Assembly: GCF_029229925.1 (NCBI RefSeq)
Contig: NZ_CP107254.1
Coordinates: 2,604,001 to 2,668,000 of the forward strand
DNA length: 64,000 nt
Direction: 5' to 3'
DNA from: Halorhabdus sp. BNX81
GTDB taxonomy: Archaea > Halobacteriota > Halobacteria > Halobacteriales > Haloarculaceae
In this document: in pieces, positions 1-64,000 of the stretch
Position numbering within the stretch: position 1 is the stretch's first letter
Layout of the letters: the number at the start of each line of letters is the position of its first letter
Program-made: the position numbers and the translations under genes
Notes under the pieces: model-generated
Databases searched by the model: none
The model's input: the letters and a program-made list of their open reading frames with translations, nothing else
Told to the model about the DNA's origin: nothing

Positions 1-537
1 GGCGTGGCAGTACAGACGGCGATCACGACACCCGACCGGCCGGTAGTCGTCACGACCGACTGCGACGACACCTACCCGATGGAACGCCTCCCGGACTTTC
101 TGGACGCGATCAACGACGGCTACGACATGGTTAGCGGCGACCGCCTCACCGGCGGGGCCGGGACGATGCCCCGTTTCAATCGCCTGGGGAACCACGCCTT
201 CGCGTGGCTGGCGAGTGCGCTGATCGGCGAGCGCGTCCACGACACCACCACGGGAATGCGGGCCTATCGCCGCGAGGTCATCGACTCGATCGAGTGGACC
301 GAGAACACCGGGCTCTCAGCCGAGTTGCTCCTTCGGCCGGTCGTGCGCGGGTATCGCGTCACGGAGATCCCGATCGACTACCGCGAGCGCGTGGGGGAGA
401 CGACGCTCGACCCACTCGCCGGCGGGGCTGCGATCGCGAAGTCGATCGGCAAAGTCGCCCTCGAAGAACAGTGGCGGAAGTGGGCCGGAACGGAACCGCC
501 GGAAATCGAACGGACAGTCGACAGTCAGTCGCGATAG
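1..537 (+). CDS. glycosyltransferase family 2, C-terminal part (truncated by window edge)
   Basis: This is the 3' part of a GT-A fold family 2 glycosyltransferase; the reading frame is open from base 1, so the N-terminus lies upstream of the window. The visible part begins just before the acidic motif DCDDTYP, the variant of the DxD/DAD metal-nucleotide motif seen in dolichol-phosphate-mannose-synthase-like enzymes. It continues with GNHAFAWLASALIGERVHDTTTGMRAYRREV, a segment typical of polyprenyl-phosphate sugar transferases. These enzymes transfer a sugar from a nucleotide donor to a polyprenyl phosphate for surface glycan or N-glycan assembly. No C-terminal membrane helices are seen, so it resembles the soluble type. 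The ATG-like GTG at 4 is probably internal. Family confidence is good; the exact substrate is unknown. Confidence 0.85.
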   Translation, partial: GVAVQTAITTPDRPVVVTTDCDDTYPMERLPDFLDAINDGYDMVSGDRLTGGAGTMPRFNRLGNHAFAWLASALIGERVHDTTTGMRAYRREVIDSIEWTENTGLSAELLLRPVVRGYRVTEIPIDYRERVGETTLDPLAGGAAIAKSIGKVALEEQWRKWAGTEPPEIERTVDSQSR

Positions 538-579
538 CCCGCGAGGAGACAGAGACAACGCCGCCGGACGGGAGAACGG

Positions 580-984
580 TCACTTCCGGAGGAAATCGGG
601 CAGCTCCTCGCGTTCGAGGCCGTCCTCTAAGCGCTGTTCGAGCATCTCGATGGAGTCGAGCGCCGGCGGGAGCGAGTCACGACGGTCAGGAACGTCCGTC
701 TCGTCGACCGTCGTCTTCTCCCCGTCAGGTTCGACGAGTTCCGCCCAGACCCCGGCCGACTCCTCGAACTCGCCGCGTCGCCCCGACGCCTTGCGTTTGC
801 CTTCCTGATAGGCGAGTTCGATGAGACTCCGATCGTAGGAGGTGCCGGTCGTCCCCAGAACCCGCTCGTATTCCTCGGGATCAGGCTCGCCGAGCACCGC
901 CGCCACGCCGAGTGCGAACGCCCGCTCGGTCGCCTCGTCCTTCCCGAGTGTCTCCCAGTCTGTGCCGTAGGTGCGTTCGTACAT
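580..984 (-). CDS. uncharacterised small acidic protein
   Basis: A 134-residue soluble acidic protein that I cannot assign to a family. It starts MYERTYGTDWETLG and ends LPDFLRK; there are no membrane segments, cysteines or catalytic signatures. The middle is rich in Lys/Arg/Gly (KRKASGRRGEFEE) and the C-terminal third has helix-forming charged residues. Its ATG shares one base with the TAA of the upstream RadA/KaiC-like ATPase gene (TAATG junction), so the two are almost certainly cotranscribed and translationally coupled. The inferred role is therefore an accessory of that ATPase, but nothing in the sequence proves it. Confidence 0.75.
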   Translation of the reverse strand: MYERTYGTDWETLGKDEATERAFALGVAAVLGEPDPEEYERVLGTTGTSYDRSLIELAYQEGKRKASGRRGEFEESAGVWAELVEPDGEKTTVDETDVPDRRDSLPPALDSIEMLEQRLEDGLEREELPDFLRK

Positions 985-1694
985 TATGTCTGAACCTTGC
1001 TATCGGGGAACACCCGCAAGCCCTGCTCGGAGAAGCCGATCTCGCGGATGTCACAGTCGATGGCGGTCCCGCGCATCTTGATGACCTGCACGCCGCGGGT
1101 CATGCTTCCCGAGTCCAGGAAATTATGGAAGAAGATAACGCCGTGTGCGAGGTAATGTTCGTCGGAGTAGGCGCTGGGATCGGTCATCTCGGAGATCAGG
1201 ACGATCGTCGCGTCGGTCTGTTTGAGTGCCGACAGAAAGCCCGTGATCTCCTCGGACACGTCGGTGAAAAAGTGCTGGAGCAGCATCGTCGAGTCGATGA
1301 CCGCGCGGTCGATGTCGTTGGCTTCGATATACGCGACCAGCCGATTTGTCAAACCGCCATCGCTCCCGAACTGCGAGATGGTTCGCTTGCCACTCTCGGT
1401 CACGAGGTTCAGAAACTGGACCGTATTCGACTGCATGGCCCGGTCGAACCCGAATTCGAACCCGGCCATATCCTGGCTCAATTCGGACTTCGTCTCGTGC
1501 ATCGTCACGTACAGACAGGTCTCCCCCTCTTTGGCACCCTGGGTGATGAACATCGACGAGAATGTGGTCTTCCCGCTGCCCGGTGGCCCACTTACCACGT
1601 AGAGCCGATTCGGCAGCAATCCACCCTCGACGAGTTCGTCGAACCCCGGCACGCCACTGGCCAGACGCATACGTGAAGAAGACACTGTCGCCAC
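984..1694 (-). CDS. RAD55/KaiC-like P-loop ATPase (HTR-like protein)
   Basis: A 236-residue RecA-fold ATPase of the archaeal RAD55/KaiC-like group. It opens with the family signature ASGVPGFDELVEGGLLPNRLYVVSG, followed by the Walker A motif GPPGSGKTT (about residues 36-44). A Walker B-like strand, DRAVIDSTML, lies near residue 128. There is no long N-terminal polymerisation segment or DNA-binding HhH domain, so this is a single-domain regulator-like member rather than RadA recombinase. Haloarchaeal relatives are often called HTR-like proteins and sit near signalling genes; a HalX response regulator lies 0.9 kb away. It forms a two-gene unit with the downstream small gene through a 1-base overlap. 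Confidence 0.85.
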   Translation of the reverse strand: MATVSSSRMRLASGVPGFDELVEGGLLPNRLYVVSGPPGSGKTTFSSMFITQGAKEGETCLYVTMHETKSELSQDMAGFEFGFDRAMQSNTVQFLNLVTESGKRTISQFGSDGGLTNRLVAYIEANDIDRAVIDSTMLLQHFFTDVSEEITGFLSALKQTDATIVLISEMTDPSAYSDEHYLAHGVIFFHNFLDSGSMTRGVQVIKMRGTAIDCDIREIGFSEQGLRVFPDSKVQT

Positions 1695-1740
1695 TAAGGT
1701 GTTTCTTCATCGTTCTCAGGACTGATATCGTCGAGTTCGG

Positions 1741-2013
1741 CTACCGGTATTCCCTGGCACAGGCCCGACAATAGGTGTAACTCGGATCGAATTCGTTTAC
1801 AGCCCCGCAGTGTCGACACCGTATCGTCTCGCCCGGTTCGAGGCTGTCGAGATCCCGCGGCTCGATCGTCCGCGATCCGCGCTCCCGGTCGGTGGAATCC
1901 GGGGTCGTCCGCTCGATCGACGTGCCGGCCTCCCCGAGATACCAGTAGATGAGCAACTGAAAGAGCAGAAATCCCAGGACGTATGCGACGATCCAGCCCC
2001 AGACGGGCGTCAT
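1741..2013 (-). CDS. membrane-anchored zinc-ribbon protein
   Basis: A 90-residue protein with one N-terminal transmembrane helix (residues about 4-26, VWGWIVAYVLGFLLFQLLIYWYLG), a hydrophilic linker rich in Asp/Ser/Thr, and a C-terminal four-cysteine zinc ribbon: CRHCGAVNEFDPSYTYCRAC. Two CxxC knuckles 15 residues apart are typical of rubredoxin-like knuckles in small haloarchaeal membrane proteins of unknown function. The zinc ribbon would face the cytoplasm if the positive-inside rule holds. It lies on the same strand upstream of the RAD55-like gene with a short gap, so cotranscription is possible. No enzymatic role is suggested. Confidence 0.8.
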   Translation of the reverse strand: MTPVWGWIVAYVLGFLLFQLLIYWYLGEAGTSIERTTPDSTDRERGSRTIEPRDLDSLEPGETIRCRHCGAVNEFDPSYTYCRACAREYR

Positions 2014-2064
2014 ATGGTACCGTTTGTCGTCCTCGCACTTGGATCTTCGGTGTCACCGGATGGC

Positions 2065-2474
2065 GGTGTTTAGTTAAGCGATTCTTGGGTGAGATAGCCA
2101 GAAAGCCCCGAGTGGCTCCGGTTGAGGGTAGCGAGGGACCGCCGGTCCCTCGGACAGTCGGACGGCGTCGCCGTCCGACGACCTCGCTGCGCTCCTCACT
2201 CCGTTGCGGTGTCCGCTCACGGGCCGTGGGCCCGTTCGCGCGTGCCGAGGCGCGTAGCGCCTCGCGCCTTACTTCGGCCGTCTTCCCGGAGCCACTCGCC
2301 CCTTTCAGTCCCGCCCATGCCGGCTAACCAACCGGCCTCGGGTGGGACTGAAAGGGGCCGCGCTCTCAGCAAGCCCCGACGACGCAAGCACCCACTGGAG
2401 CGCAGCGAGTCGCGGCAGCTGAGAGCGCGGGGGCTTTCTGGCTGTTGCAAGCGATTCCTGCTAAACTAAACACC
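2065..2474 (+). ncRNA. nested inverted-repeat element, candidate structured RNA (copy 1)
   Basis: A GC-rich non-coding stretch built of nested inverted repeats. The outermost arms are GGTGTTTAGTT (2065-2075) and its complement (2464-2474). Inside are AGCCAGAAAGCCCC (2096-2109) with its complement (2430-2443), a stem GCGCTCTCAGC near 2360 pairing with GCTGAGAGCGC near 2418, and an 18-base hairpin CCCCTTTCAGTCCCgCCC (2299-2316) with 2340-2357. The same plan recurs at 45597-46098 with different but still complementary stem bases, which argues for a conserved fold. It does not resemble RNase P, SRP or rRNA. The strand is assigned only because both copies have the same orientation. Confidence 0.5.
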
Positions 2475-2552
2475 ACCCACCGGATCGCCGTCCCACAGCG
2501 TCCGCTCTCAGCACCTTCGGAAACCGATCGCAAGGATGGATCGAGCCAGCAG

Positions 2553-3131
2553 TTACTCCCCCTGGTCCTTGAACTGCTTGAACGCGGTCGTAAAGTCGTC
2601 GTCATCGAAGGAAAGCATCGTCTCGTCGAGACGATCACGCAGATCGTCACGCCGGTCGAGGAGTCGCTGATAGGCGTCGTTGTGCTGGAGTTCGGTCTCG
2701 CTTTTGTTGGCCCGAAGCGTGGCAACCTTCGACATCACCCGGTATAGCTCCTGAAACTGCTTCTCGTAGGACTGGAAGGTCAACAGACGATCGATCGTCT
2801 CGAAGAGATCGTCACGGGAGACCGGCTTGGTGATGTAGGCATCGAAGGGCATCTCGATGATGTCGAAATCCGGATCCACGGCGGTCACCATGGCGACCCG
2901 GCAGTCAAGGCCACGCTCACGAATGCGTTCGAGAACGTCGTCGCCAGAGAGCCCCGGCATCCTGCGGTCGAGCAGGACGATGTCGACGGTATCGTCGAGT
3001 GTTTCCAATGCTTCCTGGCCGCTATAGGCTGTCAGGACCGTAAACTGCCCCTCCAGCTGGGCTGCGTAGGCGTCGGCGACGTCTGATTCGTCGTCAACCA
3101 CCAGCACGATGGGAGCAACACTGGCTGACAT
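2553..3131 (-). CDS. HalX-domain response regulator
   Basis: A 192-residue response regulator. Residues about 1-120 form a receiver domain: VLVVDDESDVADAY supplies the acidic pocket, VDIVLLDRRMPG contains the phospho-accepting Asp, and YITKPVSRDDL has the conserved Lys-Pro. The remainder (residues about 125-190, coiled and highly charged, with LYRVMSKVATLRANKSETEL) is the HalX domain found almost only in haloarchaea, of uncertain output function. I chose the ATG at 3131 because the receiver begins there; the longer open frame upstream has no homology-like content. No histidine kinase is adjacent, so it is an orphan regulator in this window. Confidence 0.9.
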   Translation of the reverse strand: MSASVAPIVLVVDDESDVADAYAAQLEGQFTVLTAYSGQEALETLDDTVDIVLLDRRMPGLSGDDVLERIRERGLDCRVAMVTAVDPDFDIIEMPFDAYITKPVSRDDLFETIDRLLTFQSYEKQFQELYRVMSKVATLRANKSETELQHNDAYQRLLDRRDDLRDRLDETMLSFDDDDFTTAFKQFKDQGE

Positions 3132-3266
3132 CTGCGTGTCCGAAGTTGGTATGGCACGTCCCATAAGGTTTCGGGCGTGAAAAGGGATCGAGAAACTGCC
3201 CACCCGGTCGATGCAGCGGCGGTGTGGCGACCGGGGAGCTTTATCGATCAAAGCCCAACGACACGT

Positions 3267-3593
3267 ATGGTCGAAGTCACGTATCACTGTCCGTACTGTG
3301 GGGCCGTCACGAGCGTCGACCGGGACCCGGCATTGCAGGACGCATCTGTGACGCGCCACCCGCTCGCCGACCACGAATACGCCGCCACGACAGACGACGT
3401 CGAAGCCGCAGACGGCATCGAGTTCGTCTGTCTCGGCAACGTCGCGGATGACGCGTCCGCCGGACGGGACCGAAACCCCTCCCCCACAACAGACCACAGT
3501 GACGGGCCACAGCCCGGCCAGGACGGCTGTGGGCGGACGTTCTACCTCAACTACCGCCAACCGCCACCGCCGGCAGTGGGCCCCAGGCGATGA
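3267..3593 (+). CDS. small zinc-ribbon protein
   Basis: A 108-residue protein whose N-terminus carries CPYCGAV (a CxxC knuckle) and whose C-terminus carries C...GCGRTFYLNY, giving a split zinc ribbon with a hydrophilic, Asp/Pro-rich middle. I chose ATG 3267 because the CxxC-containing segment begins immediately after it and the sequence before it has no protein-like character. No enzymatic signature is present; proteins of this kind are usually nucleic-acid or protein binding. It is followed after 16 bases by the DUF5658-like membrane gene on the same strand. Confidence 0.65.
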   Translation: MVEVTYHCPYCGAVTSVDRDPALQDASVTRHPLADHEYAATTDDVEAADGIEFVCLGNVADDASAGRDRNPSPTTDHSDGPQPGQDGCGRTFYLNYRQPPPPAVGPRR

Positions 3594-3609
3594 GGCCAAT
3601 CCGGTGAAC

Positions 3610-3999
3610 ATGGTCGAATTACGGACACTCCCCGAGCGGGTCGTTCCGGGATGGTTTCAAGCGGGGCTCGCCGCGTTCGAGGCGTTTCTGGAACCGCGCC
3701 CGCTGCCGGAAGCCGATGCCGTCCTCTGGATCGTCGTCCTCGTGGGCTCCGCCTTCGACATCGTGACCACGATGGTCGGAACGGCGTCCGGGCTGTCCGA
3801 GGGAAACGCGGTCGCACGGGCGTTCATGGCCACCTATGGCACGCCGGGGATCGGCGCGCTCAAACTGGTCGCCCTCGTCTGTCTGGTGCTCGCCTGGCAC
3901 TCCCTGGCCGAGACATCCGCCAGACTCGTCCTCTGGGGGTTTTCGATGGTGTCACTGGTGGTCGTTGGACTCAACACGATCACGCTCGCAGGGATGTGA
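3610..3999 (+). CDS. DUF5658-like small membrane protein (paralogue 1)
   Basis: A 129-residue membrane protein with about three to four hydrophobic helices. The first helix contains WIVVLVGSAFDIVTTMVG and is followed by GLSEGNAVARAFMATYG and a second helix ALKLVALVCLVLAW. The motif D-x-x-T-T followed by G-L-x-E-G-N is typical of the DUF5658 family of haloarchaea, whose function is unknown. The gene at 4276 repeats the same pattern (LDVLTTTVGLRRGLSEGNVLA), so the two are paralogues separated by a tandem repeat. The start ATG 3610 was preferred; an in-frame GTG at 3604 is also possible. Confidence 0.8.
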   Translation: MVELRTLPERVVPGWFQAGLAAFEAFLEPRPLPEADAVLWIVVLVGSAFDIVTTMVGTASGLSEGNAVARAFMATYGTPGIGALKLVALVCLVLAWHSLAETSARLVLWGFSMVSLVVVGLNTITLAGM

Positions 4000-4059
4000 C
4001 AGGTGTTCACAGTCGAAACCGAAACAATAAAAGCATTGGTGGGTGACAGGAGAGATGAC

Positions 4060-4265
4060 CGGACGGGGGTGGAGGGTCCAGCAGCCGGGGGGTGGAAGCC
4101 AGCAACCGGGGGTTGGGATCCACTGTCTGGGGGACGTGGAATCCAGCATCGGGGGGTGGAGTCCACCATCCGGGGGTGTGGAATCCAGCGTGCGGGGGAG
4201 TGGAATCCATCATCCGGGGGGAGGAGGACCCGTCAGCCAGGCGACTGGACGCCGTCGTCCGGGGA
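4060..4265. repeat. degenerate G-rich tandem repeat
   Basis: About eight diverged units of roughly 24 bases with a consensus near GTGGAATCCAGCATCCGGGGG. The units keep TCCA/TCCG and G5 runs but vary in length by a few bases, so no frame is preserved on either strand. The block sits exactly between two paralogous small membrane genes and just before the ATG at 4276. The long open frame through it (from 4003) reads as Trp/Gly/Pro-rich low-complexity sequence and is probably not translated. The G runs on the plus strand could form quadruplex-like structures. Confidence 0.75.
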
Positions 4266-4275
4266 TGGTGGAACG

Positions 4276-4659
4276 ATGGGAAAACGTCAGACGACACCCG
4301 AGGGGGCGGGTTCGACACGGTATCGCTTCGAATCGATCGGTTGCGTTGGCGAGTGGCTCTCGCTCTCGACACTGTCCGTGTCCCTCTGGGCGACAGTGAT
4401 CACGGCGTCGATACTGGACGTGCTGACGACGACGGTCGGCCTCCGGCGAGGACTGTCGGAAGGCAACGTGCTCGCAGGAGCGCTCGTCGAAACACTGGGG
4501 GTTGGGGGATTCGTCGGGCTGAAACTCGCTGCAGTGGCTGTCCTGGTGACGACCTGGTATCTCGTCGACGAACAGCAGAGATACGCCGCCCTTGCAGGGT
4601 TCGGCGGGGTCACGGTGGTCGTGGTCGTGTGTAACGTCGCCACGATCGCAACGAGTTGA
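4276..4659 (+). CDS. DUF5658-like small membrane protein (paralogue 2)
   Basis: A 127-residue membrane protein paralogous to the gene ending at 3999. It has a hydrophilic start (MGKRQTTPEGAG), then helices around SLWATVITASILDVLTTTVG, VGGFVGLKLAAVAVLVTTWYLV and FGGVTVVVVVCNVATIATS. The conserved D-x-x-T-T...G-L-S-E-G-N motif is present. I took ATG 4276, which leaves the tandem repeat outside the gene; starting at GTG 4003 would add 91 low-complexity residues. The function is unknown. Confidence 0.75.
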   Translation: MGKRQTTPEGAGSTRYRFESIGCVGEWLSLSTLSVSLWATVITASILDVLTTTVGLRRGLSEGNVLAGALVETLGVGGFVGLKLAAVAVLVTTWYLVDEQQRYAALAGFGGVTVVVVVCNVATIATS

Positions 4660-4717
4660 TCGGACTGGAGAGGCCACCAGTGCCGGATTTAAGACGTTCT
4701 GGCCCGACACGGCGTAC

Positions 4718-5758
4718 ATGCGCGCAGCCGTCTTTCGTGGCCCCGGCAAGATCGGTATCGAAGACGTCCCGAAACCGGAACTCGACGCCCCGACGGACGC
4801 AATCGTCCGCGTCACGCACACCGCGATCTGCGGGTCGGATCTCTGGCCGTATCGCGGGACAGAGGACCGCGAGGTCCCTTCCCGTATCGGTCACGAACCG
4901 ATGGGGATCGTCGAGGACGTGGGCGAAGAAGTCCGCGCCGTCGAACCCGGCGATCGCGTGTTTGCCCCCTTCGTGACGAGCTGTGGCGAGTGTGAGTTCT
5001 GCCGGAAGGGACTCCACACTTCCTGTGTGAACGGCGGGTTCTGGGGCGGCGACGACGGCGGCGCACAGGGCGAGTACGTCCGGGCGCGCCAGGCCGACGG
5101 CACGCTCGTCCGCGTGCCCGACCGCCATGCCGACGACGAGGAGACGCTCCAGGCGATCCTGCCGTTGACGGACGTCATGGGGACGGGCCATCACGCCGCG
5201 GTCAGTGCGGGCGTCGACGCCGGCTCGACGTGCATCGTCGTCGGCGACGGCGCAGTCGGACTGTGTGGCGTCCTCGCCGCCCGCCGGCTGGGTGCCGAAC
5301 GGATCATCGCCATGGGCCACCACGAGGACCGCCTCGCACTCGCCGAATCGTTCGGCGCGACAGACACGATCGCCGCGCGCGGCGAGGAGGCCGTCGAGCG
5401 CGCCTTGGAAGTTACACACGGCGGTGCAAACCACGTCATGGAGTGTGTCGGATCGACGGGTGCGATGAACACCGCGATCGAGGTCTGTCGGCCTGGCGGG
5501 GCCGTAGGGTACGTGGGCGTCCCACACGGGATCGAGGACGACGGACTCGACATCTTCGGACTGTTCATGGACAACATTTCGTTGAACGGGGGGATCGCGC
5601 CGGTCCGGGCCTACGCCGAGGAGTTGCTCGCGGACGTTCTCGGCGGGACGCTCGACCCGTCGCCGATCTTTACGAAGACGGTCGACCTCGACGGCGTGCC
5701 CGAGGGCTACCGGGCGATGGACGAGCGCGAGGCGATCAAGGTGTTGGTCAAGCCCTAA
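4718..5758 (+). CDS. zinc-dependent alcohol/sugar dehydrogenase (MDR superfamily)
   Basis: A 346-residue medium-chain dehydrogenase. The catalytic zinc ligands appear as CGSDLWPY (Cys near residue 37) and GHEPMG (His-Glu near 61). The structural zinc lobe is CGECEFCRKGLHTSC, and the Rossmann signature is VVGDGAVGLCGVLAARRLGA (about 172-191). The family oxidises alcohols or polyols with NAD(P)+; the exact substrate cannot be read from the sequence. A TATA-like ATTTAAG lies about 30 bases before ATG 4718, compatible with a leaderless transcript. It appears monocistronic, as the downstream gene is convergent. Confidence 0.92.
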   Translation: MRAAVFRGPGKIGIEDVPKPELDAPTDAIVRVTHTAICGSDLWPYRGTEDREVPSRIGHEPMGIVEDVGEEVRAVEPGDRVFAPFVTSCGECEFCRKGLHTSCVNGGFWGGDDGGAQGEYVRARQADGTLVRVPDRHADDEETLQAILPLTDVMGTGHHAAVSAGVDAGSTCIVVGDGAVGLCGVLAARRLGAERIIAMGHHEDRLALAESFGATDTIAARGEEAVERALEVTHGGANHVMECVGSTGAMNTAIEVCRPGGAVGYVGVPHGIEDDGLDIFGLFMDNISLNGGIAPVRAYAEELLADVLGGTLDPSPIFTKTVDLDGVPEGYRAMDEREAIKVLVKP

Positions 5759-5776
5759 ACCGGGTCCGGAACTAGA

Positions 5777-6322
5777 TCACTGCGGCTGGCGAGGCCCGCG
5801 TCCGAGGATCCGATCCGCGAGACTCCCCAGTGCCTTCAGTGCGACGTTGACGTACAGCCCAACGAGAAAGGCGACGCCCGCAACGAACCGCGGGCCTGCG
5901 ACACCCTCGACGCCATCGAACGCCCCGAGAAGCAGGTAGACACCCGCAGCGAGGATCCACGCGGCCGGGATCCGCATCGCCAGTCCGACCAGGTCCTCCC
6001 ACCGGTTCCACTCAGTGTACCGGTCGAGTCTGCCCATCAACTTCGTGAAAATGTATCCAAGCGCCCCGAACCCAGCGTAGAGGTAGACGTATATCGGGAC
6101 CGCGACCGGGTTTGGATCGGTTCGATCCGGGGGGATCGCGACCGCCCACTCGACGATGCCCGTCGAAAGGACGATCCCGACGGCCGAGAGCGCGCCGAAG
6201 ACACCGATGACGATCCAGTTCAGCAGGGACCACTCGGCGGTCTCGAACGGCTCTCGACCCAGTTTGGTCCCCGGTACGTCCCCCCTCCCAGCGTCCGATC
6301 GACGATCCGCCATGGACGACAT
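5777..6322 (-). CDS. four-helix haloarchaeal membrane protein
   Basis: A 181-residue integral membrane protein with a hydrophilic N-terminus (MSSMADRRSDAG) and four predicted helices: LNWIVIGVFGALSAVGIVLS, PIYVYLYAGFGALGYIFTKL, MRIPAAWILAAGVYLLLG and FVAGVAFLVGLYVNVALKAL. There are no conserved charged residues inside helices that would suggest a transporter mechanism. I start at ATG 6322; ATG 6313 is an alternative. An AT-rich promoter (TTTACTTATGTAATTT) lies just upstream on the minus strand. I do not recognise a named family beyond a conserved haloarchaeal membrane protein. Confidence 0.75.
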   Translation of the reverse strand: MSSMADRRSDAGRGDVPGTKLGREPFETAEWSLLNWIVIGVFGALSAVGIVLSTGIVEWAVAIPPDRTDPNPVAVPIYVYLYAGFGALGYIFTKLMGRLDRYTEWNRWEDLVGLAMRIPAAWILAAGVYLLLGAFDGVEGVAGPRFVAGVAFLVGLYVNVALKALGSLADRILGRGPRQPQ

Positions 6323-6497
6323 TTCTAAATTACATAAGTAAAAGCCACCGCTTGTCGATCCCGACGAATGGCCAGTCCCATCGACCGGACCGGACGGACA
6401 CCGTCGGGGGAGAGACCACTCCCGCCATCGACGGCCCGGCTGGAGACGGCTACCCGCGACCACCACGGTTATCTTTATCCCACCCATCGCCACGAGC

Positions 6498-7043
6498 ATG
6501 AGTGAGCTAACCGCGACCTTGGAGACGACCCACGGCGACATCGAGATCGAACTGTACGACGAGCGCGTCCCGACCACCGTACAGAACTTCCGCAACCTCG
6601 CGGAACACGACCCCGCAGCCGACGCCGAGCCGGCCCCCGAAACCCCGACCTGGGAGGACCCCGAGACGGGCGAGATCCGCGGCGATGCCTTCTATCAGGA
6701 CACCCCGATCCACCGGATCATCGACGGGTTCATGGTCCAGATGGGCGACCCGACAGGGACCGGCCGCGGCGGCCCGGGCTACACCTTCGACGACGAGTTC
6801 GACAGCGATCTGGGCCACGACGGCCCCGGCGTCGTCTCGATGGCCAACTCCGGGCCCAACACCAACGGCTCGCAGTTCTTCATCACGCTTGCCGCCCAGC
6901 CACACCTCGACGGCGATCACGCTGTCTTCGGCGAGGTCATCGACGGGATGGACGTCCTCGAAGACCTCGGGAGCGTCGAGACCGGCCCGCGTGACGAGCC
7001 CAAAGCGGACGTCCGGCTCGAAGCCGTCCGAATCAACGACTGA
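6498..7043 (+). CDS. ppiA: cyclophilin-type peptidyl-prolyl cis-trans isomerase
   Basis: A 181-residue cytosolic cyclophilin, a protein-folding catalyst that isomerises Xaa-Pro bonds. The family core is intact: THGDIEIELYDERVPTTVQNF at the start, FYQDTPIHRIIDGFMVQMGDPTGTGRGGPGY around the active site (catalytic Arg in HRII, then Phe-Met-Gln), and SMANSGPNTNGSQFFITLAAQPHLDGDHAVFGEV. A short acidic insertion (residues about 33-55) is typical of archaeal members. The TATA box TTATCTTTATCC lies about 28 bases before the ATG, suggesting a leaderless mRNA. It is convergent with the acetyltransferase gene downstream. Confidence 0.95.
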   Translation: MSELTATLETTHGDIEIELYDERVPTTVQNFRNLAEHDPAADAEPAPETPTWEDPETGEIRGDAFYQDTPIHRIIDGFMVQMGDPTGTGRGGPGYTFDDEFDSDLGHDGPGVVSMANSGPNTNGSQFFITLAAQPHLDGDHAVFGEVIDGMDVLEDLGSVETGPRDEPKADVRLEAVRIND

Positions 7044-7057
7044 AGCTGCAACGCTGG

Positions 7058-7594
7058 CTATTCCTTCCCGCTCCACTCCTCGACGAGCAGGCCGTACCAG
7101 TGGACGTCCCGGAATCCGCCGTCGGAGAAGACAGCTTCGCGGTGGACACCCTCGTGGGTGAACCCCAGATGTTCCAGCACCCGGCGGGACGGTTCGTTCC
7201 CGTCGAAGACTTTCGCTTCGATCCGGTGGAAACCGAGGTCCCGAAAGCCGTATTCGACGAGCGTCCCGACGGCGTCGGTGGCATAGCCCTTGCCCTGCTC
7301 GTCGGTCGCCACCCAGTACCCGAGTTCGCCGCGCCACGAATCCGCCGAGATCTCGTGAAAACTCACCATCCCGACCGGCTCCTCCGCGACCGTGATCATG
7401 AGATGGATGGCCTCCTCGTCGGAAATCGTCTCTTCGAAGAACTCCGTAAGCTGTTTTCGATTGGACGGGAACGGCCAGCCGAGCGTTCGCCAGACGGCTG
7501 CGTCGGAACGTTCCCGCTGGATGAATTCGAGGTCCTTGTCCTCGATCGTACGGAGGGCCACCGTCTCGCCGTCGAGAAACGTCGGTCCAGGCAT
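7058..7594 (-). CDS. GNAT-family N-acetyltransferase (RimJ/RimL-like)
   Basis: A 178-residue acetyltransferase. It starts MPGPTFLDGETVALRTIEDKDLEFI, the usual RimJ/RimL beginning, and carries the acetyl-CoA pocket motif ATDEQGKGYATDAVG (R/Q-x-x-G-x-G/A). The downstream segment FHRIEAKVFDGNEPSRRVLEHLGF is diagnostic of the Acetyltransf_3 group. Possible substrates include protein N-termini or small molecules; the sequence does not distinguish them. I took ATG 7594 because homology begins there. The gene is convergent with the cyclophilin gene and divergent from the peptide-transport operon. Confidence 0.9.
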   Translation of the reverse strand: MPGPTFLDGETVALRTIEDKDLEFIQRERSDAAVWRTLGWPFPSNRKQLTEFFEETISDEEAIHLMITVAEEPVGMVSFHEISADSWRGELGYWVATDEQGKGYATDAVGTLVEYGFRDLGFHRIEAKVFDGNEPSRRVLEHLGFTHEGVHREAVFSDGGFRDVHWYGLLVEEWSGKE

Positions 7595-7812
7595 CTCGGG
7601 GGTGTTCGAGCAGTTTCCGCTTAAGCGTGACGGGGCCCCGATCGGGGATGCAAGCACGTGTTTTTCCGAAAGGAAATGATAAACATTGTAGTTTGGGAAC
7701 AAGTTTAACAGATTTATATAATTAGAAGATGGCACCAATTGATGCACATATTCTTGGAAGTATAGCCAATACCAGTACGTTTAAGCACGTGTCTTTGTTA
7801 GAGGGTCACATC

Positions 7813-9648
7813 ATGTCAGACGGAAAAAAGCTGAACCGACGAAAATTCCTCGCGGCGACCGGTGCCGCGACGGCGAGCATTGGGCTGGCCGGGTGTGGTG
7901 ACGGTGAAGAGACCGAAGAGACGGACGAACCGGAGGAAACGTCGAGCGACACCGAATACGAGCCGCCGAGTTCGTTCCCGTACGGGATCAACGAAACCAA
8001 CGTCGACGAGGCCCAGCGGGTGATGGAGGAGGCGGGCTACGGACCTGACAACCGCTTCGATCTCGACTGGTTGCAGTACCAGAGCGGTGCGTGGGAGGAG
8101 ATGGCGGACTCGATCAGTGTGCGCCTGGAGTCGGCGTACATCGACATGAGCATCAGCGACTCGGACTTCGGGGCGCTGCTGGAGACCACTCAGAGCGGGA
8201 ACCACGAGGCCTACACGCTCGGGTGGGTCGCCGACTATCCTGCGGCCCAGAACTTCCTTCAGCTGGTCGATCCGGAGAACACGATCTACGACGCCGAGAG
8301 CTATACGCCAAACGGCGAGACGCTTTTCTGGTCCGAGGACGCCGAAGGCGACGAGGAGATCCGCCAGTACGTGATCGAGCAGTTCGATCGGATCCAGAAC
8401 AACCCGGAGCTAACCGACGAAGCCCAGAGCATCCGGGAGGAAGCGACGCTCAACATCGAGCGGGCGCTGTGGGACGCGGCCGCCCTGCTCCCGGTCTATC
8501 ACACCGTCGATCAGCTGTTCTGGTACGACCACGTCGACCTCGACGCGCCCGGCGGGATGGGACCCTCGCGGGCGAAGGCGAGCAACTTCGTCAACGCGAT
8601 CGAAGACGACGACGTCCTCAACGGCCATTCCGGCACCTTCAGTTCCCTGGACCCGATCGCCTCCGGGAACACGGCCAGCGGGGGCAAGATCATGGACATG
8701 TTCGACGCGCCGATGAACTACGTCAACGGGACCACGGAGATCGAACCCCTCATCGTCGAGGACTACTCGGTCAGCGAGGACCTCACGGAGTACGAGTTCA
8801 CGCTCAAGGAGGGTATCCAGTTCCACGGTGACTACGGCGAGGTCACCGCCGCCGACGTCGTCTACTCGTTCCGCCGGCTCATCGAGTCCAGCAACTCCAC
8901 GAACACGTACTTCCCGCTGTCGGTACTCGGGATCGAACACGAGACCGACGACGACGGCAACGTCGTGCCGGACTCGACGGCCGTCGAGGCGACGGGCGAC
9001 TACACGTTCACGGTCTCACTCTCCAGCCCGTTCGGGTACGCGCTCGAAGTGTTCGCCTATTCGGCGTTCTCCGTCGTCCCGGAGGGCATCGTCGGCGACA
9101 TCGAGGGTCACGACGGCGAGATGGAGTGGTCGGAGTTCTCGACGAACCCGGTCGGCTGTGGCCCGTTCGTCTTCGAGTCCTGGCAGGAGGGCAACGGTGG
9201 CTCCTTCCAGGCGACGGCCTTCGAGGACTACCACGGCGAGGCCGCGGACTTCGACCTCCACGACACGATCATCACCGAAGACTCCGCACAGTACAACTAC
9301 ATCCTGAACCAGAGCGCCGACTTCGGCGTCATCCCGACGCCACAGTACGATCCGGAACTGGTCACCGAGGAGTCGACCGAGGACAGCCAGGTCCTGGGAA
9401 CCTACGGCCCGTTGGACAACGGGGAGACACTGAACATGTCGTCGACGCCGGGCATCAACACCTACTACATCGGCTTCCACATGGAAAAGGTGCCAAAGGC
9501 CGTCCGCAAGGCGATGGCCTACGTGCTCACCCGCGAGGACTTCGTCGAAAGCGTCTTCAAGGGTCGCGGCGAGGCGGCCTACCACCTGCTCCCGAAGCAG
9601 GTCTTCCCCGGCGGGGCCGAGGGCTACGAGTCGAACTACCAGGGATAA
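7813..9648 (+). CDS. oligopeptide/dipeptide ABC binding lipoprotein, circularly permuted
   Basis: A 611-residue family 5 solute-binding lipoprotein. Residues 8-28 form a Tat-lipoprotein signal (LNRRKFLAA... then LAGC, Cys 28), followed by an acidic linker. The domain order is reversed. Residues about 55-265 (FPYGINETNVDEAQRVMEEAGY to GGMGPSRAKASNF) match the part that normally ends these proteins. Residues about 272-611 (GTFSSLDPIASGNTASG, EFTLKEGIQFH, AADVVYSFRRL, KAVRKAMAYVLTREDFV) match the part that normally begins them. The protein stops at GYESNYQG, just where the first block would usually continue. It is the first gene of the transporter operon and would capture peptides at the outer membrane face. 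The open frame is intact, with no frameshift. Confidence 0.9.
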   Translation: MSDGKKLNRRKFLAATGAATASIGLAGCGDGEETEETDEPEETSSDTEYEPPSSFPYGINETNVDEAQRVMEEAGYGPDNRFDLDWLQYQSGAWEEMADSISVRLESAYIDMSISDSDFGALLETTQSGNHEAYTLGWVADYPAAQNFLQLVDPENTIYDAESYTPNGETLFWSEDAEGDEEIRQYVIEQFDRIQNNPELTDEAQSIREEATLNIERALWDAAALLPVYHTVDQLFWYDHVDLDAPGGMGPSRAKASNFVNAIEDDDVLNGHSGTFSSLDPIASGNTASGGKIMDMFDAPMNYVNGTTEIEPLIVEDYSVSEDLTEYEFTLKEGIQFHGDYGEVTAADVVYSFRRLIESSNSTNTYFPLSVLGIEHETDDDGNVVPDSTAVEATGDYTFTVSLSSPFGYALEVFAYSAFSVVPEGIVGDIEGHDGEMEWSEFSTNPVGCGPFVFESWQEGNGGSFQATAFEDYHGEAADFDLHDTIITEDSAQYNYILNQSADFGVIPTPQYDPELVTEESTEDSQVLGTYGPLDNGETLNMSSTPGINTYYIGFHMEKVPKAVRKAMAYVLTREDFVESVFKGRGEAAYHLLPKQVFPGGAEGYESNYQG

Positions 9649-9910
9649 ACCCGGACTCTACGGATTTGGACCCCGACAAGCCGAATGCAATCGTTATTGT
9701 TAAACCCGCAAAGCCGAAATCACGACCGGATAACTCACTTATGCCCTCGAGGATGGCGTCATCGTCGTGGCTGGCGATGTTGTTCCGCGAAGCAGTTCGT
9801 ACCGCAGCGTCGTCCGGACCGTCACCGGACCGTCAGGGGAACGCGAACGGCCTGTACGCTCCTCCGAGGGATCGGACACTGACCCCGCCGTCTGCCGGAG
9901 GAGTAGCCAC

Positions 9911-10999
9911 ATGAACCGTCTGTTGTATCTCTTCAAGCGCCTGTTGCTCGCCGTCCCCGTGTTCCTGTTCGGGATCACAATGAGTTTCATGATCCTGTAC
10001 CTGGGACCGATCGACCCCGTTTTAAACATCCTCGGACAGGACGCGACGCCGGAAGACATCCACCAGCTCAAGGTCGCGCTCGGGATCATCTATCAGGACG
10101 GTTCGCAGGTCCCGCTGTGGTCACAGTACCTGAAAGTGCTCACCGACCTGGTGACGTTCGACTTCGGGCAGTCCTGGATCATCCAGCGCGGGACGCCGGT
10201 CGGCGAGCTCATCCTGAACCGGATGCCGGTGACGCTGTGGCTCGGGTTCTGGTCGGTCGTCGTGGCGCTCGCGGTGGGCATCCCCGGCGGACTGTACGCC
10301 GGCCTCCGAGCCAACACCTGGCGGGACTATCTCACCTCGGGTGGCGGGATCATCTGGCGGGCGATGCCGAACTTCTGGCTCGCCGTGATGATCTCCGGGC
10401 TGCTCTCGGCTGGCGGGGCCCTGTATTTCTACCAGGACTTCCTCATTTCGACCGATGTGATCGGGACGTCGCCGGCAGTCGGGAACATGCTCGGCCCCAT
10501 CGATCTCTTCACCCGCATCGAGGGGTTAGAAGCGACGATCACGGGTCCGAAGCTGACGAACATCGCCATCGCGATCAAGTGGATCCTGCCGGCGGCGCTG
10601 GTGCTTGGCTCGTCGTCGATGGGTAACGAGATCCGGATCGGGCGGACCGCGGTCCTAGAGAGCATCAACTCGAAGTACGTCGAGACGGCAAAGGCCAAAG
10701 GCGTCTCCGGGCGGCGAATCGTCACCAAACACGTCGGCCGCAACGCCATGATCCCGCTCCTCCCGATCATCATGGGCGAGTTCTACCTGTTGATCGGCGG
10801 GTCGGTGCTCGTCGAGCAGGTCTTCTCGATCCGGGGGCTCGGGAACATGTTCTTCCGCGGGATCCTCGGTCCGGACATCCCGCTTGTGATGGCACTCGTG
10901 TTCCTGTTCATCATCGTTCAGATCACGGTCAACATCACGCAGGACATCCTGTATACGTTCATCGACCCACGGATCTCGCTTGAGGATACGGAGAGGTGA
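9911..10999 (+). CDS. dppB: dipeptide/oligopeptide ABC transporter permease (DppB type)
   Basis: A 362-residue inner permease. It opens with the classical DppB start MNRLLYLFKRLLLAVPVFLFGITMSFMILYLGPIDPV. It has about six helices, and the cytoplasmic EAA loop that contacts the ATPases reads YVETAKAKGVSGRRIVTKHVGRNAMIP. The segment WGGSVLVEQVFSIRGLG-like near the C-terminus is also conserved (GSVLVEQVFSIRGLGNMFF). A central insertion (about 165-230) is longer than in bacterial DppB, as is usual in haloarchaea. ATG 9911 is chosen; the 262-base gap from the binding-protein gene has no other gene. The permease gene downstream starts 6 bases after its stop. Confidence 0.93.
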   Translation: MNRLLYLFKRLLLAVPVFLFGITMSFMILYLGPIDPVLNILGQDATPEDIHQLKVALGIIYQDGSQVPLWSQYLKVLTDLVTFDFGQSWIIQRGTPVGELILNRMPVTLWLGFWSVVVALAVGIPGGLYAGLRANTWRDYLTSGGGIIWRAMPNFWLAVMISGLLSAGGALYFYQDFLISTDVIGTSPAVGNMLGPIDLFTRIEGLEATITGPKLTNIAIAIKWILPAALVLGSSSMGNEIRIGRTAVLESINSKYVETAKAKGVSGRRIVTKHVGRNAMIPLLPIIMGEFYLLIGGSVLVEQVFSIRGLGNMFFRGILGPDIPLVMALVFLFIIVQITVNITQDILYTFIDPRISLEDTER

Positions 11000-11005
11000 T
11001 ATTCG

Positions 11006-12616
11006 ATGTCTGATACTCCACCGACCACGACGCGTGAGGAGTTGACTGGGTACGAGACCGAAGCGCTCCGGACGCGGATCGCCGAGTCCCCGCGGCCGTT
11101 TCTCCGGTGGGCCGCGGTGCTCATCGCGTTGATCGCCGTCGAGTTAGGGACGTACGCGGCGCTCGCGGTCGCCCTGCTCGAGCGGGTCTTCGTCGGGATC
11201 ACGGCAGCCGTCGAGTTGCTCGTCGGCGTCGTCTCGCCGGGGGCTGCCGAGAGCGTTCTGGACGTCCAGGCCGGCGGGTCCGAATTCCTCGTGGGACTCG
11301 CCGACGGTGCGGGCTCGATCCCGACCCTGTTCGGCCGGGGAACCATCCCCAATCAGGGGTATCAACTCGGACCGGGGGCTGGCTGGGACGGGACAGTGCT
11401 GGGGATCGAGCCCCCGGCAATCATCGCGGACCTCCCGGTTGTGTTCGATTGGAAAGGAACCTTTCTCGGCCTCGAACCCGCCCTCGCGTGGGCGTTGCGA
11501 TTCACGCTTATCGTCGCCTACGCGCTGTTTCTGGCGTACTGGCTGTTCCGCGGCTGGAAGGTCTACCGTGAGCACTACCGCCAGGCCGACTGGACGCCGA
11601 CCGACGACATGGTCAGCCGACTCAAGGGCCACCGCTGGGGGCAGTTCGGGATCCTCGTCCTCCTGCTGTATCTGACGATGGCGATCTTCGGGCCGGCGCT
11701 CGGCCCGACGACTGTCGAGCAGAACATCAAGAGTTCCTACAGCTTCGAGGTCAACTACTTCGACACCGAGACCGGCGAAGTCGAGTCCATCCCCGTCGGC
11801 GACGCCAACTTCAATTCGAAATCCAAGGGCAGCGGGGAGAACGTCGGGCCGATGACATACGACGACTATGGGCGGTTCCACCCGTTCGGGACGCTCGACA
11901 ACGGACGTGACCTGTTCACGTTCCTCATGGCCGGGGCACGTATCACCATGATCGTCTCCGGCATGGCGATCGGGCTCGCGGCGCTCATCGCCGCCGTGCT
12001 GTCGATGGTCTCGGCGTACTACGCCGGCTCGATCGACCTCACGATCCTCACGACCGCGGATGGGATCGTCTCGGTCCCGCGGTTGATCCTGTTAATCATG
12101 GTGAGTGCCGTCTTCGCGAACCACTGGCTCGGTGGGATTCTCAACGGCGGGTTCATCCTCGCGCTGGTGTTCGCCTTCACCACGTGGCCGCTGCTGTGGC
12201 GGGCCGTGCGTGGCCCGGCGCTGCAGGTCGCCCAGGAGGAATGGGTCGACGCGGCCCGGAGCTTCGGCCAACGGCCCCGCACGATCATGCGAAAGCACAT
12301 GCTGCCGTACATCGTCGGCTACCTGCTGGTGTACGCCTCGATGACGACCGGCGGGATCATCATCAGCCTCTCGGCGCTGTCGTTCCTGGGCAACGGCCTC
12401 GGGATCAGCGCGCCGACGCCCGCGTGGGGACGCGCTATCTCGGCCGGCCAGGACTACGTCGCCACCTCTTCGTGGCACATCTCGCTGTTCTCGGGGCTGA
12501 TCATCGTGGTGCTGGTCACCGGCCTCAACGCCTTCGGCGACGGGATCCGTGACGCGATCGACCCCGAGACCGAAAGCGCCGAGGCCGAGGAAGCGGCCGC
12601 AGGAGGTGGTGCGTGA
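11006..12616 (+). CDS. dppC: dipeptide/oligopeptide ABC transporter permease (DppC type) with long N-terminal extension
   Basis: A 536-residue permease, much longer than the usual 290-350. Residues about 1-200 are an extension with two or more extra hydrophobic segments (AAVLIALIAVELGTYAALAV, and ALRFTLIVAYALFLAYWLF). The canonical DppC starts near RLKGHRWGQFGILVLLLYLTMAIFGP. Its EAA loop is WVDAARSFGQRPRTIMRKHMLPYI, and the C-terminus has ISLSALSFLGNGLGISAPTPAWG and FGDGIRDAIDPE. It follows dppB by 6 bases, and its TGA shares a base with the ATG of the first ATPase gene, so it is translationally coupled. Confidence 0.92.
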   Translation: MSDTPPTTTREELTGYETEALRTRIAESPRPFLRWAAVLIALIAVELGTYAALAVALLERVFVGITAAVELLVGVVSPGAAESVLDVQAGGSEFLVGLADGAGSIPTLFGRGTIPNQGYQLGPGAGWDGTVLGIEPPAIIADLPVVFDWKGTFLGLEPALAWALRFTLIVAYALFLAYWLFRGWKVYREHYRQADWTPTDDMVSRLKGHRWGQFGILVLLLYLTMAIFGPALGPTTVEQNIKSSYSFEVNYFDTETGEVESIPVGDANFNSKSKGSGENVGPMTYDDYGRFHPFGTLDNGRDLFTFLMAGARITMIVSGMAIGLAALIAAVLSMVSAYYAGSIDLTILTTADGIVSVPRLILLIMVSAVFANHWLGGILNGGFILALVFAFTTWPLLWRAVRGPALQVAQEEWVDAARSFGQRPRTIMRKHMLPYIVGYLLVYASMTTGGIIISLSALSFLGNGLGISAPTPAWGRAISAGQDYVATSSWHISLFSGLIIVVLVTGLNAFGDGIRDAIDPETESAEAEEAAAGGGA

Positions 12617-13710
12617 TGTCCCGTGAACGCACCGCCGAGAGCGCACGCGGCGAGGGCGACCCGCTACTCTCGGTCCGGAACCTCCAGACGGTCTTCCATA
12701 CCGACCGGGAGACGATCCGAGCGATCGACGATGTGAGTTTCGACGTCTACCCCGGCGAGACGGTCGGTATCGTCGGCGAATCGGGCTCGGGCAAGAGCGT
12801 CACTGCTCGCTCGATCATGGGACTAATCGACTCCCCTGGCGAGGTACTCCCGGAGTCGTCGATCAACTTCAACGGCCAGGAGCTGACCGCCCTCTCCGAC
12901 GCCGCCTATCGCGAGGTCCGCGGGAGTGGTATCGGCATGGTGTTTCAGGACCCCCAACAGTCGCTGAACCCCGTCTACACGATCGGCAATCAGATCAGGG
13001 AAGCCCTAGAGATCAACCGGGGTATCACGGGCGCGGAAGCGACCGCGGAGGCGACCGACCTGCTCGAATCGGTCGGCATCCCCGACGCGAAGCGTCGCCT
13101 CGACGAGTACCCCCACGAGTTCTCCGGCGGGATGCGCCAGCGCGCCGTCATCGCGATGATGCTAGCCTGTGAACCCGACCTGCTGATCGCCGACGAGCCG
13201 ACGACCGCCCTGGACGTGACCATCCAGGCGCAGATTCTGGACTTGCTGAAAGAGATCCAGGCGGAACGCAATCTCGCGATCCTCTTTATCACCCACGATA
13301 TGGGCGTCATCGCCGACATCTCCGACCGCGTGAACGTGATGTACGCGGGCGAGATCGTCGAGAAGGCGTCGGTCGAGAACCTCTTCGAGCGCCCGAAACA
13401 CCCCTATACGCGGGCGCTGATCGAATCGATCCCGGGCGAGCACTCCCGCGAAGAGGGGCTCAACACGATCGAGGGAGAGGTGCCAACGCCCAACGCGCCG
13501 GCGGACCACTGCCGGTTCGCCCCGCGATGTCCGCAGGCGTTCGGGGCCTGCGACGAGATGGCCCCCCAGCACATCGACGTCGGCGAGACAATCGAACACA
13601 CGGCGTCGTGTCTGCTGTACCCGGAAGGGAAGACGGAGGCGGAACGGCTCGAACACCACAGCGCACTTGCGAGCGGTGAAGACATCGAAACGGAAGGTGA
13701 GCACCGATGA
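12616..13710 (+). CDS. dppD: peptide ABC transporter ATP-binding protein (DppD type)
   Basis: A 364-residue ATPase. The Walker A motif is GESGSGKSV, the signature FSGGMRQRAVIAMMLACEPD, and Walker B is LLIADEPTTALD followed by the H-loop FITHD. The C-terminal oligopeptide-transport extension has the cysteine pattern CRFAPRCPQAFGAC...ASCLLYP, which in relatives binds an Fe-S cluster or stabilises the subunit. I take ATG 12616 (overlap TGATG with dppC); the GTG at 12613 is also possible. It pairs with the next gene to power peptide uptake. Confidence 0.94.
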   Translation: MSRERTAESARGEGDPLLSVRNLQTVFHTDRETIRAIDDVSFDVYPGETVGIVGESGSGKSVTARSIMGLIDSPGEVLPESSINFNGQELTALSDAAYREVRGSGIGMVFQDPQQSLNPVYTIGNQIREALEINRGITGAEATAEATDLLESVGIPDAKRRLDEYPHEFSGGMRQRAVIAMMLACEPDLLIADEPTTALDVTIQAQILDLLKEIQAERNLAILFITHDMGVIADISDRVNVMYAGEIVEKASVENLFERPKHPYTRALIESIPGEHSREEGLNTIEGEVPTPNAPADHCRFAPRCPQAFGACDEMAPQHIDVGETIEHTASCLLYPEGKTEAERLEHHSALASGEDIETEGEHR

Positions 13711-15044
13711 GTGGCGACCTACAACGGACTGGCCAGGTGGCCGAGACCGGCGAGACGCTGATCGAGGTCGAGAACTTAAAGAAGCACTACGGCGGTGGCG
13801 GCGTCTTCGCCAATCCGTCGGTAAAGGCCGTCGACGGCGTGAGCTTCTCGATCAAACGTGGGGAGACGCTCGGCCTCGTCGGCGAGTCCGGGTGTGGGAA
13901 GAGTACGCTCGGCCGGACGCTCGTCCGCCTGGAGGAGGCCACCGAGGGGACGATCTCCTTCGACGGGACCGACATCACGACGCTGTCGGGCGAGGACCTG
14001 AAAGACTGGCGTCGCAACGCCCAGATGGTCTTCCAGGACCCCGAGTCCAGCCTCAACGACCGGATGACCGTCGGGGAGATCATCCGCGAGCCGCTGGACG
14101 CCCACGACTGGCGGACCAAACAGGAGCGCCAGAAGCGCGTGCTGGACCTGTTGACGTCGGTGGGGCTCCGGGAGGAGCACTACTATCGCTATCCCCACCA
14201 GTTCTCGGGCGGCCAGCGCCAGCGGGTCGGCATCGCGCGGGCGCTCGCTCTCGAGCCGGAGTTTCTCGTCCTCGACGAGCCGGTCAGCGCGCTGGATGTC
14301 TCCGTCCAGGCGAAGATCATCACGCTGCTCGAGGACCTCCAAGAGGAGTTCGACCTCACGTACCTCTTTATCGCCCACGACCTCTCGGTCGTGCGGCACA
14401 TCTGTGATCGCGTTGCGGTCATGTACCTCGGGAAGATCATGGAGCTCAGCGACACCGAGGCGGTCTACGAGAACGCCCACAACCCCTACACGCGGTCGCT
14501 CCTCTCCGCCATTCCCCGGCCCGACCCCTCGAGGTCCTCTCACCGGATCACGCTGCCGGGAACGCCACCCAGCCCGCGGGATCCGCCGACAGGCTGTCAG
14601 TTCTCGACCCGGTGTCCGGCCAAGATCCGGCCGGAGGGCTACGAGGACGTCGACGAGGCGGTCTGGGACGCGATCGAGCGCTTCCGGGAGGTCGTCCGCG
14701 AACGATCTCGGATGAATCTCGGGGCAGTCGACCGGCTCAGACGACAGCTCGGTAACTTCTCGGCGTACGACGACATCGACGAGACAGTCACGGACCTCTT
14801 TGGCGACCTCGACGTCCCTGCGGACGTTCGCGAACAGATCGAGACCGCCGCCGAGTTGGTCAAGGACGGGCGGCCCGCGGAGGCACGGAGTCACCTCGGA
14901 GAAGTATTCAACGGCGTCTGTGACCTCCAGCGGCCGGCGTTTCACCCGGTCGGGGAGAACAACCATATGAGCTACTGCCACCGTCACGACGCCGAATACG
15001 AGGACGTCGACCCAGTCCTCGACCACCGAACCCGTGACGCCTAG
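13707..15044 (+). CDS. dppF: peptide ABC transporter ATP-binding protein (DppF type) with C-terminal insertion
   Basis: A 445-residue ATPase, the partner of DppD. It has Walker [10 protein letters not shown], signature [21 protein letters not shown] and Walker [12 protein letters not shown]. The C-terminal Cys motif begins [11 protein letters not shown] (near residue 297) but is interrupted by an acidic helical insertion of about 110 residues before it resumes at [24 protein letters not shown]. Such insertions are seen in haloarchaeal homologues; their role is unknown. It overlaps dppD by an ATGA junction and overlaps the next small membrane gene by 11 bases. Confidence 0.93.
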
Positions 15045-15441
15045 ACGGTACCGCTACGTCGAGTTCGCCCTCTGGGTGGGGAGCGTCGCGACGGCGGTGG
15101 TGATCGTCCTCGCGATTCCATCCCTCGCATTTGGCGACGGGCTGATAACCCTCAAGTATGCCCTCTTCGTCGTCGGCTTTCTGCTGTTTGGCGTCGGCTC
15201 GTTCGCCATCCAGCCGACGCCCCACGGCCGAGGACCGATCTCGCGACTGTTCTCGATGAGTCTCGACGGGGGCCATGCGTTCGGGTTCGAGCAACGGATC
15301 CAGAAACTTCCGCCGCTGGACGGTCGCCAGGTTCCACTCGAAGATCGCGTGAGCCGAGGCATGAAGGTGTTCGTCACCAGTCTGGTCGTCATCGGCGTCT
15401 CGATCTTCCTCGAAGTCGGCCTCGGCGTGGCCGTGAATTGA
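15034..15441 (+). CDS. DUF-type small membrane protein at the end of the peptide-transport operon
   Basis: A 135-residue membrane protein with a GTG start inside the end of dppF. Helices are visible at FALWVGSVATAVVIVLAIPSL, LKYALFVVGFLLFGVGSFAIQP and VFVTSLVVIGVSIFLEVGLGVAV. The cytoplasmic middle holds FGFEQRIQKLPPLDG. It resembles an uncharacterised haloarchaeal family that commonly follows transporter genes. The 11-base overlap suggests cotranscription with the peptide transporter, but a functional link is only inferred. Confidence 0.8.
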   Translation: MTPRRYRYVEFALWVGSVATAVVIVLAIPSLAFGDGLITLKYALFVVGFLLFGVGSFAIQPTPHGRGPISRLFSMSLDGGHAFGFEQRIQKLPPLDGRQVPLEDRVSRGMKVFVTSLVVIGVSIFLEVGLGVAVN

Positions 15442-15501
15442 ACCCGGGACCCGGAGAGAGCGGCGAGCCACCTTTATTGGCGTGGGAGTGTATCGGAAGA
15501 C

Positions 15502-16077
15502 ATGGTCAAACTCGGCCCTGACGACGTCGAACTCGACGATGGTGAGCGATTACTTCGGACCAGCGACGCGGCCCGGAGCGGCTGGGAACAGACCCTCGAA
15601 GACGTCGAAGCGATGGCGCGCGATCGGGCCGAATCAGGGTTCGAGACGCTCGTGCTCACGTCCGACGACACCACGCCGAAAGCGCCCGATAGCGACGACA
15701 CCACGCCGAAAGCGCCCGATAGCGACGACGCCGACGAGTGGGGACTGGTGTACATCGTCCCGAGCAATCAAGCCGAAGAGTACGAAGATTTCGCCGAAGA
15801 CGTCGCGTTCACCGAGACCGTCGTCTATCAGGCGACCAGCTCCGGGCACGCGTTCGTCGTCACCGAGTGCATCGACCCCGATCGCCAACGGGTCCTGTTC
15901 GTGGCCGGGACCTACCAGTTGCAGTACGCCGCGCCGCTGGTCGAGGCCGCCCTCGAGCGCGGCGAAATGTACACCCACGTCAAGAAACTCGACGGGACCG
16001 ATGTCGCGACCGTCGCCCACGACGACGCCGAGCAGTTCTTCCCCGATCGGGACACGTACACGGCCTACAGCGGGTAA
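15502..16077 (+). CDS. uncharacterised soluble acidic haloarchaeal protein
   Basis: A 191-residue acidic protein. A helical N-terminus (MVKLGPDDVELDDGERLLRTSDAA) leads to a repeated linker and then a compact alpha/beta domain, WGLVYIVPSNQAEEYEDFAEDVAF to DTYTAYSG. Residues 55-74 contain an exact duplication DDTTPKAPDS/DDTTPKAPDS, encoded by a perfect 30-base tandem repeat (15664-15693, 15694-15723). I know of no function for this family. A TATA-like TTTATTGG lies 27 bases before the ATG. The tRNA-Val and the integrated element start 150 bases downstream. Confidence 0.8.
   Translation: MVKLGPDDVELDDGERLLRTSDAARSGWEQTLEDVEAMARDRAESGFETLVLTSDDTTPKAPDSDDTTPKAPDSDDADEWGLVYIVPSNQAEEYEDFAEDVAFTETVVYQATSSGHAFVVTECIDPDRQRVLFVAGTYQLQYAAPLVEAALERGEMYTHVKKLDGTDVATVAHDDAEQFFPDRDTYTAYSG
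15664..15723. repeat. perfect 30-bp tandem duplication inside a coding region
   Basis: Two identical adjacent 30-base units, each coding ten residues (DDTTPKAPDS), in a disordered linker. The perfect identity indicates a recent slippage or recombination event, and the unit length keeps the frame. Confidence 0.95.
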
Positions 16078-16230
16078 TGGCACGCTGTGGTGTCCGAACA
16101 TCCCCCAACGCCGGAAAGAGGGGCCCTGTAGCGGTAACGAAGTTGTCAGCCACCCCGGCCGCTCGCCGCGTGGCGTTTCGAAACCTTCAATTGTACCAGC
16201 CATCTACCTGAAAGTGCAACGAGCGAGCCA

Positions 16231-16305
16231 GGGTTGGTGGTCTAGGTTGGTTATGACACCTCCTTGACATGGAGGAGGTCGGCGGTTCAAATCCGCCCCA
16301 ACCCA
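16231..16305 (+). tRNA. tRNA-Val (anticodon GAC)
   Basis: A complete 75-base tRNA: acceptor GGGTTGG pairs with CCAACCC plus discriminator A; the D arm has GTCTAGGTTGGTTATGAC; the anticodon stem-loop is CCTCCTTGACATGGAGG with anticodon GAC; the T arm is GGCGGTTCAAATCCGCC. CCA is not encoded. Its 3' half is the left attachment site of the integrated element, which restores the gene on integration. Confidence 0.95.
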
Positions 16306-16308
16306 CTT
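16285..16308 (+). repeat. attL, tRNA 3'-end direct repeat of the integrated element
   Basis: A 24-base sequence from the T loop through the discriminator of tRNA-Val(GAC) plus CTT. It recurs exactly at 25566-25589 next to the integrase gene, the classical arrangement for tyrosine-integrase elements. Confidence 0.9.
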
Positions 16309-16529
16309 GCGCTACGCGCATTCCTCAAGGAAACGATCCCCAAGCAGTACTGGGGTTTTGTTCCTTTCACCGTTCTCAATTAAACTGCGGAGCAGCTTCT
16401 CTTGAGTCACCACAGGGCCGTAAAGCGATTCACTTTCAAGGAGACGCGTCAGCATCAATAAACTACCGGTAGCCGCGAATTAAACTGGACAGAGAGGTTG
16501 CCGAGGAGATGAGTGATCCAGAAAGTAAC
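16309..16529. other. non-coding left end of the integrated element
   Basis: There is no convincing gene here. A small stem CCCCA...TGGGG followed by TTTTG (16338-16361) could end tRNA or element transcription. The rest is AT-rich spacer between attL and the 3' end of the first ParB-like gene. Confidence 0.5.
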
Positions 16530-17495
16530 TTAAGTTAGCCGTTCTTCAACAATCTTCCGGCATAGAACATTTACTGAGACATCGCTCCCAGAGGTTAACT
16601 CTTTGGCCTTTTCGGAAGGCTCCCTCGGTAAATAGAATTCAATGAGTTCGCCATCTCTGGAGCTTGATATTTTTTTCAACCGTTCTCTGACCAACATTCT
16701 GATAGCCTCTCTTTCATGCACACCTCTGTCTTTCATGACATCATCAAGCTTCTCAGCCTCATCACCCGAAAAAGTAACCTTCTCATTGATTATTTGAACA
16801 TCCGAATTTAGTTGGTCGATGATTTTCGATATTTCTTTTTCAAATTCAAAAGGAGTGTCTGCAACAGAATGTGCTTCTCTCACTAACTCCACCTTCACAT
16901 TGTTTTTAATAATCTTCTTAGCAATTTTCTCGGCCTGTTCACTACCTTCAGTTGCTTCCCTAATCAACTGCATTGAAGTTAAAGAAAGCTCGTCAAGTAG
17001 AGACTCCTCCTCCTGATCTGGGTCCGGCTCGAACTCTGTATCTTCCCAATAGTCGCGAGCAGGTTCGAGCCATCTTTCGACTGTTGGTTCAGAGCAACCC
17101 ATTTGACGTGCTATTTGAGGGATATCGACCCCATCATCTATAAGTTTTTTAATAGTTTTAGCCCGATCACCAGGAGGTACATCCTTTTGATATTCGTCTG
17201 CATTTTCGGTAATTGATAAAAGTCTAGCTTCTTTATCATCCAGATCACGAATATTTGCTCTTATTTCATCAAGGCCGACCTGTTGTGCCGCTAACGTTCG
17301 TCTCTGCCCGGCTACTACCCGATATTCTCCATCAACTTCACGAACTACAACAGGATTAAGTACTCCATTCTCCTCAATGCTTTTCAGGAAGGCTTCATCT
17401 TTCTCTGAATGAAAGCCAGTATTTGATATACGCTCATTTACTGGATCAATAACCAGTTCATCTGGATCGAATTTTTTGCTACCTAAATCGTCCAT
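16530..17495 (-). CDS. ParB/Srx-fold protein with HTH and two ribbon-helix-helix-like segments (ParB-A)
   Basis: A 321-residue ParB-like protein. Residues about 10-100 hold the ParB N-terminal (Srx-fold, CTP-binding type) domain: DELVIDPVNERI, then VVAGQRRTLAAQQVG, equivalent to the GERR box. An HTH follows at IPQIARQMGCSEPTVERWLE (about 130-150). The C-terminal third has two short beta-helix-helix patterns, VTFSGDEAEKLDDVMKDRGVHEREAIRMLVRERL and IEFYLPREPSEKAKELTSGSDVSVNVLCRKIVEERL, which look like ribbon-helix-helix DNA-binding or dimerisation units. It is last in a four-gene minus-strand run, with 6 bases between it and the 300-residue gene. It could be a partition protein, but no ParA is present, so another DNA-binding or regulatory role is possible. 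Confidence 0.85.
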   Translation of the reverse strand: MDDLGSKKFDPDELVIDPVNERISNTGFHSEKDEAFLKSIEENGVLNPVVVREVDGEYRVVAGQRRTLAAQQVGLDEIRANIRDLDDKEARLLSITENADEYQKDVPPGDRAKTIKKLIDDGVDIPQIARQMGCSEPTVERWLEPARDYWEDTEFEPDPDQEEESLLDELSLTSMQLIREATEGSEQAEKIAKKIIKNNVKVELVREAHSVADTPFEFEKEISKIIDQLNSDVQIINEKVTFSGDEAEKLDDVMKDRGVHEREAIRMLVRERLKKISSSRDGELIEFYLPREPSEKAKELTSGSDVSVNVLCRKIVEERLT

Positions 17496-17501
17496 ATGAA
17501 A

Positions 17502-18404
17502 TTAATTCTGGAGCATCCACTCCTCTTCGTCGTCCCATTCAAATGTTTTAAACGAGGTATAATCGTGGTTCTGGCTGTTAGCCATAACGTCTCTCCACCG
17601 GTTCATGAGGGCGCTATCCCGTATCATGCCAGTATACTGTTCTTCCGGTTCAAAGAAGTTCATGAGACGCTGTTCAAGCCTGTATGGAGTCCAGTTCCCC
17701 CCACTTTGTCGGTCAGACCAAGCTTCTAATTGTGGATCTGATCGTTCCGTCCAACCTCGGTGTGACCAAATACTATCAAGATCGAGAATTCTTGGCGTCC
17801 ATGCCAGACCTGGATTCCCATTAGATGTTGTATTAGATTTGGGCATGAAATACCGATTTTCATGATCATCCTTTACTTTTTGACGGGCGTCATTGTCAGG
17901 GATGCCAGTTTCTAAAACAGCATAAAAGGGAGACTCAACCCAACTGGTTGGGAAGTTGGGATCATCTATAGCATCATCGAGCTTGTCGATCCACATTTGC
18001 TTGAAGTCTTCATCTTCAAATCTAACTACAATTTTCTGGATGGGAAGATCATAAACAGTCTCAGGCTGATCGAGTAATGGTCGAATATCGGACCAAGGTA
18101 ACGGATCACCTTGTTGCTCTGCACGGTCATATTTGACAGAGACACGAACACCCTCAAGCTCGACGGCCTCCATAACATCTGAAGCAGGAGATTGAGCCAC
18201 AGAAGGAACATCTGTTTCATCGTTCATTTCTCGGCGTTCTGCATTGAGTTCTTGGATACTATCTGGCCTATCGACCCAGCCCATAGCAACTCTCAAACCA
18301 TAAGTTGAAGAATATGCTACAAATTTTCGACTTGCCTGTGGGCCCTGCTCATCGATGAAATTTGGGCGGACTATGTTCTCAATGTCAAATGAAGTTGAGC
18401 TCAC
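17502..18404 (-). CDS. unknown 300-residue protein between two ParB-like genes
   Basis: I do not recognise this protein. It is soluble and acidic with mixed alpha/beta content and is unusually rich in Trp (for example GNPGLAWTPRILDLDSIWSHRGWTER, and near the C-terminus EWDDEEEWMLQN). The N-terminal third contains a beta-rich stretch ELEGVRVSVKYDRAEQQGDPLPWSDIRPLLD and the middle IQKIVVRFEDEDFKQMWIDKLDDAI. There is no P-loop, zinc motif or obvious nuclease signature; scattered D/E-rich sites could bind metal but do not form a family motif. It is tightly packed (6 bases) with the downstream ParB-A gene. AT-rich codon use matches its neighbours and indicates acquisition together with them. Confidence 0.75.
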   Translation of the reverse strand: MSSTSFDIENIVRPNFIDEQGPQASRKFVAYSSTYGLRVAMGWVDRPDSIQELNAERREMNDETDVPSVAQSPASDVMEAVELEGVRVSVKYDRAEQQGDPLPWSDIRPLLDQPETVYDLPIQKIVVRFEDEDFKQMWIDKLDDAIDDPNFPTSWVESPFYAVLETGIPDNDARQKVKDDHENRYFMPKSNTTSNGNPGLAWTPRILDLDSIWSHRGWTERSDPQLEAWSDRQSGGNWTPYRLEQRLMNFFEPEEQYTGMIRDSALMNRWRDVMANSQNHDYTSFKTFEWDDEEEWMLQN

Positions 18405-18472
18405 AATTTATTATTCACTCCAGAAAGGAGTATAACACGAAGACAATTTAAATTTCGGGTGAGTAAGTGAAA

Positions 18473-19327
18473 CTACACGTATCCATTCGATTTGAGGTAT
18501 TCTTGGATGGCGTTTCGAACTACCTCCTCTTCAGAAGTTCCTAGATCCTTCGCAGCGTCTTTCAGTCCGTCGGCTTGATTTCCAGTGAACGTAACTCTAG
18601 TGCGGACCCGAATTTCACCTTCATTATCCGATTTCTCATCATCCATCTCTTTGATGATTTCTTTCAAATCCGCCTCTCCATCACGACGTGCCTGCTTTGT
18701 TGCCTCAAGGACATCACGCTGGCTAAGGTCAGATCTCGACAGAGTTTTAACAATCTCTTCTCTTTCTTCTTTTGACTCAGTATTAGCGCGAATACTCGCC
18801 AACTGTTTGTCATCAACCTCATCGACTGATTCCCGAATTTCGTCCGGAGCTTTATCTGCTCCATCAACGTGGACGACAGTATCTTCCCACTCAGGATTTG
18901 TACGTTCTAGCCATTCCCGTACCGTGCTAGGATTAACCCCTAGTTCCTCAGCAACGTCATCTGCATTCCAACCGTTCACTTCCATCAATCGTTGAACTGC
19001 CGCAGCACGGTCTGTCCTTGATACAGATTTTCGGAAAGCGTCAACGTTCTCTGTTACACTTGCCGCGAGAGCGTCCGAATCATCCCAGTCCATAATGATT
19101 ACTGGGATGGATTCTACACCAACATTCTGTGCTGCAAGAGTTCGTCGTTGACCAACTACGATTTTATAATTTTCACCTTCCAGACGAGCGACTGGGGGTT
19201 GGATTACGCCCTGCTCTCGAATGCTTTCTTCCAGTGAATTATCATCCTTATCGGGGCCAATATTTTCTTTCCTTTCATTAATAGGATCGATCTCTAATTC
19301 GTTCGGGTCAATCTGTTTTACTTCCAT
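18473..19327 (-). CDS. ParB/Srx-fold protein with HTH and one ribbon-helix-helix segment (ParB-B)
   Basis: A 284-residue paralogue of the protein at 16530-17495. The ParB domain has NELEIDPINERKENIG and VVGQRRTLAAQNVG, and the HTH is WNADDVAEELGVNPSTVREWLERT. It ends in a single ribbon-helix-helix-like unit, IRVRTRVTFTGNQADGLKDAAKDLGTSEEEVVRNAIQEYL, where ParB-A has two. It lies 3 bases after the 74-residue gene and 68 bases before the 300-residue gene on the same strand. Two diverged ParB copies in one operon suggests a heteromeric complex or distinct sites. Confidence 0.85.
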   Translation of the reverse strand: MEVKQIDPNELEIDPINERKENIGPDKDDNSLEESIREQGVIQPPVARLEGENYKIVVGQRRTLAAQNVGVESIPVIIMDWDDSDALAASVTENVDAFRKSVSRTDRAAAVQRLMEVNGWNADDVAEELGVNPSTVREWLERTNPEWEDTVVHVDGADKAPDEIRESVDEVDDKQLASIRANTESKEEREEIVKTLSRSDLSQRDVLEATKQARRDGEADLKEIIKEMDDEKSDNEGEIRVRTRVTFTGNQADGLKDAAKDLGTSEEEVVRNAIQEYLKSNGYV

Positions 19328-19330
19328 AGA

Positions 19331-19555
19331 TTATTCCCCCATCAATTGGAGAGCGATTGTCTGCCACGACATCTCAGCTATTGTCCAATCATCATCTTCT
19401 ACAGCAATTTTGACAATATTCACGTCGCTAGATTCTGCTTCCAATCCATCAGCCTGCTGTTGGAGTTGTGAGATCGCCTCTTCTTTGGTTTGGTGGAGAG
19501 TCTTTCCTTCGGGGAGCTGGACCATAAAGAACGTGTCATCGTTAACATCCATCAT
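19331..19555 (-). CDS. unknown 74-residue acidic protein
   Basis: A small acidic protein starting MMDVNDDTFFMVQLPEGKTLHQTKEEAISQLQQQADGL and ending TIAEMSWQTIALQLMGE. The pattern (a beta start, a long amphipathic helix, a beta strand DVNIVKIAVEDDDWTIAEMSW) suggests a compact alpha/beta fold. I know no family. It is the first gene of the minus-strand run and lies 79 bases from the divergent methyltransferase gene, so the interval between them probably holds both promoters. Confidence 0.7.
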   Translation of the reverse strand: MMDVNDDTFFMVQLPEGKTLHQTKEEAISQLQQQADGLEAESSDVNIVKIAVEDDDWTIAEMSWQTIALQLMGE

Positions 19556-19633
19556 GCGTGTTAATTACCCTTCAATAGATTCCATCACGTAGAGAAGGGA
19601 AAAGCATTTTGCTCGAGCCAATAGGTCTCTAAT

Positions 19634-20593
19634 ATGGTCGAAAAAGATGAGTTGGTGGATTTTATCCCAGACTCTTGTAGTTATCTTTTAGACAAAAATA
19701 ACCAAGAATTGAGGACAGCGATTCCTGAATTGGCTAGAGATTGGGAGAAAATGATAGAAATAGAAAATACTGTCCAGAAGCTGCCGACAGATCATTCATT
19801 CATCAATTCAGATTCAAGAGAATTGAGTGATATCGAAGATGAATCCGTAGAGCTGGTTGTCACAAGCCCCCCTTATTTTAATATTAAAGACTATAATAAT
19901 AAGAAGAATGGGCAGCTAGGATTAATCGATGAATATGAAACATTCACCGATGAGCTTGAGAGTGTCTGGAAGGAGTGTTATGACAAATTAATTCCTGGGG
20001 GTAGAATGTGTGTAGTCGTAGGGGATGTACTACAGTCAAGACGGGAAGCAGGCCGTCACAGAGCGCTACCGTTGCATTCATCAATTCAAGAGCAGTGCAG
20101 AAGTATTGGATTTGACAGTCTTGCGCCGATAATTTGGGCAAAAATTGGGAATGCAGCATTAGAGGCAGGAGGTAATGCCAGATTCCTGGGAAAGCCCTAC
20201 GAACCGGGAGCAGTGATAAAAAATGACATAGAGTATATTCTGTTATTCCGTAAACCGGAAAAATACCGTTCACCATCATCCGCTGAACGAGTTCTCTCCA
20301 CAATTCAAGTCGATGATCACAGTCAATTCTTTCGACAGATATGGACGGATATTCAAGGGGAAAACTCAGGGGACCATCCTGCTCCATATCCAGAAGAATT
20401 AGCAGAACGTCTAATTAGAATGTATTCTTTTGTTGGTGACACTGTACTGGATCCCTTTGCAGGTATTGGGACAACCACAATTGCAGCGTCAAGAAATGGG
20501 CGAGATTCAATAAGTATTGAAGTTGATGAGGAGTACTTGGAGATAGCCAAGGGTCGACTTGAAGATTTGAAACTACAGCAGAAAATAACCTGA
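19634..20593 (+). CDS. beta-class site-specific DNA methyltransferase (N4-cytosine or N6-adenine)
   Basis: A 319-residue SAM-dependent DNA methyltransferase. The catalytic motif IV TSPPYFN (residues 77-83) precedes the SAM motif I VLDPFAGIGTTT (about 270-281), the order that defines the beta class. A TSPPY tetrad is more common in N4-cytosine enzymes, but N6-adenine cannot be excluded. An N-terminal helical segment of about 60 residues precedes the catalytic part. It is AT-rich and divergent from the 74-residue/ParB operon. No restriction endonuclease is recognised next to it; it may be a solitary methylase or the modification part of an unrecognised system. Confidence 0.9.
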   Translation: MVEKDELVDFIPDSCSYLLDKNNQELRTAIPELARDWEKMIEIENTVQKLPTDHSFINSDSRELSDIEDESVELVVTSPPYFNIKDYNNKKNGQLGLIDEYETFTDELESVWKECYDKLIPGGRMCVVVGDVLQSRREAGRHRALPLHSSIQEQCRSIGFDSLAPIIWAKIGNAALEAGGNARFLGKPYEPGAVIKNDIEYILLFRKPEKYRSPSSAERVLSTIQVDDHSQFFRQIWTDIQGENSGDHPAPYPEELAERLIRMYSFVGDTVLDPFAGIGTTTIAASRNGRDSISIEVDEEYLEIAKGRLEDLKLQQKIT

Positions 20594-20628
20594 ACCATAC
20601 ACACAGCCCAAACTATATTTGAAAAATG

Positions 20629-21159
20629 TTATTTGGAGATTTCTTTCCGTCCGTCAATATAGCAGTCAGCGCAGGGAAAGTCACCGTGTAGATCGTCGCA
20701 ATCACACTCGGAGCGTTCCGGTGCATTGAGGGGGTTTGGTTCGTCGTCAGGTTGGTCAGTGAGAACACCCCCATCCGTCCGGAGTTTACTTTTTAACGTT
20801 TGCGGGGTGGTTCCTTCGGTGTCTACCGTGGGGGTTTCGTAGTCAACAGCGGCTTGCAAAACGACAGGGCCACCGATAGTAGCGAGGCTGACTTTGTGCT
20901 TACAGTCATACTCTTCGTTATACTGATCCGCTGGACACTCGCACTCAGTGGGAACGAGCAGCCCGTCACGCTCTTCGATGCCAACGAGGTAACTGTGATC
21001 GTCTTTCTCGAATCCGTATGACGCGTTCGTCACACGGACGAGATGCGGGCCTTCGATTTCGAATTCCCACGTCTCCCAGCCCACACGCTTCGAGGTTTTC
21101 GCGCCGAACTGTAGTTCATTGACGATGCGTTTATCTGCCGCAGAGTTGTTGTCTGTCAT
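20629..21159 (-). CDS. SWIM zinc-finger protein
   Basis: A 176-residue protein with a SWIM motif CECPADQYNEEYDCKH (CxC...CxH) near residue 84, preceded by a beta-rich N-terminal part (WETWEFEIEGPHLVRVTNASYGF) as in many haloarchaeal SWIM proteins. The C-terminus adds a second Cys cluster (CDCDDLHGDFPCADC). SWIM domains bind DNA or protein; plasmid and virus genomes of haloarchaea often carry such genes. I chose ATG 21159; the longer frame to 21258 runs over an AT-rich promoter. A palindromic operator at 21269-21296 lies just upstream, shared with the divergent small gene. Confidence 0.85.
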   Translation of the reverse strand: MTDNNSAADKRIVNELQFGAKTSKRVGWETWEFEIEGPHLVRVTNASYGFEKDDHSYLVGIEERDGLLVPTECECPADQYNEEYDCKHKVSLATIGGPVVLQAAVDYETPTVDTEGTTPQTLKSKLRTDGGVLTDQPDDEPNPLNAPERSECDCDDLHGDFPCADCYIDGRKEISK

Positions 21160-21268
21160 GCTTCTGTGTTCCAGAAGCGCGGTCGTGTGTTCCAGCACAC
21201 GGCCATTTCTGCGATGGCGACACCGCGCTTCGTACTCAACAGTACGCACCCCATGCACATAAAGGTTA

Positions 21269-21296
21269 GTATATTTGCTAACGTTAGTAAATATAC
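21269..21296. promoter_or_regulatory. 28-bp palindromic operator between divergent genes
   Basis: The arms GTATATTTGCTAAC (21269-21282) and GTTAGTAAATATAC (21283-21296) are complementary with one mismatch and no spacer. The site lies between the SWIM gene and the 72-residue gene, overlaps TATA-like bases for both, and is a likely repressor site. A half-site TAACGTTAGTAAA recurs near 33849. Confidence 0.7.
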
Positions 21297-21328
21297 AGAC
21301 TTATCCCATGTGCGGGCGAAGACACAAT

Positions 21329-21547
21329 ATGGCGAAAACCCGCGCACTCCTCACCGAAACCGAACGGGAACAGATCGCCGGCGAACATGGGGATGACCGA
21401 AAGTATCAGGCAGCGTCACGGGTTCGAAAACGCATCGAGGATGAGCTGACGACCGACGTTGAGATACTCCGGGCCAACCATCCCAAACTATACGAGGAAC
21501 TCACAGACGCCGTGTGTGACGACACAGCGGAAAGGGATCCGGAGTAG
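21329..21547 (+). CDS. conserved 72-residue small haloarchaeal plasmid/virus-type protein
   Basis: A 72-residue charged helical protein starting MAKTRALLTETEREQIAGEHGD and continuing QAASRVRKRIEDELTTDVEILRANHPKLYEEL. This pattern is familiar from many small haloarchaeal proteins found near mobile elements and is possibly DNA binding, but I know no assigned function. I chose ATG 21329 because the conserved pattern begins there. It is divergent from the SWIM-zinc gene across a 28-base palindrome and probably shares its regulation. Confidence 0.75.
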   Translation: MAKTRALLTETEREQIAGEHGDDRKYQAASRVRKRIEDELTTDVEILRANHPKLYEELTDAVCDDTAERDPE

Positions 21548-22128
21548 GAACGCATCGAGGGAGGGAAAGCGCCGCACTCAATGCATGAGAGCAAGCAGTT
21601 AGAACATTGATCGGAGTGGCGAGAGAGCTGTTAGGTGACTTCGCCTGCGAATTTTCTGGCTCAGGGTTGCAAATGACGGGAATCCGAATACTGGCGGAAA
21701 TCCCATTCATGATTGGGCGGAATTTCGGATATTGTTACATTACCTGTGATCATACACGCTGGGTATAATATAACCGAGTGCTTGGATGCTTCGCCCGTAT
21801 TTATATCATTTTAACATAATATATTTTAGACTAATGCCATTTATAAGCAGTGTCTTGGAAGTAGACAATCATCCCGACGGAGTACTGCGATTCTTGCACA
21901 ATGACTTAGTTGGTGGGGGTGTGTTATGATTACTATAGTACTTGTACTTACTATAGATATAGTTATTATAGATTATAGATACTGTAACTTAACTAATTAT
22001 ATACTATATAAGAAAAGGTTAGACAAGTAATGACTATGGGAAATGGTGTGTTCCTTACCTTAACCTACCCACCAACGTAGAACACCATCAATGCACTCAA
22101 GCATACAATACAATTGGGAGGAGAAAGA
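21548..22128. other. AT-rich non-coding region with inverted repeats, candidate replication origin
   Basis: A stretch of about 580 bases without a credible gene. From 21906 to 22078 a strongly AT-rich core (repeats such as TACTATAG twice and TTATAGAT twice) is flanked by inverted GTTGGTGGG (near 21909) and CCCACCAAC (near 22069). It directly follows the 3' end of the primase-like gene. An AT-rich unwinding element between inverted repeats beside a replication gene is what a plasmid origin would look like; this is inference. Confidence 0.45.
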
Positions 22129-23802
22129 TCACGACGGTTTTGCAGGCACCTCTACGTGATCGTACTCTCCGAAGTCCGGGTCTTCGACTATCCCACTCAG
22201 AAACTCCCAGGTGACGTGAGGCTTGAATTGGGTCCCGAATTGGTCTTCGAACCATTCCCATGTCGGTTCCCATCCGTATCGGAGATGACGGCAAGCAACT
22301 CGGACCCTCTCATTGTGTGATAGGTTTTCGATTCCTTCTCGTTCAGATACTTTTTGGAGTGCTTCAGCTTTGGTCCCCGGGCTTTCTCGTGCAGGCCAGA
22401 TCTCATGAGGTTTCCCAGCGAGGTCTTTCGACGTGGATGCACTGGCTTCCGCGGAACCGGACGTGCCAATGCCGTAGCCTTGCTCAGAGAGATACGTGAG
22501 TGCGTCTTGACGACCCCCATCCTCTCGAATGAGACGATACCCCACTTGGAGTGCTTCGGTCTTCGCCACTGAGTGGATGATGGAACTCCTGCTCTGCCCC
22601 CCAATGATCACCACGTAGTCGCCGGCTTCGAAATCGTTCTCAGCCCATTTCTCGTAGTCTTTCCCAGGTCCTTCAGAGAGTTGGAGAGGCCCGTGTTCCG
22701 TTTCTTTAGTGAACTGTCCGTTGCATCCAACCGCGCCAAAGAACCTGACTGGAACCATAGGAGCGCCGTTTCGCTTGTCTTCTCGGGCAAACGCACCTCC
22801 CTTGACTTCGAGTGCTGCGACACTCCGAGGATTCCCCGCTGCAAGTGCATACGGAGAATATTGGTGCCCATTGTACTGTATCCACTCTGGCACGTCGTAG
22901 GTCTTCGCGGGGAACTCCATCTGCTCGATGAGTGGAGTTTCGATTGCGTTCTCCTGCTCTGCCTTTTCTTCCTGACCTTCGGAAATCAACTCCAACACGG
23001 TCTCGTCGGGGTTAAGCATCGCGAATAGATCCCGTGGCTGATCCGCTGAATGAGGGAGTTTTCCGTTAGTCAACGATTCTTGAACGAATACATCCCACAG
23101 AACATCAGCATATGATACTGAGACGCTTGGGTTCGTTTCGTGGGATTTGCGGAAGATACGGGTATGATCCCACGTTGAGGCGATCTCGACTTTGGGGAGG
23201 CCGGACTTCTCGTGTTCGACACCGGGGAGCCTGAATAGTCGTTTCCGCGAGTACAGGGCCGTATCGAGGTCAGCACCTGTTTCCTCGCAGAAGGACTCAG
23301 CCAACTCCTTGAGCTGTTCCCTGTTGGCTTCCCCTGATACGAACCGGGGAACATGAACGTGGATAGAGCGATTCCCTGAAAAATAGAGCCTACACGTGTT
23401 GAACGACACTTCGAGGTAATCCTCAACAAACTCTCGAAACCACGAGATGAGTGTTTCCGGCCCTACATCTTGATACGCGTCGGACTCAATGTGAATCGGG
23501 TAGAGTACCCGGTCGTCGGCCTCACACTCGTCTTGAATCTCTTTCGCTATCGAAGACTCTCCCTTTACCTCGTGCCCTGTCTCGAACTCGTCTTGCCGCT
23601 CGTACTGTTCTTGCGGGACCTTGTAGATGGGGCTTGCAGTGATTGCGTCATCAGGGATCGGCTCGAAAATCGTCCGGAGCTTCGGTGTGCGACGTGGCCC
23701 CTTCTCGACAGGGAAACCGTACTGGACGCACGGGTAGTAGTTAGTGTTAGATGTTGACGCTGTACTGGTCGGAGATGCCGCTGTAGTTGTGTTCGTACTC
23801 AT
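22129..23802 (-). CDS. primase-like replication protein (archaeo-eukaryotic primase fold)
   Basis: A 557-residue protein. Residues about 85-220 resemble the archaeo-eukaryotic primase small subunit: VLYPIHIESDAYQDVG, then YFSGNRSIHVHVPRFV (the SGxxxxHxH-type motif) and LFRLPGVEHEKSGLPKVEI. The C-terminal part (LSHNERVRVACRHLRYGWEP...WEFLSGIVEDPDF) resembles primase C-terminal helical domains. The function is probably initiation or priming of element replication. No helicase domain is recognised. The N-terminus is a low-complexity Thr/Ala/Ser stretch, and the start ATG 23802 could be slightly too far upstream. Confidence 0.8.
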   Translation of the reverse strand: MSTNTTTAASPTSTASTSNTNYYPCVQYGFPVEKGPRRTPKLRTIFEPIPDDAITASPIYKVPQEQYERQDEFETGHEVKGESSIAKEIQDECEADDRVLYPIHIESDAYQDVGPETLISWFREFVEDYLEVSFNTCRLYFSGNRSIHVHVPRFVSGEANREQLKELAESFCEETGADLDTALYSRKRLFRLPGVEHEKSGLPKVEIASTWDHTRIFRKSHETNPSVSVSYADVLWDVFVQESLTNGKLPHSADQPRDLFAMLNPDETVLELISEGQEEKAEQENAIETPLIEQMEFPAKTYDVPEWIQYNGHQYSPYALAAGNPRSVAALEVKGGAFAREDKRNGAPMVPVRFFGAVGCNGQFTKETEHGPLQLSEGPGKDYEKWAENDFEAGDYVVIIGGQSRSSIIHSVAKTEALQVGYRLIREDGGRQDALTYLSEQGYGIGTSGSAEASASTSKDLAGKPHEIWPARESPGTKAEALQKVSEREGIENLSHNERVRVACRHLRYGWEPTWEWFEDQFGTQFKPHVTWEFLSGIVEDPDFGEYDHVEVPAKPS

Positions 23803-23910
23803 GGGTCAGAAGATAGCGAAGACTCTCAGCGGTTCGTTCTACTCTCCCCCTCCATGCGTTGACTCCGCTAAGTGATACTCGGTAGTTACGACTGGACGGG
23901 AGAACTAACC

Positions 23911-24039
23911 GTGAGAATCTGCCTGTACTGTAAGAACAACGCCCAGACGGAAATAGATGCCGGAATCCGTGCGAATGCGATACGATCTATTCAATTCTTG
24001 CAAAGGGATTGGACGCTTGAACCCAGGGGAATGTGTTGA
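23911..24039 (+). CDS. possible 42-residue CxxC mini-protein
   Basis: A short frame from GTG 23911 reads VRICLYCKNNAQTEIDAGIR and ends EPRGMC. The CLYC knuckle and charged helix are protein-like, but there is no partner knuckle apart from the terminal Cys and no clear ribosome-binding or TATA evidence. It lies in the 312-base gap between the primase-like gene and the hydrophilic gene, which otherwise holds only promoters. Confidence 0.25.
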   Translation: MRICLYCKNNAQTEIDAGIRANAIRSIQFLQRDWTLEPRGMC

Positions 24040-24117
24040 TTACCTTATAAATACGCTGCTTGGCTTGTCAAAGAGGAGATAGCCCAAAGCTGATGTGTTA
24101 TGGCCGTGAAATAAGTG

Positions 24118-24441
24118 ATGATGGGTAACAAGCGACGGGAAGACGATGACTTTCTGGTCGGTGAATCTACACCAGGGACTACAGGAGATAGCAAAGGGAC
24201 CATGCATGATCGGAATGAATCCAATAAAATAGACAAGTCAGAGGATGATGTGGTAGAGTTTGTGAGTGAGAAAGAAAGGAAGAAAAAACAACAGAACCAG
24301 AGTAATCAGGAAACAACACCTGAAGACACTCAACTGGTGGAAGAATCAAGCAAGGACATTGCATCAAAGTACGCTGATAAGTACTCGAAATATTGGTCTG
24401 AAGACCAAAAAGAACAACATAAAGAACCGCTTCAGGAGTAG
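24118..24441 (+). CDS. unknown hydrophilic, probably disordered protein of 107 residues
   Basis: A highly charged protein lacking hydrophobic segments, starting MMGNKRREDDDFLVGEST and containing a basic run (SEKERKKKQQNQ) followed by an acidic Gln/Glu-rich tail (ASKYADKYSKYWSEDQKEQ). It is probably largely disordered or coiled. A strong TATA box, TTATAAATA, lies near 24043, followed by an untranslated stretch of about 50 bases. It ends 5 bases from the convergent integrase stop. The function is unknown. Confidence 0.6.
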   Translation: MMGNKRREDDDFLVGESTPGTTGDSKGTMHDRNESNKIDKSEDDVVEFVSEKERKKKQQNQSNQETTPEDTQLVEESSKDIASKYADKYSKYWSEDQKEQHKEPLQE

Positions 24442-24445
24442 ATCT

Positions 24446-25447
24446 CTACTCCATTCCGAACTCTTCGCGCCGTAGTTCCCGCTTCTCACTTTCAGTCCGG
24501 GCGTCGTAGTGCTTCTCCAGTGTCTTCACGGAGACGTTCATCCTGTCGGAGAGGAGTTCCTTCGTGTGGCCGTCGTTGAGCCACGCTGTAATCGCAGATC
24601 TCCGGATCGCGTGAGGTGGGATTGAGTCAGGGCATCGTTGGGCGGTATCACGTCGTTGGGCTGCTTCGCAACTGTCTGGACTTCTGTCGTGAGGGCACTG
24701 ATCCGCGTACACGCACGGACGGGTTACTGAGTTGATATGACCGCGGATATTCGAGTGAACCGGACGCCCTTGCTTCGTTGTTATCAACGGTTCTCGTCCA
24801 TGGTCGTCAGTCACATCATGTCTATGCATCCTAATGTAGTCGTCAAGCACGTCGCACACCCACTCGTGAAGGTTAACCTCGCGTTCTGCTCCGTATTTGT
24901 TCTTGAGCGGGGTTTCTGATTCTGGACGATGGCGCACCTCAATGTACTGTTCCTCTGAGTTGTAGTCGCCGAGGTCTACTGCTCGAAGCGATCCAATGCG
25001 GAATCCGGTGTCCCACAAGAGGGAGAAAACGACGTGCTTCAACGTTCCATATTCGTACTTCTGGAGGAACTGGAGGATCTGTGCCGCCGTTTCCGAATCA
25101 ATCATCGTGTTCCGAGAGTCATCTTCGGGAACGGGCATCAAGATGTTCTCAGCAAGCCCTTCGACCAGATCTCGGGATTCACACCATCGAAGGAATACCC
25201 GAAGGACGGTCATCTGGTTATACAACGTGACACTGTTGATATTGTCCTCGTCTCGTCGGTAGAGTTTGAAGTCGGAAATGTGGAAGCCATCGAGTTCGTT
25301 GACAGTGTCCAGACCTTCGCTCTCACACCACTCGATGAATTGTGATAGCAGGGACGAGTGGTTGTAGTAGGTAGACTCGGATATGTCTGCTCGCCGTTCA
25401 TTCAGATACCGTTCGACTGCGCGTTCGGTTGTGATTTGTCGAGTCAT
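24446..25447 (-). CDS. tyrosine recombinase/integrase of the element
   Basis: A 333-residue phage-type integrase. The N-terminal SAM-like core-binding domain includes RYLNERRADISESTYYNHSSLLSQFIEWCESEGL. The catalytic domain has the first Arg in DTGFRIGSLRAVDLGDY, then HAIRRSAITAWLNDG (H-x-x-R) and the nucleophile Tyr in LEKHYDARTE. A Cys/His cluster, CVYADQCPHDRSPDSCEAAQRRD, inserted before the HxxR box is common in haloarchaeal integrases and may bind zinc. It lies 118 bases from attR and would catalyse integration into tRNA-Val(GAC) and excision. Confidence 0.95.
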   Translation of the reverse strand: MTRQITTERAVERYLNERRADISESTYYNHSSLLSQFIEWCESEGLDTVNELDGFHISDFKLYRRDEDNINSVTLYNQMTVLRVFLRWCESRDLVEGLAENILMPVPEDDSRNTMIDSETAAQILQFLQKYEYGTLKHVVFSLLWDTGFRIGSLRAVDLGDYNSEEQYIEVRHRPESETPLKNKYGAEREVNLHEWVCDVLDDYIRMHRHDVTDDHGREPLITTKQGRPVHSNIRGHINSVTRPCVYADQCPHDRSPDSCEAAQRRDTAQRCPDSIPPHAIRRSAITAWLNDGHTKELLSDRMNVSVKTLEKHYDARTESEKRELRREEFGME

Positions 25448-25565
25448 CGGAGTTTCCGAATCGCTCGACCCTGGATGGTGATTCCGAGGTGGTTATCATC
25501 CGATCTTGATCGCGGAAGCGCCGAATCTGCCGCAGGCAGACCCGAGAGGCGCTGAGGAGGGAGGC

Positions 25566-25589
25566 GTTCAAATCCGCCCCAACCCACTT
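25566..25589 (+). repeat. attR, copy of the tRNA-Val 3' end
   Basis: Identical over 24 bases to 16285-16308. The base before it differs (C rather than G), which sets the left limit of identity. It lies beside the integrase gene. Confidence 0.9.
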
Positions 25590-25837
25590 CTGACGCCGAC
25601 TGCGACGAACAAAGTGAGGAGCCAGCGGCGTCTGTGTGGGCAAGCGGATTTGAGCCCAGAGGACGAGCGAAGCGAAGTCCTCGCGGTTCAAATCCGCCGA
25701 GAGAGCGAGCTCTCTCGAGGCGTGCTTCACGTTGTTCAGCACGACGCCGGAAGAGCAAGCGCTTCCGAGCCCTCGTTCGCGTTCTCGAGACGCTCCCACC
25801 GGTCGCGTCTCGCTACTCACGAGGACGCCCCAACCCA
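25590..25837. repeat. T-arm-derived palindromic array distal to tRNA-Val(GAC)
   Basis: This is non-coding. A T-arm-like hairpin has arms GCGGATTTGAGCC (25644-25656) and GGTTCAAATCCGC (25685-25697) with an inner stem GAGGAC/GTCCTC (25659-25664, 25677-25682). It is followed by a 150-base unit ending in a second acceptor end, CGCCCCAACCCA (to 25837). The same plan occurs beside tRNA-Val(TAC) at 38443-38777. The open frames here are low-complexity and not protein-like. Confidence 0.7.
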
Positions 25838-25995
25838 TATTTTCCGGCGAGCAAGTTCGCGAGCCGGTACTATGGTCACAAGGATTTGAAGCAGACGAGT
25901 TGCGCGCACCGAAATGAGCGCGTCCTGACGTGGTTCAAGCCCGCTCCAACGCACTAATGGCGTCAGCTATAATTCAGAAAGCATATACGCGGATA
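25838..25995. other. non-coding spacer beyond the T-arm array
   Basis: The spacer contains another weak tRNA-like 3' fragment (GTGGTTCAAGCCCGCTCCAACGCAC near 25930) but no gene or promoter I can support. It ends at the 3' end of the leader-like gene at 25996. Confidence 0.4.
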
Positions 25996-26475
25996 CTATT
26001 CTATAGACCCTTCTGAGGAAAGATCCTTTGAAAGTATTTGCTTCTCGAGATCGTAATGCATTGGCTTTCGCCAGGCATCTTCGCCTTCGAACATCGGCCA
26101 GTTTTCGTGCTCGTTATCGAAGGTAAGATTGACATTTTGCCAGGCAAACTTTTCCTGATATTCTTCGGGCAGGTATTTTTTCAGGCAGAACAATGTCGGC
26201 CGACGGTCGCCGAACGAAGACCGTTGGATCAAAACGTCATCCGGGACGTTCACTCCCTGCTCCTGTAAGACCGTTTCATCAAGAAAGACATCTTCGACGA
26301 ACTGCGGTCGCTCCGTTTCCGGGAGGCTTTGCATCTCTTGGTATAGCTCCTGGAATGCATCCGAATAAAACACATCGAGTAAGTCCGAATAGTAGTCCAT
26401 CATTACCTCCTGTAGATCCTCTCGAGTCAACTCGGATGTCTCAACCTGACCCTGTGACTCTTGATTGGACGCCAT
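25996..26475 (-). CDS. small protein resembling a nitrile-hydratase-type leader (paralogue without Cys tail)
   Basis: A 159-residue acidic protein. The central segment SDAFQELYQEMQSLPETERPQFVEDVFLDETVLQEQGVNVPDDVLIQRSSF aligns by eye with the upstream gene product and resembles the helical leader plus V-x-[VL]-P-[ED] motif of nitrile-hydratase-like leader peptides, which guide modification of ribosomal peptides. The C-terminal part (NVNLTFDNEHENWPMFEGEDAW) lacks the Cys/Gly tail of its neighbour. It starts 6 bases after the stop of the neighbouring paralogue, so the two are an operon. The function is uncertain; a leader-like binding or immunity role is only a possibility. Confidence 0.7.
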   Translation of the reverse strand: MASNQESQGQVETSELTREDLQEVMMDYYSDLLDVFYSDAFQELYQEMQSLPETERPQFVEDVFLDETVLQEQGVNVPDDVLIQRSSFGDRRPTLFCLKKYLPEEYQEKFAWQNVNLTFDNEHENWPMFEGEDAWRKPMHYDLEKQILSKDLSSEGSIE

Positions 26476-26481
26476 CTTGAA

Positions 26482-26940
26482 TCACCAACCAGCACCTGCA
26501 CATACGCCGAAGCCACCTGCGCATGCGCATGCTGCAAGTGGGTTTTCCGACCCGAATCCGACATGCTGTTCGTCGATGATATCCTCAAATAGGTCGGGAT
26601 CCACGTCACGGAGTCGGGAAAGATACTCCGGATCCAGTTCTGAAAGATCGCTAATCACATTGGGTTGATCCGCATCCGGATTCCCGAATTCGGTTTCTTT
26701 GCCGATCTGATCGTCGAAGAGCCGACTACTTATCCGCATGTCTTCCGGAACCTCGACACCCGCTTCACGAAGCGCACTTGGTGTGAGGTATCTTGCCCCC
26801 GCTTCCATCCGTTCCTCGGGCGGGGCCTGACGAACCTTCTCCAACTGGTCGAGATACGCTTCGGATGTGACAACGCTGACTACTTCTTGCAATTTTTCCT
26901 CTGCCGCTTCGCGATCCATTTGGTCGTCTTCTGTTGACAT
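26482..26940 (-). CDS. candidate RiPP precursor with nitrile-hydratase-like leader and Cys/Gly-rich tail
   Basis: A 152-residue protein. Residues about 12-75 form an acidic helical leader ending in LREAGVEVPEDMRISSRLF, similar to NHLP-type leader peptides. A second acidic helical stretch follows (LSELDPEYLSRLRDVDPDLFEDIIDEQ). The last 17 residues, AACACAGGFGVCAGAGW, are a small Gly/Ala/Cys core with three cysteines, unlike anything else in this acidic protein. That combination is what a modified-peptide precursor would look like. No modifying enzyme gene is recognised nearby; an ABC-2 exporter lies divergently 397 bases away. The start ATG 26940 is chosen, with a TATA-like CATAAAGTATAAG about 30 bases upstream. 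Confidence 0.7.
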   Translation of the reverse strand: MSTEDDQMDREAAEEKLQEVVSVVTSEAYLDQLEKVRQAPPEERMEAGARYLTPSALREAGVEVPEDMRISSRLFDDQIGKETEFGNPDADQPNVISDLSELDPEYLSRLRDVDPDLFEDIIDEQHVGFGSENPLAACACAGGFGVCAGAGW

Positions 26941-27336
26941 ACTAGCACACCAGGTCAGCAATAGGACCTTGCTAACTTATACTTTATGAACTATCATTAT
27001 ATAGTACACTATAGAGTTACAGCTATGCCAGTCAAACCTGCAACGGAAGGCCGGCTGATTTGACGTGGCTACTGTGGAAACAGACGCCACAACCGAAAAA
27101 GCGGATGAGAGCAAGGCAGACCGTACGGACCGTGAACAAGCAATGGTCAAATTGACGGGACGGGGAGAGTCGAACAGCATGGTGGAACCCACCAAGCACG
27201 CCCATTCACTCACGGGAGTCGGTACAGGGGCATGCCTTGATCGTACTCCTCCGGCCCAGCCGAGTGGCGGTGGGCCGGAAGTGCACAGCCAGGTGATAAA
27301 TTTATAGTCCAGCCATCAGTGGTCCAAACAATACAG
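26941..27336. other. intergenic region with divergent promoters and a doubtful 80-residue frame
   Basis: It holds the promoter of the leader-like operon (minus) and of the ABC exporter (plus; TTTATAG near 27300, about 35 bases before the ATG). A small inverted repeat TATAGT-AC-ACTATA lies at 27000-27013. A GTG-started frame at 27065-27307 reads as low-quality sequence and I do not call it a gene. Confidence 0.5.
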
Positions 27337-28350
27337 ATGCCGCCCATCCAGACCGACGCGTTGACGAAGTATTACGGCGACGTGCGGGGCGTTGAGGACC
27401 TCTCCTTCGCCGTCGAGGAGGGTGAAGTCTTCGGGTTTCTCGGCCCGAACGGCGCGGGGAAGACGACGACGATCCGGACACTCATGGGATTTCAATCGCC
27501 GACGGAGGGGACGGCGACCGTTCTGGGAGCCGACATTAGAGACGGGGCGGCGCTCCGGGAGGTTCGCGCGGACGTGGGTTACCTGCCGAGCGAGCCGAGT
27601 TTCAACGAGAACGTGACCGGTCGCCGCTTGCTCGACTATCACGGGGCGCTCCGTGGAGACGTTCGCAGCGACGAGATGCTCGAACTGTTCGATCCGCCGC
27701 TGGACCGCAAAGTACGGGAGTACTCCCGCGGGAACAAGCAGATGCTCGCCATCGTCATGGCATTCATGCACGACCCGGATGTGCTCATCATGGACGAACC
27801 GACATCCGGGCTCGATCCGCTGAAACAGGAGCAACTGCTGGAATTCATCCGCACCGAGCAAGGCCGCGGGAAGACCTTCTTTTTCTCCTCGCACATCCTG
27901 AGCGAGGTCCGGAAGGTCTGTGATCGGGTCGCGATCATCCGCGACGGCCATCTCGTCGAACTCGAAGACGTCGAATCCCTGCTAGATCGGAGTGGGAAGA
28001 TTGTCCGGGCGCGCCTCGATGGTGATTTCGAGGCAGACGAGCTGGCGCTTTCGGGGATCCACGACCTCGAGATCAGCGACGCCGGCGACGAAGACGACAA
28101 ACCGGCCGCGGCGAAAAACGAGGCAACGAGCATTACGTTCACCTACACCGGAGCCTACGAGCCGCTGCTCGGACAACTTCTCGAATACGATATTTTCGAT
28201 CTGAGCATCGAAGAGGCACCGCTTGAAGACGTGTTCATGCGATTCTACGGGGAGAACCCGGCCAAGCGCGTCGAAGCAGTCGAGAACGGCGATATTGAGG
28301 CGAATGAAAACGACGAGGTGACCGACGGTCCGGAGCAGGCCGATGTTTGA
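27337..28350 (+). CDS. ABC transporter ATP-binding protein (ABC-2 exporter type)
   Basis: A 337-residue ATPase of the drug/antibiotic exporter group. It has Walker A LGPNGAGKTTT, signature YSRGNKQMLAIVMAF, Walker B VLIMDEPTSGLDPL, and the H-loop FFFSSHILSEV. A C-terminal regulatory extension of about 110 residues (LDGDFEADELALSGIHDLEISD...) follows, as in Ccm/DrrA-type exporters. It overlaps the first permease gene by 8 bases and heads a three-gene operon. The substrate is unknown; its divergence from the candidate peptide genes makes peptide export a testable idea. Confidence 0.93.
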   Translation: MPPIQTDALTKYYGDVRGVEDLSFAVEEGEVFGFLGPNGAGKTTTIRTLMGFQSPTEGTATVLGADIRDGAALREVRADVGYLPSEPSFNENVTGRRLLDYHGALRGDVRSDEMLELFDPPLDRKVREYSRGNKQMLAIVMAFMHDPDVLIMDEPTSGLDPLKQEQLLEFIRTEQGRGKTFFFSSHILSEVRKVCDRVAIIRDGHLVELEDVESLLDRSGKIVRARLDGDFEADELALSGIHDLEISDAGDEDDKPAAAKNEATSITFTYTGAYEPLLGQLLEYDIFDLSIEEAPLEDVFMRFYGENPAKRVEAVENGDIEANENDEVTDGPEQADV

Positions 28351-29131
28351 AACCACCCGCTTCGAGTCCGAACGGCTGTTCCCCGCCTCGGCAGTCATCG
28401 GGCTAGGATTGGCAGCCTTCGGCGGGATGATGACACTCATCGCGCCGGGCATCCTCGGAGAGGTCGACATGGCGGCGCTGTTAGAGCAGTTCCCGTCCGC
28501 GATGGTCGAAGAGATGGGACTGGGGAAGATGGGGACCATCGAGGGGTTCATCGCACTCGAACTCTACGAGTACGTCTGGCTGCTCGGTCTCGGTGTGTAC
28601 GTCGCCTACACCGCGGCCGGCTCGATCGCCGGCGACGTCGAGACCGGGCGGATGGACACGCTGCTCGCCGCGCCGATTTCCCGGTGGCAACTCCTCGTCG
28701 AGAAGTATCTCGCGCTGTTGACGCCGATCGTCGTCGTCAACGTCGTGGTCTTTGCGGGCGTGGCCGGAGCCATCCAGCTCATCGACGAGACGATTCCAAT
28801 CGCCGACCTCGCGGCCGTCCACGTACTGTCGGTCCCCTATCTGTTGGCCTGTGGCGCGTTCGGCATGCTCGCGTCCGTTGCCGCACCGCGGCGACGTCTC
28901 GCCGAGGGCGTGGCCGCCGGAACCCTCGTCGGAACCTTCCTCTTTGAGATGCTGGTAACCAACACTGATATCGAGTGGCTGGGCGGGATCACGCCGATGC
29001 GATACTACGATCCGCTGGCGATCCTCACCGAAGGGACCTACGACCCCGCAGGCGGGGCAGTTCTGTCCGGTGTCGCGGTCGTCCTCGTCGTCGGGAGTGC
29101 CTGGCTGTTCGCGGAGGTCGATGTCGAATGA
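28343..29131 (+). CDS. ABC-2 family exporter permease (first of two)
   Basis: A 262-residue membrane protein with about six helices, including VIGLGLAAFGGMMTLIAPG and VWLLGLGVYVAYTAAGSIAGDVETGRMDTLLAAPISRWQLLVEKYLAL. The segment AAGSIAGDxExGRMDTLLAAPISR is the cytoplasmic loop typical of ABC-2 permeases. It is paralogous to the next gene; together they form a heterodimeric pore. It overlaps the following start by an ATGA junction, so translation is coupled. Confidence 0.9.
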   Translation: MFETTRFESERLFPASAVIGLGLAAFGGMMTLIAPGILGEVDMAALLEQFPSAMVEEMGLGKMGTIEGFIALELYEYVWLLGLGVYVAYTAAGSIAGDVETGRMDTLLAAPISRWQLLVEKYLALLTPIVVVNVVVFAGVAGAIQLIDETIPIADLAAVHVLSVPYLLACGAFGMLASVAAPRRRLAEGVAAGTLVGTFLFEMLVTNTDIEWLGGITPMRYYDPLAILTEGTYDPAGGAVLSGVAVVLVVGSAWLFAEVDVE

Positions 29132-29964
29132 GCACCGACACTCACGGCAGGGTGACGGGCCGCGATCCCGACGACGATCCGCTCCTCGTGGTCGCCCGCT
29201 TCGAGGGGCGTAACCGACTCCGGATGACGGCGGTTCTCGCAGTGCTGTTCTCGCTGTTCGGGCTCCTGTACGTCTGGGTCGGCCCGCAGATGATCGACGC
29301 CGGGTTCTCGGAATTGTTGGATGCGATGCCGCCGGTCGTGACCGAACTGTTCGGCTTCGAAAGCCTCGAATCGATCGAGGGGCTGCTCGCCAGCGAGTTC
29401 TACACGCTCGGCTGGATCGTCGGTCTCGGGGGCTATCTCGCCTATACCGCCGCCGGGACGGTCGCCGGCGACCTCCGGGACGAGCGGATGGACACGGTGC
29501 TGTCCGGTCCTGTCCCCCGGCGGAGCGTCCTGTTGGGGAAGTTCCTCGCCGTTCTCGTCCCGATCGCCGCCCTCAACGTGGTCGTCCCGGTCGTGCTGTA
29601 CGTGGCATCGCTCACGATCGGAGAATCACTCTCGGTCGTGGATCTCGCGATCGTGCATGCCTTCTCCATCCCGTATCTCCTCTTTTGGAGCGCCGGTGGC
29701 ATCCTGCTGGGCGTGGTGGTACGCCGGGGCCGAGCCGCCGGGCGGGTCGCACTCGGGCTGCTCTTTTTCAGCTGGCTCTTCGAATCGGTCATCTCGACAA
29801 CTGAGTACGACTGGCTCGGCGCACTCTCCCCGGTGCGGTACTTCGATCCGCCCGGCATCCTCGTCGATGGCACCTACGACATCGCTGGGGCTGGCCTCCT
29901 GTTGGCCGGTGCGGTCGTGGCCCTCGGCCTCGGCCAGTACTGGTTCCGGCGACGTGACCTCTGA
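29128..29964 (+). CDS. ABC-2 family exporter permease (second of two)
   Basis: A 278-residue membrane protein, paralogous to the preceding permease: the loop GYLAYTAAGTVAGDLRDERMDTVLSGPVPRRSVLLGKFLAV matches. An N-terminal hydrophilic stretch (MSTDTHGRVTGRDPDDDPLLVVARFEGRNRLR) precedes the first helix. I chose ATG 29128 because of the 4-base overlap with the preceding gene. It is the last gene of the exporter operon; the metallophosphatase 53 bases downstream could be cotranscribed. Confidence 0.9.
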   Translation: MSTDTHGRVTGRDPDDDPLLVVARFEGRNRLRMTAVLAVLFSLFGLLYVWVGPQMIDAGFSELLDAMPPVVTELFGFESLESIEGLLASEFYTLGWIVGLGGYLAYTAAGTVAGDLRDERMDTVLSGPVPRRSVLLGKFLAVLVPIAALNVVVPVVLYVASLTIGESLSVVDLAIVHAFSIPYLLFWSAGGILLGVVVRRGRAAGRVALGLLFFSWLFESVISTTEYDWLGALSPVRYFDPPGILVDGTYDIAGAGLLLAGAVVALGLGQYWFRRRDL

Positions 29965-30016
29965 GCCGTCGCCACGGTTCGAGAATGTTTTCGGTCGTCT
30001 GATCCAATCGAGGACC

Positions 30017-30529
30017 GTGCTCGCTGTGTTCGCGGACACTCATGGGACGGACGAACCACGGCTCGCCGGACGGACAGCCGACGCACTCACGAGTGCCGAC
30101 CAGGTGCTCCACGCGGGAGACTTTACGACGAGGGCGGTCTATGAGGCCTTCGAGCGCCGAGCCAACCAGTTGGCCGCGGTCCACGGCAACAGTGACACGA
30201 CTGCAGTTCAGAAACAGTTGCCCGCCGTCCGGACTATCGAATGGAACGACTGGCGAGTGCTTCTCGTCCACGGACACGAACACACCCCGACATCGCTGCC
30301 GTTGCTTGCCCGGGAACGAGACGCTGACCTTGTCGTCATCGGACACACCCACCGGCCGGCGATCGAGCGACTCGGGGACTTGCCAGTCCTCAATCCGGGA
30401 AGCCACGCCGATCCGCGTGCCGGCCCGCCGACCCACGCCGAAGTTCACCCGGCAAACGGAGCCATACGGCTCGAACTTCGGGAGCGGGACGGAACAGTGA
30501 TCGATCGGGTGCGCGTCGCTGGGAAATGA
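30017..30529 (+). CDS. MJ0936/YfcE-type metallophosphoesterase
   Basis: A 170-residue calcineurin-like phosphodiesterase. All metal-binding blocks are present: FADTHG (D-x-H), HAGDFTT, VHGNSDT (GNSD), LVHGHEHTP, and VIGHTHRPAIE, with LNPGS before the C-terminus. The family hydrolyses phosphodiester bonds with Mn2+ or Ni2+; the physiological substrate is unknown. A GTG start at 30017 is used because homology begins immediately with VLAVFADTHG. It lies close behind the exporter operon. Confidence 0.9.
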   Translation: MLAVFADTHGTDEPRLAGRTADALTSADQVLHAGDFTTRAVYEAFERRANQLAAVHGNSDTTAVQKQLPAVRTIEWNDWRVLLVHGHEHTPTSLPLLARERDADLVVIGHTHRPAIERLGDLPVLNPGSHADPRAGPPTHAEVHPANGAIRLELRERDGTVIDRVRVAGK

Positions 30530-30765
30530 GTGCGACGAGCGCGGTGATGGAGGGCCAAAGCGGGGGTAGCGCATGTGGATTCATGGTCGGGCGCATAAAG
30601 TGAATACCGGAAGTTCAAACGACCGTTTGACTCACCCTCCGAAATCGCCGACCACCCGTTTTGTCCACGTCGGCGAAAGCAGACAACTGGGGCGGCCCGG
30701 TGGTGAGAGGGAAGATGACAACAAACGACGAAACATATATTATCGCCGAGATGAAACCGCGAGTC

Positions 30766-30894
30766 ATGGTTGACCCGGTTCTCGTCGGCATCGTCGTCGT
30801 CGTCCTCGCGTTCGTCTTCTTCGTCTACCTGTTCGTCCGCCGGATCGCGACCGGCTTCAGCCAGGGCATGCGTGAAGGCAAGCGCGGCGGGTGA
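30766..30894 (+). CDS. 42-residue single-helix membrane protein
   Basis: A very small protein: MVDPVLVGIVVVVLAFVFFVYLFVRRIATGFSQGMREGKRGG. One transmembrane helix (residues about 5-24) is followed by a basic tail, consistent with N-out, C-in topology. A TATA box, CATATATTATC, lies about 30 bases before the ATG, so a leaderless transcript is likely. Such mini-membrane proteins recur in haloarchaea without known function. The M29 aminopeptidase gene follows 49 bases later on the same strand. Confidence 0.75.
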   Translation: MVDPVLVGIVVVVLAFVFFVYLFVRRIATGFSQGMREGKRGG

Positions 30895-30943
30895 CCCACG
30901 GGACGAAACTGGTTTGGCTGACGGTCGAGAAGTCCCTGCCATC

Positions 30944-32044
30944 ATGGACCCACGCATCCGCGAACACGCACAGCTCATCGCCGACGCCGTCGATCTGAGT
31001 GCCGGGGACAACTTTCTCATCAAGAGCGAGCCCGCCGCCGAGGATCTCGTCGTTGCCCTGTACGAGATCGCCGGCGACCGCGGCGCACACCCCGTTTCGA
31101 TCCGGACCAACCGCAGCGGTCGCGCCATCCGGAGCTACCTGCAGGCGGCCGACGCCGCCGACGTCGACTTCGAGACGCCGGCCCACGAGCAAGCGCTGGT
31201 CGAGGCCGCCGACTGTCACGCCGTGATCCGCAGTCATGCGAACGTCACCGAGTTGGAAGACGTCCCGCCCGAGGTCAACTCCGACTACGAGAAGGCCCAC
31301 CAGCCGATCCTCAACGAACGGCTGACCGACCGCTGGACGCTCACCCAGCATCCCACGCCCGCAGACGCCCAACTCGCCGAGATGAGCACCGAAGCCTACG
31401 AGAACTTCGTCTACGACGCGATCCTCAAAGACTGGGACGAACAACGCGAGTTCCAGGCACAGTTGGTCGAGATCCTCGAGGACGCCAGCGAGGTCAGGAT
31501 CGTGAGCGGCGACACCACCGACGTCACCATGTCCGTCGACGGCAACCACGTCATCAACGACACGGACACGCACAACCTCCCCGGCGGCGAGGTCTTTACT
31601 GCCCCGGTCCCCGACAGCGTCGAGGGCAACGTCCTCTTCGACAAGCCTGTCTACCGCCGGGGTCGGGAGATTACCGACGCACGACTCGTCTTCGAAGACG
31701 GCGAAGTCGTCGAGCACAGCGCCTCGAAGAACGAGGAGCTGCTGACGAGCATTCTCGACACCGACGACGGGGCGCGTCGCCTGGGCGAACTCGGCATCGG
31801 GATGAACCGCGACATCGACCGGTTCACCTACAACATGCTCTTCGACGAGAAGATGGGCGACACCGTCCATATGGCCGTCGGCCGCGCCTACGAGGACAAC
31901 GTCGGCGAGGGCAACGAGCAAAACGAGTCGGCCCAGCACGTCGACATGATCGTCGACATGAGCGAAGACAGTTTCATCGAGGTCGACGGTGAAGTGGTTC
32001 AGGAAGATGGGACGTTCGTCTTCGAAGACGGGTTCGAGGAGTGA
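30944..32044 (+). CDS. M29-family metallo-aminopeptidase
   Basis: A 366-residue leucyl aminopeptidase of the thermophilic M29 family. Typical features are the start MDPRIREHAQLIADAVDLSAGDNFLIKSE, the substrate region NLPGGEVFTAPVPDSVEGN, and the metal-binding part LGELGIGMNRDIDRFTYNMLFDEKMGDTVHMAVGRAYEDNVG...QHVDMIVDM, with Glu/His/Asp ligands. The family usually has about 370-410 residues, so this is full length or slightly short. The enzyme removes N-terminal residues from peptides in the cytoplasm. Confidence 0.93.
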   Translation: MDPRIREHAQLIADAVDLSAGDNFLIKSEPAAEDLVVALYEIAGDRGAHPVSIRTNRSGRAIRSYLQAADAADVDFETPAHEQALVEAADCHAVIRSHANVTELEDVPPEVNSDYEKAHQPILNERLTDRWTLTQHPTPADAQLAEMSTEAYENFVYDAILKDWDEQREFQAQLVEILEDASEVRIVSGDTTDVTMSVDGNHVINDTDTHNLPGGEVFTAPVPDSVEGNVLFDKPVYRRGREITDARLVFEDGEVVEHSASKNEELLTSILDTDDGARRLGELGIGMNRDIDRFTYNMLFDEKMGDTVHMAVGRAYEDNVGEGNEQNESAQHVDMIVDMSEDSFIEVDGEVVQEDGTFVFEDGFEE

Positions 32045-32259
32045 TCACCGAACGGCGTGAACGGACCGTTTTTGATCGCACATCTCTCGAGGATTGAGTT
32101 GCGGGCCCTCGGCCCGCAACCGGATGGCGTCTCGAGGGAGACGGTCTCGCCGTCTCGGCTCGAGGCGGGGAAGCCGCCACGCTGCTCCCACAGGATGGCG
32201 CTGCTATCCGAGGAAACCCGACGAGGCGAGGCCGCCCGGATGGGCGAAGCCGACGGGGG
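32045..32259. other. GC-rich palindromic non-coding segment
   Basis: No gene is seen. The segment contains short inverted motifs (GCGGGCCC...GGGCCCGC, GAGACGG...CCGTCTC, CGAGGCGAG-type repeats) and joins directly to the open end of the transducer remnant, so it may mark the breakpoint. Confidence 0.4.
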
Positions 32260-32688
32260 TTCTCCGTCGTCGCGAGCGAGATCAAGAGGTTCGCCGAGGA
32301 AGCCCAATCCAACGCCGGCGAGATCGAGGCGATGGTCAACGGGATCAAGGACGACACCCGCAACGCCGTCGAGTCGCTGGACCGGAATAACGACCGGATC
32401 GAAGACGGGATCGAAACGGTCGACGAGGCGGTCGACATCCTGAACGAGATCCACGACTCCGTCACGGAGGTCAGCGACGGGATCGCTGAGGTGGCCAATG
32501 CGACGGATCAGCAGGCGGCCTCGACGGAGGAAGTCGCCTCGATGGTCGATCAATCGACGGCTGCAGCCGACCAAATCGCTTCTGAAACAGCCGCGATCGC
32601 GGACGAAATCGACGCCCAAACCGATCAGATCGCGGATATCGACGACGCCGTCGATCGTCTGGTTGACGATCTGTCCCGGAACTCATAG
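32260..32688 (+). pseudogene. C-terminal remnant of a methyl-accepting transducer (Htr-type)
   Basis: The frame opens directly at SVVASEIKRFAEEAQSNAGEIEAMVNGI, the conserved signalling hairpin of chemotaxis transducers. It runs through the adaptation region (NAVESLDRNNDRIEDGIETVDEAVDILNEIHDSVTEVSDGIAEVANATDQQAASTEEVASMVD) to a normal C-terminal end. Everything normally upstream (sensor, membrane helices, HAMP, first half of the signalling domain) is missing, and there is no start codon before VVASEIK. It is therefore a 3' remnant left by a deletion or insertion. Confidence 0.85.
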
Positions 32689-33015
32689 ACGGCGCGTGAT
32701 GTGAGGGGATCGAGTTATGAGCCGGGGATTCTGGACGACTACGGGGGCGGCAGTTTTTCGAGGTGCCTTCCCACAGGCCGCCAGCGGCAGCCGAGGAAAG
32801 GCGGCGACGTAAAATCGAGGAACATACACGCGGGGATTCTCACTCGATGCCAGACCTTGCTGCGCTCGCGGCTTCGCGGCTCGCATTGTGGCTCTTACTG
32901 TGTTCGATCCACGCTTCGCTCGGCATATATTAGTTCGAGTCCCCCGAAAAGCGCGAACATCCGGCGAGCGAAGCGAGAGCGGTACGCAATCTCGTGCGAC
33001 TTAAACCCATAAAAT
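32689..33015. other. non-coding spacer with low-complexity repeats
   Basis: No supported gene. Near 32930 is a T-arm-like fragment (TTAGTTCGAGTCCCCC) without an acceptor or anticodon arm, followed by the CGAGCGAAGCGAG-type repeat common in this chromosome's spacers. It ends at the AT-rich membrane-protein gene. Confidence 0.4.
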
Positions 33016-33804
33016 TCAAGACGGCTTACCGTCCTCTCCACATCGAGACACTCTATCATAATAATACTCTTTTATCAGTAAGTCAGTATAGTAATATCCA
33101 GAATCCCCAAGATACAAGTGTAAAATCAATACCAAAAATGATAAAATAAATATTATTATTGTAGATACAATTGTAATGTATGACTGTTCGATGACTAATG
33201 CAACAACATATAGAATCAAAGCAGCAGAGGCAGATATCCGCATATTTATATCAAATTGGCGTATTAATTTGTATTTGAGAGTTCGTTCCGACAATTTCCC
33301 ATCCATATGAATAAGTAACAGGTCATAAATTGCACGTATATCATCTTCTCCAATATTTAACTCAAGATCCTCTTTTATTGCTTGTTTAAACTCCCAATCG
33401 TATCTATCGATAAGATAGCCATATTCGAACCGATCAACCGAAGGTAAAACTCGCTGGATAGGACGGGGGAATCTACTAACCGTTGATAAATAGGTATTTG
33501 AAGCAGAATTCCGTATTTTCCTAGAGAGGGGGACGTATGAATCAATATCAAAGTGGTCTGCTAAATGAATACGAAGATCGGACGGAACCCGAAATGTGGT
33601 CGACTGAAGATGTTCAATAATAATTCCAAAAATGTATGATAGGCCCAATATTACGAATCCAAGTATAGTAGAGTTCTCAGTAAGCTGTTTTTGATATTCA
33701 ACCGTTAAAGAAAGTAAGAAGGGTAATATAATAATAAATCCAGGTATTATTTTAGTTAGAAGGTCCTGGATCGAAAACTTGCCGTAGTTACTACTAACCT
33801 CCAT
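33016..33804 (-). CDS. AT-rich membrane protein of unknown function
   Basis: A 262-residue protein. Two adjacent N-terminal helices (LLTKIIPGFIIILPFLLSLTVEY and STILGFVILGLSYIFGIIIEHL) are followed by a long soluble section (about residues 60-200, YGYLIDRYDWEFKQAIKEDLELNIGEDDIRAIYDLLL) and two C-terminal helices (SAALILYVVALVIEQSYITIVS, TIIIFILSFLVLILHLYL). Low GC and Ile/Tyr/Lys-rich composition contrast with flanking core genes and point to recent transfer. I recognise no family. ATG 33804 is used rather than the GTG at 33819. Confidence 0.7.
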   Translation of the reverse strand: MEVSSNYGKFSIQDLLTKIIPGFIIILPFLLSLTVEYQKQLTENSTILGFVILGLSYIFGIIIEHLQSTTFRVPSDLRIHLADHFDIDSYVPLSRKIRNSASNTYLSTVSRFPRPIQRVLPSVDRFEYGYLIDRYDWEFKQAIKEDLELNIGEDDIRAIYDLLLIHMDGKLSERTLKYKLIRQFDINMRISASAALILYVVALVIEQSYITIVSTIIIFILSFLVLILHLYLGDSGYYYTDLLIKEYYYDRVSRCGEDGKPS

Positions 33805-33998
33805 AGCAAGATAATTCACCTGTATGAATATAAATTATATGAATTAAATAACGTTAGTAAAGATTGTATCTATGTCATGAGTGAAAATATGCATAGAAAT
33901 ACTCTCTCGCACCCACATCACAAGCCAGAATGGCGTTCCTACAACACATCTAGAAAGAATTAGGGCAGCGACGTTCGATATCGCCAGCAGGCTTTCAG

Positions 33999-34769
33999 AT
34001 GTACCGGTATACGCCCTCCGAAATCGACTATGAACGTGCCAGCCACCAGGCGAAACTCCAGGTCGACATCACCGGCCAGGGGAACGCCGACGTCAAGCGG
34101 ATCGGCAACCTCGGCGAACTCGCCTTCGAGCAGTTCTGTCGGGAGTTCATCCCCGTCGAGATGTGGGACTGGAAGAACGCTTCGTCGCTACGGAAGTGCA
34201 ACCCTGAATCGTTCTCTGGGTATGATTTCGAGCTATTCGGCTACGAAATAGACGTAAAGACCTCACGGGACGTGTCCGCGTTCTTGCCCGAGCAAGTCCT
34301 GAAGACGGACGACGATGACGACATCGTCGTGATGGCCTGGCACCGGGACAACGAGGACGCGCTGATCCTCCTGGGGTGGGAACGGATCGAGACGCTGCAA
34401 TCGAAAGCGGCGACGAAGCACGACTTCTCGGGAGAAGAGCCGGAAAAGCTGGACCACCTGGCATCGAGGCCGATGAACCAGCTGCTCGAGCTGGGGCCGA
34501 GCGCCGCCAAGATGGACCAGCGACCGAGTAACCCGTTCACGCCAGGGGACCGCGTTCGAAACGATAGTGGAGATGAAGCGATCGTCATCGAGCGGGTTCC
34601 GCCGGAGAAGTTCGATTACGAGGCAGTCGATGTCTCGTTTGTCGACCTACTCGATGAAGGACCGGGTGACTGGAGACAGATCCATCCGGCGAAGCTGGCG
34701 TCCTACTGCGATGATCAGGACATCAATACGTACGCCTACAAACACACCAATCTCGAATTCGCCGAATAG
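33999..34769 (+). CDS. PD-(D/E)XK nuclease-fold-like protein
   Basis: A 256-residue soluble protein. Residues about 35-105 read GNLGELAFEQFCREF...YDFELFGYEIDVKTSRDV. This is the order Glu, then Asp about 40 residues on, then (E/D)-V-K in a strand, as expected of a PD-(D/E)XK nuclease core (E-x(n)-D-x(n)-DVK). The C-terminal half (PFTPGDRVRNDSGDEAIVIERVPPE...WRQIHPAKLASYCDD) looks like a small beta-barrel binding module. It may be a restriction-like or repair nuclease; the function is inferred only from the motif. It is divergent from the AT-rich membrane gene, with 194 bases between them. Confidence 0.6.
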   Translation: MYRYTPSEIDYERASHQAKLQVDITGQGNADVKRIGNLGELAFEQFCREFIPVEMWDWKNASSLRKCNPESFSGYDFELFGYEIDVKTSRDVSAFLPEQVLKTDDDDDIVVMAWHRDNEDALILLGWERIETLQSKAATKHDFSGEEPEKLDHLASRPMNQLLELGPSAAKMDQRPSNPFTPGDRVRNDSGDEAIVIERVPPEKFDYEAVDVSFVDLLDEGPGDWRQIHPAKLASYCDDQDINTYAYKHTNLEFAE

Positions 34770-34849
34770 AGAAATCGCACCAGACGCCACCGCGGCTTGG
34801 TGACGTACCGGGCGATGACGCTCCGAAATATTACTCCGTTACCGGGCTT

Positions 34850-35060
34850 TTGCCCAAGATTCTCCATCACTTACTGGAATTCGGGGCCTGGGCCAGTTTC
34901 GACTCGGGCTTGCCGTGGGAGGGAAACAGCATCCGGCGAGCGGAGCGAGCCGGTTCGCCGAGCGGGAGCGAAGCGACCGCTCGGGTCGTTTTTGGCCCAG
35001 CTTTTTGCGAGGAGTGGTTCGCGAGCGGAGCGAGCGAACCCGACGAAGTAAAAAGATGGA
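34850..35060. repeat. GC-rich inverted-repeat trailer of tRNA-Arg
   Basis: Downstream of tRNA-Arg (minus strand) lies a block with GAGCGGAGCGAGC-type motifs. Two similar arms, CCGGCGAGCGGAGCGAGCCGG (near 34931) and CGCGAGCGGAGCGAGCG (near 35021), flank GGCCCAGCTTTTTGCGAGG. No gene is credible here. It may be a trailer or terminator structure or a relic of integration events. Confidence 0.45.
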
Positions 35061-35136
35061 CGGGCACGGTGGGATTCGAACCCACGAACCGTCGGATTAG
35101 AAGTCCGACGCTCTGTCCGGACTGAGCTACGTGCCC
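35061..35136 (-). tRNA. tRNA-Arg (anticodon TCT)
   Basis: A 76-base tRNA on the minus strand. Acceptor GGGCACG pairs with CGTGCCC plus discriminator G; the D arm has TAGCTCAGTCCGGACAGAGC; the anticodon loop CTTCTAA contains TCT; the T arm is GTGGGTTCGAATCCCAC. CCA is not encoded. It reads AGA codons. Confidence 0.95.
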
Positions 35137-35308
35137 CCAACCGTAGGGTTGGTCAGGACTTACAAAAAGCGCTCGGCTTGTCATCATCCACTGGTCCAAA
35201 CCGGCGGGTTTCCTTGCAGGCACAAGGCATCCAGAGACGGCAATGTCTCGTACCGGACTGCGTCGCCGATCGGATAGCATTATCACAGCGGCGGGTGAGT
35301 TCGGTCAC

Positions 35309-35968
35309 ATGGAGAATCGTGACCGGGCCCGCGAACTCGCCGAGCAATACACGACCGAAGGGAAACCACTGGCGTGGTTCGACGTTCTCTATTCGGAAAG
35401 ATCCAACGGGGAAGCTGCCGTGCCCTGGGCGGATCTGGAGCCGAATCCGAACCTTCTCGAGTGGCTCGAGAAGACGCCACTCGATCCAACGGGGAAACGA
35501 GCACTCGTAGTCGGGTGCGGACTTGGCGACGACGTCGAAGCACTGTCGGGTCGTGGATTCGACGTGATGGGATTCGACATCTCACCGGCAGCGATCGAAC
35601 AGTGTCGCGAGCGGTTCCCGGATTCGACGGCGGCGTATCACGAAGCAGACCTCTTTGATCCACCAGCGGACTGGGTCGGGGCATTCGATTTCGTCCTGGA
35701 ATCGTACACGTTGCAGGTGCTTCCTCCAGCAACGCGACGTACCGCCATCGAGCAGATCGCGGAGTTCGTCAAGCCGTCTGGCAGGCTGCTTGTCATCAGT
35801 CGAGGACGCGACAACGACGAGCCGACGGGCGAGCTGCCGTGGCCACTGACCGAGCAGCGAGTCAAGGAGTTCACGGCAGCAGGACTCGAACTCCGCAGCT
35901 TCGAAGAGTATTACGACGACGAAACGCCACCCGTTCGTCGGTTCCGTGCCGAGTTCGAACGCCCCTAA
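35309..35968 (+). CDS. class I SAM-dependent methyltransferase
   Basis: A 219-residue Rossmann methyltransferase resembling thiopurine-methyltransferase/type 11 enzymes. Motif I is ALVVGCGLGDDVEALSGRG (about 71-89), the acidic SAM-ribose strand is VMGFDISPAAIEQC, and FDFVLESYTLQVLPP is motif IV. The N-terminus (LAWFDVLYSERSNGEAAVPWADLEPNPNLLEWL) matches the TPMT-like lead-in. The substrate is unknown. ATG 35309 is chosen because the domain begins there. Confidence 0.88.
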   Translation: MENRDRARELAEQYTTEGKPLAWFDVLYSERSNGEAAVPWADLEPNPNLLEWLEKTPLDPTGKRALVVGCGLGDDVEALSGRGFDVMGFDISPAAIEQCRERFPDSTAAYHEADLFDPPADWVGAFDFVLESYTLQVLPPATRRTAIEQIAEFVKPSGRLLVISRGRDNDEPTGELPWPLTEQRVKEFTAAGLELRSFEEYYDDETPPVRRFRAEFERP

Positions 35969-36001
35969 CCAGTCGATAGAGTCCGGATGGCGTACGTTGT
36001 C

Positions 36002-37102
36002 TCAGGCACTCGATGGCGCCTCGCCACGCTCTAGTCTGGACTCGGCAATGGCGAACGCGAGCGTGCTGAACAGTCCCAACAGCGTCCCGGCGGTGAGCAT
36101 CGCCGCGAGATACGAAAGGGAGACCCGGCCGAGGACGTACAGACTGACGGCGTGGATGACCCCGGCAATGGCGAGAATGTAGAACGGCGCGTTGAGATAT
36201 CGCCACCGGAATCGCCCGGCGAGATATTCGTCAGTCACCTGGCCGAGGCTGCTAGTGATCCCGGCGGCGGCGAGCCAGTGGATCGCCCCCGCGAGCACCG
36301 CGGCCACGGCCTGAGTCGCACCCAGCGTCGCAGATTCCAGCCCCCCGCGGACGGTATCGAGCATCTCCAACCCGCTCGCGCCACCGATCGCCAGCAACAC
36401 CCCGGCAACCACATAGGTGACGATTGTAACCCGGCCAGCGTACAGCCCGGATCGGGCGCGGTCGACTGCCCCGTCGACGGCGTCCCCGAGTCCGAGTCCC
36501 CGCGAGAGGATGTAGATGCCAAGCAACCCCGACGCGAGACCGAACACGTCGCCGGGCATGCCGAGAATGTCCGCGATGACGGCGAGCGGATAGATGAGCA
36601 ACAGGATCCCGAGCGGGACCAGGATCGTCCCCCGAGTCTCGGGGTCGTTGAGCACCTGTTTGATGGTGTAGTACATCGATTCCAGATCCTGTGCCTGGCG
36701 GACGACGACCCGCCGGACGCCGTCGATGTCGACCCGCGAGCGGATGACCGGAACGACGCTCTCGTCCTGTGCGCCGTCGGTCACCACGATCGCCCGGACA
36801 TCCTCCCCGGTCGTCAATCCCGCGAGGACAGTGTCGATCTCCACACCGACGGCCCGATTGGCAGCGACGTCGCTCCCCTCGATCCCGGTCACGGCGGCGA
36901 CTTCGACGGACTCGCCGGCGCGATCGAGTTCGTCATAGAGGTGAATCCCCTCGAACAACACGTTGAGGTCACTGTCCTCTGGATCGGCCGTCGCGAACTC
37001 GACTGCGGCGCTCTCGACGGCGTCGCGACCCACGACCGGCGTTTCGATGCCGGTCTTCCGGCCGACGTCGTCATCGAGATCCACGCACAGGACCAGCAGC
37101 AT
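36002..37102 (-). CDS. DUF373 family membrane protein
   Basis: A 366-residue archaeal DUF373 protein. The N-terminal soluble domain (residues about 1-145) starts MLLVLCVDLDDDVGRKTGIETPVVGRDAV and includes the conserved VTDGAQDESVVPVI. It is followed by a membrane half with about six helices (GTILVPLGILLLIYPLAVIADIL, GLASGLLGIYILSRGLGLG, IVTYVVAGVLLAIGGASGL, AVAAVLAGAIHWLAAAG and later). The family is conserved in archaea with unknown function. It is convergent with the methyltransferase gene and divergent from the CDF transporter. Confidence 0.92.
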   Translation of the reverse strand: MLLVLCVDLDDDVGRKTGIETPVVGRDAVESAAVEFATADPEDSDLNVLFEGIHLYDELDRAGESVEVAAVTGIEGSDVAANRAVGVEIDTVLAGLTTGEDVRAIVVTDGAQDESVVPVIRSRVDIDGVRRVVVRQAQDLESMYYTIKQVLNDPETRGTILVPLGILLLIYPLAVIADILGMPGDVFGLASGLLGIYILSRGLGLGDAVDGAVDRARSGLYAGRVTIVTYVVAGVLLAIGGASGLEMLDTVRGGLESATLGATQAVAAVLAGAIHWLAAAGITSSLGQVTDEYLAGRFRWRYLNAPFYILAIAGVIHAVSLYVLGRVSLSYLAAMLTAGTLLGLFSTLAFAIAESRLERGEAPSSA

Positions 37103-37325
37103 CTACCGACCGTACGCGACGGCCGTATAACACTTTTCTGGGTGCGGGACAGCCGAGGTTTGGCTACCGAATCGAAGACCAGTTGCGCCACGGGGACTCC
37201 AGCACCCGGCGAACATTGTCACCAAATAGCAACGATAACACAGAGATGGGGACTGAAACGGGACGTCATTCAGATATCCGAAATGTCTGAAAAGGTATTT
37301 CAGAGAGAGCAACAATGTTCGTTCA

Positions 37326-38288
37326 GTGGCAAATAGTAGATCCGTCGTCCTCGCTGCCCTCTTTGCGAACGGGGCTATTGCCGTCCTGAAGTTCATCGGG
37401 TTTCTGCTCACCCAAAGCCCCGCGATGCTTTCCGAGACGTATCACAGTATTTCCGACACCGGCAACCAGGTGTTCCTGCTCGTTGGCATCCGATACGGGA
37501 AGAAGTCGGCGTCCCGTGCGCATCCATTCGGCTACGGGAAAGCCCAGTTCTTCTATAGTTTCCTCGTGTCGGTGCTCCTGTTCGGCATCGCGGGCTGGGA
37601 GAGCGCCAAACACGGGTTCAACGCGATCCTACACCACGAGGCGGCTGCGCTGTCCGGCACCGTGACACAGTTCGGGATGACGGTCCCCGCAATCTGGGTG
37701 AACTACATCGTCCTCGTCGGTGGAATCCTCTTCGAGGGATGGGCCTTTAGCAAGGCATATGCAGGTATGCAATCCGATATCGACGAATACGGATGGAGCG
37801 GGTTCCTCGAGGCGTTCCGGAAAACGTCGAACGTGACGACGCTGACGGCGTTCACCGAGGACACCATCGCGCTGATCGGGTTGGTGTTAGCCCTCGGTGG
37901 TGTGTTCCTCACGGATTTCACAGGCAATCCGCTGTTCGACGCGACCGCTGCCCTGCTCATCGGCCTCATGCTCATGGGCTTTGCCATCGCCCTGGCCTGG
38001 GAGAACAAACGCCTGTTGTTGGGCGAGAGCCTCCCACAAGCCGAAGAGCAGCGACTCCGGAAAATCATCCGCGAGTGGGACGGCGTCGCCGAAATCGTCG
38101 ATTTCCGGACCGTCTACTTCGGCCCCGAAAACGTGGTTGTCTCCAGTGACGTGGCCTTCGATGCCGGTCTCGACACCAGCGAGATCGACACCCACATCAC
38201 CGACATGGAGAACGCCATTATCGACGCCTATCCCGATATCCAGAAAGTCTACGTCGAACCCGAGACGAAGGCGGTAGCGGACGACTGA
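37326..38288 (+). CDS. cation diffusion facilitator (zinc/iron-type) transporter
   Basis: A 320-residue CDF exporter, closest in pattern to the SLC30A9-like branch. The first metal-site helix reads MLSETYHSISDTGNQVFLL (H-x-x-x-D), the loop HPFGYGKAQFFYSF is typical, and the second site is in AFTEDTIALIGLVLALGGVFL. The C-terminal cytoplasmic domain, GVAEIVDFRTVYFGPENVVVSSDVAFD...MENAIIDAYPDIQKVYVEP, is a normal CDF dimerisation domain. A GTG start is used. It probably exports divalent cations against protons. Confidence 0.9.
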   Translation: MANSRSVVLAALFANGAIAVLKFIGFLLTQSPAMLSETYHSISDTGNQVFLLVGIRYGKKSASRAHPFGYGKAQFFYSFLVSVLLFGIAGWESAKHGFNAILHHEAAALSGTVTQFGMTVPAIWVNYIVLVGGILFEGWAFSKAYAGMQSDIDEYGWSGFLEAFRKTSNVTTLTAFTEDTIALIGLVLALGGVFLTDFTGNPLFDATAALLIGLMLMGFAIALAWENKRLLLGESLPQAEEQRLRKIIREWDGVAEIVDFRTVYFGPENVVVSSDVAFDAGLDTSEIDTHITDMENAIIDAYPDIQKVYVEPETKAVADD

Positions 38289-38442
38289 CTGCTGGGAAGC
38301 AGTCCTTGGCGTGCATACCGGGCAGGCACAGACCGACAGCGCCCCAGTAAAAATCCACGGCCACTCGCAGAAATTGTTCGCACCAGTGCTGGAAAGTCGC
38401 GATCGATGGACAGAGGAAAACGCCCGAGAGCGGCGCGAGAAG

Positions 38443-38777
38443 TGGGTCCGGGCGTCCTCGTGAACGGAGTGAACGAGGGCTCGAGAGAGCTCCGCTCTCT
38501 CGGCGCCGTGCCGAACAACGTGAAGCACGGCTTGAGAGAGCTGTGCTCTCTCAGCGGATTTGAACCGAACGAAGACGTTCCTGCTCACTCCGTTGCGCGG
38601 GCTGCGACTTCTAGGGTTCAAATCCGCCGTCCGCCTCGCACACGCGGCGCTCGTGAGTGAGCGCCGCGAAAACTCAGTGGGTCCGGGCGGATTTGAACCA
38701 AAGAAAGACTCACTTTGTTCGTCTTTCAGGGTTCAAACCGCCATGCCATTCGCTCCTCACGTCCGTTCGTCGCAGAA
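38443..38777. repeat. T-arm-derived palindromic array distal to tRNA-Val(TAC)
   Basis: Directly beyond the tRNA 3' end on the minus strand lie T-arm hairpins. The arms are GGCGGATTTGAACC (38686-38699) with GGTTCAAACCGCC (38730-38742) enclosing GAAAGAC/GTCTTTC (38703-38709, 38721-38727), and GCGGATTTGAACC (38554-38566) with GGTTCAAATCCGC (38615-38627). A 124-base unit ending in a further acceptor copy (TGGGTCCGGGC from 38443) matches the unit at 25685-25837. No gene is supported. Confidence 0.75.
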
Positions 38778-38852
38778 TGGGTCCGGGCGGATTTGAACCA
38801 CCGACCTCGGCCTTGTAAAGGCCACGTCATAACCAACCTAGACCACGGACCC
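38778..38852 (-). tRNA. tRNA-Val (anticodon TAC)
   Basis: A 75-base tRNA on the minus strand. Acceptor GGGTCCG pairs with CGGACCC plus discriminator A; the D arm is GTCTAGGTTGGTTATGAC; the anticodon stem-loop GGCCTTTACAAGGCC has anticodon TAC; the T arm is GGTGGTTCAAATCCGCC. It shares most of its sequence with tRNA-Val(GAC) at 16231. Confidence 0.95.
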
Positions 38853-38935
38853 GTATCCCGAAAAACTGCATCCGGCGAAATAACCCTTGCTTTCTGATCC
38901 GAACGCTTTCAGTTCCCCCTCCCATCCTGCCAGAC

Positions 38936-39445
38936 ATGGATCGCAGTCGACTCGTCAACCTGGTCGTCGTCGCACTGCTCGTCCTGGCAGCAGTGCTGGC
39001 ACTGACGGGTCCGACCAGCCCACTGGCACCCCTGCTCTCGCCGCTGTCCTACGAGAACGCCACCCTTTCGATCCATGACGAAAACGGATCCGACCTCACG
39101 ACCGTCGACGTCCGCGTGGCCGACACCGAACGTGAACGCTACGTTGGTCTGAGTGAAACCGATTCGCTCCCGGATGGCGAGGGTATGCTCTTTGTCCACC
39201 CTGAATCCGGCACCTATCCCTACGTAATGCGAAACATGTCTTTCCCGCTGGACATTCTGTTCCTGGACACCCACGGTACAATCACGACGATTCATCACGC
39301 CAGGCTGCCCGAAAACCCGAGTGACCCACAACAGCAGTACCGCGGCCAGGGCCAGTACGTGCTCGAAGTCCCCCACGGCTGGACGAACTCGACCGGTATC
39401 GACCCCGGGGACCGAGTTTCGATTCCCGATTTCGTCGCGAACTGA
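38936..39445 (+). CDS. DUF192 family membrane-anchored protein
   Basis: A 169-residue protein with an N-terminal membrane anchor (NLVVVALLVLAAVLALTG, residues about 8-25) and an extracytoplasmic DUF192 beta domain. The family core is visible: TVDVRVADTERERYVGLSETDSLPDGEGMLFVHPE, then MRNMSFPLDILFLDTHGTITTIHHARLPE and GQYVLEVPHGWTN...GIDPGDRV. The family's function is unresolved; it is common next to transport and secretion genes. The creatininase-like gene follows after 38 bases. Confidence 0.9.
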   Translation: MDRSRLVNLVVVALLVLAAVLALTGPTSPLAPLLSPLSYENATLSIHDENGSDLTTVDVRVADTERERYVGLSETDSLPDGEGMLFVHPESGTYPYVMRNMSFPLDILFLDTHGTITTIHHARLPENPSDPQQQYRGQGQYVLEVPHGWTNSTGIDPGDRVSIPDFVAN

Positions 39446-39483
39446 GAGGAATCGTTTTCACGACGCGGCCGCCCCGTGGAGAC

Positions 39484-40212
39484 ATGCACCTCACCGAGTC
39501 GACCTGGCCCGACGCCAAAGCGGTCGAGACCGACCTCGCCGTCCTCCCCGTCGGAAGCACCGAACAACACGGCCCGCACGCACCCCTCGGAACCGATGCC
39601 ATCATCGCCGAGGCCGTCGCCGACGCGGCGGTCGAGGCCTATCCGGGCGAAGTCGTCGTCGCGCCGCCGATCACGGTCGGCGTCAGCGAGGAACACCGTG
39701 CCTTTGCGGGGTCGCTATGGGTCAGCGAGGACACCTTCCGTGCGACCGTCCGCGAGACCGTCGCCAGCCTCGCACACCACGGCTGGGACCGGGTCGTGAT
39801 CGTGAACGGCCACGGCGGCAACGTCGGCCCACTCAAGGAAATCTGTGCTCGAATCACCCGCCACGACGACGCCGACGCGGTCCCGTTCACCTGGTTCGAA
39901 GCGGTCGATCCTGATGACATCTCGATGGGACACGCCGGGCCGATGGAAACCAGCGTGCTCGAAGACGTCGCGCCGGAACTCGTCGACGAAGACAAGAAAG
40001 GCGCTGCCCGCGAGGGTGCCGCCGAGCGCTGGGGCGAGTGGACGAGCAGCGTGAATCTCGCCTACGACGTCGAGGAGTTCGCGCCCAACGGCGTCGTCGG
40101 CGATCCAACTGTGGCGGACGCCGAACGCGGCGAGAAACTCCTCCGTTCGGCCCGGGACGAGCTGGTAACACTGCTCGAAGACGTGGCCGAGCGCGACCGC
40201 CCGACGGCGTAA
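39484..40212 (+). CDS. creatininase-family amidohydrolase (ArfB-like)
   Basis: A 242-residue metal-dependent amidohydrolase of the creatininase fold. The metal and active-site blocks are present: LPVGSTEQHGPHAPLGTDA (Glu-Gln-His), SEEHRAFAGSLWVSE, RVVIVNGHGGNVGPL, and MGHAGPMETSVLEDVAPE. In archaea the family includes the formamide hydrolase ArfB of riboflavin/F420 synthesis; this assignment is plausible but not proven by motif. It is convergent with a small acidic gene whose stop lies 4 bases away. Confidence 0.88.
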   Translation: MHLTESTWPDAKAVETDLAVLPVGSTEQHGPHAPLGTDAIIAEAVADAAVEAYPGEVVVAPPITVGVSEEHRAFAGSLWVSEDTFRATVRETVASLAHHGWDRVVIVNGHGGNVGPLKEICARITRHDDADAVPFTWFEAVDPDDISMGHAGPMETSVLEDVAPELVDEDKKGAAREGAAERWGEWTSSVNLAYDVEEFAPNGVVGDPTVADAERGEKLLRSARDELVTLLEDVAERDRPTA

Positions 40213-40216
40213 GTCC

Positions 40217-40630
40217 CTATTCGTCGCTGTCGCTTTCCTCGTCACCCGCTGATTCGAGTTCGCTCCGGATCTCGGGGACAGTACCCGCCAGGTCGCTCAC
40301 CTGCTCGCGAGCATCGGTCAGGTCGGTAATGAGTCCCTCGACAGCCTCGATATCGTCCTCCAGATCGCCGGCATCGTCGAAGGCATCGGCCCGCTCGCCC
40401 ATCGTGTACCACTTTTTGGCGTCCCGAAGGTGGGCCTCAGCTTCACCCGGTTCCAATTCGGATCGGAGGGCGTTGAGGACACCCAGCGTGTTGTCGGCCT
40501 CGACGTCCCAGATCGCGTCCGGATCGGGGAGTTCGTCGCGGGCCGCCGCGAGGTGTTCCTCGACGTCGCTGCGCATTTCATTGGCTGCCTCCCCGAAGAG
40601 ATCGTCGTCGTCGAGTGTCGATTGACTCAT
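40217..40630 (-). CDS. DUF5790-like acidic coiled protein
   Basis: A 137-residue very acidic helical protein starting MSQSTLDDDDLFGEAANEMRSDVEEHLAAARDELPDPDAIW. It contains GVLNALRSELEPGEAEAHLRDAKKWYTMGERADAFDD, the pattern of the haloarchaeal DUF5790 family. The C-terminus (EVRDLAGTVPEIRSELESAG-like, then SDSDE) is probably disordered. The function is unknown. ATG 40630 is preferred over 40639 because homology begins at MSQ. Confidence 0.85.
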   Translation of the reverse strand: MSQSTLDDDDLFGEAANEMRSDVEEHLAAARDELPDPDAIWDVEADNTLGVLNALRSELEPGEAEAHLRDAKKWYTMGERADAFDDAGDLEDDIEAVEGLITDLTDAREQVSDLAGTVPEIRSELESAGDEESDSDE

Positions 40631-40689
40631 AGACACCACTTCACACGCTCTCGGTTAAAAGATTGCCCGAAATTCGGGGTGATATTCCC

Positions 40690-41730
40690 TCAATCAGCGC
40701 CCGAGGGGCGACGGTCGGCGAGCACGTCGAACTCGGCGTTGGTGTCCCCGAGCACCAGCAGCGCGAACTGGCGGTGAAACACCCGGATCGGGACGTAGAT
40801 CACGGCCGCTGCCACGAAGACCACGAGCAGATACGCGAGTAGCAACGCGGCAAGCACCGCGACCGCTGTGGCGGTGATCACCCCGCCCTGCAACGCACCT
40901 AGACCGACCAGCACGGCGACGATGCCGAACGGAACCAATAACGCGACAGCGACGATCCCAAGGACGATACTCCCGGCGATTCCGGTGACAATGTGGAGGC
41001 CGAAGGCGACCAACACGTACGCGCCATACTCGGTCCACTGCTCGGTGAGCGTCGGCCAGAAGCGCCGCCAGGCCGACAGCACGCCTCGATCTTCACGGAG
41101 CATGATCGGGACGACGAACTCGGTGGTGAAGCCGTTGAGCAGGGCCACTGGGATGCCCACGACAAGGCCAAGCAGGAACAAGAGAAGGACGCCAGCGACG
41201 ATCCGGGCGATCGACGGCGAGACGGCTTCGCCCGCGAACAGCGCCGCGATCACGTCACCGAACAATAGCAAGAACGCCCCGCCGAAGATCGCAAACGCCA
41301 CAGCCCCGAGAACGAGCCGGAAGGCGAACAGTCGGAGTCCGCGGCCGAGGTAGCGCCCGAAGTACGCCCGGACGGCGACGTCATCGGCTGACAGCGACTC
41401 GACGAAGACGAACTCCATGATCGCGCCGATCGCCGCCACGACCAGCCCGAAGAGGACGAGCACGGCGAGAAGACCGAGAACGACGGCGATCGCTGTCGCC
41501 GTCAATTCGGGCAGCTCGACGCTGAATGCCGGGAGCGAGTCGCCGGGGACCGACCCAGCACTGGCGGGAACGTTACCTGTCGTCGAGAAGACGCTCCCAC
41601 CGCCGCTGCCGCCGAGCAAGAAGAAGGTGACGACGGCGAGACGGAGCCACCGCCCACCGTCGAACGGGAGGAGAAACGAGCGGGTCATGTCGACGGCGTC
41701 GTCGATGCGGTCGATCGCTGCGAGAGCCAT
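40690..41730 (-). CDS. haloarchaeal multi-helix membrane protein (DUF7544-like)
   Basis: A 346-residue membrane protein with about six or more helices. The start MALAAIDRIDDAVDMTRSFLLPFDGGRWLRLAVVTFFLLGGSGGG is characteristic of a conserved haloarchaeal family. Helical segments include VVLGLLAVLVLFGLVVAAIGAIMEFVFVE, LLLFLLGLVVGIPVALLNGF, and the C-terminal VAVLAALLLAYLLVVFVAAAVIYVPIRVFHRQF. No function is known. I prefer ATG 41730 on family pattern; ATG 41751 in frame would add seven residues and also fits the AT-rich promoter near 41797. Confidence 0.8.
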   Translation of the reverse strand: MALAAIDRIDDAVDMTRSFLLPFDGGRWLRLAVVTFFLLGGSGGGSVFSTTGNVPASAGSVPGDSLPAFSVELPELTATAIAVVLGLLAVLVLFGLVVAAIGAIMEFVFVESLSADDVAVRAYFGRYLGRGLRLFAFRLVLGAVAFAIFGGAFLLLFGDVIAALFAGEAVSPSIARIVAGVLLLFLLGLVVGIPVALLNGFTTEFVVPIMLREDRGVLSAWRRFWPTLTEQWTEYGAYVLVAFGLHIVTGIAGSIVLGIVAVALLVPFGIVAVLVGLGALQGGVITATAVAVLAALLLAYLLVVFVAAAVIYVPIRVFHRQFALLVLGDTNAEFDVLADRRPSGAD

Positions 41731-41769
41731 ACCGGTGGTGTCCGTCCCCATGTGACTTAGGTCTAGGCC

Positions 41770-42059
41770 GTCGAAGTTATCGACTTATCTTATTTAAACA
41801 GTTTAAAAGTACCCAGAGCACTCAGGCGACACTTTCACCCGGGTCTACGAACCCTTAAGTGTTAAGCCACCGGACCATTGCTATGTAGTCCTCGTCGGGA
41901 CCACCGGCTAACCCACTTATTAGTAATAGTCCCTATTGTCTTAAATATGCAGGAAATTTTGAAATCTGGCCCGATCAGCTAGAATGGAAATTACGAAATT
42001 TGCTGTTTTTGATTTTCAAGTTTCATCAATGGTTTCTTTGAACAAGACACTTAAGCAAC
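41770..42059. other. AT-rich promoter region and spacer
   Basis: It holds the TATA-rich promoter of the membrane-protein gene (TTAAATAAGATAAG on the minus strand). Several AT-rich stretches toward the 3' end of the channel gene carry no credible coding sequence; a 71-residue frame from 41984 overlaps the channel gene antisense and is rejected. Confidence 0.4.
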
Positions 42060-43922
42060 CTACCGCGCCACTCGCCGCCCGAGCACAAAAACCAACAAGG
42101 CAACAAGAATCGCCCCCACCAGCGACTCCCCTGCGACAAGTACCCGTGACCACGGACTCGCAGGCGAGAGGTCCCCGTAACCGATCGTCGAGAACGTGAT
42201 CACGCTAAAGTAGACGTTCAACAGCACGTCATTGACGCCAGCCCACGTCTCTAGCTCCCCTAGCGACGCTATCGCGTACGTTGTGCCGTCGGGTTCCTTC
42301 ACCCCACCGACGAACGGGAACGCCAGCCCCGCGAGGACGATCACGCCGAACCACCACGTCAATAAACGTTTGACACTCTCGCCGTGTTTCGACAGCGCCC
42401 ACATGAGTGTCTTCACGTACCGGCGTGGGTCGCCGCGCTCTTTCAGCAGCTTTCGCTCGGCTTCCTCCTTGCTGATATGGAACTTGCGTGCCTCCTCCGA
42501 GAGCGCATTCTTCTCGTGGAGGGTTTCGAGACGCCTATAAACCCATCTAGCGGCCTCTAAGCGGTCAGTACCTGGTAGCAGCGACTTTGAATCTAATGAT
42601 TCTCCGGAGTCTTCTATAGATGGGTCTGCCTCGTAAACACAGACTGGCCGAAAGGAAGACGATGGCCTGGATTCGGGTACGACCGACAAAAATGAAGTAA
42701 ATCGGCCAAGAAACGACAATATTTCACTCTTTTTGTTGGAGGAGAGTTCTCTGTTGTAAAATATTGTTCCCGAGTTAATGCGCATATCCTCGAAGACCGT
42801 TTCATATAGGAGTGCGCTAGAAAAGATTGCATATCGGCAGTCCGCAGCTGAAAATACTGCATCTTGAAGGTTTGCATTTTCAAAAGTGGCAAACTTCGCA
42901 TCGATTTCAGAAAATTCTGCCCCCCAGAGATTGGTCCCAAGGAATTCGGATTTCCAAAGCTTGGCATCTATAAAGACAGCTACCTGAAGGTCGGCATCCG
43001 AGAAATCAGCCCCATGGAGATTAGTTTCGGAGAAGTGTCCTTCCTGAAGGCCTGCATCAGAGAGGTCCGCTTCCTTGAGGTCGGCGTTCTGAAATTCGGC
43101 CCCTTGTAGATTGACATTTGAGAAGTCAGCTTTGTGTAATTTAATGTTCGAGAATTTTACCTTCTCAAGGTCATTACCTGTGAAATCGACCCCTTTGAGG
43201 TCCATATTCGAAAATTTTGCTCTGTTTAGATTGACATTTAACAAATCAATCTTCCTGAAATCGGCATTCGAGAAGTCAGTTCCTTGGAGATCGGAATTTT
43301 GAATTTCGACTTTCCAAAACTTGGTCCCTGAGAAATCAGTTCCTAGAAGATTTGAATTTAAAAATTCAACTTCTTTTACCTCGGTATCCGTAAATTTAGC
43401 CCACCTTAAATCGACAATGGAAAATATAACCTCCTCAAGATCGGTATCCGAGAAGTCAGTCCATTGGAAGTCCACATCAATAAACTGAACATCTCTAAAA
43501 TCAGCATTCGAAAAATCAACCAAATTCAGGTTGACTTCCGTAAATTGGGCCCATCTGAGATCAGACCTTGTGAAATCAGATCGCCTGTACTCTCCACCCT
43601 CAAACTCAACTCCCAGTAATCCACACTCTCCAAAAGAAACTTTGTCACCAGCCTGAATACCGCGAAGAATGGCTCCGTCTAGCCGTTCAGGACAATCAGA
43701 ACGGTAATGCTGAAGGTCTTCAACGGTCTTGTCATCCACGTCCGCGTGCCAAAAACACCGGCCAGTTTCCTCATACTCATCCCACACAGGTCGCCAGCAA
43801 CTGACGGCTTCTGCATGTTTATGCCAAAGAGACTGGTGATAATACTCATCTATATTAACGTCCTCTGGTTGCAAAGTAAACCCACACCGACCATCAGGAA
43901 CGTCCTCCTCGTCCGTAGCCAT
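42060..43922 (-). CDS. pentapeptide-repeat protein fused to a two-helix potassium channel
   Basis: A 620-residue protein. Residues about 1-60 have a Cys/His-containing head (CGFTLQPED...HADVDDK). Residues about 90-390 are a long pentapeptide-repeat right-handed beta-helix (for example VDFSNADFRDVQFIDVDFQWTDF and GADFSDADLQVAVF). Near 490 a basic linker leads to a pore module: helix LTWWFGVIVLAGLAFPFVGG, pore and filter STIGYGDLSP (578-587), and helix VLVAGESLVGAILVALLVFVLGRRVAR. TIGYGD is the K+ selectivity filter, so this is an ion channel with a cytosolic repeat sensor. The repeat part is more AT-rich than the pore part. Confidence 0.9.
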   Translation of the reverse strand: MATDEEDVPDGRCGFTLQPEDVNIDEYYHQSLWHKHAEAVSCWRPVWDEYEETGRCFWHADVDDKTVEDLQHYRSDCPERLDGAILRGIQAGDKVSFGECGLLGVEFEGGEYRRSDFTRSDLRWAQFTEVNLNLVDFSNADFRDVQFIDVDFQWTDFSDTDLEEVIFSIVDLRWAKFTDTEVKEVEFLNSNLLGTDFSGTKFWKVEIQNSDLQGTDFSNADFRKIDLLNVNLNRAKFSNMDLKGVDFTGNDLEKVKFSNIKLHKADFSNVNLQGAEFQNADLKEADLSDAGLQEGHFSETNLHGADFSDADLQVAVFIDAKLWKSEFLGTNLWGAEFSEIDAKFATFENANLQDAVFSAADCRYAIFSSALLYETVFEDMRINSGTIFYNRELSSNKKSEILSFLGRFTSFLSVVPESRPSSSFRPVCVYEADPSIEDSGESLDSKSLLPGTDRLEAARWVYRRLETLHEKNALSEEARKFHISKEEAERKLLKERGDPRRYVKTLMWALSKHGESVKRLLTWWFGVIVLAGLAFPFVGGVKEPDGTTYAIASLGELETWAGVNDVLLNVYFSVITFSTIGYGDLSPASPWSRVLVAGESLVGAILVALLVFVLGRRVAR

Positions 43923-44074
43923 ACGCCCCTCATACCACCTCCCTGGTAAAGAAAGCCCCTGCCAGCTCTAAAAACACAGTACAGCCGTTAAGTAAGCGCC
44001 ATATCTATCGTTCAATCTTACCAGAGATGGGGTGAGCAGTGTTCGATAACAGCCTCCAAGACCGTCAAAGAAGT

Positions 44075-44425
44075 TCAGATCGAATTGTCAACGTCGACCA
44101 GCCGCATCCGGGGATAACCGTCGTCCATCTCCATGACACCCCTCGCCTCCAGTCCCTCGTAGTCCACGAGAATCTCCACGTCGGCGAACTCGCCGGTGAA
44201 CTCCGTGTAGCCCACGGCCGGGTCGACCGCCGTCTCGATGGCTTCGGTCTTCATCTCGACGGTCACGGCCTCGCAATGTGGCTGGTTCTCGATCGCGCTC
44301 TCGATGGCACTCGCGAGCTCGGCGGCGCTCGCGGGGCTGATCGGCGTGCCGGCAAACTGGTGATAGAGCGCGCCGAACTTGATCCCGAGTTCGAACGTCG
44401 CCCGGTGGGCGTCGGTCGGTTCCAT
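44075..44425 (-). CDS. mptD: archaeal dihydroneopterin aldolase MptD
   Basis: A 116-residue protein of the archaeal MptD family, which cleaves 7,8-dihydroneopterin side chains in tetrahydropterin/folate biosynthesis. Family features are FELGIKFGALYHQFAGTPISPASAAELASAIESAIE (N-terminal helix and active-site region) and the strands GVMEMDDGYPRMRLVDVDN. The length matches the family, which forms homotetramers. It stands alone between the channel gene and the aldo/keto reductase. Confidence 0.88.
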   Translation of the reverse strand: MEPTDAHRATFELGIKFGALYHQFAGTPISPASAAELASAIESAIENQPHCEAVTVEMKTEAIETAVDPAVGYTEFTGEFADVEILVDYEGLEARGVMEMDDGYPRMRLVDVDNSI

Positions 44426-44507
44426 ATCCTTGCTGGGGTCGGCGGCGGCTAAAACGTTGGCCGACGACGCTGGTCAGCTGGTTTCCCTGCACGACGGAAC
44501 GACGGCC

Positions 44508-45497
44508 TCACCACCGATGGTGAACGTGGTCGTAGAGGTGTGCCTCGTAGATGTCCCGGACCGCGCCGTGAGTCTCGTGGGAGAGTTCGGGGAGGTCGGC
44601 CGCGGCGGCGTTGGCCTCGACGTGCGCGGGCGATGTCGAGCCGGGGATGACCGTCGAGACGGCGTCGTGATCCAGGATCCACCGGAGGGTGAACTGCGCC
44701 ATCGACATTTCCTCGGGGACGTGCGGCCGTAGGTCATCGACAGCATCGAGGCCGGACTCGAAGGGCACGCCGGCGAACGTCTCGCCGCCGGCGCGACCGA
44801 TCCCGGCATCGACGCCGCCCTCGGCGGCGCTCTTGCGGTGGTCGCCTTCGTCGAAGTCCTCGATGCCGTCGAAGACGTCGGCGAGCAGCCCGGAGGCCAG
44901 CGGGACGCGGACGATGATGCCGACGTTCTCGGCGGCTGCCCGTTCGAAGAACCGCTCCGCGGGTCGGTGACGGAACGGGTTGAAGATGATCTGGACCGTC
45001 TCGACGACGTCGTACTCGATGGCCTTCGTCGCCTCCTCGACCTTCTCGACGCTGACGCCCGCGTGGTTGATCTCGCCCTCCTCGCGCAGCTCTTCCAGCG
45101 TCTCGAAGGTATCTGGGTTGTAGAAGGCCTGTGTCTCCGGGCAGTGCAACTGGACGAGGTCGAGCGTCTCGACGCCGAGGCGCTCTTTCGAGCCCGCGAT
45201 GGACTCCCGGAGGCCCGCTTCGGAGTGACCGCCGTCCTCGTCGGGGGCGGCCTTCGTCGGGACGAAAATGCCGTCCCGGTCGCGCTCGTCGAGCACTTCG
45301 CCGATGAGGGATTCGGCGCGGCCGCCGCCGTAGACCTCGGCGGTGTCGAGCAGGTTGACGTCCGCGTCCAGCGCGGTTCGGATCGCGTCTTTGGCCTGTT
45401 CGTCGCTGACGTCGCTCCAGACGGGACCGACGTTCCACGTGCCGAGACCGACCGCCGAAACGTCAACGTCGGTCGATCCGAGAGTTCGGTACTCCAT
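44508..45497 (-). CDS. aldo/keto reductase
   Basis: A 329-residue NAD(P)H-dependent aldo/keto reductase. The catalytic tetrad is visible: Asp and Tyr in NLLDTAEVYGGGRAE, Lys in FVPTKAAP, and His in VQLHCPE. The cofactor end is VSTVIPGSTSPAHVEANAAA. The enzyme reduces aldehydes or ketones; the substrate is not determinable. ATG 45497 is preferred because the family start (MEYRTLGSTDVDVSAVGLGTW) begins there. It precedes the structured repeat element by about 100 bases. Confidence 0.93.
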   Translation of the reverse strand: MEYRTLGSTDVDVSAVGLGTWNVGPVWSDVSDEQAKDAIRTALDADVNLLDTAEVYGGGRAESLIGEVLDERDRDGIFVPTKAAPDEDGGHSEAGLRESIAGSKERLGVETLDLVQLHCPETQAFYNPDTFETLEELREEGEINHAGVSVEKVEEATKAIEYDVVETVQIIFNPFRHRPAERFFERAAAENVGIIVRVPLASGLLADVFDGIEDFDEGDHRKSAAEGGVDAGIGRAGGETFAGVPFESGLDAVDDLRPHVPEEMSMAQFTLRWILDHDAVSTVIPGSTSPAHVEANAAAADLPELSHETHGAVRDIYEAHLYDHVHHRW

Positions 45498-45596
45498 AGC
45501 ATCACAGACAAGCGCCGGCGCGAAAAATCCGGGGGTTGAGCGGTGACCAGATTCGCCCATGACGGCTGAATAGTGCTATTCTGTCGTCTACAGCTC

Positions 45597-46098
45597 GAAA
45601 GCCCCTGCGCGTTCCAGTCGAGGGGCTCTCACGGGTCGCTTCGCTCACGGGTCACTTCGTTCTCACGGGTCGTTTCACTCCCCGTTCGAAGTACCGAGGT
45701 CTCGCTTCGCTCGACCTCGCATTCCCCGTTCGCAAACGAGGCGCTCGCGTTCGCTCACGCCTCGCTCTCCCCGTTCGAGTGGACGTGGCCTCGCTGCTCG
45801 CGGGTCACTCCGTTCCCCGCTCGCAATCCCCGCGGTCTCACTGCGTTCGACCGCGCACCGCTCGGCCACGCGCTCGCTGCGGTCCTCACTCACTACGTTC
45901 GTTCCGGTCCTAGCGTCGCCCGTCTTCCCGGAACGCCCAGCCCCTTTCAGTCCCACCCACTATAGCCAGGGAAGAAGCCGACACGGGTGGGACTGAAAGG
46001 GGCCGCTCGCTCGACCTGGCCCGGACGAAGCCAAGGACCGCAGGCGATAAGCCGAGGACCGCAGCGAGTCCCGGACAGTCGAGCGAGCGGGGGCTTTC
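45597..46098 (+). ncRNA. nested inverted-repeat element, candidate structured RNA (copy 2)
   Basis: The outer arms are GAAAGCCCC (45597-45605) and GGGGCTTTC (46090-46098). The 18-base hairpin CCCCTTTCAGTCCCACCC (45941-45958) pairs with 45985-46002. The stem next to it is CGCTCGCTCGAC (from about 46004) pairing with GTCGAGCGAGCG (to about 46089). Copy 1 has different bases at this stem but the same pairing. The left arm interior carries many short CACGGGTC- and GCTCGC-type repeats. It lies just upstream of ileS. Confidence 0.5.
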
Positions 46099-46214
46099 AT
46101 GCTGTTTACAACCGCGCTTCCAACGCAGCCTACATCCCAAGAAGCAATCCCAACGTGAACGTTCCCCATGACGGGATCGATTTGCCTTTAATCCCGGCGA
46201 TGGAGTGAAGAAGT

Positions 46215-49200
46215 ATGACAGACGTTGAGGATCGCGATCCGCCGACGTACGAGCGCTTCGGCGAGGTGGCAGACCAGTACGACCCCGACAGCGTCCGCGA
46301 TCGGGTGTTCGCCCACTGGGACGCCGTCGACGCCTACGAACAGACGAAAGCGCACCGCGCCGACGGCGAGGACTTCTTCTTCGTCGACGGGCCCCCCTAC
46401 ACCTCCGGGGCAGCCCACATGGGGACGACCTGGAACAAGACGCTGAAGGACGCCTACATCCGGTACCTCCGCATGCAGGGCTACGACGTCACCGACCGGC
46501 CGGGCTATGACATGCACGGCCTGCCCATCGAGACCAAGGTCGAAGAGAAACTCGACTTCGAGAACAAGAAGGATATCCAGGAATTCGGCGAGGAGAACTT
46601 CATCGACGAGTGTAAGGACTTCGCCGAGCAGCAACTGGAGGGGCTCCAGGAAGACTTCAAGTCCTTCGGCGTCTGGATGGACTGGGACGATCCCTACAAG
46701 ACGGTCACCCCGGAGTACATGGAGGCCGCCTGGTGGGGTTTCGAGCAGGCCCACGAGAAGGGACTGGTCGAGCAGGGCAAGCGCTCGATCTCCCAATGTC
46801 CCCGGTGTGAGACCGCCATCGCCAACAACGAGGTCGAGTACGAGGACGTCTCCGACCCGTCGATCTACGTGAAGTTCTCGTTGCAGGATCGGGAAGGCAG
46901 CCTCGTCATCTGGACGACGACCCCCTGGACGATCCCCGCCAACACCTTCGTCGCGGTCGACGAAGATCTGACCTACCAGGCCGTCGAAGCGACCAAAGAC
47001 GGCGAGACAGAAGTACTCTGGATCGCCGAGTCCTGCGTCGAGGACGTCCTCTCGAAGGGTCGGTACGACGACTACGAGATCGTCGACGAGGCGACTGGCG
47101 AGGAGATGGTCGGCTGGGAATACGAGCACCCGCTTCGTGAGGAAGTCCCCGACGCGCCCGAAGGCAAGGACGCCCTGCAGGTCTACACCGCCGACTACGT
47201 CGAGGCAGACCGGACGGGGCTGGTCCACTCCGCGCCCGGCCACGGTGAGGAGGACTTCGAGCGCGGCCAGGAGTTGGGGCTGGACGTGTTCTGTCCCGTC
47301 GGCGGCGACGGCGTCTACGATGACACCGCTGGCAAATACGCCGGTGAGTTCGTCAAGGACGCCGACGCGGCGATCATGGACGACCTCGACGCGAACGGCA
47401 ACCTCCTCTCGCGGGATACCACTCACCACAGTTACGGGCACTGCTGGCGGTGTGACACGGGGATCATCCAGATCGTCACCGACCAGTGGTTCATCACGGT
47501 GACGGACATCAAGGACGAGCTGCTGGACAACATCGCGGACAGCGAGTGGCACCCCGACTGGGCGCGGGACAATCGCTTCCAGGACTTCGTCGAGGAGGCA
47601 CCCGACTGGAACGTCTCCCGGCAGCGCTACTGGGGGATCCCGATCCCGATCTGGACGGCTGAAGACTGGGATGGCTCCATGGACGACGCCATCGTGATCG
47701 GCGACCGCGAAGAACTCGCCGAGCGCGTCGATCAGGAGATCGAACCCGAAGCTGTCGACCTCCACAAGGGGACCGTCGACGAGTTGACGATCACCGAGGA
47801 CGGCCGGACCTACGAGCGCGTGCCGGACGTCTTCGACGTCTGGCTCGACTCCTCGGTTGCCTCCTGGGGGACGCTGGACTATCCCGAACAGACTGAGGAC
47901 TTCGAGGAGCTATGGCCGGCAGACCTCATCATGGAGGCCCACGACCAGACTCGCGGGTGGTTCTGGTCCCAACTCGGCATGGGGACTGCGGCAGTCGGCG
48001 AGATCCCATACGACGAGGTGCTGATGCACGGCTACGCGATGATGCCTGACGGTCGCGGGATGTCCAAATCCAAGGGCATCACCGTCGAGCCACAGGAGGC
48101 CATCGCGGAAGGCGGCGCGGACCCGATGCGGGCGTTCCTGCTCTCCCAGAACCCCCAGGGCGAGGACATGCGCTTCTCCTGGGACGGGATGGACTCGATG
48201 CAGCGCAACCTCAACATCCTCTGGAACGTCTTCCGGTTCCCGCTGCCGTACATGCGGATGGACGGCTTCGATCCAATGGAAACGACCGTCGAAGACGTCG
48301 AACTCGAACAGATCGACGAGTGGGTGCTCTCCCGGCTCCAGACCGTCGAAAGCGAGATGGGCGAACACTTCGAGGACCGCCGCCAGGATCGCGCGATCCA
48401 GGCGCTGATGGACTTCGTCGTCGAGGACGTCTCCCGCTTTTACGTCCAGGCGGTCCGCGATCGCGTCTGGGCGGAGGGCGAAGACGGCTCGAAGACGGCC
48501 GTCTACGCCACGCTCTATCGCGTGCTCGAGGAGACCGTCGCGCTGCTGGCTCCGTTCACCCCCTTCATCGCCGATGAAATCTACCAGTACCTCACAGGCG
48601 ATGCCGGCTACGACACGGTCCACATGTGCGACTGGCCGGAACCCGACGACACGTTGCGGGATGTCAGCCTCGAAAACGAGATCAGCGTCGTCCGGGCGGT
48701 CGAGGAGGCAGGGTCGAACGCCCGCCAGCAGGCCGAGCGGAAACTCCGGTGGCCGGTCAAGCGCGTCGTCGTCGACGTCGACGACCAGGAGGTCGGCGGC
48801 TCGATCGAACTCCAGTCCGACCTGCTGGCCGACCGCTTGAACGCCCGCGAAATCGAAGTCGTCGCCCCCGACGAGGCGTGGGGTGAACTCACCTACAGCG
48901 CCGAGGCCGACATGAGCAAGCTCGGCCCCGCCTTCGGCGACGAGGCGGGAGCCATCATGAACGCGCTCAACGACGCCAGCGTCGCCGAGCCCTCGATCGA
49001 GGCCCTCGAATCGGCCGTCGCGAGCGATCTGGGACGGGGCGTCGATCTCACGGCGGAAATGGTCGAGTTCGTCCGCAACACGCCCGACGGCGTCGCGAGT
49101 ACGGAGTTCGAGGCCCTGGATGGGGGCGGGGTCGTTTACGTCGATACCACGCTGACCGAGGACATCGAGAGCGAGGGCTACGCCCGCGAGGTCGTCCGGC

Positions 49201-49421
49201 GCGTCCAGGAGATGCGGAAAGATCTCGACCTGGCGATGGACGCTCGGATTACCGTCGAGTACGACATCGCGGACGAGCGCGTCGAAGGGCTGGTCGAAGA
49301 ACGCGAGGACCTGATCGCCGAGGAAGTCCGGGCTGACGCGTTCGGTGACGCCGAAGACGGCTATCGCAAGGAGTGGGAGGTTGAGGGCGTGAAAGCGGAG
49401 ATTGCGGTCGAAGAAGTCTGA
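46215..49421 (+). CDS. ileS: isoleucyl-tRNA synthetase
   Basis: A 1068-residue class I aminoacyl-tRNA synthetase that charges tRNA-Ile. The HIGH-type signature appears as PYTSGAAHMGTTWNK (HMGT, about residues 68-71), the KMSKS motif as GRGMSKSKGITVEP (about 615), and CP1 editing-domain features as GDGVYDDTAGKYAGE. The long anticodon-binding and C-terminal parts are intact. A TATA-like TTTGCCTTTAATCC lies about 30 bases before the ATG. The large minus-strand frames opposite it are shadows. Confidence 0.97.
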   Translation: MTDVEDRDPPTYERFGEVADQYDPDSVRDRVFAHWDAVDAYEQTKAHRADGEDFFFVDGPPYTSGAAHMGTTWNKTLKDAYIRYLRMQGYDVTDRPGYDMHGLPIETKVEEKLDFENKKDIQEFGEENFIDECKDFAEQQLEGLQEDFKSFGVWMDWDDPYKTVTPEYMEAAWWGFEQAHEKGLVEQGKRSISQCPRCETAIANNEVEYEDVSDPSIYVKFSLQDREGSLVIWTTTPWTIPANTFVAVDEDLTYQAVEATKDGETEVLWIAESCVEDVLSKGRYDDYEIVDEATGEEMVGWEYEHPLREEVPDAPEGKDALQVYTADYVEADRTGLVHSAPGHGEEDFERGQELGLDVFCPVGGDGVYDDTAGKYAGEFVKDADAAIMDDLDANGNLLSRDTTHHSYGHCWRCDTGIIQIVTDQWFITVTDIKDELLDNIADSEWHPDWARDNRFQDFVEEAPDWNVSRQRYWGIPIPIWTAEDWDGSMDDAIVIGDREELAERVDQEIEPEAVDLHKGTVDELTITEDGRTYERVPDVFDVWLDSSVASWGTLDYPEQTEDFEELWPADLIMEAHDQTRGWFWSQLGMGTAAVGEIPYDEVLMHGYAMMPDGRGMSKSKGITVEPQEAIAEGGADPMRAFLLSQNPQGEDMRFSWDGMDSMQRNLNILWNVFRFPLPYMRMDGFDPMETTVEDVELEQIDEWVLSRLQTVESEMGEHFEDRRQDRAIQALMDFVVEDVSRFYVQAVRDRVWAEGEDGSKTAVYATLYRVLEETVALLAPFTPFIADEIYQYLTGDAGYDTVHMCDWPEPDDTLRDVSLENEISVVRAVEEAGSNARQQAERKLRWPVKRVVVDVDDQEVGGSIELQSDLLADRLNAREIEVVAPDEAWGELTYSAEADMSKLGPAFGDEAGAIMNALNDASVAEPSIEALESAVASDLGRGVDLTAEMVEFVRNTPDGVASTEFEALDGGGVVYVDTTLTEDIESEGYAREVVRRVQEMRKDLDLAMDARITVEYDIADERVEGLVEEREDLIAEEVRADAFGDAEDGYRKEWEVEGVKAEIAVEEV

Positions 49422-49453
49422 TCGACCAAGTCCCTAGCTCGCGTCTCCGGAAT

Positions 49454-49855
49454 TCAATATCCCTCAATTGAGACGCCGTCGAACAGTTCGAAGTCAGCGA
49501 CGTTTTCCGTGACGACAGTGGCACCAGTTTCTTTCGCGACCGCGGCGATCAGCAGATCGCCAGCCAGCGCGTTGATCTTGTCCTGATTGATCGCGTCGTC
49601 CCGCTGGAGGGCGGCCTCCAGTTCGCCGGCGACGACGGCGTGATCAGTCTGAAAGGGGACGGTTTCCACCCACTCGAACGTCGAAAGAAGCTGGTGGCGA
49701 TCGAGGTTCCCCTGGAGAGACAACCCCACAGCGATTTCCTTGAGATTGAGCGTCGTCGTGATGAACTCGGCGTCCTCGTGCGCCTCGAGATACGTTTTCG
49801 TTGCCTCCCTGCCACCCCAGTAGTGGATCAGAAAGGTCGTATCAAGCAGTTTCAT
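49454..49855 (-). CDS. vapC: VapC-type PIN-domain toxin RNase
   Basis: A 133-residue PIN-domain ribonuclease. The acidic active-site residues are in place: MKLLDTTFLIHYW (Asp 5), TTLNLKEIAVGL (Glu near 40), LAGDLLIAAVAKETGATVVTENVADF (Asp near 103 and the Asp at about 122). It is the toxin of a VapBC module that cleaves RNA when not bound by VapB. ATG 49855 overlaps the end of vapB by 14 bases, so translation is coupled. Confidence 0.92.
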   Translation of the reverse strand: MKLLDTTFLIHYWGGREATKTYLEAHEDAEFITTTLNLKEIAVGLSLQGNLDRHQLLSTFEWVETVPFQTDHAVVAGELEAALQRDDAINQDKINALAGDLLIAAVAKETGATVVTENVADFELFDGVSIEGY

Positions 49856-50129
49856 CCGGGTCCTCCGGCTCACTGGCGTCGGCTAACTCTTCGATCGCCG
49901 TCCGCTGGCGCGCCGCGAGTCCCGCACTCGTCCGATCGCGGGATTCCTGGACTGTCTCCTCGAGTGCATCCGCTGCGTCCTCGTCGAGCGTCCCGAACCC
50001 CGCCCGCCAATCGGCCGTCGTCTCCTCAAGCAGTCGCTCGACGAGGTCCGTGAAGCTCTCGTCGTCCCGTTTGCGGCCTTTCAGCCGCTCGTAGGTGTCG
50101 TCCTTGACACCGATCGTTTTCGTTCCCAT
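49842..50129 (-). CDS. vapB: VapB-type antitoxin
   Basis: A 95-residue antitoxin of the archaeal COG1753 type. It starts MGTKTIGVKDDTYERLKGRKRDDESFTDLVERLLEE, a ribbon-helix-helix-like DNA-binding part. It continues with an acidic tail (TADWRAGFGTLDEDAADALEETVQESRDR...ASEPEDPDETA) that would wrap the toxin. ATG 50129 is chosen because the family begins there and the palindromic operator lies immediately upstream. Confidence 0.9.
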   Translation of the reverse strand: MGTKTIGVKDDTYERLKGRKRDDESFTDLVERLLEETTADWRAGFGTLDEDAADALEETVQESRDRTSAGLAARQRTAIEELADASEPEDPDETA

Positions 50130-50130
50130 G

Positions 50131-50158
50131 TTTTGTGTTTGTGTACACATACACAAAA
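50131..50158. promoter_or_regulatory. near-perfect 28-bp palindrome at the vapBC promoter
   Basis: TTTTGTGTTTGTGT (50131-50144) and ACACATACACAAAA (50145-50158) are complementary apart from one mismatch, centred between bases 50144 and 50145. The palindrome abuts the vapB start codon and is a likely autorepression site. Confidence 0.75.
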
Positions 50159-50207
50159 AATTGTCGGCCGGATCGGAGTGCCACACAACCGGAACAAAAT
50201 TTGGTGG

Positions 50208-51650
50208 CTAAGGATCTTCGTAAATCGTGACGTTCCGGAAGCGGGAGACGCCGCTGGCGTCGCTATCGTCGTCGTTGACGAACACGAGATGGGAGACATC
50301 CGTGCCGGCAGACACGAGTGAGGAAGCGTCGATCTCGTAGGTGACCCAGCCGTCGCCAGCCGAGTAATAGGAGTCAGCCGCTTGCGCCCACGACTGATTT
50401 CCGTAGAAACGCACGAACCGCGATTCAGCCTCTGAATCTCCGGTTTCGAGGCCGATGCCGTGGATTTCTCCTTTGCTCGTGGCGTTGAACTCCACAGTGA
50501 GGACGGTGTCCGCGGTGACATTCTTGTCGATCGGGACGGAGGCCCACGTGTTGTTCGAAAGCGTCAGCGTGGCGTTGTCGTCGCTCACTTCGACACCATA
50601 GTCCTTGTCCTGAGACCCGTAACTTTGTACGGGTTCGGTCGTGGTGGTGCCCTCAACCGTGAATTCGAACTGGATCGACGAACCGAGGTCGGGGGCGTCG
50701 TAGGCCCGGATGTTCCGGAACTGCGAGTCGGTCGCGATGTCCGTGTCGTCGATGTCGTTGACGAGCGCGAGAAAGTCGGCTTGCCCATACTGGGACGGCC
50801 CGTAGAGTTGGCCGACGGGGATCTCGTAGTGAACCCACCCGTCCGTCGTCGCGTAGTCCACTTCGTCGTACTCGATGCCCCAGGACTGGTTTCCGAACAG
50901 CTTGAAGATCCGGTCGTCGGAGATGCTTGCGTCGTTCTCAAGGCCGATCCCGTGGATCTCGCCCTCGGTGCTCGACCGGAAGTCGAACTCCAGCACGGTC
51001 TGGTCGGTAACGTCGTGATCGAACTCGACCAGCTTCCAGGTATTGTTTGTCAGGACTGCTTCTCGCGCGCCCGTCGAATAGGTGAACTCGTCGTCGTAGT
51101 CCTGTCCGCTGCCGTAGGACTGGACGGTCGCTGTGTCGAAGCGGAGATACGACGGGACGGTGCCCTCTCGGGGCGGCGTTGCGGTATAGACGATCGAGGA
51201 GGAGTCATCGTGCTCCCAGACAAGACGAGCCTCCGCGGCGTCAGCAGGATACAGCGGGCCGATTTCGGTGCCCGCGTTCAGGCGCTGGCTCGATACGTAA
51301 TCCGTCACCGGGTACGACCGGTCGCCCAACTGAACCGACAGTCCGTCGACAGTGAGGACATCACCACCCCTGTGCTGGAGGACCAGTCCGTTGTCCGCGG
51401 TGTAATCGGTCTCGAAAGCGGCCGTCGGCGGGGATTGCCCGACCTGCTCGACGATCCCGAGTGCGAACACGGACACGGTCACTCCCAGAATGATCGCGAT
51501 CGCGACCAGCAGAACGTTGGATACGACGGGCGTTACCGCACGGTCTTCCCGAAGGTCGTCTGGCCGACGCGAGCAAGAATCAGCGCCTCGGCGGCGCGGC
51601 CCGCGGGAAGTATCGGACGACGACGGCGTTTCCGAGACACCGGACCCCAT
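50208..51650 (-). CDS. pilin-like secreted protein with duplicated beta domain
   Basis: A 480-residue protein. After a hydrophilic leader (to about residue 38) comes AVTPVVSNVLLVAIAIILGVTVSVFALGIVEQV, the type IV pilin/archaellin-like hydrophobic segment of haloarchaeal PilA-type proteins. The rest is extracellular: a domain of about 140 residues occurs twice, sharing SYGS-D-x-D-Y, TLxLSNNTW, TVLxxEFxxxSxGEIHGIGLE, FGNQSWxxxxDxxxYxxxDGWVxYEI and FRN. This jelly-roll-like sequence resembles carbohydrate-binding modules. It probably anchors to the membrane or assembles and binds a glycan; the assembly state is unknown. Confidence 0.75.
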   Translation of the reverse strand: MGSGVSETPSSSDTSRGPRRRGADSCSRRPDDLREDRAVTPVVSNVLLVAIAIILGVTVSVFALGIVEQVGQSPPTAAFETDYTADNGLVLQHRGGDVLTVDGLSVQLGDRSYPVTDYVSSQRLNAGTEIGPLYPADAAEARLVWEHDDSSSIVYTATPPREGTVPSYLRFDTATVQSYGSGQDYDDEFTYSTGAREAVLTNNTWKLVEFDHDVTDQTVLEFDFRSSTEGEIHGIGLENDASISDDRIFKLFGNQSWGIEYDEVDYATTDGWVHYEIPVGQLYGPSQYGQADFLALVNDIDDTDIATDSQFRNIRAYDAPDLGSSIQFEFTVEGTTTTEPVQSYGSQDKDYGVEVSDDNATLTLSNNTWASVPIDKNVTADTVLTVEFNATSKGEIHGIGLETGDSEAESRFVRFYGNQSWAQAADSYYSAGDGWVTYEIDASSLVSAGTDVSHLVFVNDDDSDASGVSRFRNVTIYEDP

Positions 51651-51762
51651 GGGGGAACCTACCCCAGCAGTGTAAAAAGTAATTGGGTAGCGCCAGCCAC
51701 CCCGAGTATTACTAAAATCCGAAAGAGTATTATTCCGGCATCGATTACCGCTTCGACAGGCA

Positions 51763-52863
51763 ATGGTGACACGACGAGGCGTGCTTCAGACGATCGGTGC
51801 CGGTTCGTTGGTGGGGCTGGCAGGCTGTACGGGCGGATTGGGAGCATCGGGCACTGACACGCAGGCTGACGCAAACGAAATTACCGATGGGTACGGCCGG
51901 ACGGTGGCCGTCCCCGGGACGGTCGAGGATATCGTCGGCGTCGGCCCGGGCGCACTCAGGCAACTCGCCTATCTCGATGCGACCGATCGTGTCGTTGGCG
52001 TCGAGGACGAGACCGAGTCGATGCTGTCGGCCCCGTACAACCTGGCGAATCCGGGCCTCCAGGAGCGGCCAGTTATCGGCTCGGCTGGGCCGAACGCCGG
52101 CGGTAACCCGGAAGCGATCCTTGCGGTTGACCCGGACGTGATCTGCTACTACGGCGATCCATCGAGAGCCGAGACGCTACAGAGGCAGACCGAGACGCCA
52201 GTAGTTGGCCTCGAAATCGTCGATATCGTCGACAACGCGGCCCGCGAGACGATGTTCGACACCTGGCGGCTCCTCGGCGAGATCCTCGACAAAGCCGATC
52301 GCGCCGAGGCAGTGATCACGTTCGTCGAAGAGACGGTCGCCGATCTGACCGACCGGACGGCCGATCTGGCCGACAGCGAGGCCGAGCAGGCCTACGTCGG
52401 CGCGATCAGTTACAAGGGGAGCCACGGGATCGAGACGACTCGCAAGCGATTCCCGCCATTTCGGTTCGCTGGGGTCGAAAACGTCGCCGGCGAGATCGAC
52501 ACCGACGCCGCCTCGGTCCAGGTGAGCGAGGAGCAACTGCTGGCATGGGATCCCGCGCGGATGTTCGTCGCCGCCGACAATCTCGGGCTCGCCGTCGAGG
52601 ATCTCGAAGCCAACCCGGCGTATCAGGACCTCTCGGCGGCGGTGAATGGCGAGATCTATACGATCCTCCCCCACGCGAGTTACCATCACAACTACGGGTC
52701 GATCCTGGCGAACGCCTACTTCGTCGGGCAAACGCTGTACCCGGATCGCTTCGGCGACGTGGATTTCGAATCGACCGTCGAGACGATCTTCGAGACGATG
52801 CTCGGCGCTCCACTGTACGAATCGCTGCTCGAAGCGTACCCGGCCTACGAGACGGTGATCTGA
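51763..52863 (+). CDS. btuF: BtuF/FhuD-like metal-chelate or corrinoid binding lipoprotein
   Basis: A 366-residue periplasmic-binding-type lipoprotein. It starts MVTRRGVLQTIGAGSLVGLAGC (twin Arg, lipobox Cys 22). It is followed by GYGRTVAVPGTVEDIVGVGPGALRQLAYLDATDRVVGVEDE and the two-lobe helical-binding pattern of cluster A-II transporters (PEAILAVDPDVICYYGD...). It would deliver vitamin B12, heme or ferric siderophore to the permease. AT-rich sequence with repeated GAGTATTA motifs upstream could hold its operator. It is the first gene of the uptake operon. Confidence 0.88.
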   Translation: MVTRRGVLQTIGAGSLVGLAGCTGGLGASGTDTQADANEITDGYGRTVAVPGTVEDIVGVGPGALRQLAYLDATDRVVGVEDETESMLSAPYNLANPGLQERPVIGSAGPNAGGNPEAILAVDPDVICYYGDPSRAETLQRQTETPVVGLEIVDIVDNAARETMFDTWRLLGEILDKADRAEAVITFVEETVADLTDRTADLADSEAEQAYVGAISYKGSHGIETTRKRFPPFRFAGVENVAGEIDTDAASVQVSEEQLLAWDPARMFVAADNLGLAVEDLEANPAYQDLSAAVNGEIYTILPHASYHHNYGSILANAYFVGQTLYPDRFGDVDFESTVETIFETMLGAPLYESLLEAYPAYETVI

Positions 52864-52899
52864 CGTGATGCAACGGGATCGATGGAACGGTGATCTGAC

Positions 52900-53952
52900 G
52901 TGACTGAACCAGCCCTGGCGGCCCACCGCGAATCGACCGCCCGGCGACTCGGGTTTCTCGGTGTCTCAGTGGGGTTGCTGGTGATCGCGTCACTTGCCGG
53001 ACTCGCGATCGGCTCAGTCTCGCTCCCACTCGTGGACGTCTGCAGTGCCCTGGTTGGCGGTGAGAGCGATCTCGCGCGTTCGATCGTCTGGAACGTCCGA
53101 GTGCCCCGCGTGCTCACGGCGATCGTCGCCGGCGGCGGGCTGGCGATCGCGGGCGCGGCGATGCAAACCGTCCTCCGGAACCCGCTGGGTGCGCCGTACA
53201 CGCTGGGAATCTCCCAGGCTGCGGCCTTCGGCGCGGCCGCCTCGATCGTCCTGATCGGGATCGGCGCGGATGGCCTCTCCGAACTCGGCTCTTTGGGGCC
53301 CTATCTGACGACGATCGCGGCCTTTCTCGCGGCGATAGTCTCGACCGCCGTCATCCTCCTGTTGGTGACCTACCGCCGGGCGACCCCCGAGACGATGATC
53401 CTGACCGGCGTCGCGCTCGGGTCGCTGTTCACCGCCGGGATGACGACGATCCAGTACTTCGCCAGCGACACCGAAGTGGCGACGATCGTCTACTGGACCT
53501 TCGGCGACGTGGGCCGGGCGAGCTGGCCCCAGGTCGGGCTGATGGCCGCCGTCGTCGTGCCCGGGTTCGCCTATTTCCTCCGCAACGCCTGGAACTACGA
53601 CGTTCTCGACGCCGGGACCGAAACCGCGACCAGCCTTGGCGTCGACGTCGAATCGGTGCGGATCCGCGGGATGGCGCTGGCCTCGGTCGTGACCGCAACC
53701 ATCATTTCCTTCGTCGGTATCATCGGGTTCGTCGGGTTGGTCGCCCCGCACCTCGTCCGAATGGTGATCGGCGGCAACGAGCGATATCTGCTCGGGGCCT
53801 CGGCGCTGGTCGGCGCGACGCTGCTGGTCGTCGCCGACACCGTTGCCCGAACGATCGTCGCGCCGGTCGTCCTGCCAGTGTCGATCTTGACCTCGTTTCT
53901 GGGCGCGCCCCTGTTCATTTACCTCGTGATCGAGGGGAGGGACTACTGGTGA
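52900..53952 (+). CDS. btuC: FecCD-type ABC uptake permease
   Basis: A 350-residue permease of the FecCD/BtuC family with about ten helices. Diagnostic segments are RVPRVLTAIVAGGGLAIAGAAMQTVLRNPLGAPYTLGISQAAAFGAAASIV and GFVGLVAPHLVRMVIGGNERYLLGASALVGATLLVVADTVAR. A GTG start at 52900 is used. A 17-base repeat of the junction sequence lies between it and the binding-protein gene. It overlaps the ATPase gene by 4 bases. Confidence 0.93.
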   Translation: MTEPALAAHRESTARRLGFLGVSVGLLVIASLAGLAIGSVSLPLVDVCSALVGGESDLARSIVWNVRVPRVLTAIVAGGGLAIAGAAMQTVLRNPLGAPYTLGISQAAAFGAAASIVLIGIGADGLSELGSLGPYLTTIAAFLAAIVSTAVILLLVTYRRATPETMILTGVALGSLFTAGMTTIQYFASDTEVATIVYWTFGDVGRASWPQVGLMAAVVVPGFAYFLRNAWNYDVLDAGTETATSLGVDVESVRIRGMALASVVTATIISFVGIIGFVGLVAPHLVRMVIGGNERYLLGASALVGATLLVVADTVARTIVAPVVLPVSILTSFLGAPLFIYLVIEGRDYW

Positions 53953-54773
53953 CACTCACGATCGCAGACCTACGGTTCAGCTACGACGCCGAGCCGGTCC
54001 TCTCGGCCGTTGATCTCTCGGTCGAGTCGGGTGAACTGCTCGGACTGCTTGGCCCCAACGGTTCGGGCAAGAGCACGCTGTTGCAGTGTCTCAACGGCAT
54101 TCTGGAGCCGGACGCGGGAACGGTACGGATCGACGGCGATCCAGTGGCGAAACTGACCAGCGACGAGCGCGCCCGGCGGTGCAGTTACGTCCCGCAGGCC
54201 GAGTCCGGCGCGTTCCCGGCGACCGTCTTCGAGACCGTGATGCAGGGCCGACGACCCCACGGTGGGTGGTCGCCGAGCGCACGCGACCGAGAGGCAACGG
54301 CGGGCGTCCTCGATCGGCTCGACATCGGTGATCTCGCCGATCGCCAGGTCAGCGAACTCAGCGGTGGCCAGCGCCAGAAAGTCCGTCTCGGGCGGGCACT
54401 GGTCGGCGATCCGTCGGTCACGCTGCTGGACGAGCCGACGAGTGCGCTGGACCTCCGCCACCAGTTAGAGGTGATGGACCTCGTCGTCGAGCACATTCGA
54501 GCCAGCGAAGTGGCCGGCATCGTCGCGATTCACGACCTCAACCTCGCCGCCCGGTACTGCGACCGGATCGCGCTGCTCGCAGACGGCGAGATCCATGCCG
54601 TCGGGCCACCCGAAGTCCTGACACCCGAGACGATCCGGACGGTCTACGGCGTCGAGGCGTCCGTCCGCGGGCACCGCGACCGGCAATTGATCGTGCCCGA
54701 AGCGCCGGCCGAGAAAACCCACACTGCGGAACAGTCTGCCCGACAGCGCCAGCCAGCATCGACCGACGACTGA
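53949..54773 (+). CDS. btuD: FecE/BtuD-type ABC ATP-binding protein
   Basis: A 274-residue ATPase that completes the uptake system. It has Walker A LGPNGSGKST, signature ELSGGQRQKVRLGRALVGDPS, Walker B VTLLDEPTSALDL and the H-loop AIHDLN. A C-terminal tail of about 40 residues is hydrophilic. The overlap with the permease start (GTGA junction) shows coupling. It lies just before the TrmO-like gene, so the unit probably extends further. Confidence 0.94.
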   Translation: MTLTIADLRFSYDAEPVLSAVDLSVESGELLGLLGPNGSGKSTLLQCLNGILEPDAGTVRIDGDPVAKLTSDERARRCSYVPQAESGAFPATVFETVMQGRRPHGGWSPSARDREATAGVLDRLDIGDLADRQVSELSGGQRQKVRLGRALVGDPSVTLLDEPTSALDLRHQLEVMDLVVEHIRASEVAGIVAIHDLNLAARYCDRIALLADGEIHAVGPPEVLTPETIRTVYGVEASVRGHRDRQLIVPEAPAEKTHTAEQSARQRQPASTDD

Positions 54774-54789
54774 AACCGATCACGTGACC

Positions 54790-55278
54790 ATGACATACGA
54801 AGTGACACAGATCGGCACGGTACGCAACGATTTCGAGACACCTGTCGGTCCCGAGGAGATGGCCGCTCACGAGAGTACGATCGTCATCGACGAAGACTAC
54901 GCCGAGGGGCTGTACCGCATCGCGGACAACGACTACGTCACCGTGCTGTGGTACCTCCACGAATCCGGGGAGCCGAGCCTTCGGGGGCCGCGACGCTACG
55001 GAACCGAACGCGGGATCTTCGCCTGCCGGAGTCCGAATCGCCCGAGCCCGATCGGGACGACGACGGTCGAGTTGCTGGAACGCGAGGGTCGGGAATTGCG
55101 GGTTCACGGACTCGACGCCATCGACGGGACGCCGGTGCTCGATATCAAGCCATACGCGCCCAACTTCGATCGGCCCGACCGTACGGACGACCGCCGCGAG
55201 AATCACGGTGGCCGAATCGAGGGTCCCAGCGCCGACCGTGATGGACGGGCGCGGGAGGTCGGCGGAGACGAACAGTGA
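54790..55278 (+). CDS. TrmO/TsaA-like methyltransferase (UPF0066)
   Basis: A 162-residue TsaA/VirR/UPF0066-fold protein. The family start is visible in IGTVRNDFETP and the SAM-binding signature in GIFACRSPNRPSPIGTTTVELL. Members methylate the t6A base at tRNA position 37 (TrmO), but several archaeal ones lie in metal- or cofactor-related clusters and may have other targets. The C-terminal 25 residues are Arg/Gly-rich. ATG 54790 is used, with GTG 54784 as an alternative. Its stop is embedded in the next gene's upstream region. Confidence 0.85.
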   Translation: MTYEVTQIGTVRNDFETPVGPEEMAAHESTIVIDEDYAEGLYRIADNDYVTVLWYLHESGEPSLRGPRRYGTERGIFACRSPNRPSPIGTTTVELLEREGRELRVHGLDAIDGTPVLDIKPYAPNFDRPDRTDDRRENHGGRIEGPSADRDGRAREVGGDEQ

Positions 55279-55325
55279 ATCAAACGACGAACCATCGCGA
55301 CACCAGCAATTCGAACCAACAACAC

Positions 55326-55790
55326 ATGACAATCTGCATGCCGATCACCGACGGTGACGGTCTCGACGCATCAGTATCCCAGCACTTCGGTCGCGCACCC
55401 GCCTTCGCGGTGTACGACCCCGACGCGGAGACAGTCGACGTCGTCGACAACGACAGCCACCACCACGGCGGCAACCGTTCCCCGCCGAGCGTCGTCGCCG
55501 AGACGGGCGCGGAGACGCTAATCTGTGGCAATCTCGGCGGGAAGGCCGCCGAGCGCTTCGACGCGTTGGGGATCGACGTCTACTGTGACGCCGACGGAAC
55601 GGTCCGGGACGCCATCGAGGCACTCCGGGACGGCGAGTTGACACCGGTCGGGCCGGACGACGACGACGGATGTGACCACGAAGGCGGTGGCCATCACGAC
55701 GAGGACGGTGGGCACGGACACGGCGGTGGCGGTCACAGCCACAGCGACGGCGATCACGGCCACGACGGAGACGACCACCACGACGTATGA
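55326..55790 (+). CDS. NifX/dinitrogenase FeMo-cofactor-domain protein with His-rich tail
   Basis: A 154-residue protein. Residues about 1-105 form the NifX/NifB-like iron-molybdenum cofactor-binding fold (MTICMPITDGDGLDASVSQHFGRAPAFAVYD and AETLICGNLGGKAAERFDALGIDVYCDADGTVRDAIEAL). The tail is strongly His/Asp/Gly-rich (C-DHEGGGHHDEDGGHGHGG...), suited to binding metal ions. No nitrogenase genes are near. ATG 55326 is used; a coupled GTG at 55275 would add 17 residues. It overlaps the MBL gene by 4 bases. Confidence 0.85.
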   Translation: MTICMPITDGDGLDASVSQHFGRAPAFAVYDPDAETVDVVDNDSHHHGGNRSPPSVVAETGAETLICGNLGGKAAERFDALGIDVYCDADGTVRDAIEALRDGELTPVGPDDDDGCDHEGGGHHDEDGGHGHGGGGHSHSDGDHGHDGDDHHDV

Positions 55791-56569
55791 CCACCGTCAC
55801 GATACTGGCGGACAACAGAGTCAGCGGCTCGCGGCCGAAGGGGATCCGCGCCGAGTGGGGGTTCTCGGCGGCGGTCGGCGACCGTCTGTTCGATGCCGGA
55901 CAGTCGGGAATCGCCGCCGCAAACGCCCGCAAGCTCGGTGTCGGCCCCTTCGAGACGGCGGTACTGAGCCACGGCCACTACGATCACACGAAGGGACTGC
56001 CGGCGTTCGTCGAAGAACTCAAGGATATCTACGTCCACCCCGACGCCTTCGAGGCGAAATACCATGGCGAGGAGTCGATCGGGCTCCCCTACACCCGCGA
56101 ATGGCTCGAAACCCACGCCGAGATCACCACCCACACAGACCCAATTGAAGTGGCGGACGGAATCGTCGCACTCGGGGAGATCCCGCGGGAGTACCCCGAT
56201 AGTAGAACGGGAGAACGAGTCGACGAGGGCGGCCAGCGCGTCGAGGACCCGGTCCGGGACGACCAGGCGCTGGCGGTCGAGAGTGAAGACGGCATCAGTC
56301 TCGTCCTCGGCTGCTGTCACGCTGGCCTCCGGAACACGATCGCCCATGCCGAGGCTGTGCTTGAGGACCCTGTCCGGACGGTCGTCGGTGGGACTCATCT
56401 CCGGTCGCCCGACCCCGAGACGATCGAAGCTATCGTGGAGTGGCTCGACGGTCGGATCGAGCGGATCGCGCCGACGCACTGTACTGGTCACGTGGCCGAG
56501 CGAGCACTCGAAGACGCCTTCGGCGAGGACTACCGTCGCATCGGCGTCGGCTCACAAATCGAACTGTAA
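55787..56569 (+). CDS. MBL-fold metallohydrolase (COG1237 type)
   Basis: A 260-residue metallo-beta-lactamase-fold protein. The metal motif is VLSHGHYDHTKGLPAFVEE (HxHxDH), with further ligands in LGCCHAGLRN and a terminal THCTGH. This subgroup is related to the methanopterin-associated MBL proteins. The substrate is unknown. It forms a coupled unit with the NifX-like and TrmO-like genes, so the three probably serve one metal or cofactor process together with the uptake system. Confidence 0.88.
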   Translation: MTTVTILADNRVSGSRPKGIRAEWGFSAAVGDRLFDAGQSGIAAANARKLGVGPFETAVLSHGHYDHTKGLPAFVEELKDIYVHPDAFEAKYHGEESIGLPYTREWLETHAEITTHTDPIEVADGIVALGEIPREYPDSRTGERVDEGGQRVEDPVRDDQALAVESEDGISLVLGCCHAGLRNTIAHAEAVLEDPVRTVVGGTHLRSPDPETIEAIVEWLDGRIERIAPTHCTGHVAERALEDAFGEDYRRIGVGSQIEL

Positions 56570-56603
56570 GCTGTCGGCCTGATTTCGTCGGAGAACGGAA
56601 GCC

Positions 56604-57002
56604 TCAGACGGTGGGGAAGTCCAGGGGCGGACAGTCTTCAGCATCCAGGACAACAGAGTCGATTTCCGCCGAGAACCGTTGATAGGCGCGCTCGAGACAG
56701 TCCTCCATGCGCTCTGCCACTCGATCAGGACCGACGGCCTCGTAGACAGCCGGTTGCTGGGTGCCTGCCCAGGTTGTGACCTCAGTGATGAGTTTGTGTT
56801 CCTCCAGCGTCTCGAGATACCGGTAGGCAGTCGCGAGCGCACAGTCCAGTTCCGCAGCGAGTGCTTCGGCACTCAGTGGCTCCGCCGCTGCGAGCAACGC
56901 CCGATAGACGGCCTGTTCGGATGTGTTCAGCCCGAAGATGCGTTCGAGCGCCCGATCCGCAGTCGCCTCGGTGACCACGATCTCCTGGAATGTCTGTGCC
57001 AT
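56604..57002 (-). CDS. small winged-helix transcription regulator (TrmB-type HTH)
   Basis: A 132-residue regulator with one winged-helix domain. The segment LNTSEQAVYRALLAAAEPLSAEALAAELDCALATAYRYLETLEEHKLITEV is the HTH_TrmB/DUF7343-like pattern of haloarchaea. The C-terminal part forms an amphipathic helix (VAERMEDCLERAYQRFSAEI). No ligand-binding domain follows. ATG 57002 is chosen because the domain begins there; the upstream AT-rich sequence holds its promoter. It is divergent from the ArsR-like gene and could regulate the neighbouring metal cluster. Confidence 0.82.
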   Translation of the reverse strand: MAQTFQEIVVTEATADRALERIFGLNTSEQAVYRALLAAAEPLSAEALAAELDCALATAYRYLETLEEHKLITEVTTWAGTQQPAVYEAVGPDRVAERMEDCLERAYQRFSAEIDSVVLDAEDCPPLDFPTV

Positions 57003-57178
57003 CACCGACACTATTTCCTTCTCACACTTAGTATTTGGTTTTCCGAATATTCGGATATAAAGAGTGTGGACGGGGCCTAGCACAAACCGCCGTCACAGAG
57101 AGATGGGCAAGTACCGCTCGGCGATCGATTCAGCGGGGAGAAACACGTATCAGTCTCACGGGCGTAGGCGGGTCACCG

Positions 57179-57511
57179 ATGATCGAGCACACGGAAGATT
57201 CGCTGTACGAGCAGCAAGCGGATCTCTGTACGGTATTCTCTAACGCGAAGCGACTCAAACTGCTCGATCTGCTCAAGGACGACAGCGAACGAACAGTCAC
57301 CGAACTCCAAGAGGCGACCGGGATCCCACAATCAACCGTCTCACGGCATCTAAAGTTGATGCGCGATCAGGGAGTGGTGACAAAGCGCAACGACGGCGTC
57401 CACAGCTACTACACGCTGAGCGACGAGCGAGTCGCGACGAGCATGGAACTGATGCGCGACGTACTGATCGACCGACTCGAACACGACGACCAGCTCGCAG
57501 TCCCCGAGTAA
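57179..57511 (+). CDS. ArsR-family transcription regulator
   Basis: A 110-residue winged-helix repressor. It contains CTVFSNAKRLKLLDLLKDDSERTVTELQEATGIPQSTVSRHLKLMRDQGVVTKRNDGVHSYYTLSDERV, the ArsR HTH plus wing. One Cys (in DLCTVF) is present but no clear metal-site pair, so it may sense redox or be a structural member. ATG 57179 is used. It lies 177 bases from the divergent regulator. Confidence 0.88.
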   Translation: MIEHTEDSLYEQQADLCTVFSNAKRLKLLDLLKDDSERTVTELQEATGIPQSTVSRHLKLMRDQGVVTKRNDGVHSYYTLSDERVATSMELMRDVLIDRLEHDDQLAVPE

Positions 57512-57863
57512 GCGTCACGTGCGGCGAGACGCTCGATCACGTTCGTGGCCGAACTCCATGACTTCGAGATCGACGCACCGATCTACGTCCTGTTTATGGT
57601 GAAATGTGACGTCGTCGCAGCGGACGTCGGCGTCCCCGAGGGCAGCATCGTCGCGAGCGCGCCGGCAGTCGCCGCCGACGGGGATTGAAAAGCCACTTGT
57701 TCGCTCGATCCACACAATACTGCGGCCCGCGACGAATAGCGTGGCGACCGAGCAGCGAACAATCCAGGCTCGCCGACTGAAATCCGAACTATTGTACACT
57801 AGAGACCATATCGATCGGATATTCTATCACCAATATACATTATTACTCAACCTTCATGTTATT
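57512..57863. other. non-coding spacer, possibly gene remnant
   Basis: No intact gene is seen. A plus-strand run VAELHDFEIDAPIYVLFMVKCDVVAADVGVPEG (ending near 57689) and a minus-strand frame over the same bases are both weakly protein-like, so this could be a decayed gene. From about 57780 the sequence turns AT-rich and leads into the promoter module. Confidence 0.35.
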
Positions 57864-57903
57864 TATTACGCCTAGATTTATGTGTATTCAACCCTTAGTC
57901 ATG
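57864..57903 (+). promoter_or_regulatory. promoter module shared with 63249-63288
   Basis: The module TTACGCCTAnATTTATnnGTATnCAACCCnTAGTnATG is conserved at both places. ATTTATGTG is the TATA box, and the expected start about 25 bases on falls at the ATG at 57901. The extended identity beyond TATA suggests a bound regulator. Confidence 0.6.
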
Positions 57904-57969
57904 TATATAGCAGACAACACTGCCGGTTCGCCGGCACGCATCACACCGCCTTCCACACACCCACCATGA
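57901..57969 (+). CDS. possible 22-residue leader ORF overlapping the oxidoreductase start
   Basis: The frame from ATG 57901 reads MYIADNTAGSPARITPPSTHPP and ends in TGA at 57967-57969, overlapping the ATG of the FAD oxidoreductase (57966) by 4 bases. Because the TATA box places transcription start at or near 57901, this ATG would be the leaderless first start and the large gene would then be reached by coupling. It is a real possibility but unproven. Confidence 0.35.
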   Translation: MYIADNTAGSPARITPPSTHPP

Positions 57970-59249
57970 CATCACATTCCATTCGAGAGGATCGCGACGA
58001 CAGCTACGTCGTCATCGGCGACGGCGTCGCCGGGAGTTCCGCGGCCGACGTCCTGGCCGAGCGGGCCGACGACGCCGCGATCACCGTCCTGACTGCCGAG
58101 AGCGAGCCGCTGTACAACCGCATCCTCATCAAGGAGTACGCCAAGGGGACCGTCCCCGAGGAGACAGTCCAGATCCACGACCAGGCGTGGTACGACGAGC
58201 GCGACATCGACCTCGAACTCGATACGCGCGTGAGCACGATCGAAACCGACGACAACGCGGTCGTGACTGCGGGGGGCGAGCGCTACCACTACGACAAACT
58301 CCTCGTGGCGACGGGCGGGACGCCGCGGTCGCTGCCCGTGCCCAACGCCGACGCCGAGGGCGTGACGTCGTTCTGGACGATCGAGGACGCACGCCGGATT
58401 CGGGAGAAGGCGGCGGCCGCCGAGACCGGGACGATCGTCGGCGGCGGCCTGCTTGGCATCGACTACGCCGCGATCGCGGCCGCCCAGGATGTCGACGCGA
58501 GCTACCTGATCCGCGAGGACCGGTGGTTCTCGCGAGCGATGTCCGAGACCGGCGCTGCAATCGTCCACGACGCCCTTGAAGAACGCGGGGTCACGCCCGT
58601 CCTCGAGACCACCGTCGATCACTTCGAGACCGACGACGACGGCCACGTCGTCGCGACGGTCGACTCCGAGGGTGACGTCTACGACAGCGACTGCGTCGGC
58701 GTCGCCATCGGGACCGAGTCCAACACCGCGTTCCTCGAAGGGACGCCGATAACAGTCGAGGACGGCGTCGTCGTCGACGGTCGTCTCCAGACGGACGACC
58801 CCGACGTCTACGCGGCGGGTGACGTCGCACAGTACCACGACCGACGGCTCGGTCGGCCGGTCAAGAACGGCTCGTGGGGCAGCGCCGCCGCACAGGGTGA
58901 ACACGCGGCCGAGAACATGCTCGCCCCCGCCGGGGCCGGCGAGCACTTCGAGTTCGTCCCCTCCTATACGGTGACGCACTTCTCGTTCCCGATGGCCTCG
59001 TTTGGTCACCCGGGCCTCGGGGAGACCTACCGCGAACGCAAGTACGGCGAGACGGAGTGGCGACGGCTGGCCTTCCGGGACGGCATGCTCGTCGGCGGAG
59101 TCCTGATCGGGGACCTCTCCGTGCTCCAGCCGCTGAAGGAACTCACGGCGAGCGGTCGACGTATCCAGGGCCGAGCGGGCGAACTCCTCGCGCCGACGTT
59201 CGACGGGTTCGCGGACGTCACCGCCCCGTCGCCGATCGCTTCCGACTGA
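57966..59249 (+). CDS. FAD-dependent NAD(P)H oxidoreductase (NirB/rubredoxin-reductase type)
   Basis: A 427-residue pyridine nucleotide-disulfide oxidoreductase-fold enzyme. The FAD Rossmann motif is VVIGDGVAGSSAADVL, the NAD motif is IVGGGLLGIDYAAIAAAQ, and the FAD-closing motif is DPDVYAAGDVAQYHDR. It belongs to the NADH:acceptor reductase group that includes NirB N-domains and rubredoxin reductases. The redox-active CxxC of thioredoxin-like reductases is absent. It is preceded by the module at 57864. It may feed electrons to sulfur or nitrogen oxyanion metabolism, which is inference from context. Confidence 0.9.
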   Translation: MTSHSIREDRDDSYVVIGDGVAGSSAADVLAERADDAAITVLTAESEPLYNRILIKEYAKGTVPEETVQIHDQAWYDERDIDLELDTRVSTIETDDNAVVTAGGERYHYDKLLVATGGTPRSLPVPNADAEGVTSFWTIEDARRIREKAAAAETGTIVGGGLLGIDYAAIAAAQDVDASYLIREDRWFSRAMSETGAAIVHDALEERGVTPVLETTVDHFETDDDGHVVATVDSEGDVYDSDCVGVAIGTESNTAFLEGTPITVEDGVVVDGRLQTDDPDVYAAGDVAQYHDRRLGRPVKNGSWGSAAAQGEHAAENMLAPAGAGEHFEFVPSYTVTHFSFPMASFGHPGLGETYRERKYGETEWRRLAFRDGMLVGGVLIGDLSVLQPLKELTASGRRIQGRAGELLAPTFDGFADVTAPSPIASD

Positions 59250-59261
59250 AACAGGTCTTTT

Positions 59262-59560
59262 TCGAAAAAAGTGCGGGCCGTTACTGCTTCGACGCGACCG
59301 ACCCGGACGAACGGGAGCCGTCCCAGCCCGGAGAACATGACGTGATGGTGGACGGGCTGGTAGATCTCGAGCGCGTCCCCGTCGCGATGGGCCAGGACGT
59401 TCTCGGCGGCAGTCGCGGCCTGGTGTTTCGAGACGTGGAGGATCGGCTCGCGACCGTTGGCGTCGCCGACGACCGCGAACGCCCGCGTCTGTCGGGCGGG
59501 ATCGACCTGGAGATACACGTCACGACCGACGGCCGGGTTGGTCAAACACCCAGTTCTCCA
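59262..59560 (-). pseudogene. remnant of a pyridine-nucleotide-disulfide oxidoreductase
   Basis: The minus strand reads VYLQVDPARQTRAFAVVGDANGREPILHVSKHQAATAAENVLAHRDGDALEIYQPVHHHVMFSGLGRLPFVRVG. This matches the GD-A-NG FAD motif and the following helix of haloarchaeal dihydrolipoamide-dehydrogenase-like flavoenzymes. The N-terminal half and the dimerisation domain are missing on both sides, so it is a fragment rather than a gene. The plus-strand frame over it is a shadow. Confidence 0.6.
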
Positions 59561-59744
59561 CCGGACTTCACGCCACCGAGACACCCGTCGTTGTCCACGA
59601 TGGTCGCCGCCTCCATCGTCCGGGGAGCCACAATCGAGATGGCGAATTCGACAGGTAGTAAGCAATGATTTGTACTTCAGCAAAATATCCTTCTGAAAGC
59701 GAAGCGAAGTTTTTAATATTGTGAAGCCAGTACAAGATAATGCA

Positions 59745-60419
59745 ATGGAATCCGAGACAGACGACGCGAGCGGTATCCCGTTGATTGGCGATGAGTTCCC
59801 CCACCTCGCAGTCGAGACGACGCACGGGGAGATCGACCTCCCTGACGATTACGCGGGCGAGTGGGTCGTGCTCTTCAGCCATCCGGGCGACTTCACGCCG
59901 GTCTGTACGTCCGAATTTGTCGCGTTCGAGGACCGACGCGAGGAGTTCGAGCAACGCGATGCCAATCTGATCGGCCTCTCGGTCGATCGCGTCCACTCCC
60001 ACCTCAAGTGGGTCGACTGGATCGAAGAAGAGATCGGCGTCGAGATTGGCTTCCCGATCATTGCCGACGAGAGCGGCCGGGTCGGCGAACAACTCGGCAT
60101 GATCCAGTCCGGCGCCGGAACGAGTACTGTCCGCGCCGTCTTCGTCGTCGATACCGAGGGCGTCGTCCGGCAGGTGCTGTACTACCCCGAGGAGATCGGC
60201 CGCAACATCGACGAGATCCTGCGCTCGCTGGACGCCCTGCAGAAGAGCGACGACGAGGGCGTGGCTACGCCGGCAAACTGGCCCGAGAACGAGCGCTTCG
60301 GCGATCGCGTCCTCCTGCCGCCGCCAGGGAGTCGGGAGGCAGTCGAACAGCGCGAGAGCGAGGCCGACGACGAGGGCTACGAGCAGTACGACTGGTGGTT
60401 TACCCTCTCCGAGCAGTAG
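59745..60419 (+). CDS. 1-Cys peroxiredoxin (Prx6 type)
   Basis: A 224-residue peroxiredoxin. The peroxidatic Cys is in SHPGDFTPVCTSEFVAFEDR (Cys 54), with the conserved Thr/Pro before it and Arg in AGTSTVRAVFVVD. The C-terminal extension, WPENERFGDRVLLPPPGSREAVEQRESE and then YDWWFTL, is typical of the archaeal Prx6/1-Cys group. It reduces H2O2 and alkyl hydroperoxides. ATG 59745 is used; a TATA (TTTTTAATATT) lies 25-30 bases upstream, so the transcript is probably leaderless. Confidence 0.93.
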   Translation: MESETDDASGIPLIGDEFPHLAVETTHGEIDLPDDYAGEWVVLFSHPGDFTPVCTSEFVAFEDRREEFEQRDANLIGLSVDRVHSHLKWVDWIEEEIGVEIGFPIIADESGRVGEQLGMIQSGAGTSTVRAVFVVDTEGVVRQVLYYPEEIGRNIDEILRSLDALQKSDDEGVATPANWPENERFGDRVLLPPPGSREAVEQRESEADDEGYEQYDWWFTLSEQ

Positions 60420-60625
60420 CCTCGCAGGCAACTCCAGCGCGACGCACTCTACTCAGCCCCGTCGAACCAGTTCTCGACGTTCCCGAAGACGCGTCCGGCC
60501 GCCGCCGTTTCGGCGTGTCGTTCCGGCGTGACGAAGCCGATTTACCAGTATTTTTAGCAGGGTTTGCCGAACCAATTATATAAATATTTCCGGTATCTAT
60601 GACGCTTCTATAGGCTGTTGTCAGC

Positions 60626-60754
60626 ATGAGTGAATCCGATTTTGTCCGGCGTCCACAGTTCGGCCAACTCAGCAGAGGGTGGAAATCGCTTGAACGGGGC
60701 TGGAAAGCCGTTTTATTGGGTATGGTTGTCGTCACTTTTGTCATCGTTTTCTAG
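60626..60754 (+). CDS. 42-residue tail-anchored small membrane protein
   Basis: ATG 60626 to TAG 60752-60754 codes MSESDFVRRPQFGQLSRGWKSLERGWKAVLLGMVVVTFVIVF. A basic cytoplasmic part with repeated Trp-Lys motifs is followed by one C-terminal helix (residues about 28-42). A strong TATA (TTATATAAATATT, near 60578) lies about 45 bases upstream. It precedes the YeiH-type exporter by 43 bases on the same strand. I know no family; it may be a small partner of that transporter. Confidence 0.6.
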   Translation: MSESDFVRRPQFGQLSRGWKSLERGWKAVLLGMVVVTFVIVF

Positions 60755-60797
60755 CCGACTTGTAACATAATAGAGTGTACACAATGTGTAGTAGACG

Positions 60798-61802
60798 ATG
60801 AGACGATCAGTCGCTCGGGTGATTCCCGGCATAGTGTTGCTCGCACTCGGCGGTGGGATCGCACAGTTGCTTGCGGGGACAGTCGTGCCGATCAATGAAT
60901 TGATCGTGGCGGTTGGGCTCGGTGCACTCCTCGCCAATACGGTCGGCACGCCGGCCTGGGCGAAAAGCGGCATCGCAACGCACAAGCTCTGGCTGGAAAC
61001 CGGTATCGTCCTCATGGGCGCACGGATCGCGATCGGACAGCTGTTCAGCGTCGGGCCGGCACTGCTGGTGTTCGTCGTCGGGTTTCTGACGATCAGCCTT
61101 GTGATCGGTGAGGCGATCGCACGCAATGTCTTCCGGATCAACGAGCGGTTGGGGTCGCTGTTGGCGGCCGGGTACGCCGTGTGTGGGGTTTCAGCCATCG
61201 TCGCCGTCTCCGGTAGCGTCCGCGCGAAAAGCGAGCAGATCGCCTACGCCGTCGCGACGATTCTGCTGTTCGATGCCGCCACGCTGGCGGTCTATCCGAT
61301 CATCGGTCGCCGCCTCGAGTTACCGGACATCGTCTTTGGCACCTGGGCCGGAGTCAGTATGGTTTCGACGGGGCCCGTCGTCGCAGCCGGTTTCGCCTAT
61401 TCGCCACAGGCCGGAGAGTGGGCCACCGTGACGAAACTCGGCCGGAACGTCTTCATCGGGGTCGTCGCCGTCCTCTATGCGGTGTATTATGCCCGACAAC
61501 GCGATACCGGACAGGCCGGCGGTGCCAGTTGGCGATACCTCTGGGAGGAGTTTCCCAAGTTCGTCATCGGCTTTCTCGCGATGGCAGGAATCGCGAGTCT
61601 CGGGTTGCTTTCTTCGGACGACGTTGCACTCCTCACGTCGGGCTACCAGGGGTTGTTCCTCGTGGCGTTCGTCGGTCTCGGGATGGAGATCGACCTCCGG
61701 AAGATGCGGTCGGTCGGGATCAAACCAGTGTTGGTCGTCTTCTCGTCGCTGCTCGTCGTGAGCTTGCTCTCCTTGCTCGCGTCGATGCTGCTGTTCGGTT
61801 GA
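60798..61802 (+). CDS. YeiH/UPF0324-family putative sulfate or sulfite exporter
   Basis: A 334-residue membrane protein with about ten helices. It carries the UPF0324 signature: GGGIAQLLAGTVVPINELIVAVGLGALLANT, then WLETGIVLMGARIAIGQLF and AAGYAVCGVSAIVAVSGSVRAKSEQIAYAVATILLFDAATLAVYPIIGR. Homologues (YeiH) export sulfur oxyanions and accompany sulfur genes. It is convergent with a TDT/SLAC1 transporter gene. Confidence 0.88.
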   Translation: MRRSVARVIPGIVLLALGGGIAQLLAGTVVPINELIVAVGLGALLANTVGTPAWAKSGIATHKLWLETGIVLMGARIAIGQLFSVGPALLVFVVGFLTISLVIGEAIARNVFRINERLGSLLAAGYAVCGVSAIVAVSGSVRAKSEQIAYAVATILLFDAATLAVYPIIGRRLELPDIVFGTWAGVSMVSTGPVVAAGFAYSPQAGEWATVTKLGRNVFIGVVAVLYAVYYARQRDTGQAGGASWRYLWEEFPKFVIGFLAMAGIASLGLLSSDDVALLTSGYQGLFLVAFVGLGMEIDLRKMRSVGIKPVLVVFSSLLVVSLLSLLASMLLFG

Positions 61803-61826
61803 TCGTTGTGGCGGGCACGAAGGATG

Positions 61827-62948
61827 TCACTCCGGTGTGAAGGCGTGCCCACGGAGGATCATCCGGGTGGTGAAAAGGGCCGTGACGGTCCAGACGATCA
61901 CGAGCAGCCCGGTGACACCGGCCAGAATCGCTTCAAAGGCCGCAACCTCAAGGAGGTGGCCCATCACACCCGCCGAGATCGCAAAGGCACCAGTCGGGAA
62001 CGTGTAGGCCCACCAAGTGAAGAAAAACGGATGATCGCGACGGCTGAGGTAATAAGCCAGGATAGCGACCGTCAACAGGAACCACCAGGCTGAAAAGCCC
62101 CAGAGAACGATCGCGAGCAGTTTCATGCTCGCGACGATGGGCTCGACGGCGAGGTCGAATCCGACGCCCGCCTGGAGGGCACGGATGAACCGTCCGATGG
62201 CAATGACCAGGACGGCCGTCGGCGCGAGCCCGATCACGAACGTCGGCGCGAGTTTCTCCTCCGGCAACGACTCGTAGGCGTAGCGATGGAGGATGATCGA
62301 GCCGAAGAAAATGAACATGAAGCTCCCGACGCCGAGCGCCATCAATGAGACGACGAAGATGAACTGGCCGAGTGCACTCCCGGCGTAGTAGTTTTCGACC
62401 AGCCAGAACCCCAGCAGCGGGATCACGAGATGCGAAACTGGGGGGATATACCACGCGAACACACCGTGGTGGGAGCCGATATTATCATTGGCAAACATGA
62501 TCGTGACCAACAGGAGTCCGAACCCGAAGATACCGATACTGCCAGTCACGAACAGCCCGACCAGCACTGATTCGAGAACAGGGGCCGGAAGAACACCCTG
62601 CATCGTCCGAGCAATGCCAACACCGAGAACGATCAGCGTAATCGGCATCGTCGGGAAGAACTGACTCCGGATCGGATGTGACAGATCCGTCCGGACCTGA
62701 TCCGGGTGGGTCACGATTCGGAGTACCCAGGGGATGGTGAAGACGACCGTCAGAATGGCCGTCAACACGACGAAAAACTGTGCAAGCGTGGCGACCGGCC
62801 CGAGCGAGTACTCGGCAGCGACCAGCGCCAGGGCCACACCCAAGGCACCGGTCCCCATCGTCGAACCGAACCACTGCGGTCCAAAGTACTCCGGGATACC
62901 GGCCAGCCGCGACTCCGTCCGTCCGGTCCGTGTCGTCGATGCGCTCAT
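61827..62948 (-). CDS. TDT/SLAC1-family transporter (TehA/Ssu1-like)
   Basis: A 373-residue membrane protein with ten helices. It starts RLAGIPEYFGPQWFGSTMGTGALGVALALVAAEYSLGPVATLAQFFVVLTAIL, the TDT-family opening with the Phe/Gly/Thr-rich first helix. Typical later segments are ANDNIGSHHGVFAWYIPPVSHLVIPLLGF and FFTWWAYTFPTGAFAISAGVMGHLL. Family members export sulfite (Ssu1), carry malate, or act as anion channels (SLAC1). With a YeiH-type gene next to it, sulfite/sulfate anion export is the likely theme. Confidence 0.9.
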   Translation of the reverse strand: MSASTTRTGRTESRLAGIPEYFGPQWFGSTMGTGALGVALALVAAEYSLGPVATLAQFFVVLTAILTVVFTIPWVLRIVTHPDQVRTDLSHPIRSQFFPTMPITLIVLGVGIARTMQGVLPAPVLESVLVGLFVTGSIGIFGFGLLLVTIMFANDNIGSHHGVFAWYIPPVSHLVIPLLGFWLVENYYAGSALGQFIFVVSLMALGVGSFMFIFFGSIILHRYAYESLPEEKLAPTFVIGLAPTAVLVIAIGRFIRALQAGVGFDLAVEPIVASMKLLAIVLWGFSAWWFLLTVAILAYYLSRRDHPFFFTWWAYTFPTGAFAISAGVMGHLLEVAAFEAILAGVTGLLVIVWTVTALFTTRMILRGHAFTPE

Positions 62949-63635
62949 AGTCTTGTGTATTCATCCAAATACTACCCAATAATACGGATAAGGATTCCGA
63001 TCAGTAAATCAGCTACAAACAATCAGGAACGAAAGACACCGGCACGAGCAACGACGGTGCGGGTCTCGTCGAACGGTTGAATCGTCCCCCCCGAAGGCGA
63101 CAGATCGGTTATGAGTGCTTGTGGCCCACCGCACCGGGCGCGAGCGTCGGAATGCCACCAGTTTCCGAGCCTGGCTGTTGTACGTATGTCACAAGGATAC
63201 GCAGGACCCTGTCACCAAGAGTAGCTATTTTGAGGGTGTCCTAACGGTGTTACGCCTATATTTATACGTATCCAACCCATAGTAATGGTCGAATAAGACA
63301 AGACCGGCGAAGGCAACCCTACCGGCATGCGCCGTCGCGTCCACGACTGAGACGTGGGATAGCAAGCGCGACCTCGCCCACCAGAGAAGAGAGCGGGCAA
63401 TCGATACCGCGGCCAATGTGATCGTCACGCCGGACGACGGGTCCAAGTCCGACGGCGAATTGCTGGTCGCCAGTAGTAGGATGTCGTCGGCGTGGGAGTG
63501 CCCCCGCGGATCGAACGCGATATCGTCGATCGGGGCGGGGCCAACAGTTACCAGTATGTGCCGATTTCATGCGTTTTAGGCGCTCTAACGCCATATTTCG
63601 AGCGATTTATGCCGCTACAGTCGAATATATATGTG
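62949..63635. other. non-coding region with duplicated promoter module and no intact gene
   Basis: A stretch of about 690 bases. Near 62950-62985 is the promoter of the TDT gene on the minus strand. At 63249-63288 is the second copy of the module found at 57864, followed by an ATG (63285) and a frame of only three codons before TAA. The sequence after it is GC-rich but carries only broken frames; the gene the module once served is probably lost. Confidence 0.55.
63249..63288 (+). promoter_or_regulatory. promoter module, second copy
   Basis: It is aligned with 57864-57903 without gaps, sharing TTACGCCTA, ATTTAT, GTAT, CAACCC, TAGT and ATG. It drives no intact gene within 340 bases; the AhpD-like gene starts at 63636 and has its own AT-rich upstream. 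Confidence 0.55.
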
Positions 63636-63980
63636 ATGTCGAAATCCGACGAACTCGCCGAGATGAAGCAAAGTCTCCACCAACTCGTTGGCGAAGCCGA
63701 GAACCTCGAAGGGTTCGCCGGCTACGTCGAAGCCACAGAGAGCCCGGGGGCGCTCGATACGAAGACCAAGGAACTCATGTCCCTGGCTGTCGGGTGTGTG
63801 GCGCGGTGTGAACACTGCGTCCTCTGGCACATGGACGGCGCGCTCGAGGCCGGTGCGACCCGCGAGGAGGTCATCGAGACGCTCGAAGTCGCCGTCCTGA
63901 TGGGCGGCGGTCCGGCGATGACCTACGCGATCGAGGCCTACGAGATCCTCGAGGAACTGGAAGCCGAGAAAGGCGCCTGA
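63636..63980 (+). CDS. carboxymuconolactone-decarboxylase/AhpD-like protein
   Basis: A 114-residue helical protein of the CMD/AhpD superfamily. The active motif CEHCVLWHMDGAL holds Cys 58, Cys 61 and His 65, the CxxC...H used by AhpD-type disulfide reductases. Upstream Glu (in TKELMSLAVGCVAR) is also conserved. It could act as a small peroxide or disulfide reductase, in keeping with the peroxiredoxin nearby. ATG 63636 is used; AT-rich CGAATATATATG precedes it directly. Confidence 0.9.
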   Translation: MSKSDELAEMKQSLHQLVGEAENLEGFAGYVEATESPGALDTKTKELMSLAVGCVARCEHCVLWHMDGALEAGATREEVIETLEVAVLMGGGPAMTYAIEAYEILEELEAEKGA

Positions 63981-64000
63981 GGACTCCCCTCCATTATTTC

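Follow-up and report, generated by a model that had tools for sequence, protein, structure and literature searches.

The permuted gene and its operon

The window, i.e., the whole 64,000-nucleotide stretch of Halorhabdus sp. BNX81 DNA that was analysed, holds at positions 7813-9648 an open reading frame for 611 amino acids without internal stop, also open in the same frame from an upstream ATG at 7729. Its product is a Tat-lipoprotein that belongs to family 5 of the solute-binding proteins (SBP_bac_5, PF00496) and has its parts cyclically permuted; this gene and all features given below lie on the + strand unless noted. Some 90 bases ahead of the start codon, the sequence reads as a TATA-box-like TTTATATAAT (7713-7722), a candidate archaeal promoter element, and a sigma-70-type scan flagged the TATAAT ending at 7722. 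The product starts with a twin-arginine signal peptide and lipobox LAGC, with Cys28 as the lipid anchor site (residues 1-28, 7813-7896; RRKFL..LAGC, recognised as a pattern only), followed by an acidic low-complexity linker that leads from the lipobox Cys to the first folded block (residues 29-53, 7897-7971). Then comes block B1 (residues 54-173, 7972-8331), which normally follows block A2 and corresponds to PF00496 profile positions 248-360, and block B2 (residues 191-255, 8383-8577), normally the C-terminal end of the protein. A new 15-residue joint, ASNFVNAIEDDDVLN (residues 256-270, 8578-8622), connects this old C-terminus to the old N-terminus, namely block A1 (residues 271-379, 8623-8949; SLDPIAS...), which normally starts the mature protein. 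The loop DDGN (8950-8961) separates A1 from block A2 (residues 384-606, 8962-9630; profile to position 261), after which a new C-terminus (..SNYQG, residues 607-611) and the stop codon occupy 9631-9648.

The gene is the first of a dppBCDF-type operon. It adjoins two permeases and two oligo_HPY ATPases (9911-15044), as in the Dpp/Opp importer layout: a DppB-type permease (9911-10999; PF00528, PF19300), a DppC-type permease (11006-12616; PF00528, PF12911 OppC_N), and the DppD-type (12616-13710) and DppF-type (13707-15044) ATPases, each with PF00005 and PF08352 oligo_HPY. Operon context and conservation indicate that the gene probably supplies a dipeptide/oligopeptide-type ABC importer with its membrane-anchored binding protein. 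The DppA equivalog NCBIfam NF043070 scored 77.8 bits, below its cutoff of 1005, and therefore gives no ground for naming the substrate as dipeptide.

Profile evidence for the swapped order

Run on the whole protein, PF00496 gave two matches (E 1.8e-52, 179.1 bits vs. a curated cutoff of 32.4) in the reverse of the normal N-to-C order, profile 248-360 preceding 1-261. The earlier note had read the protein as circularly permuted from its letters alone and had proposed aligning the two parts separately, expecting the first to hit the profile's end and the second its start, and regarding failure of the first block to match the C-terminal profile region as fatal to the idea. No such failure occurred: residues 52-152 matched profile 248-360 (E 1.4e-9, 38 bits when scanned alone), and residues 309-608 matched profile 1-261 (E 2.9e-42 when the second half was scanned alone). 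The genome-wide family search likewise placed both stretches in swapped order inside one 640-codon frame with no stop. The note's block coordinates, its Tat-lipoprotein signal (RRKFLAATG...LAGC) and its GYESNYQG end were all correct.

The modest 38-bit match of the N-terminal stretch might suggest that two unrelated half-length domains had fused by chance and that the permuted family-5 likeness was spurious, a reading that is extremely improbable given that the two stretches match complementary parts of one profile, that the B blocks are 31-34% identical to the C-terminal half of Natrialba proteins of normal order, and that a doubled query (below) spans all rotations as single full-length matches at E 1e-110 and better.

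Conservation of the order

Orthologues collinear with the window protein over residues 1-611, at 56-80% identity, occur in the same genus, in other genera and in other families. Five of the six other genomes of the genus have the same order end to end at ~79% identity, as do Halobacterium sp. KA-4, Halosimplex salinum and others at 56-70%, and it also turned up in many further genera, both in the family and elsewhere in the order. Several of the assemblies with this order are complete or near-complete, and several consist of one or two contigs. Among the genes of this order in Halorhabdus, dN/dS was ~0.12-0.26, so that the window-type protein is under purifying selection. An assembly error, frameshift or chimeric gene model is conceivable in any one genome, and one of the rarer rotations described below (the L059 type) is known from one genome only; for the window protein, with its single stop-free frame, its intact downstream operon and dozens of independent assemblies that show its order, the chance of such an artefact is negligible, and conservation refutes it equally for the second rotation described below (T2). 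Because the order is conserved across so many independent assemblies, chance or misassembly is untenable as its cause. The earlier note's statement that the frame is open rather than frameshifted holds. A split gene was also considered as an explanation and rejected.

Four rotations among relatives

The first sign of a further rearrangement was that some relatives matched window residues 189-606 in one piece, which is impossible for a protein of normal order; reading them revealed a second rotation and then a third. With A1-A2-B1-B2 as the normal order, we denote the window order B1-B2-A1-A2 as T1, B2-A1-A2-B1 as T2 and A2-B1-B2-A1 as T3; the T3 cut falls in the loop corresponding to DDGN of the window protein. 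We searched ~400 genomes of the order with a doubled query, the mature window protein placed twice end to end, such that the start of the hit reveals the order: normal proteins matched from ~228 to 776, T1 from 1 to 566, T2 from 144 to 699 and T3 from 338 to 900. Block profiles (A1, A2, B1, B2) run on 135 distinct relatives found each block exactly once per protein and only cyclic orders, with all four rotations occurring (64 normal, 34 T1, 34 T2 and 3 T3). In the permuted relatives 12-21 residues bridge the old termini, and this joint lacks the low-complexity linker that follows the lipobox; the T1 chain has been reopened just before the stretch starting YPYG or FPYG. Homologues in other orders, single-copy blocks and joined old termini, the marks of a natural permutant, are all present. 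The earlier note had proposed a single permuted protein; the permutation stands, and we now find it to be one of several independent permutations in family 5, which that note had not recognised.

The operon setting is shared: DppB comes next and in the same direction at 33 of the 34 T1, 31 of the 34 T2 and all three T3 loci, and of the four loci without a DppB call, two had too little sequence to tell. The lipobox Cys pattern is present in 34 of 34 T1 proteins. The Asp aligned with the GWTGD motif of DppA is likewise kept in 34 of 34 T1 proteins, and is found in all T3 and most normal proteins; the same position is Ser in 33 of 34 T2 proteins (e.g., the T2 clade member L061 1186-3174), and the main T2 clade may therefore bind a different solute.

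Two permuted relatives have unusual architectures. One T1 protein (L186 1536-3527 (+), genome G163) has a stretch of 31 residues in the A1-A2 loop, where 4 is usual; this insert lies exactly at the T3 cut position, suggesting that the loop tolerates large changes. A 975-residue ORF (L081 864-3788 (+), genome G009) combines a T2-permuted binding protein with a degenerate protein-kinase-like domain (PF00069, 24.6 bits, below cutoff) and a transmembrane-like stretch.

Because the PF00496 model ends before block B2, T2 proteins resemble ordinary members in domain annotation, and the only hint of their order in the Pfam match is its unusually late start.

A fourth cut site

Outside the window, the same genome encodes a second permuted family-5 binding protein (L239 7970-9745 (-), G000:C1 ~379969-381744), in which a B-type region comes first and the C-terminal end (residues 261-587 of 591) matches PF00496 profile 1-284. 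Its cut, T4, lies after a helix and a DDDGRL hairpin. This gene adjoins a PAP2-like gene, and there is no dpp operon there. The T4 order was found in all homologues among the matches listed, in 141 of 243 genomes. The subfamily is widespread in haloarchaea, sometimes as neighbouring copies, and extends to Alphaproteobacteria: a Nitratireductor plasmid protein encoded in an ABC operon has the T4 order, and its alignment to the T4 family covers 492 columns with a probability of 100%; one-piece full-length T4 matches came from Maritalea, Microvirga, Neorhizobium, Roseomonas and Ketogulonicigenium plasmids as well as from many haloarchaeal ones. The T4 reading follows from the C-terminal position of profile 1-284, from the matches of L240 to DppA and OppAIV (its residue 202 corresponds to mature DppA residue 1, and its residues 48-162 to OppAIV residues 386-496) and from the full-length alignment of T4 proteins to L240. 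The haloarchaeal T4 N-terminal part, when compared by hhalign with the alignment of normal haloarchaeal proteins, gave a weak match (E 0.013, Prob 3.4%). One genome of the window's genus (G006), the sole sampled one without an orthologue of the window protein, has a T4 protein.

Number of independent origins

We built an unrooted tree of de-permuted sequences with IQ-TREE, setting the blocks in one register (89 rows, 513 columns). The order labels need at least six changes on this tree, T1 arising once, T2 twice and T3 three times. T1 forms one clade (100/96), allowing for one nested T3 protein, L059. T2 consists of a main clade and the distant L086 (genome G143), which sits among normal proteins; a single T2 clade was rejected (AU p 1.4e-9). 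Besides L059 inside T1, the T3 proteins are L130, beside the normal L131, and L132, placed elsewhere on a long branch whose placement is unsure; joining L130 with L132 was rejected (AU p 1e-4). These AU p-values are somewhat favourable, because the groups had been seen on a fast tree before testing. A tree of a separate gene, the DppB permease, placed L086 with the normal L098, L059 within T1, and L130 with the normal L131 and L192; permuted operons group there with the same normal relatives, and so the order changed while the operon stayed. Provisionally, the normal order was taken as ancestral, because DppA and all other solved relatives among the matches listed have it. Family 5 has been independently permuted at least six times, probably seven.

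How the permutation may have arisen

The most likely starting event would be an in-frame tandem duplication of the binding-protein gene, after which the second copy would lose its signal peptide and linker as well as its trailing block, and the first copy its leading block behind the signal. The window lineage would have undergone one such change (T1), and relatives would have been cut independently, twice at T2 and three times at T3, with T4 arising in a different subfamily.

L059 bears on this route. Its A2 and B1 blocks are separated by 20 residues, against a median of 4-5 in normal, T2 and other T3 proteins; the stretch, at the old T1 cut, ends in GSDFEGLS and is followed by GYPYSPNE, and the linkers that follow the lipobox in T1 relatives end in EEFEGHD-SYPYSPGE, EAFGGLD-AYPYSANE and PESFDGLD-AYPYSANE. 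L059 looks like a tandem fusion of two T1 copies that was cut a second time, i.e., a permutation of a permutation, and its linker remnant supports the route of duplication, fusion and truncation. The new order could also have come about by gene fission with the halves re-fused the other way round, or through a DNA circle that was excised and reintegrated. The end products of all these routes are alike, and no tandem-fused intermediate occurs among the 135 relatives; neither does a split gene, in a search aimed at long single frames, and the linker that L059 retains between its old C-terminus and its old N-terminus is what a tandem fusion would leave behind, so that we consider these other routes unlikely. 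Our main reading, with a probability of roughly 0.88, is that the window encodes a permuted family-5 binding protein, likely of tandem-duplication origin, whose relatives have been cut repeatedly and independently.

Fold, anchoring and selection

The permuted protein would be expected to adopt the usual two-lobe flytrap fold, bind a peptide-like solute and feed DppBCDF; the fold is inferred because the ends lie close together in this family and the reopened sites lie between conserved blocks. AlphaFold2 models from shallow alignments (9-12 sequences) had a mean pLDDT of 38.1 for the permuted protein (12-row alignment) and 38.9 for the normal Natrialba control.

Permutation would take the lipid anchor away from the old N-terminus and put it on a different face of the protein. 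The fullest reading, of family-5 proteins as closed rings reopened in at least seven independent permutations at four cut sites, some reused and one of them second-generation, in which the new N-terminus functionally re-sites the anchor, we put forward tentatively, at slightly less than even odds. For neutrality the odds appear evenly balanced: with adjacent ends, opening of a suitable loop would simply be tolerated, and recurrence would reflect only frequent duplication of binding-protein genes. Neutrality competes with selection for a moved anchor and leaves the permutation as such untouched. Normal and permuted relatives indeed share one operon type, and the T4 protein of Nitratireductor has an ordinary signal with no lipobox (judged by eye), so that re-anchoring cannot be the general reason. 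Selection might instead be suspected from the recurrence of few sites, the T2 and T3 cuts each having been used more than once, and from the age and wide distribution of the T1 and T2 clades, although both are compatible with neutrality.

Comparison with known systems

Most natural circular permutations are single, old events that are known from distant pairs. By contrast, the four orders found here, among relatives in the same operon context, form a natural series for comparing folding, ligand closure and anchoring across similar sequences, and one from which each step of permutation can be read, from tandem fusion and linker loss to the new start and stop. Annotation pipelines lump these differently ordered proteins under one name, T2 especially, and the naturally tolerated permutation sites could guide the design of binding-protein sensors.

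Escherichia coli DppA has blocks A1-A2-B1 in the normal order, and once the window protein is rotated the two align collinearly over 486 columns (23% identity). By alignment, the cuts fall on mature DppA numbering at ~118-125 (T3), ~315-324 (T1) and ~430-440 (T2). On the DppA structure the native ends would sit side by side in domain I, with the T3 loop falling in domain II and both the T1 and the T2 site in domain III. The DppA/OppA-type proteins (PF00496, cluster C; E. coli DppA PDB 1DPE, 1DPP) share with the window protein the sequence family, block number, dppBCDF-type operon and a secretion signal, but DppA is soluble, periplasmic and in normal order, whereas the window protein is a circularly permuted Tat-lipoprotein. 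Closer at hand, a normal haloarchaeal protein of Natrialba (L040 6863-8659) has the same operon layout and is ~45% identical to the window protein across the A blocks and ~33% across the B blocks, but has the order A1-A2-B1-B2.

In the open-licence literature we found no permuted family-5 or haloarchaeal binding proteins, nor any permuted case beyond TpMglB-2 (Tp0684) of Treponema pallidum, and family 5 does not seem to have been reported there as repeatedly permuted. TpMglB-2 is a circularly permuted glucose-binding protein, for which its authors proposed anchoring as a reason for permutation (PMC4990184). Like the window protein it is a naturally permuted, lipid-anchored ABC solute-binding protein conserved in a clade, but it belongs to the Type I/cluster B sugar-binding family and has one cut site, and its permuted part is so poorly conserved that a different gene source was considered possible (PMC4990184). 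The family-5 case differs in that all of its blocks are strongly homologous and the chain has been cut independently at several sites.
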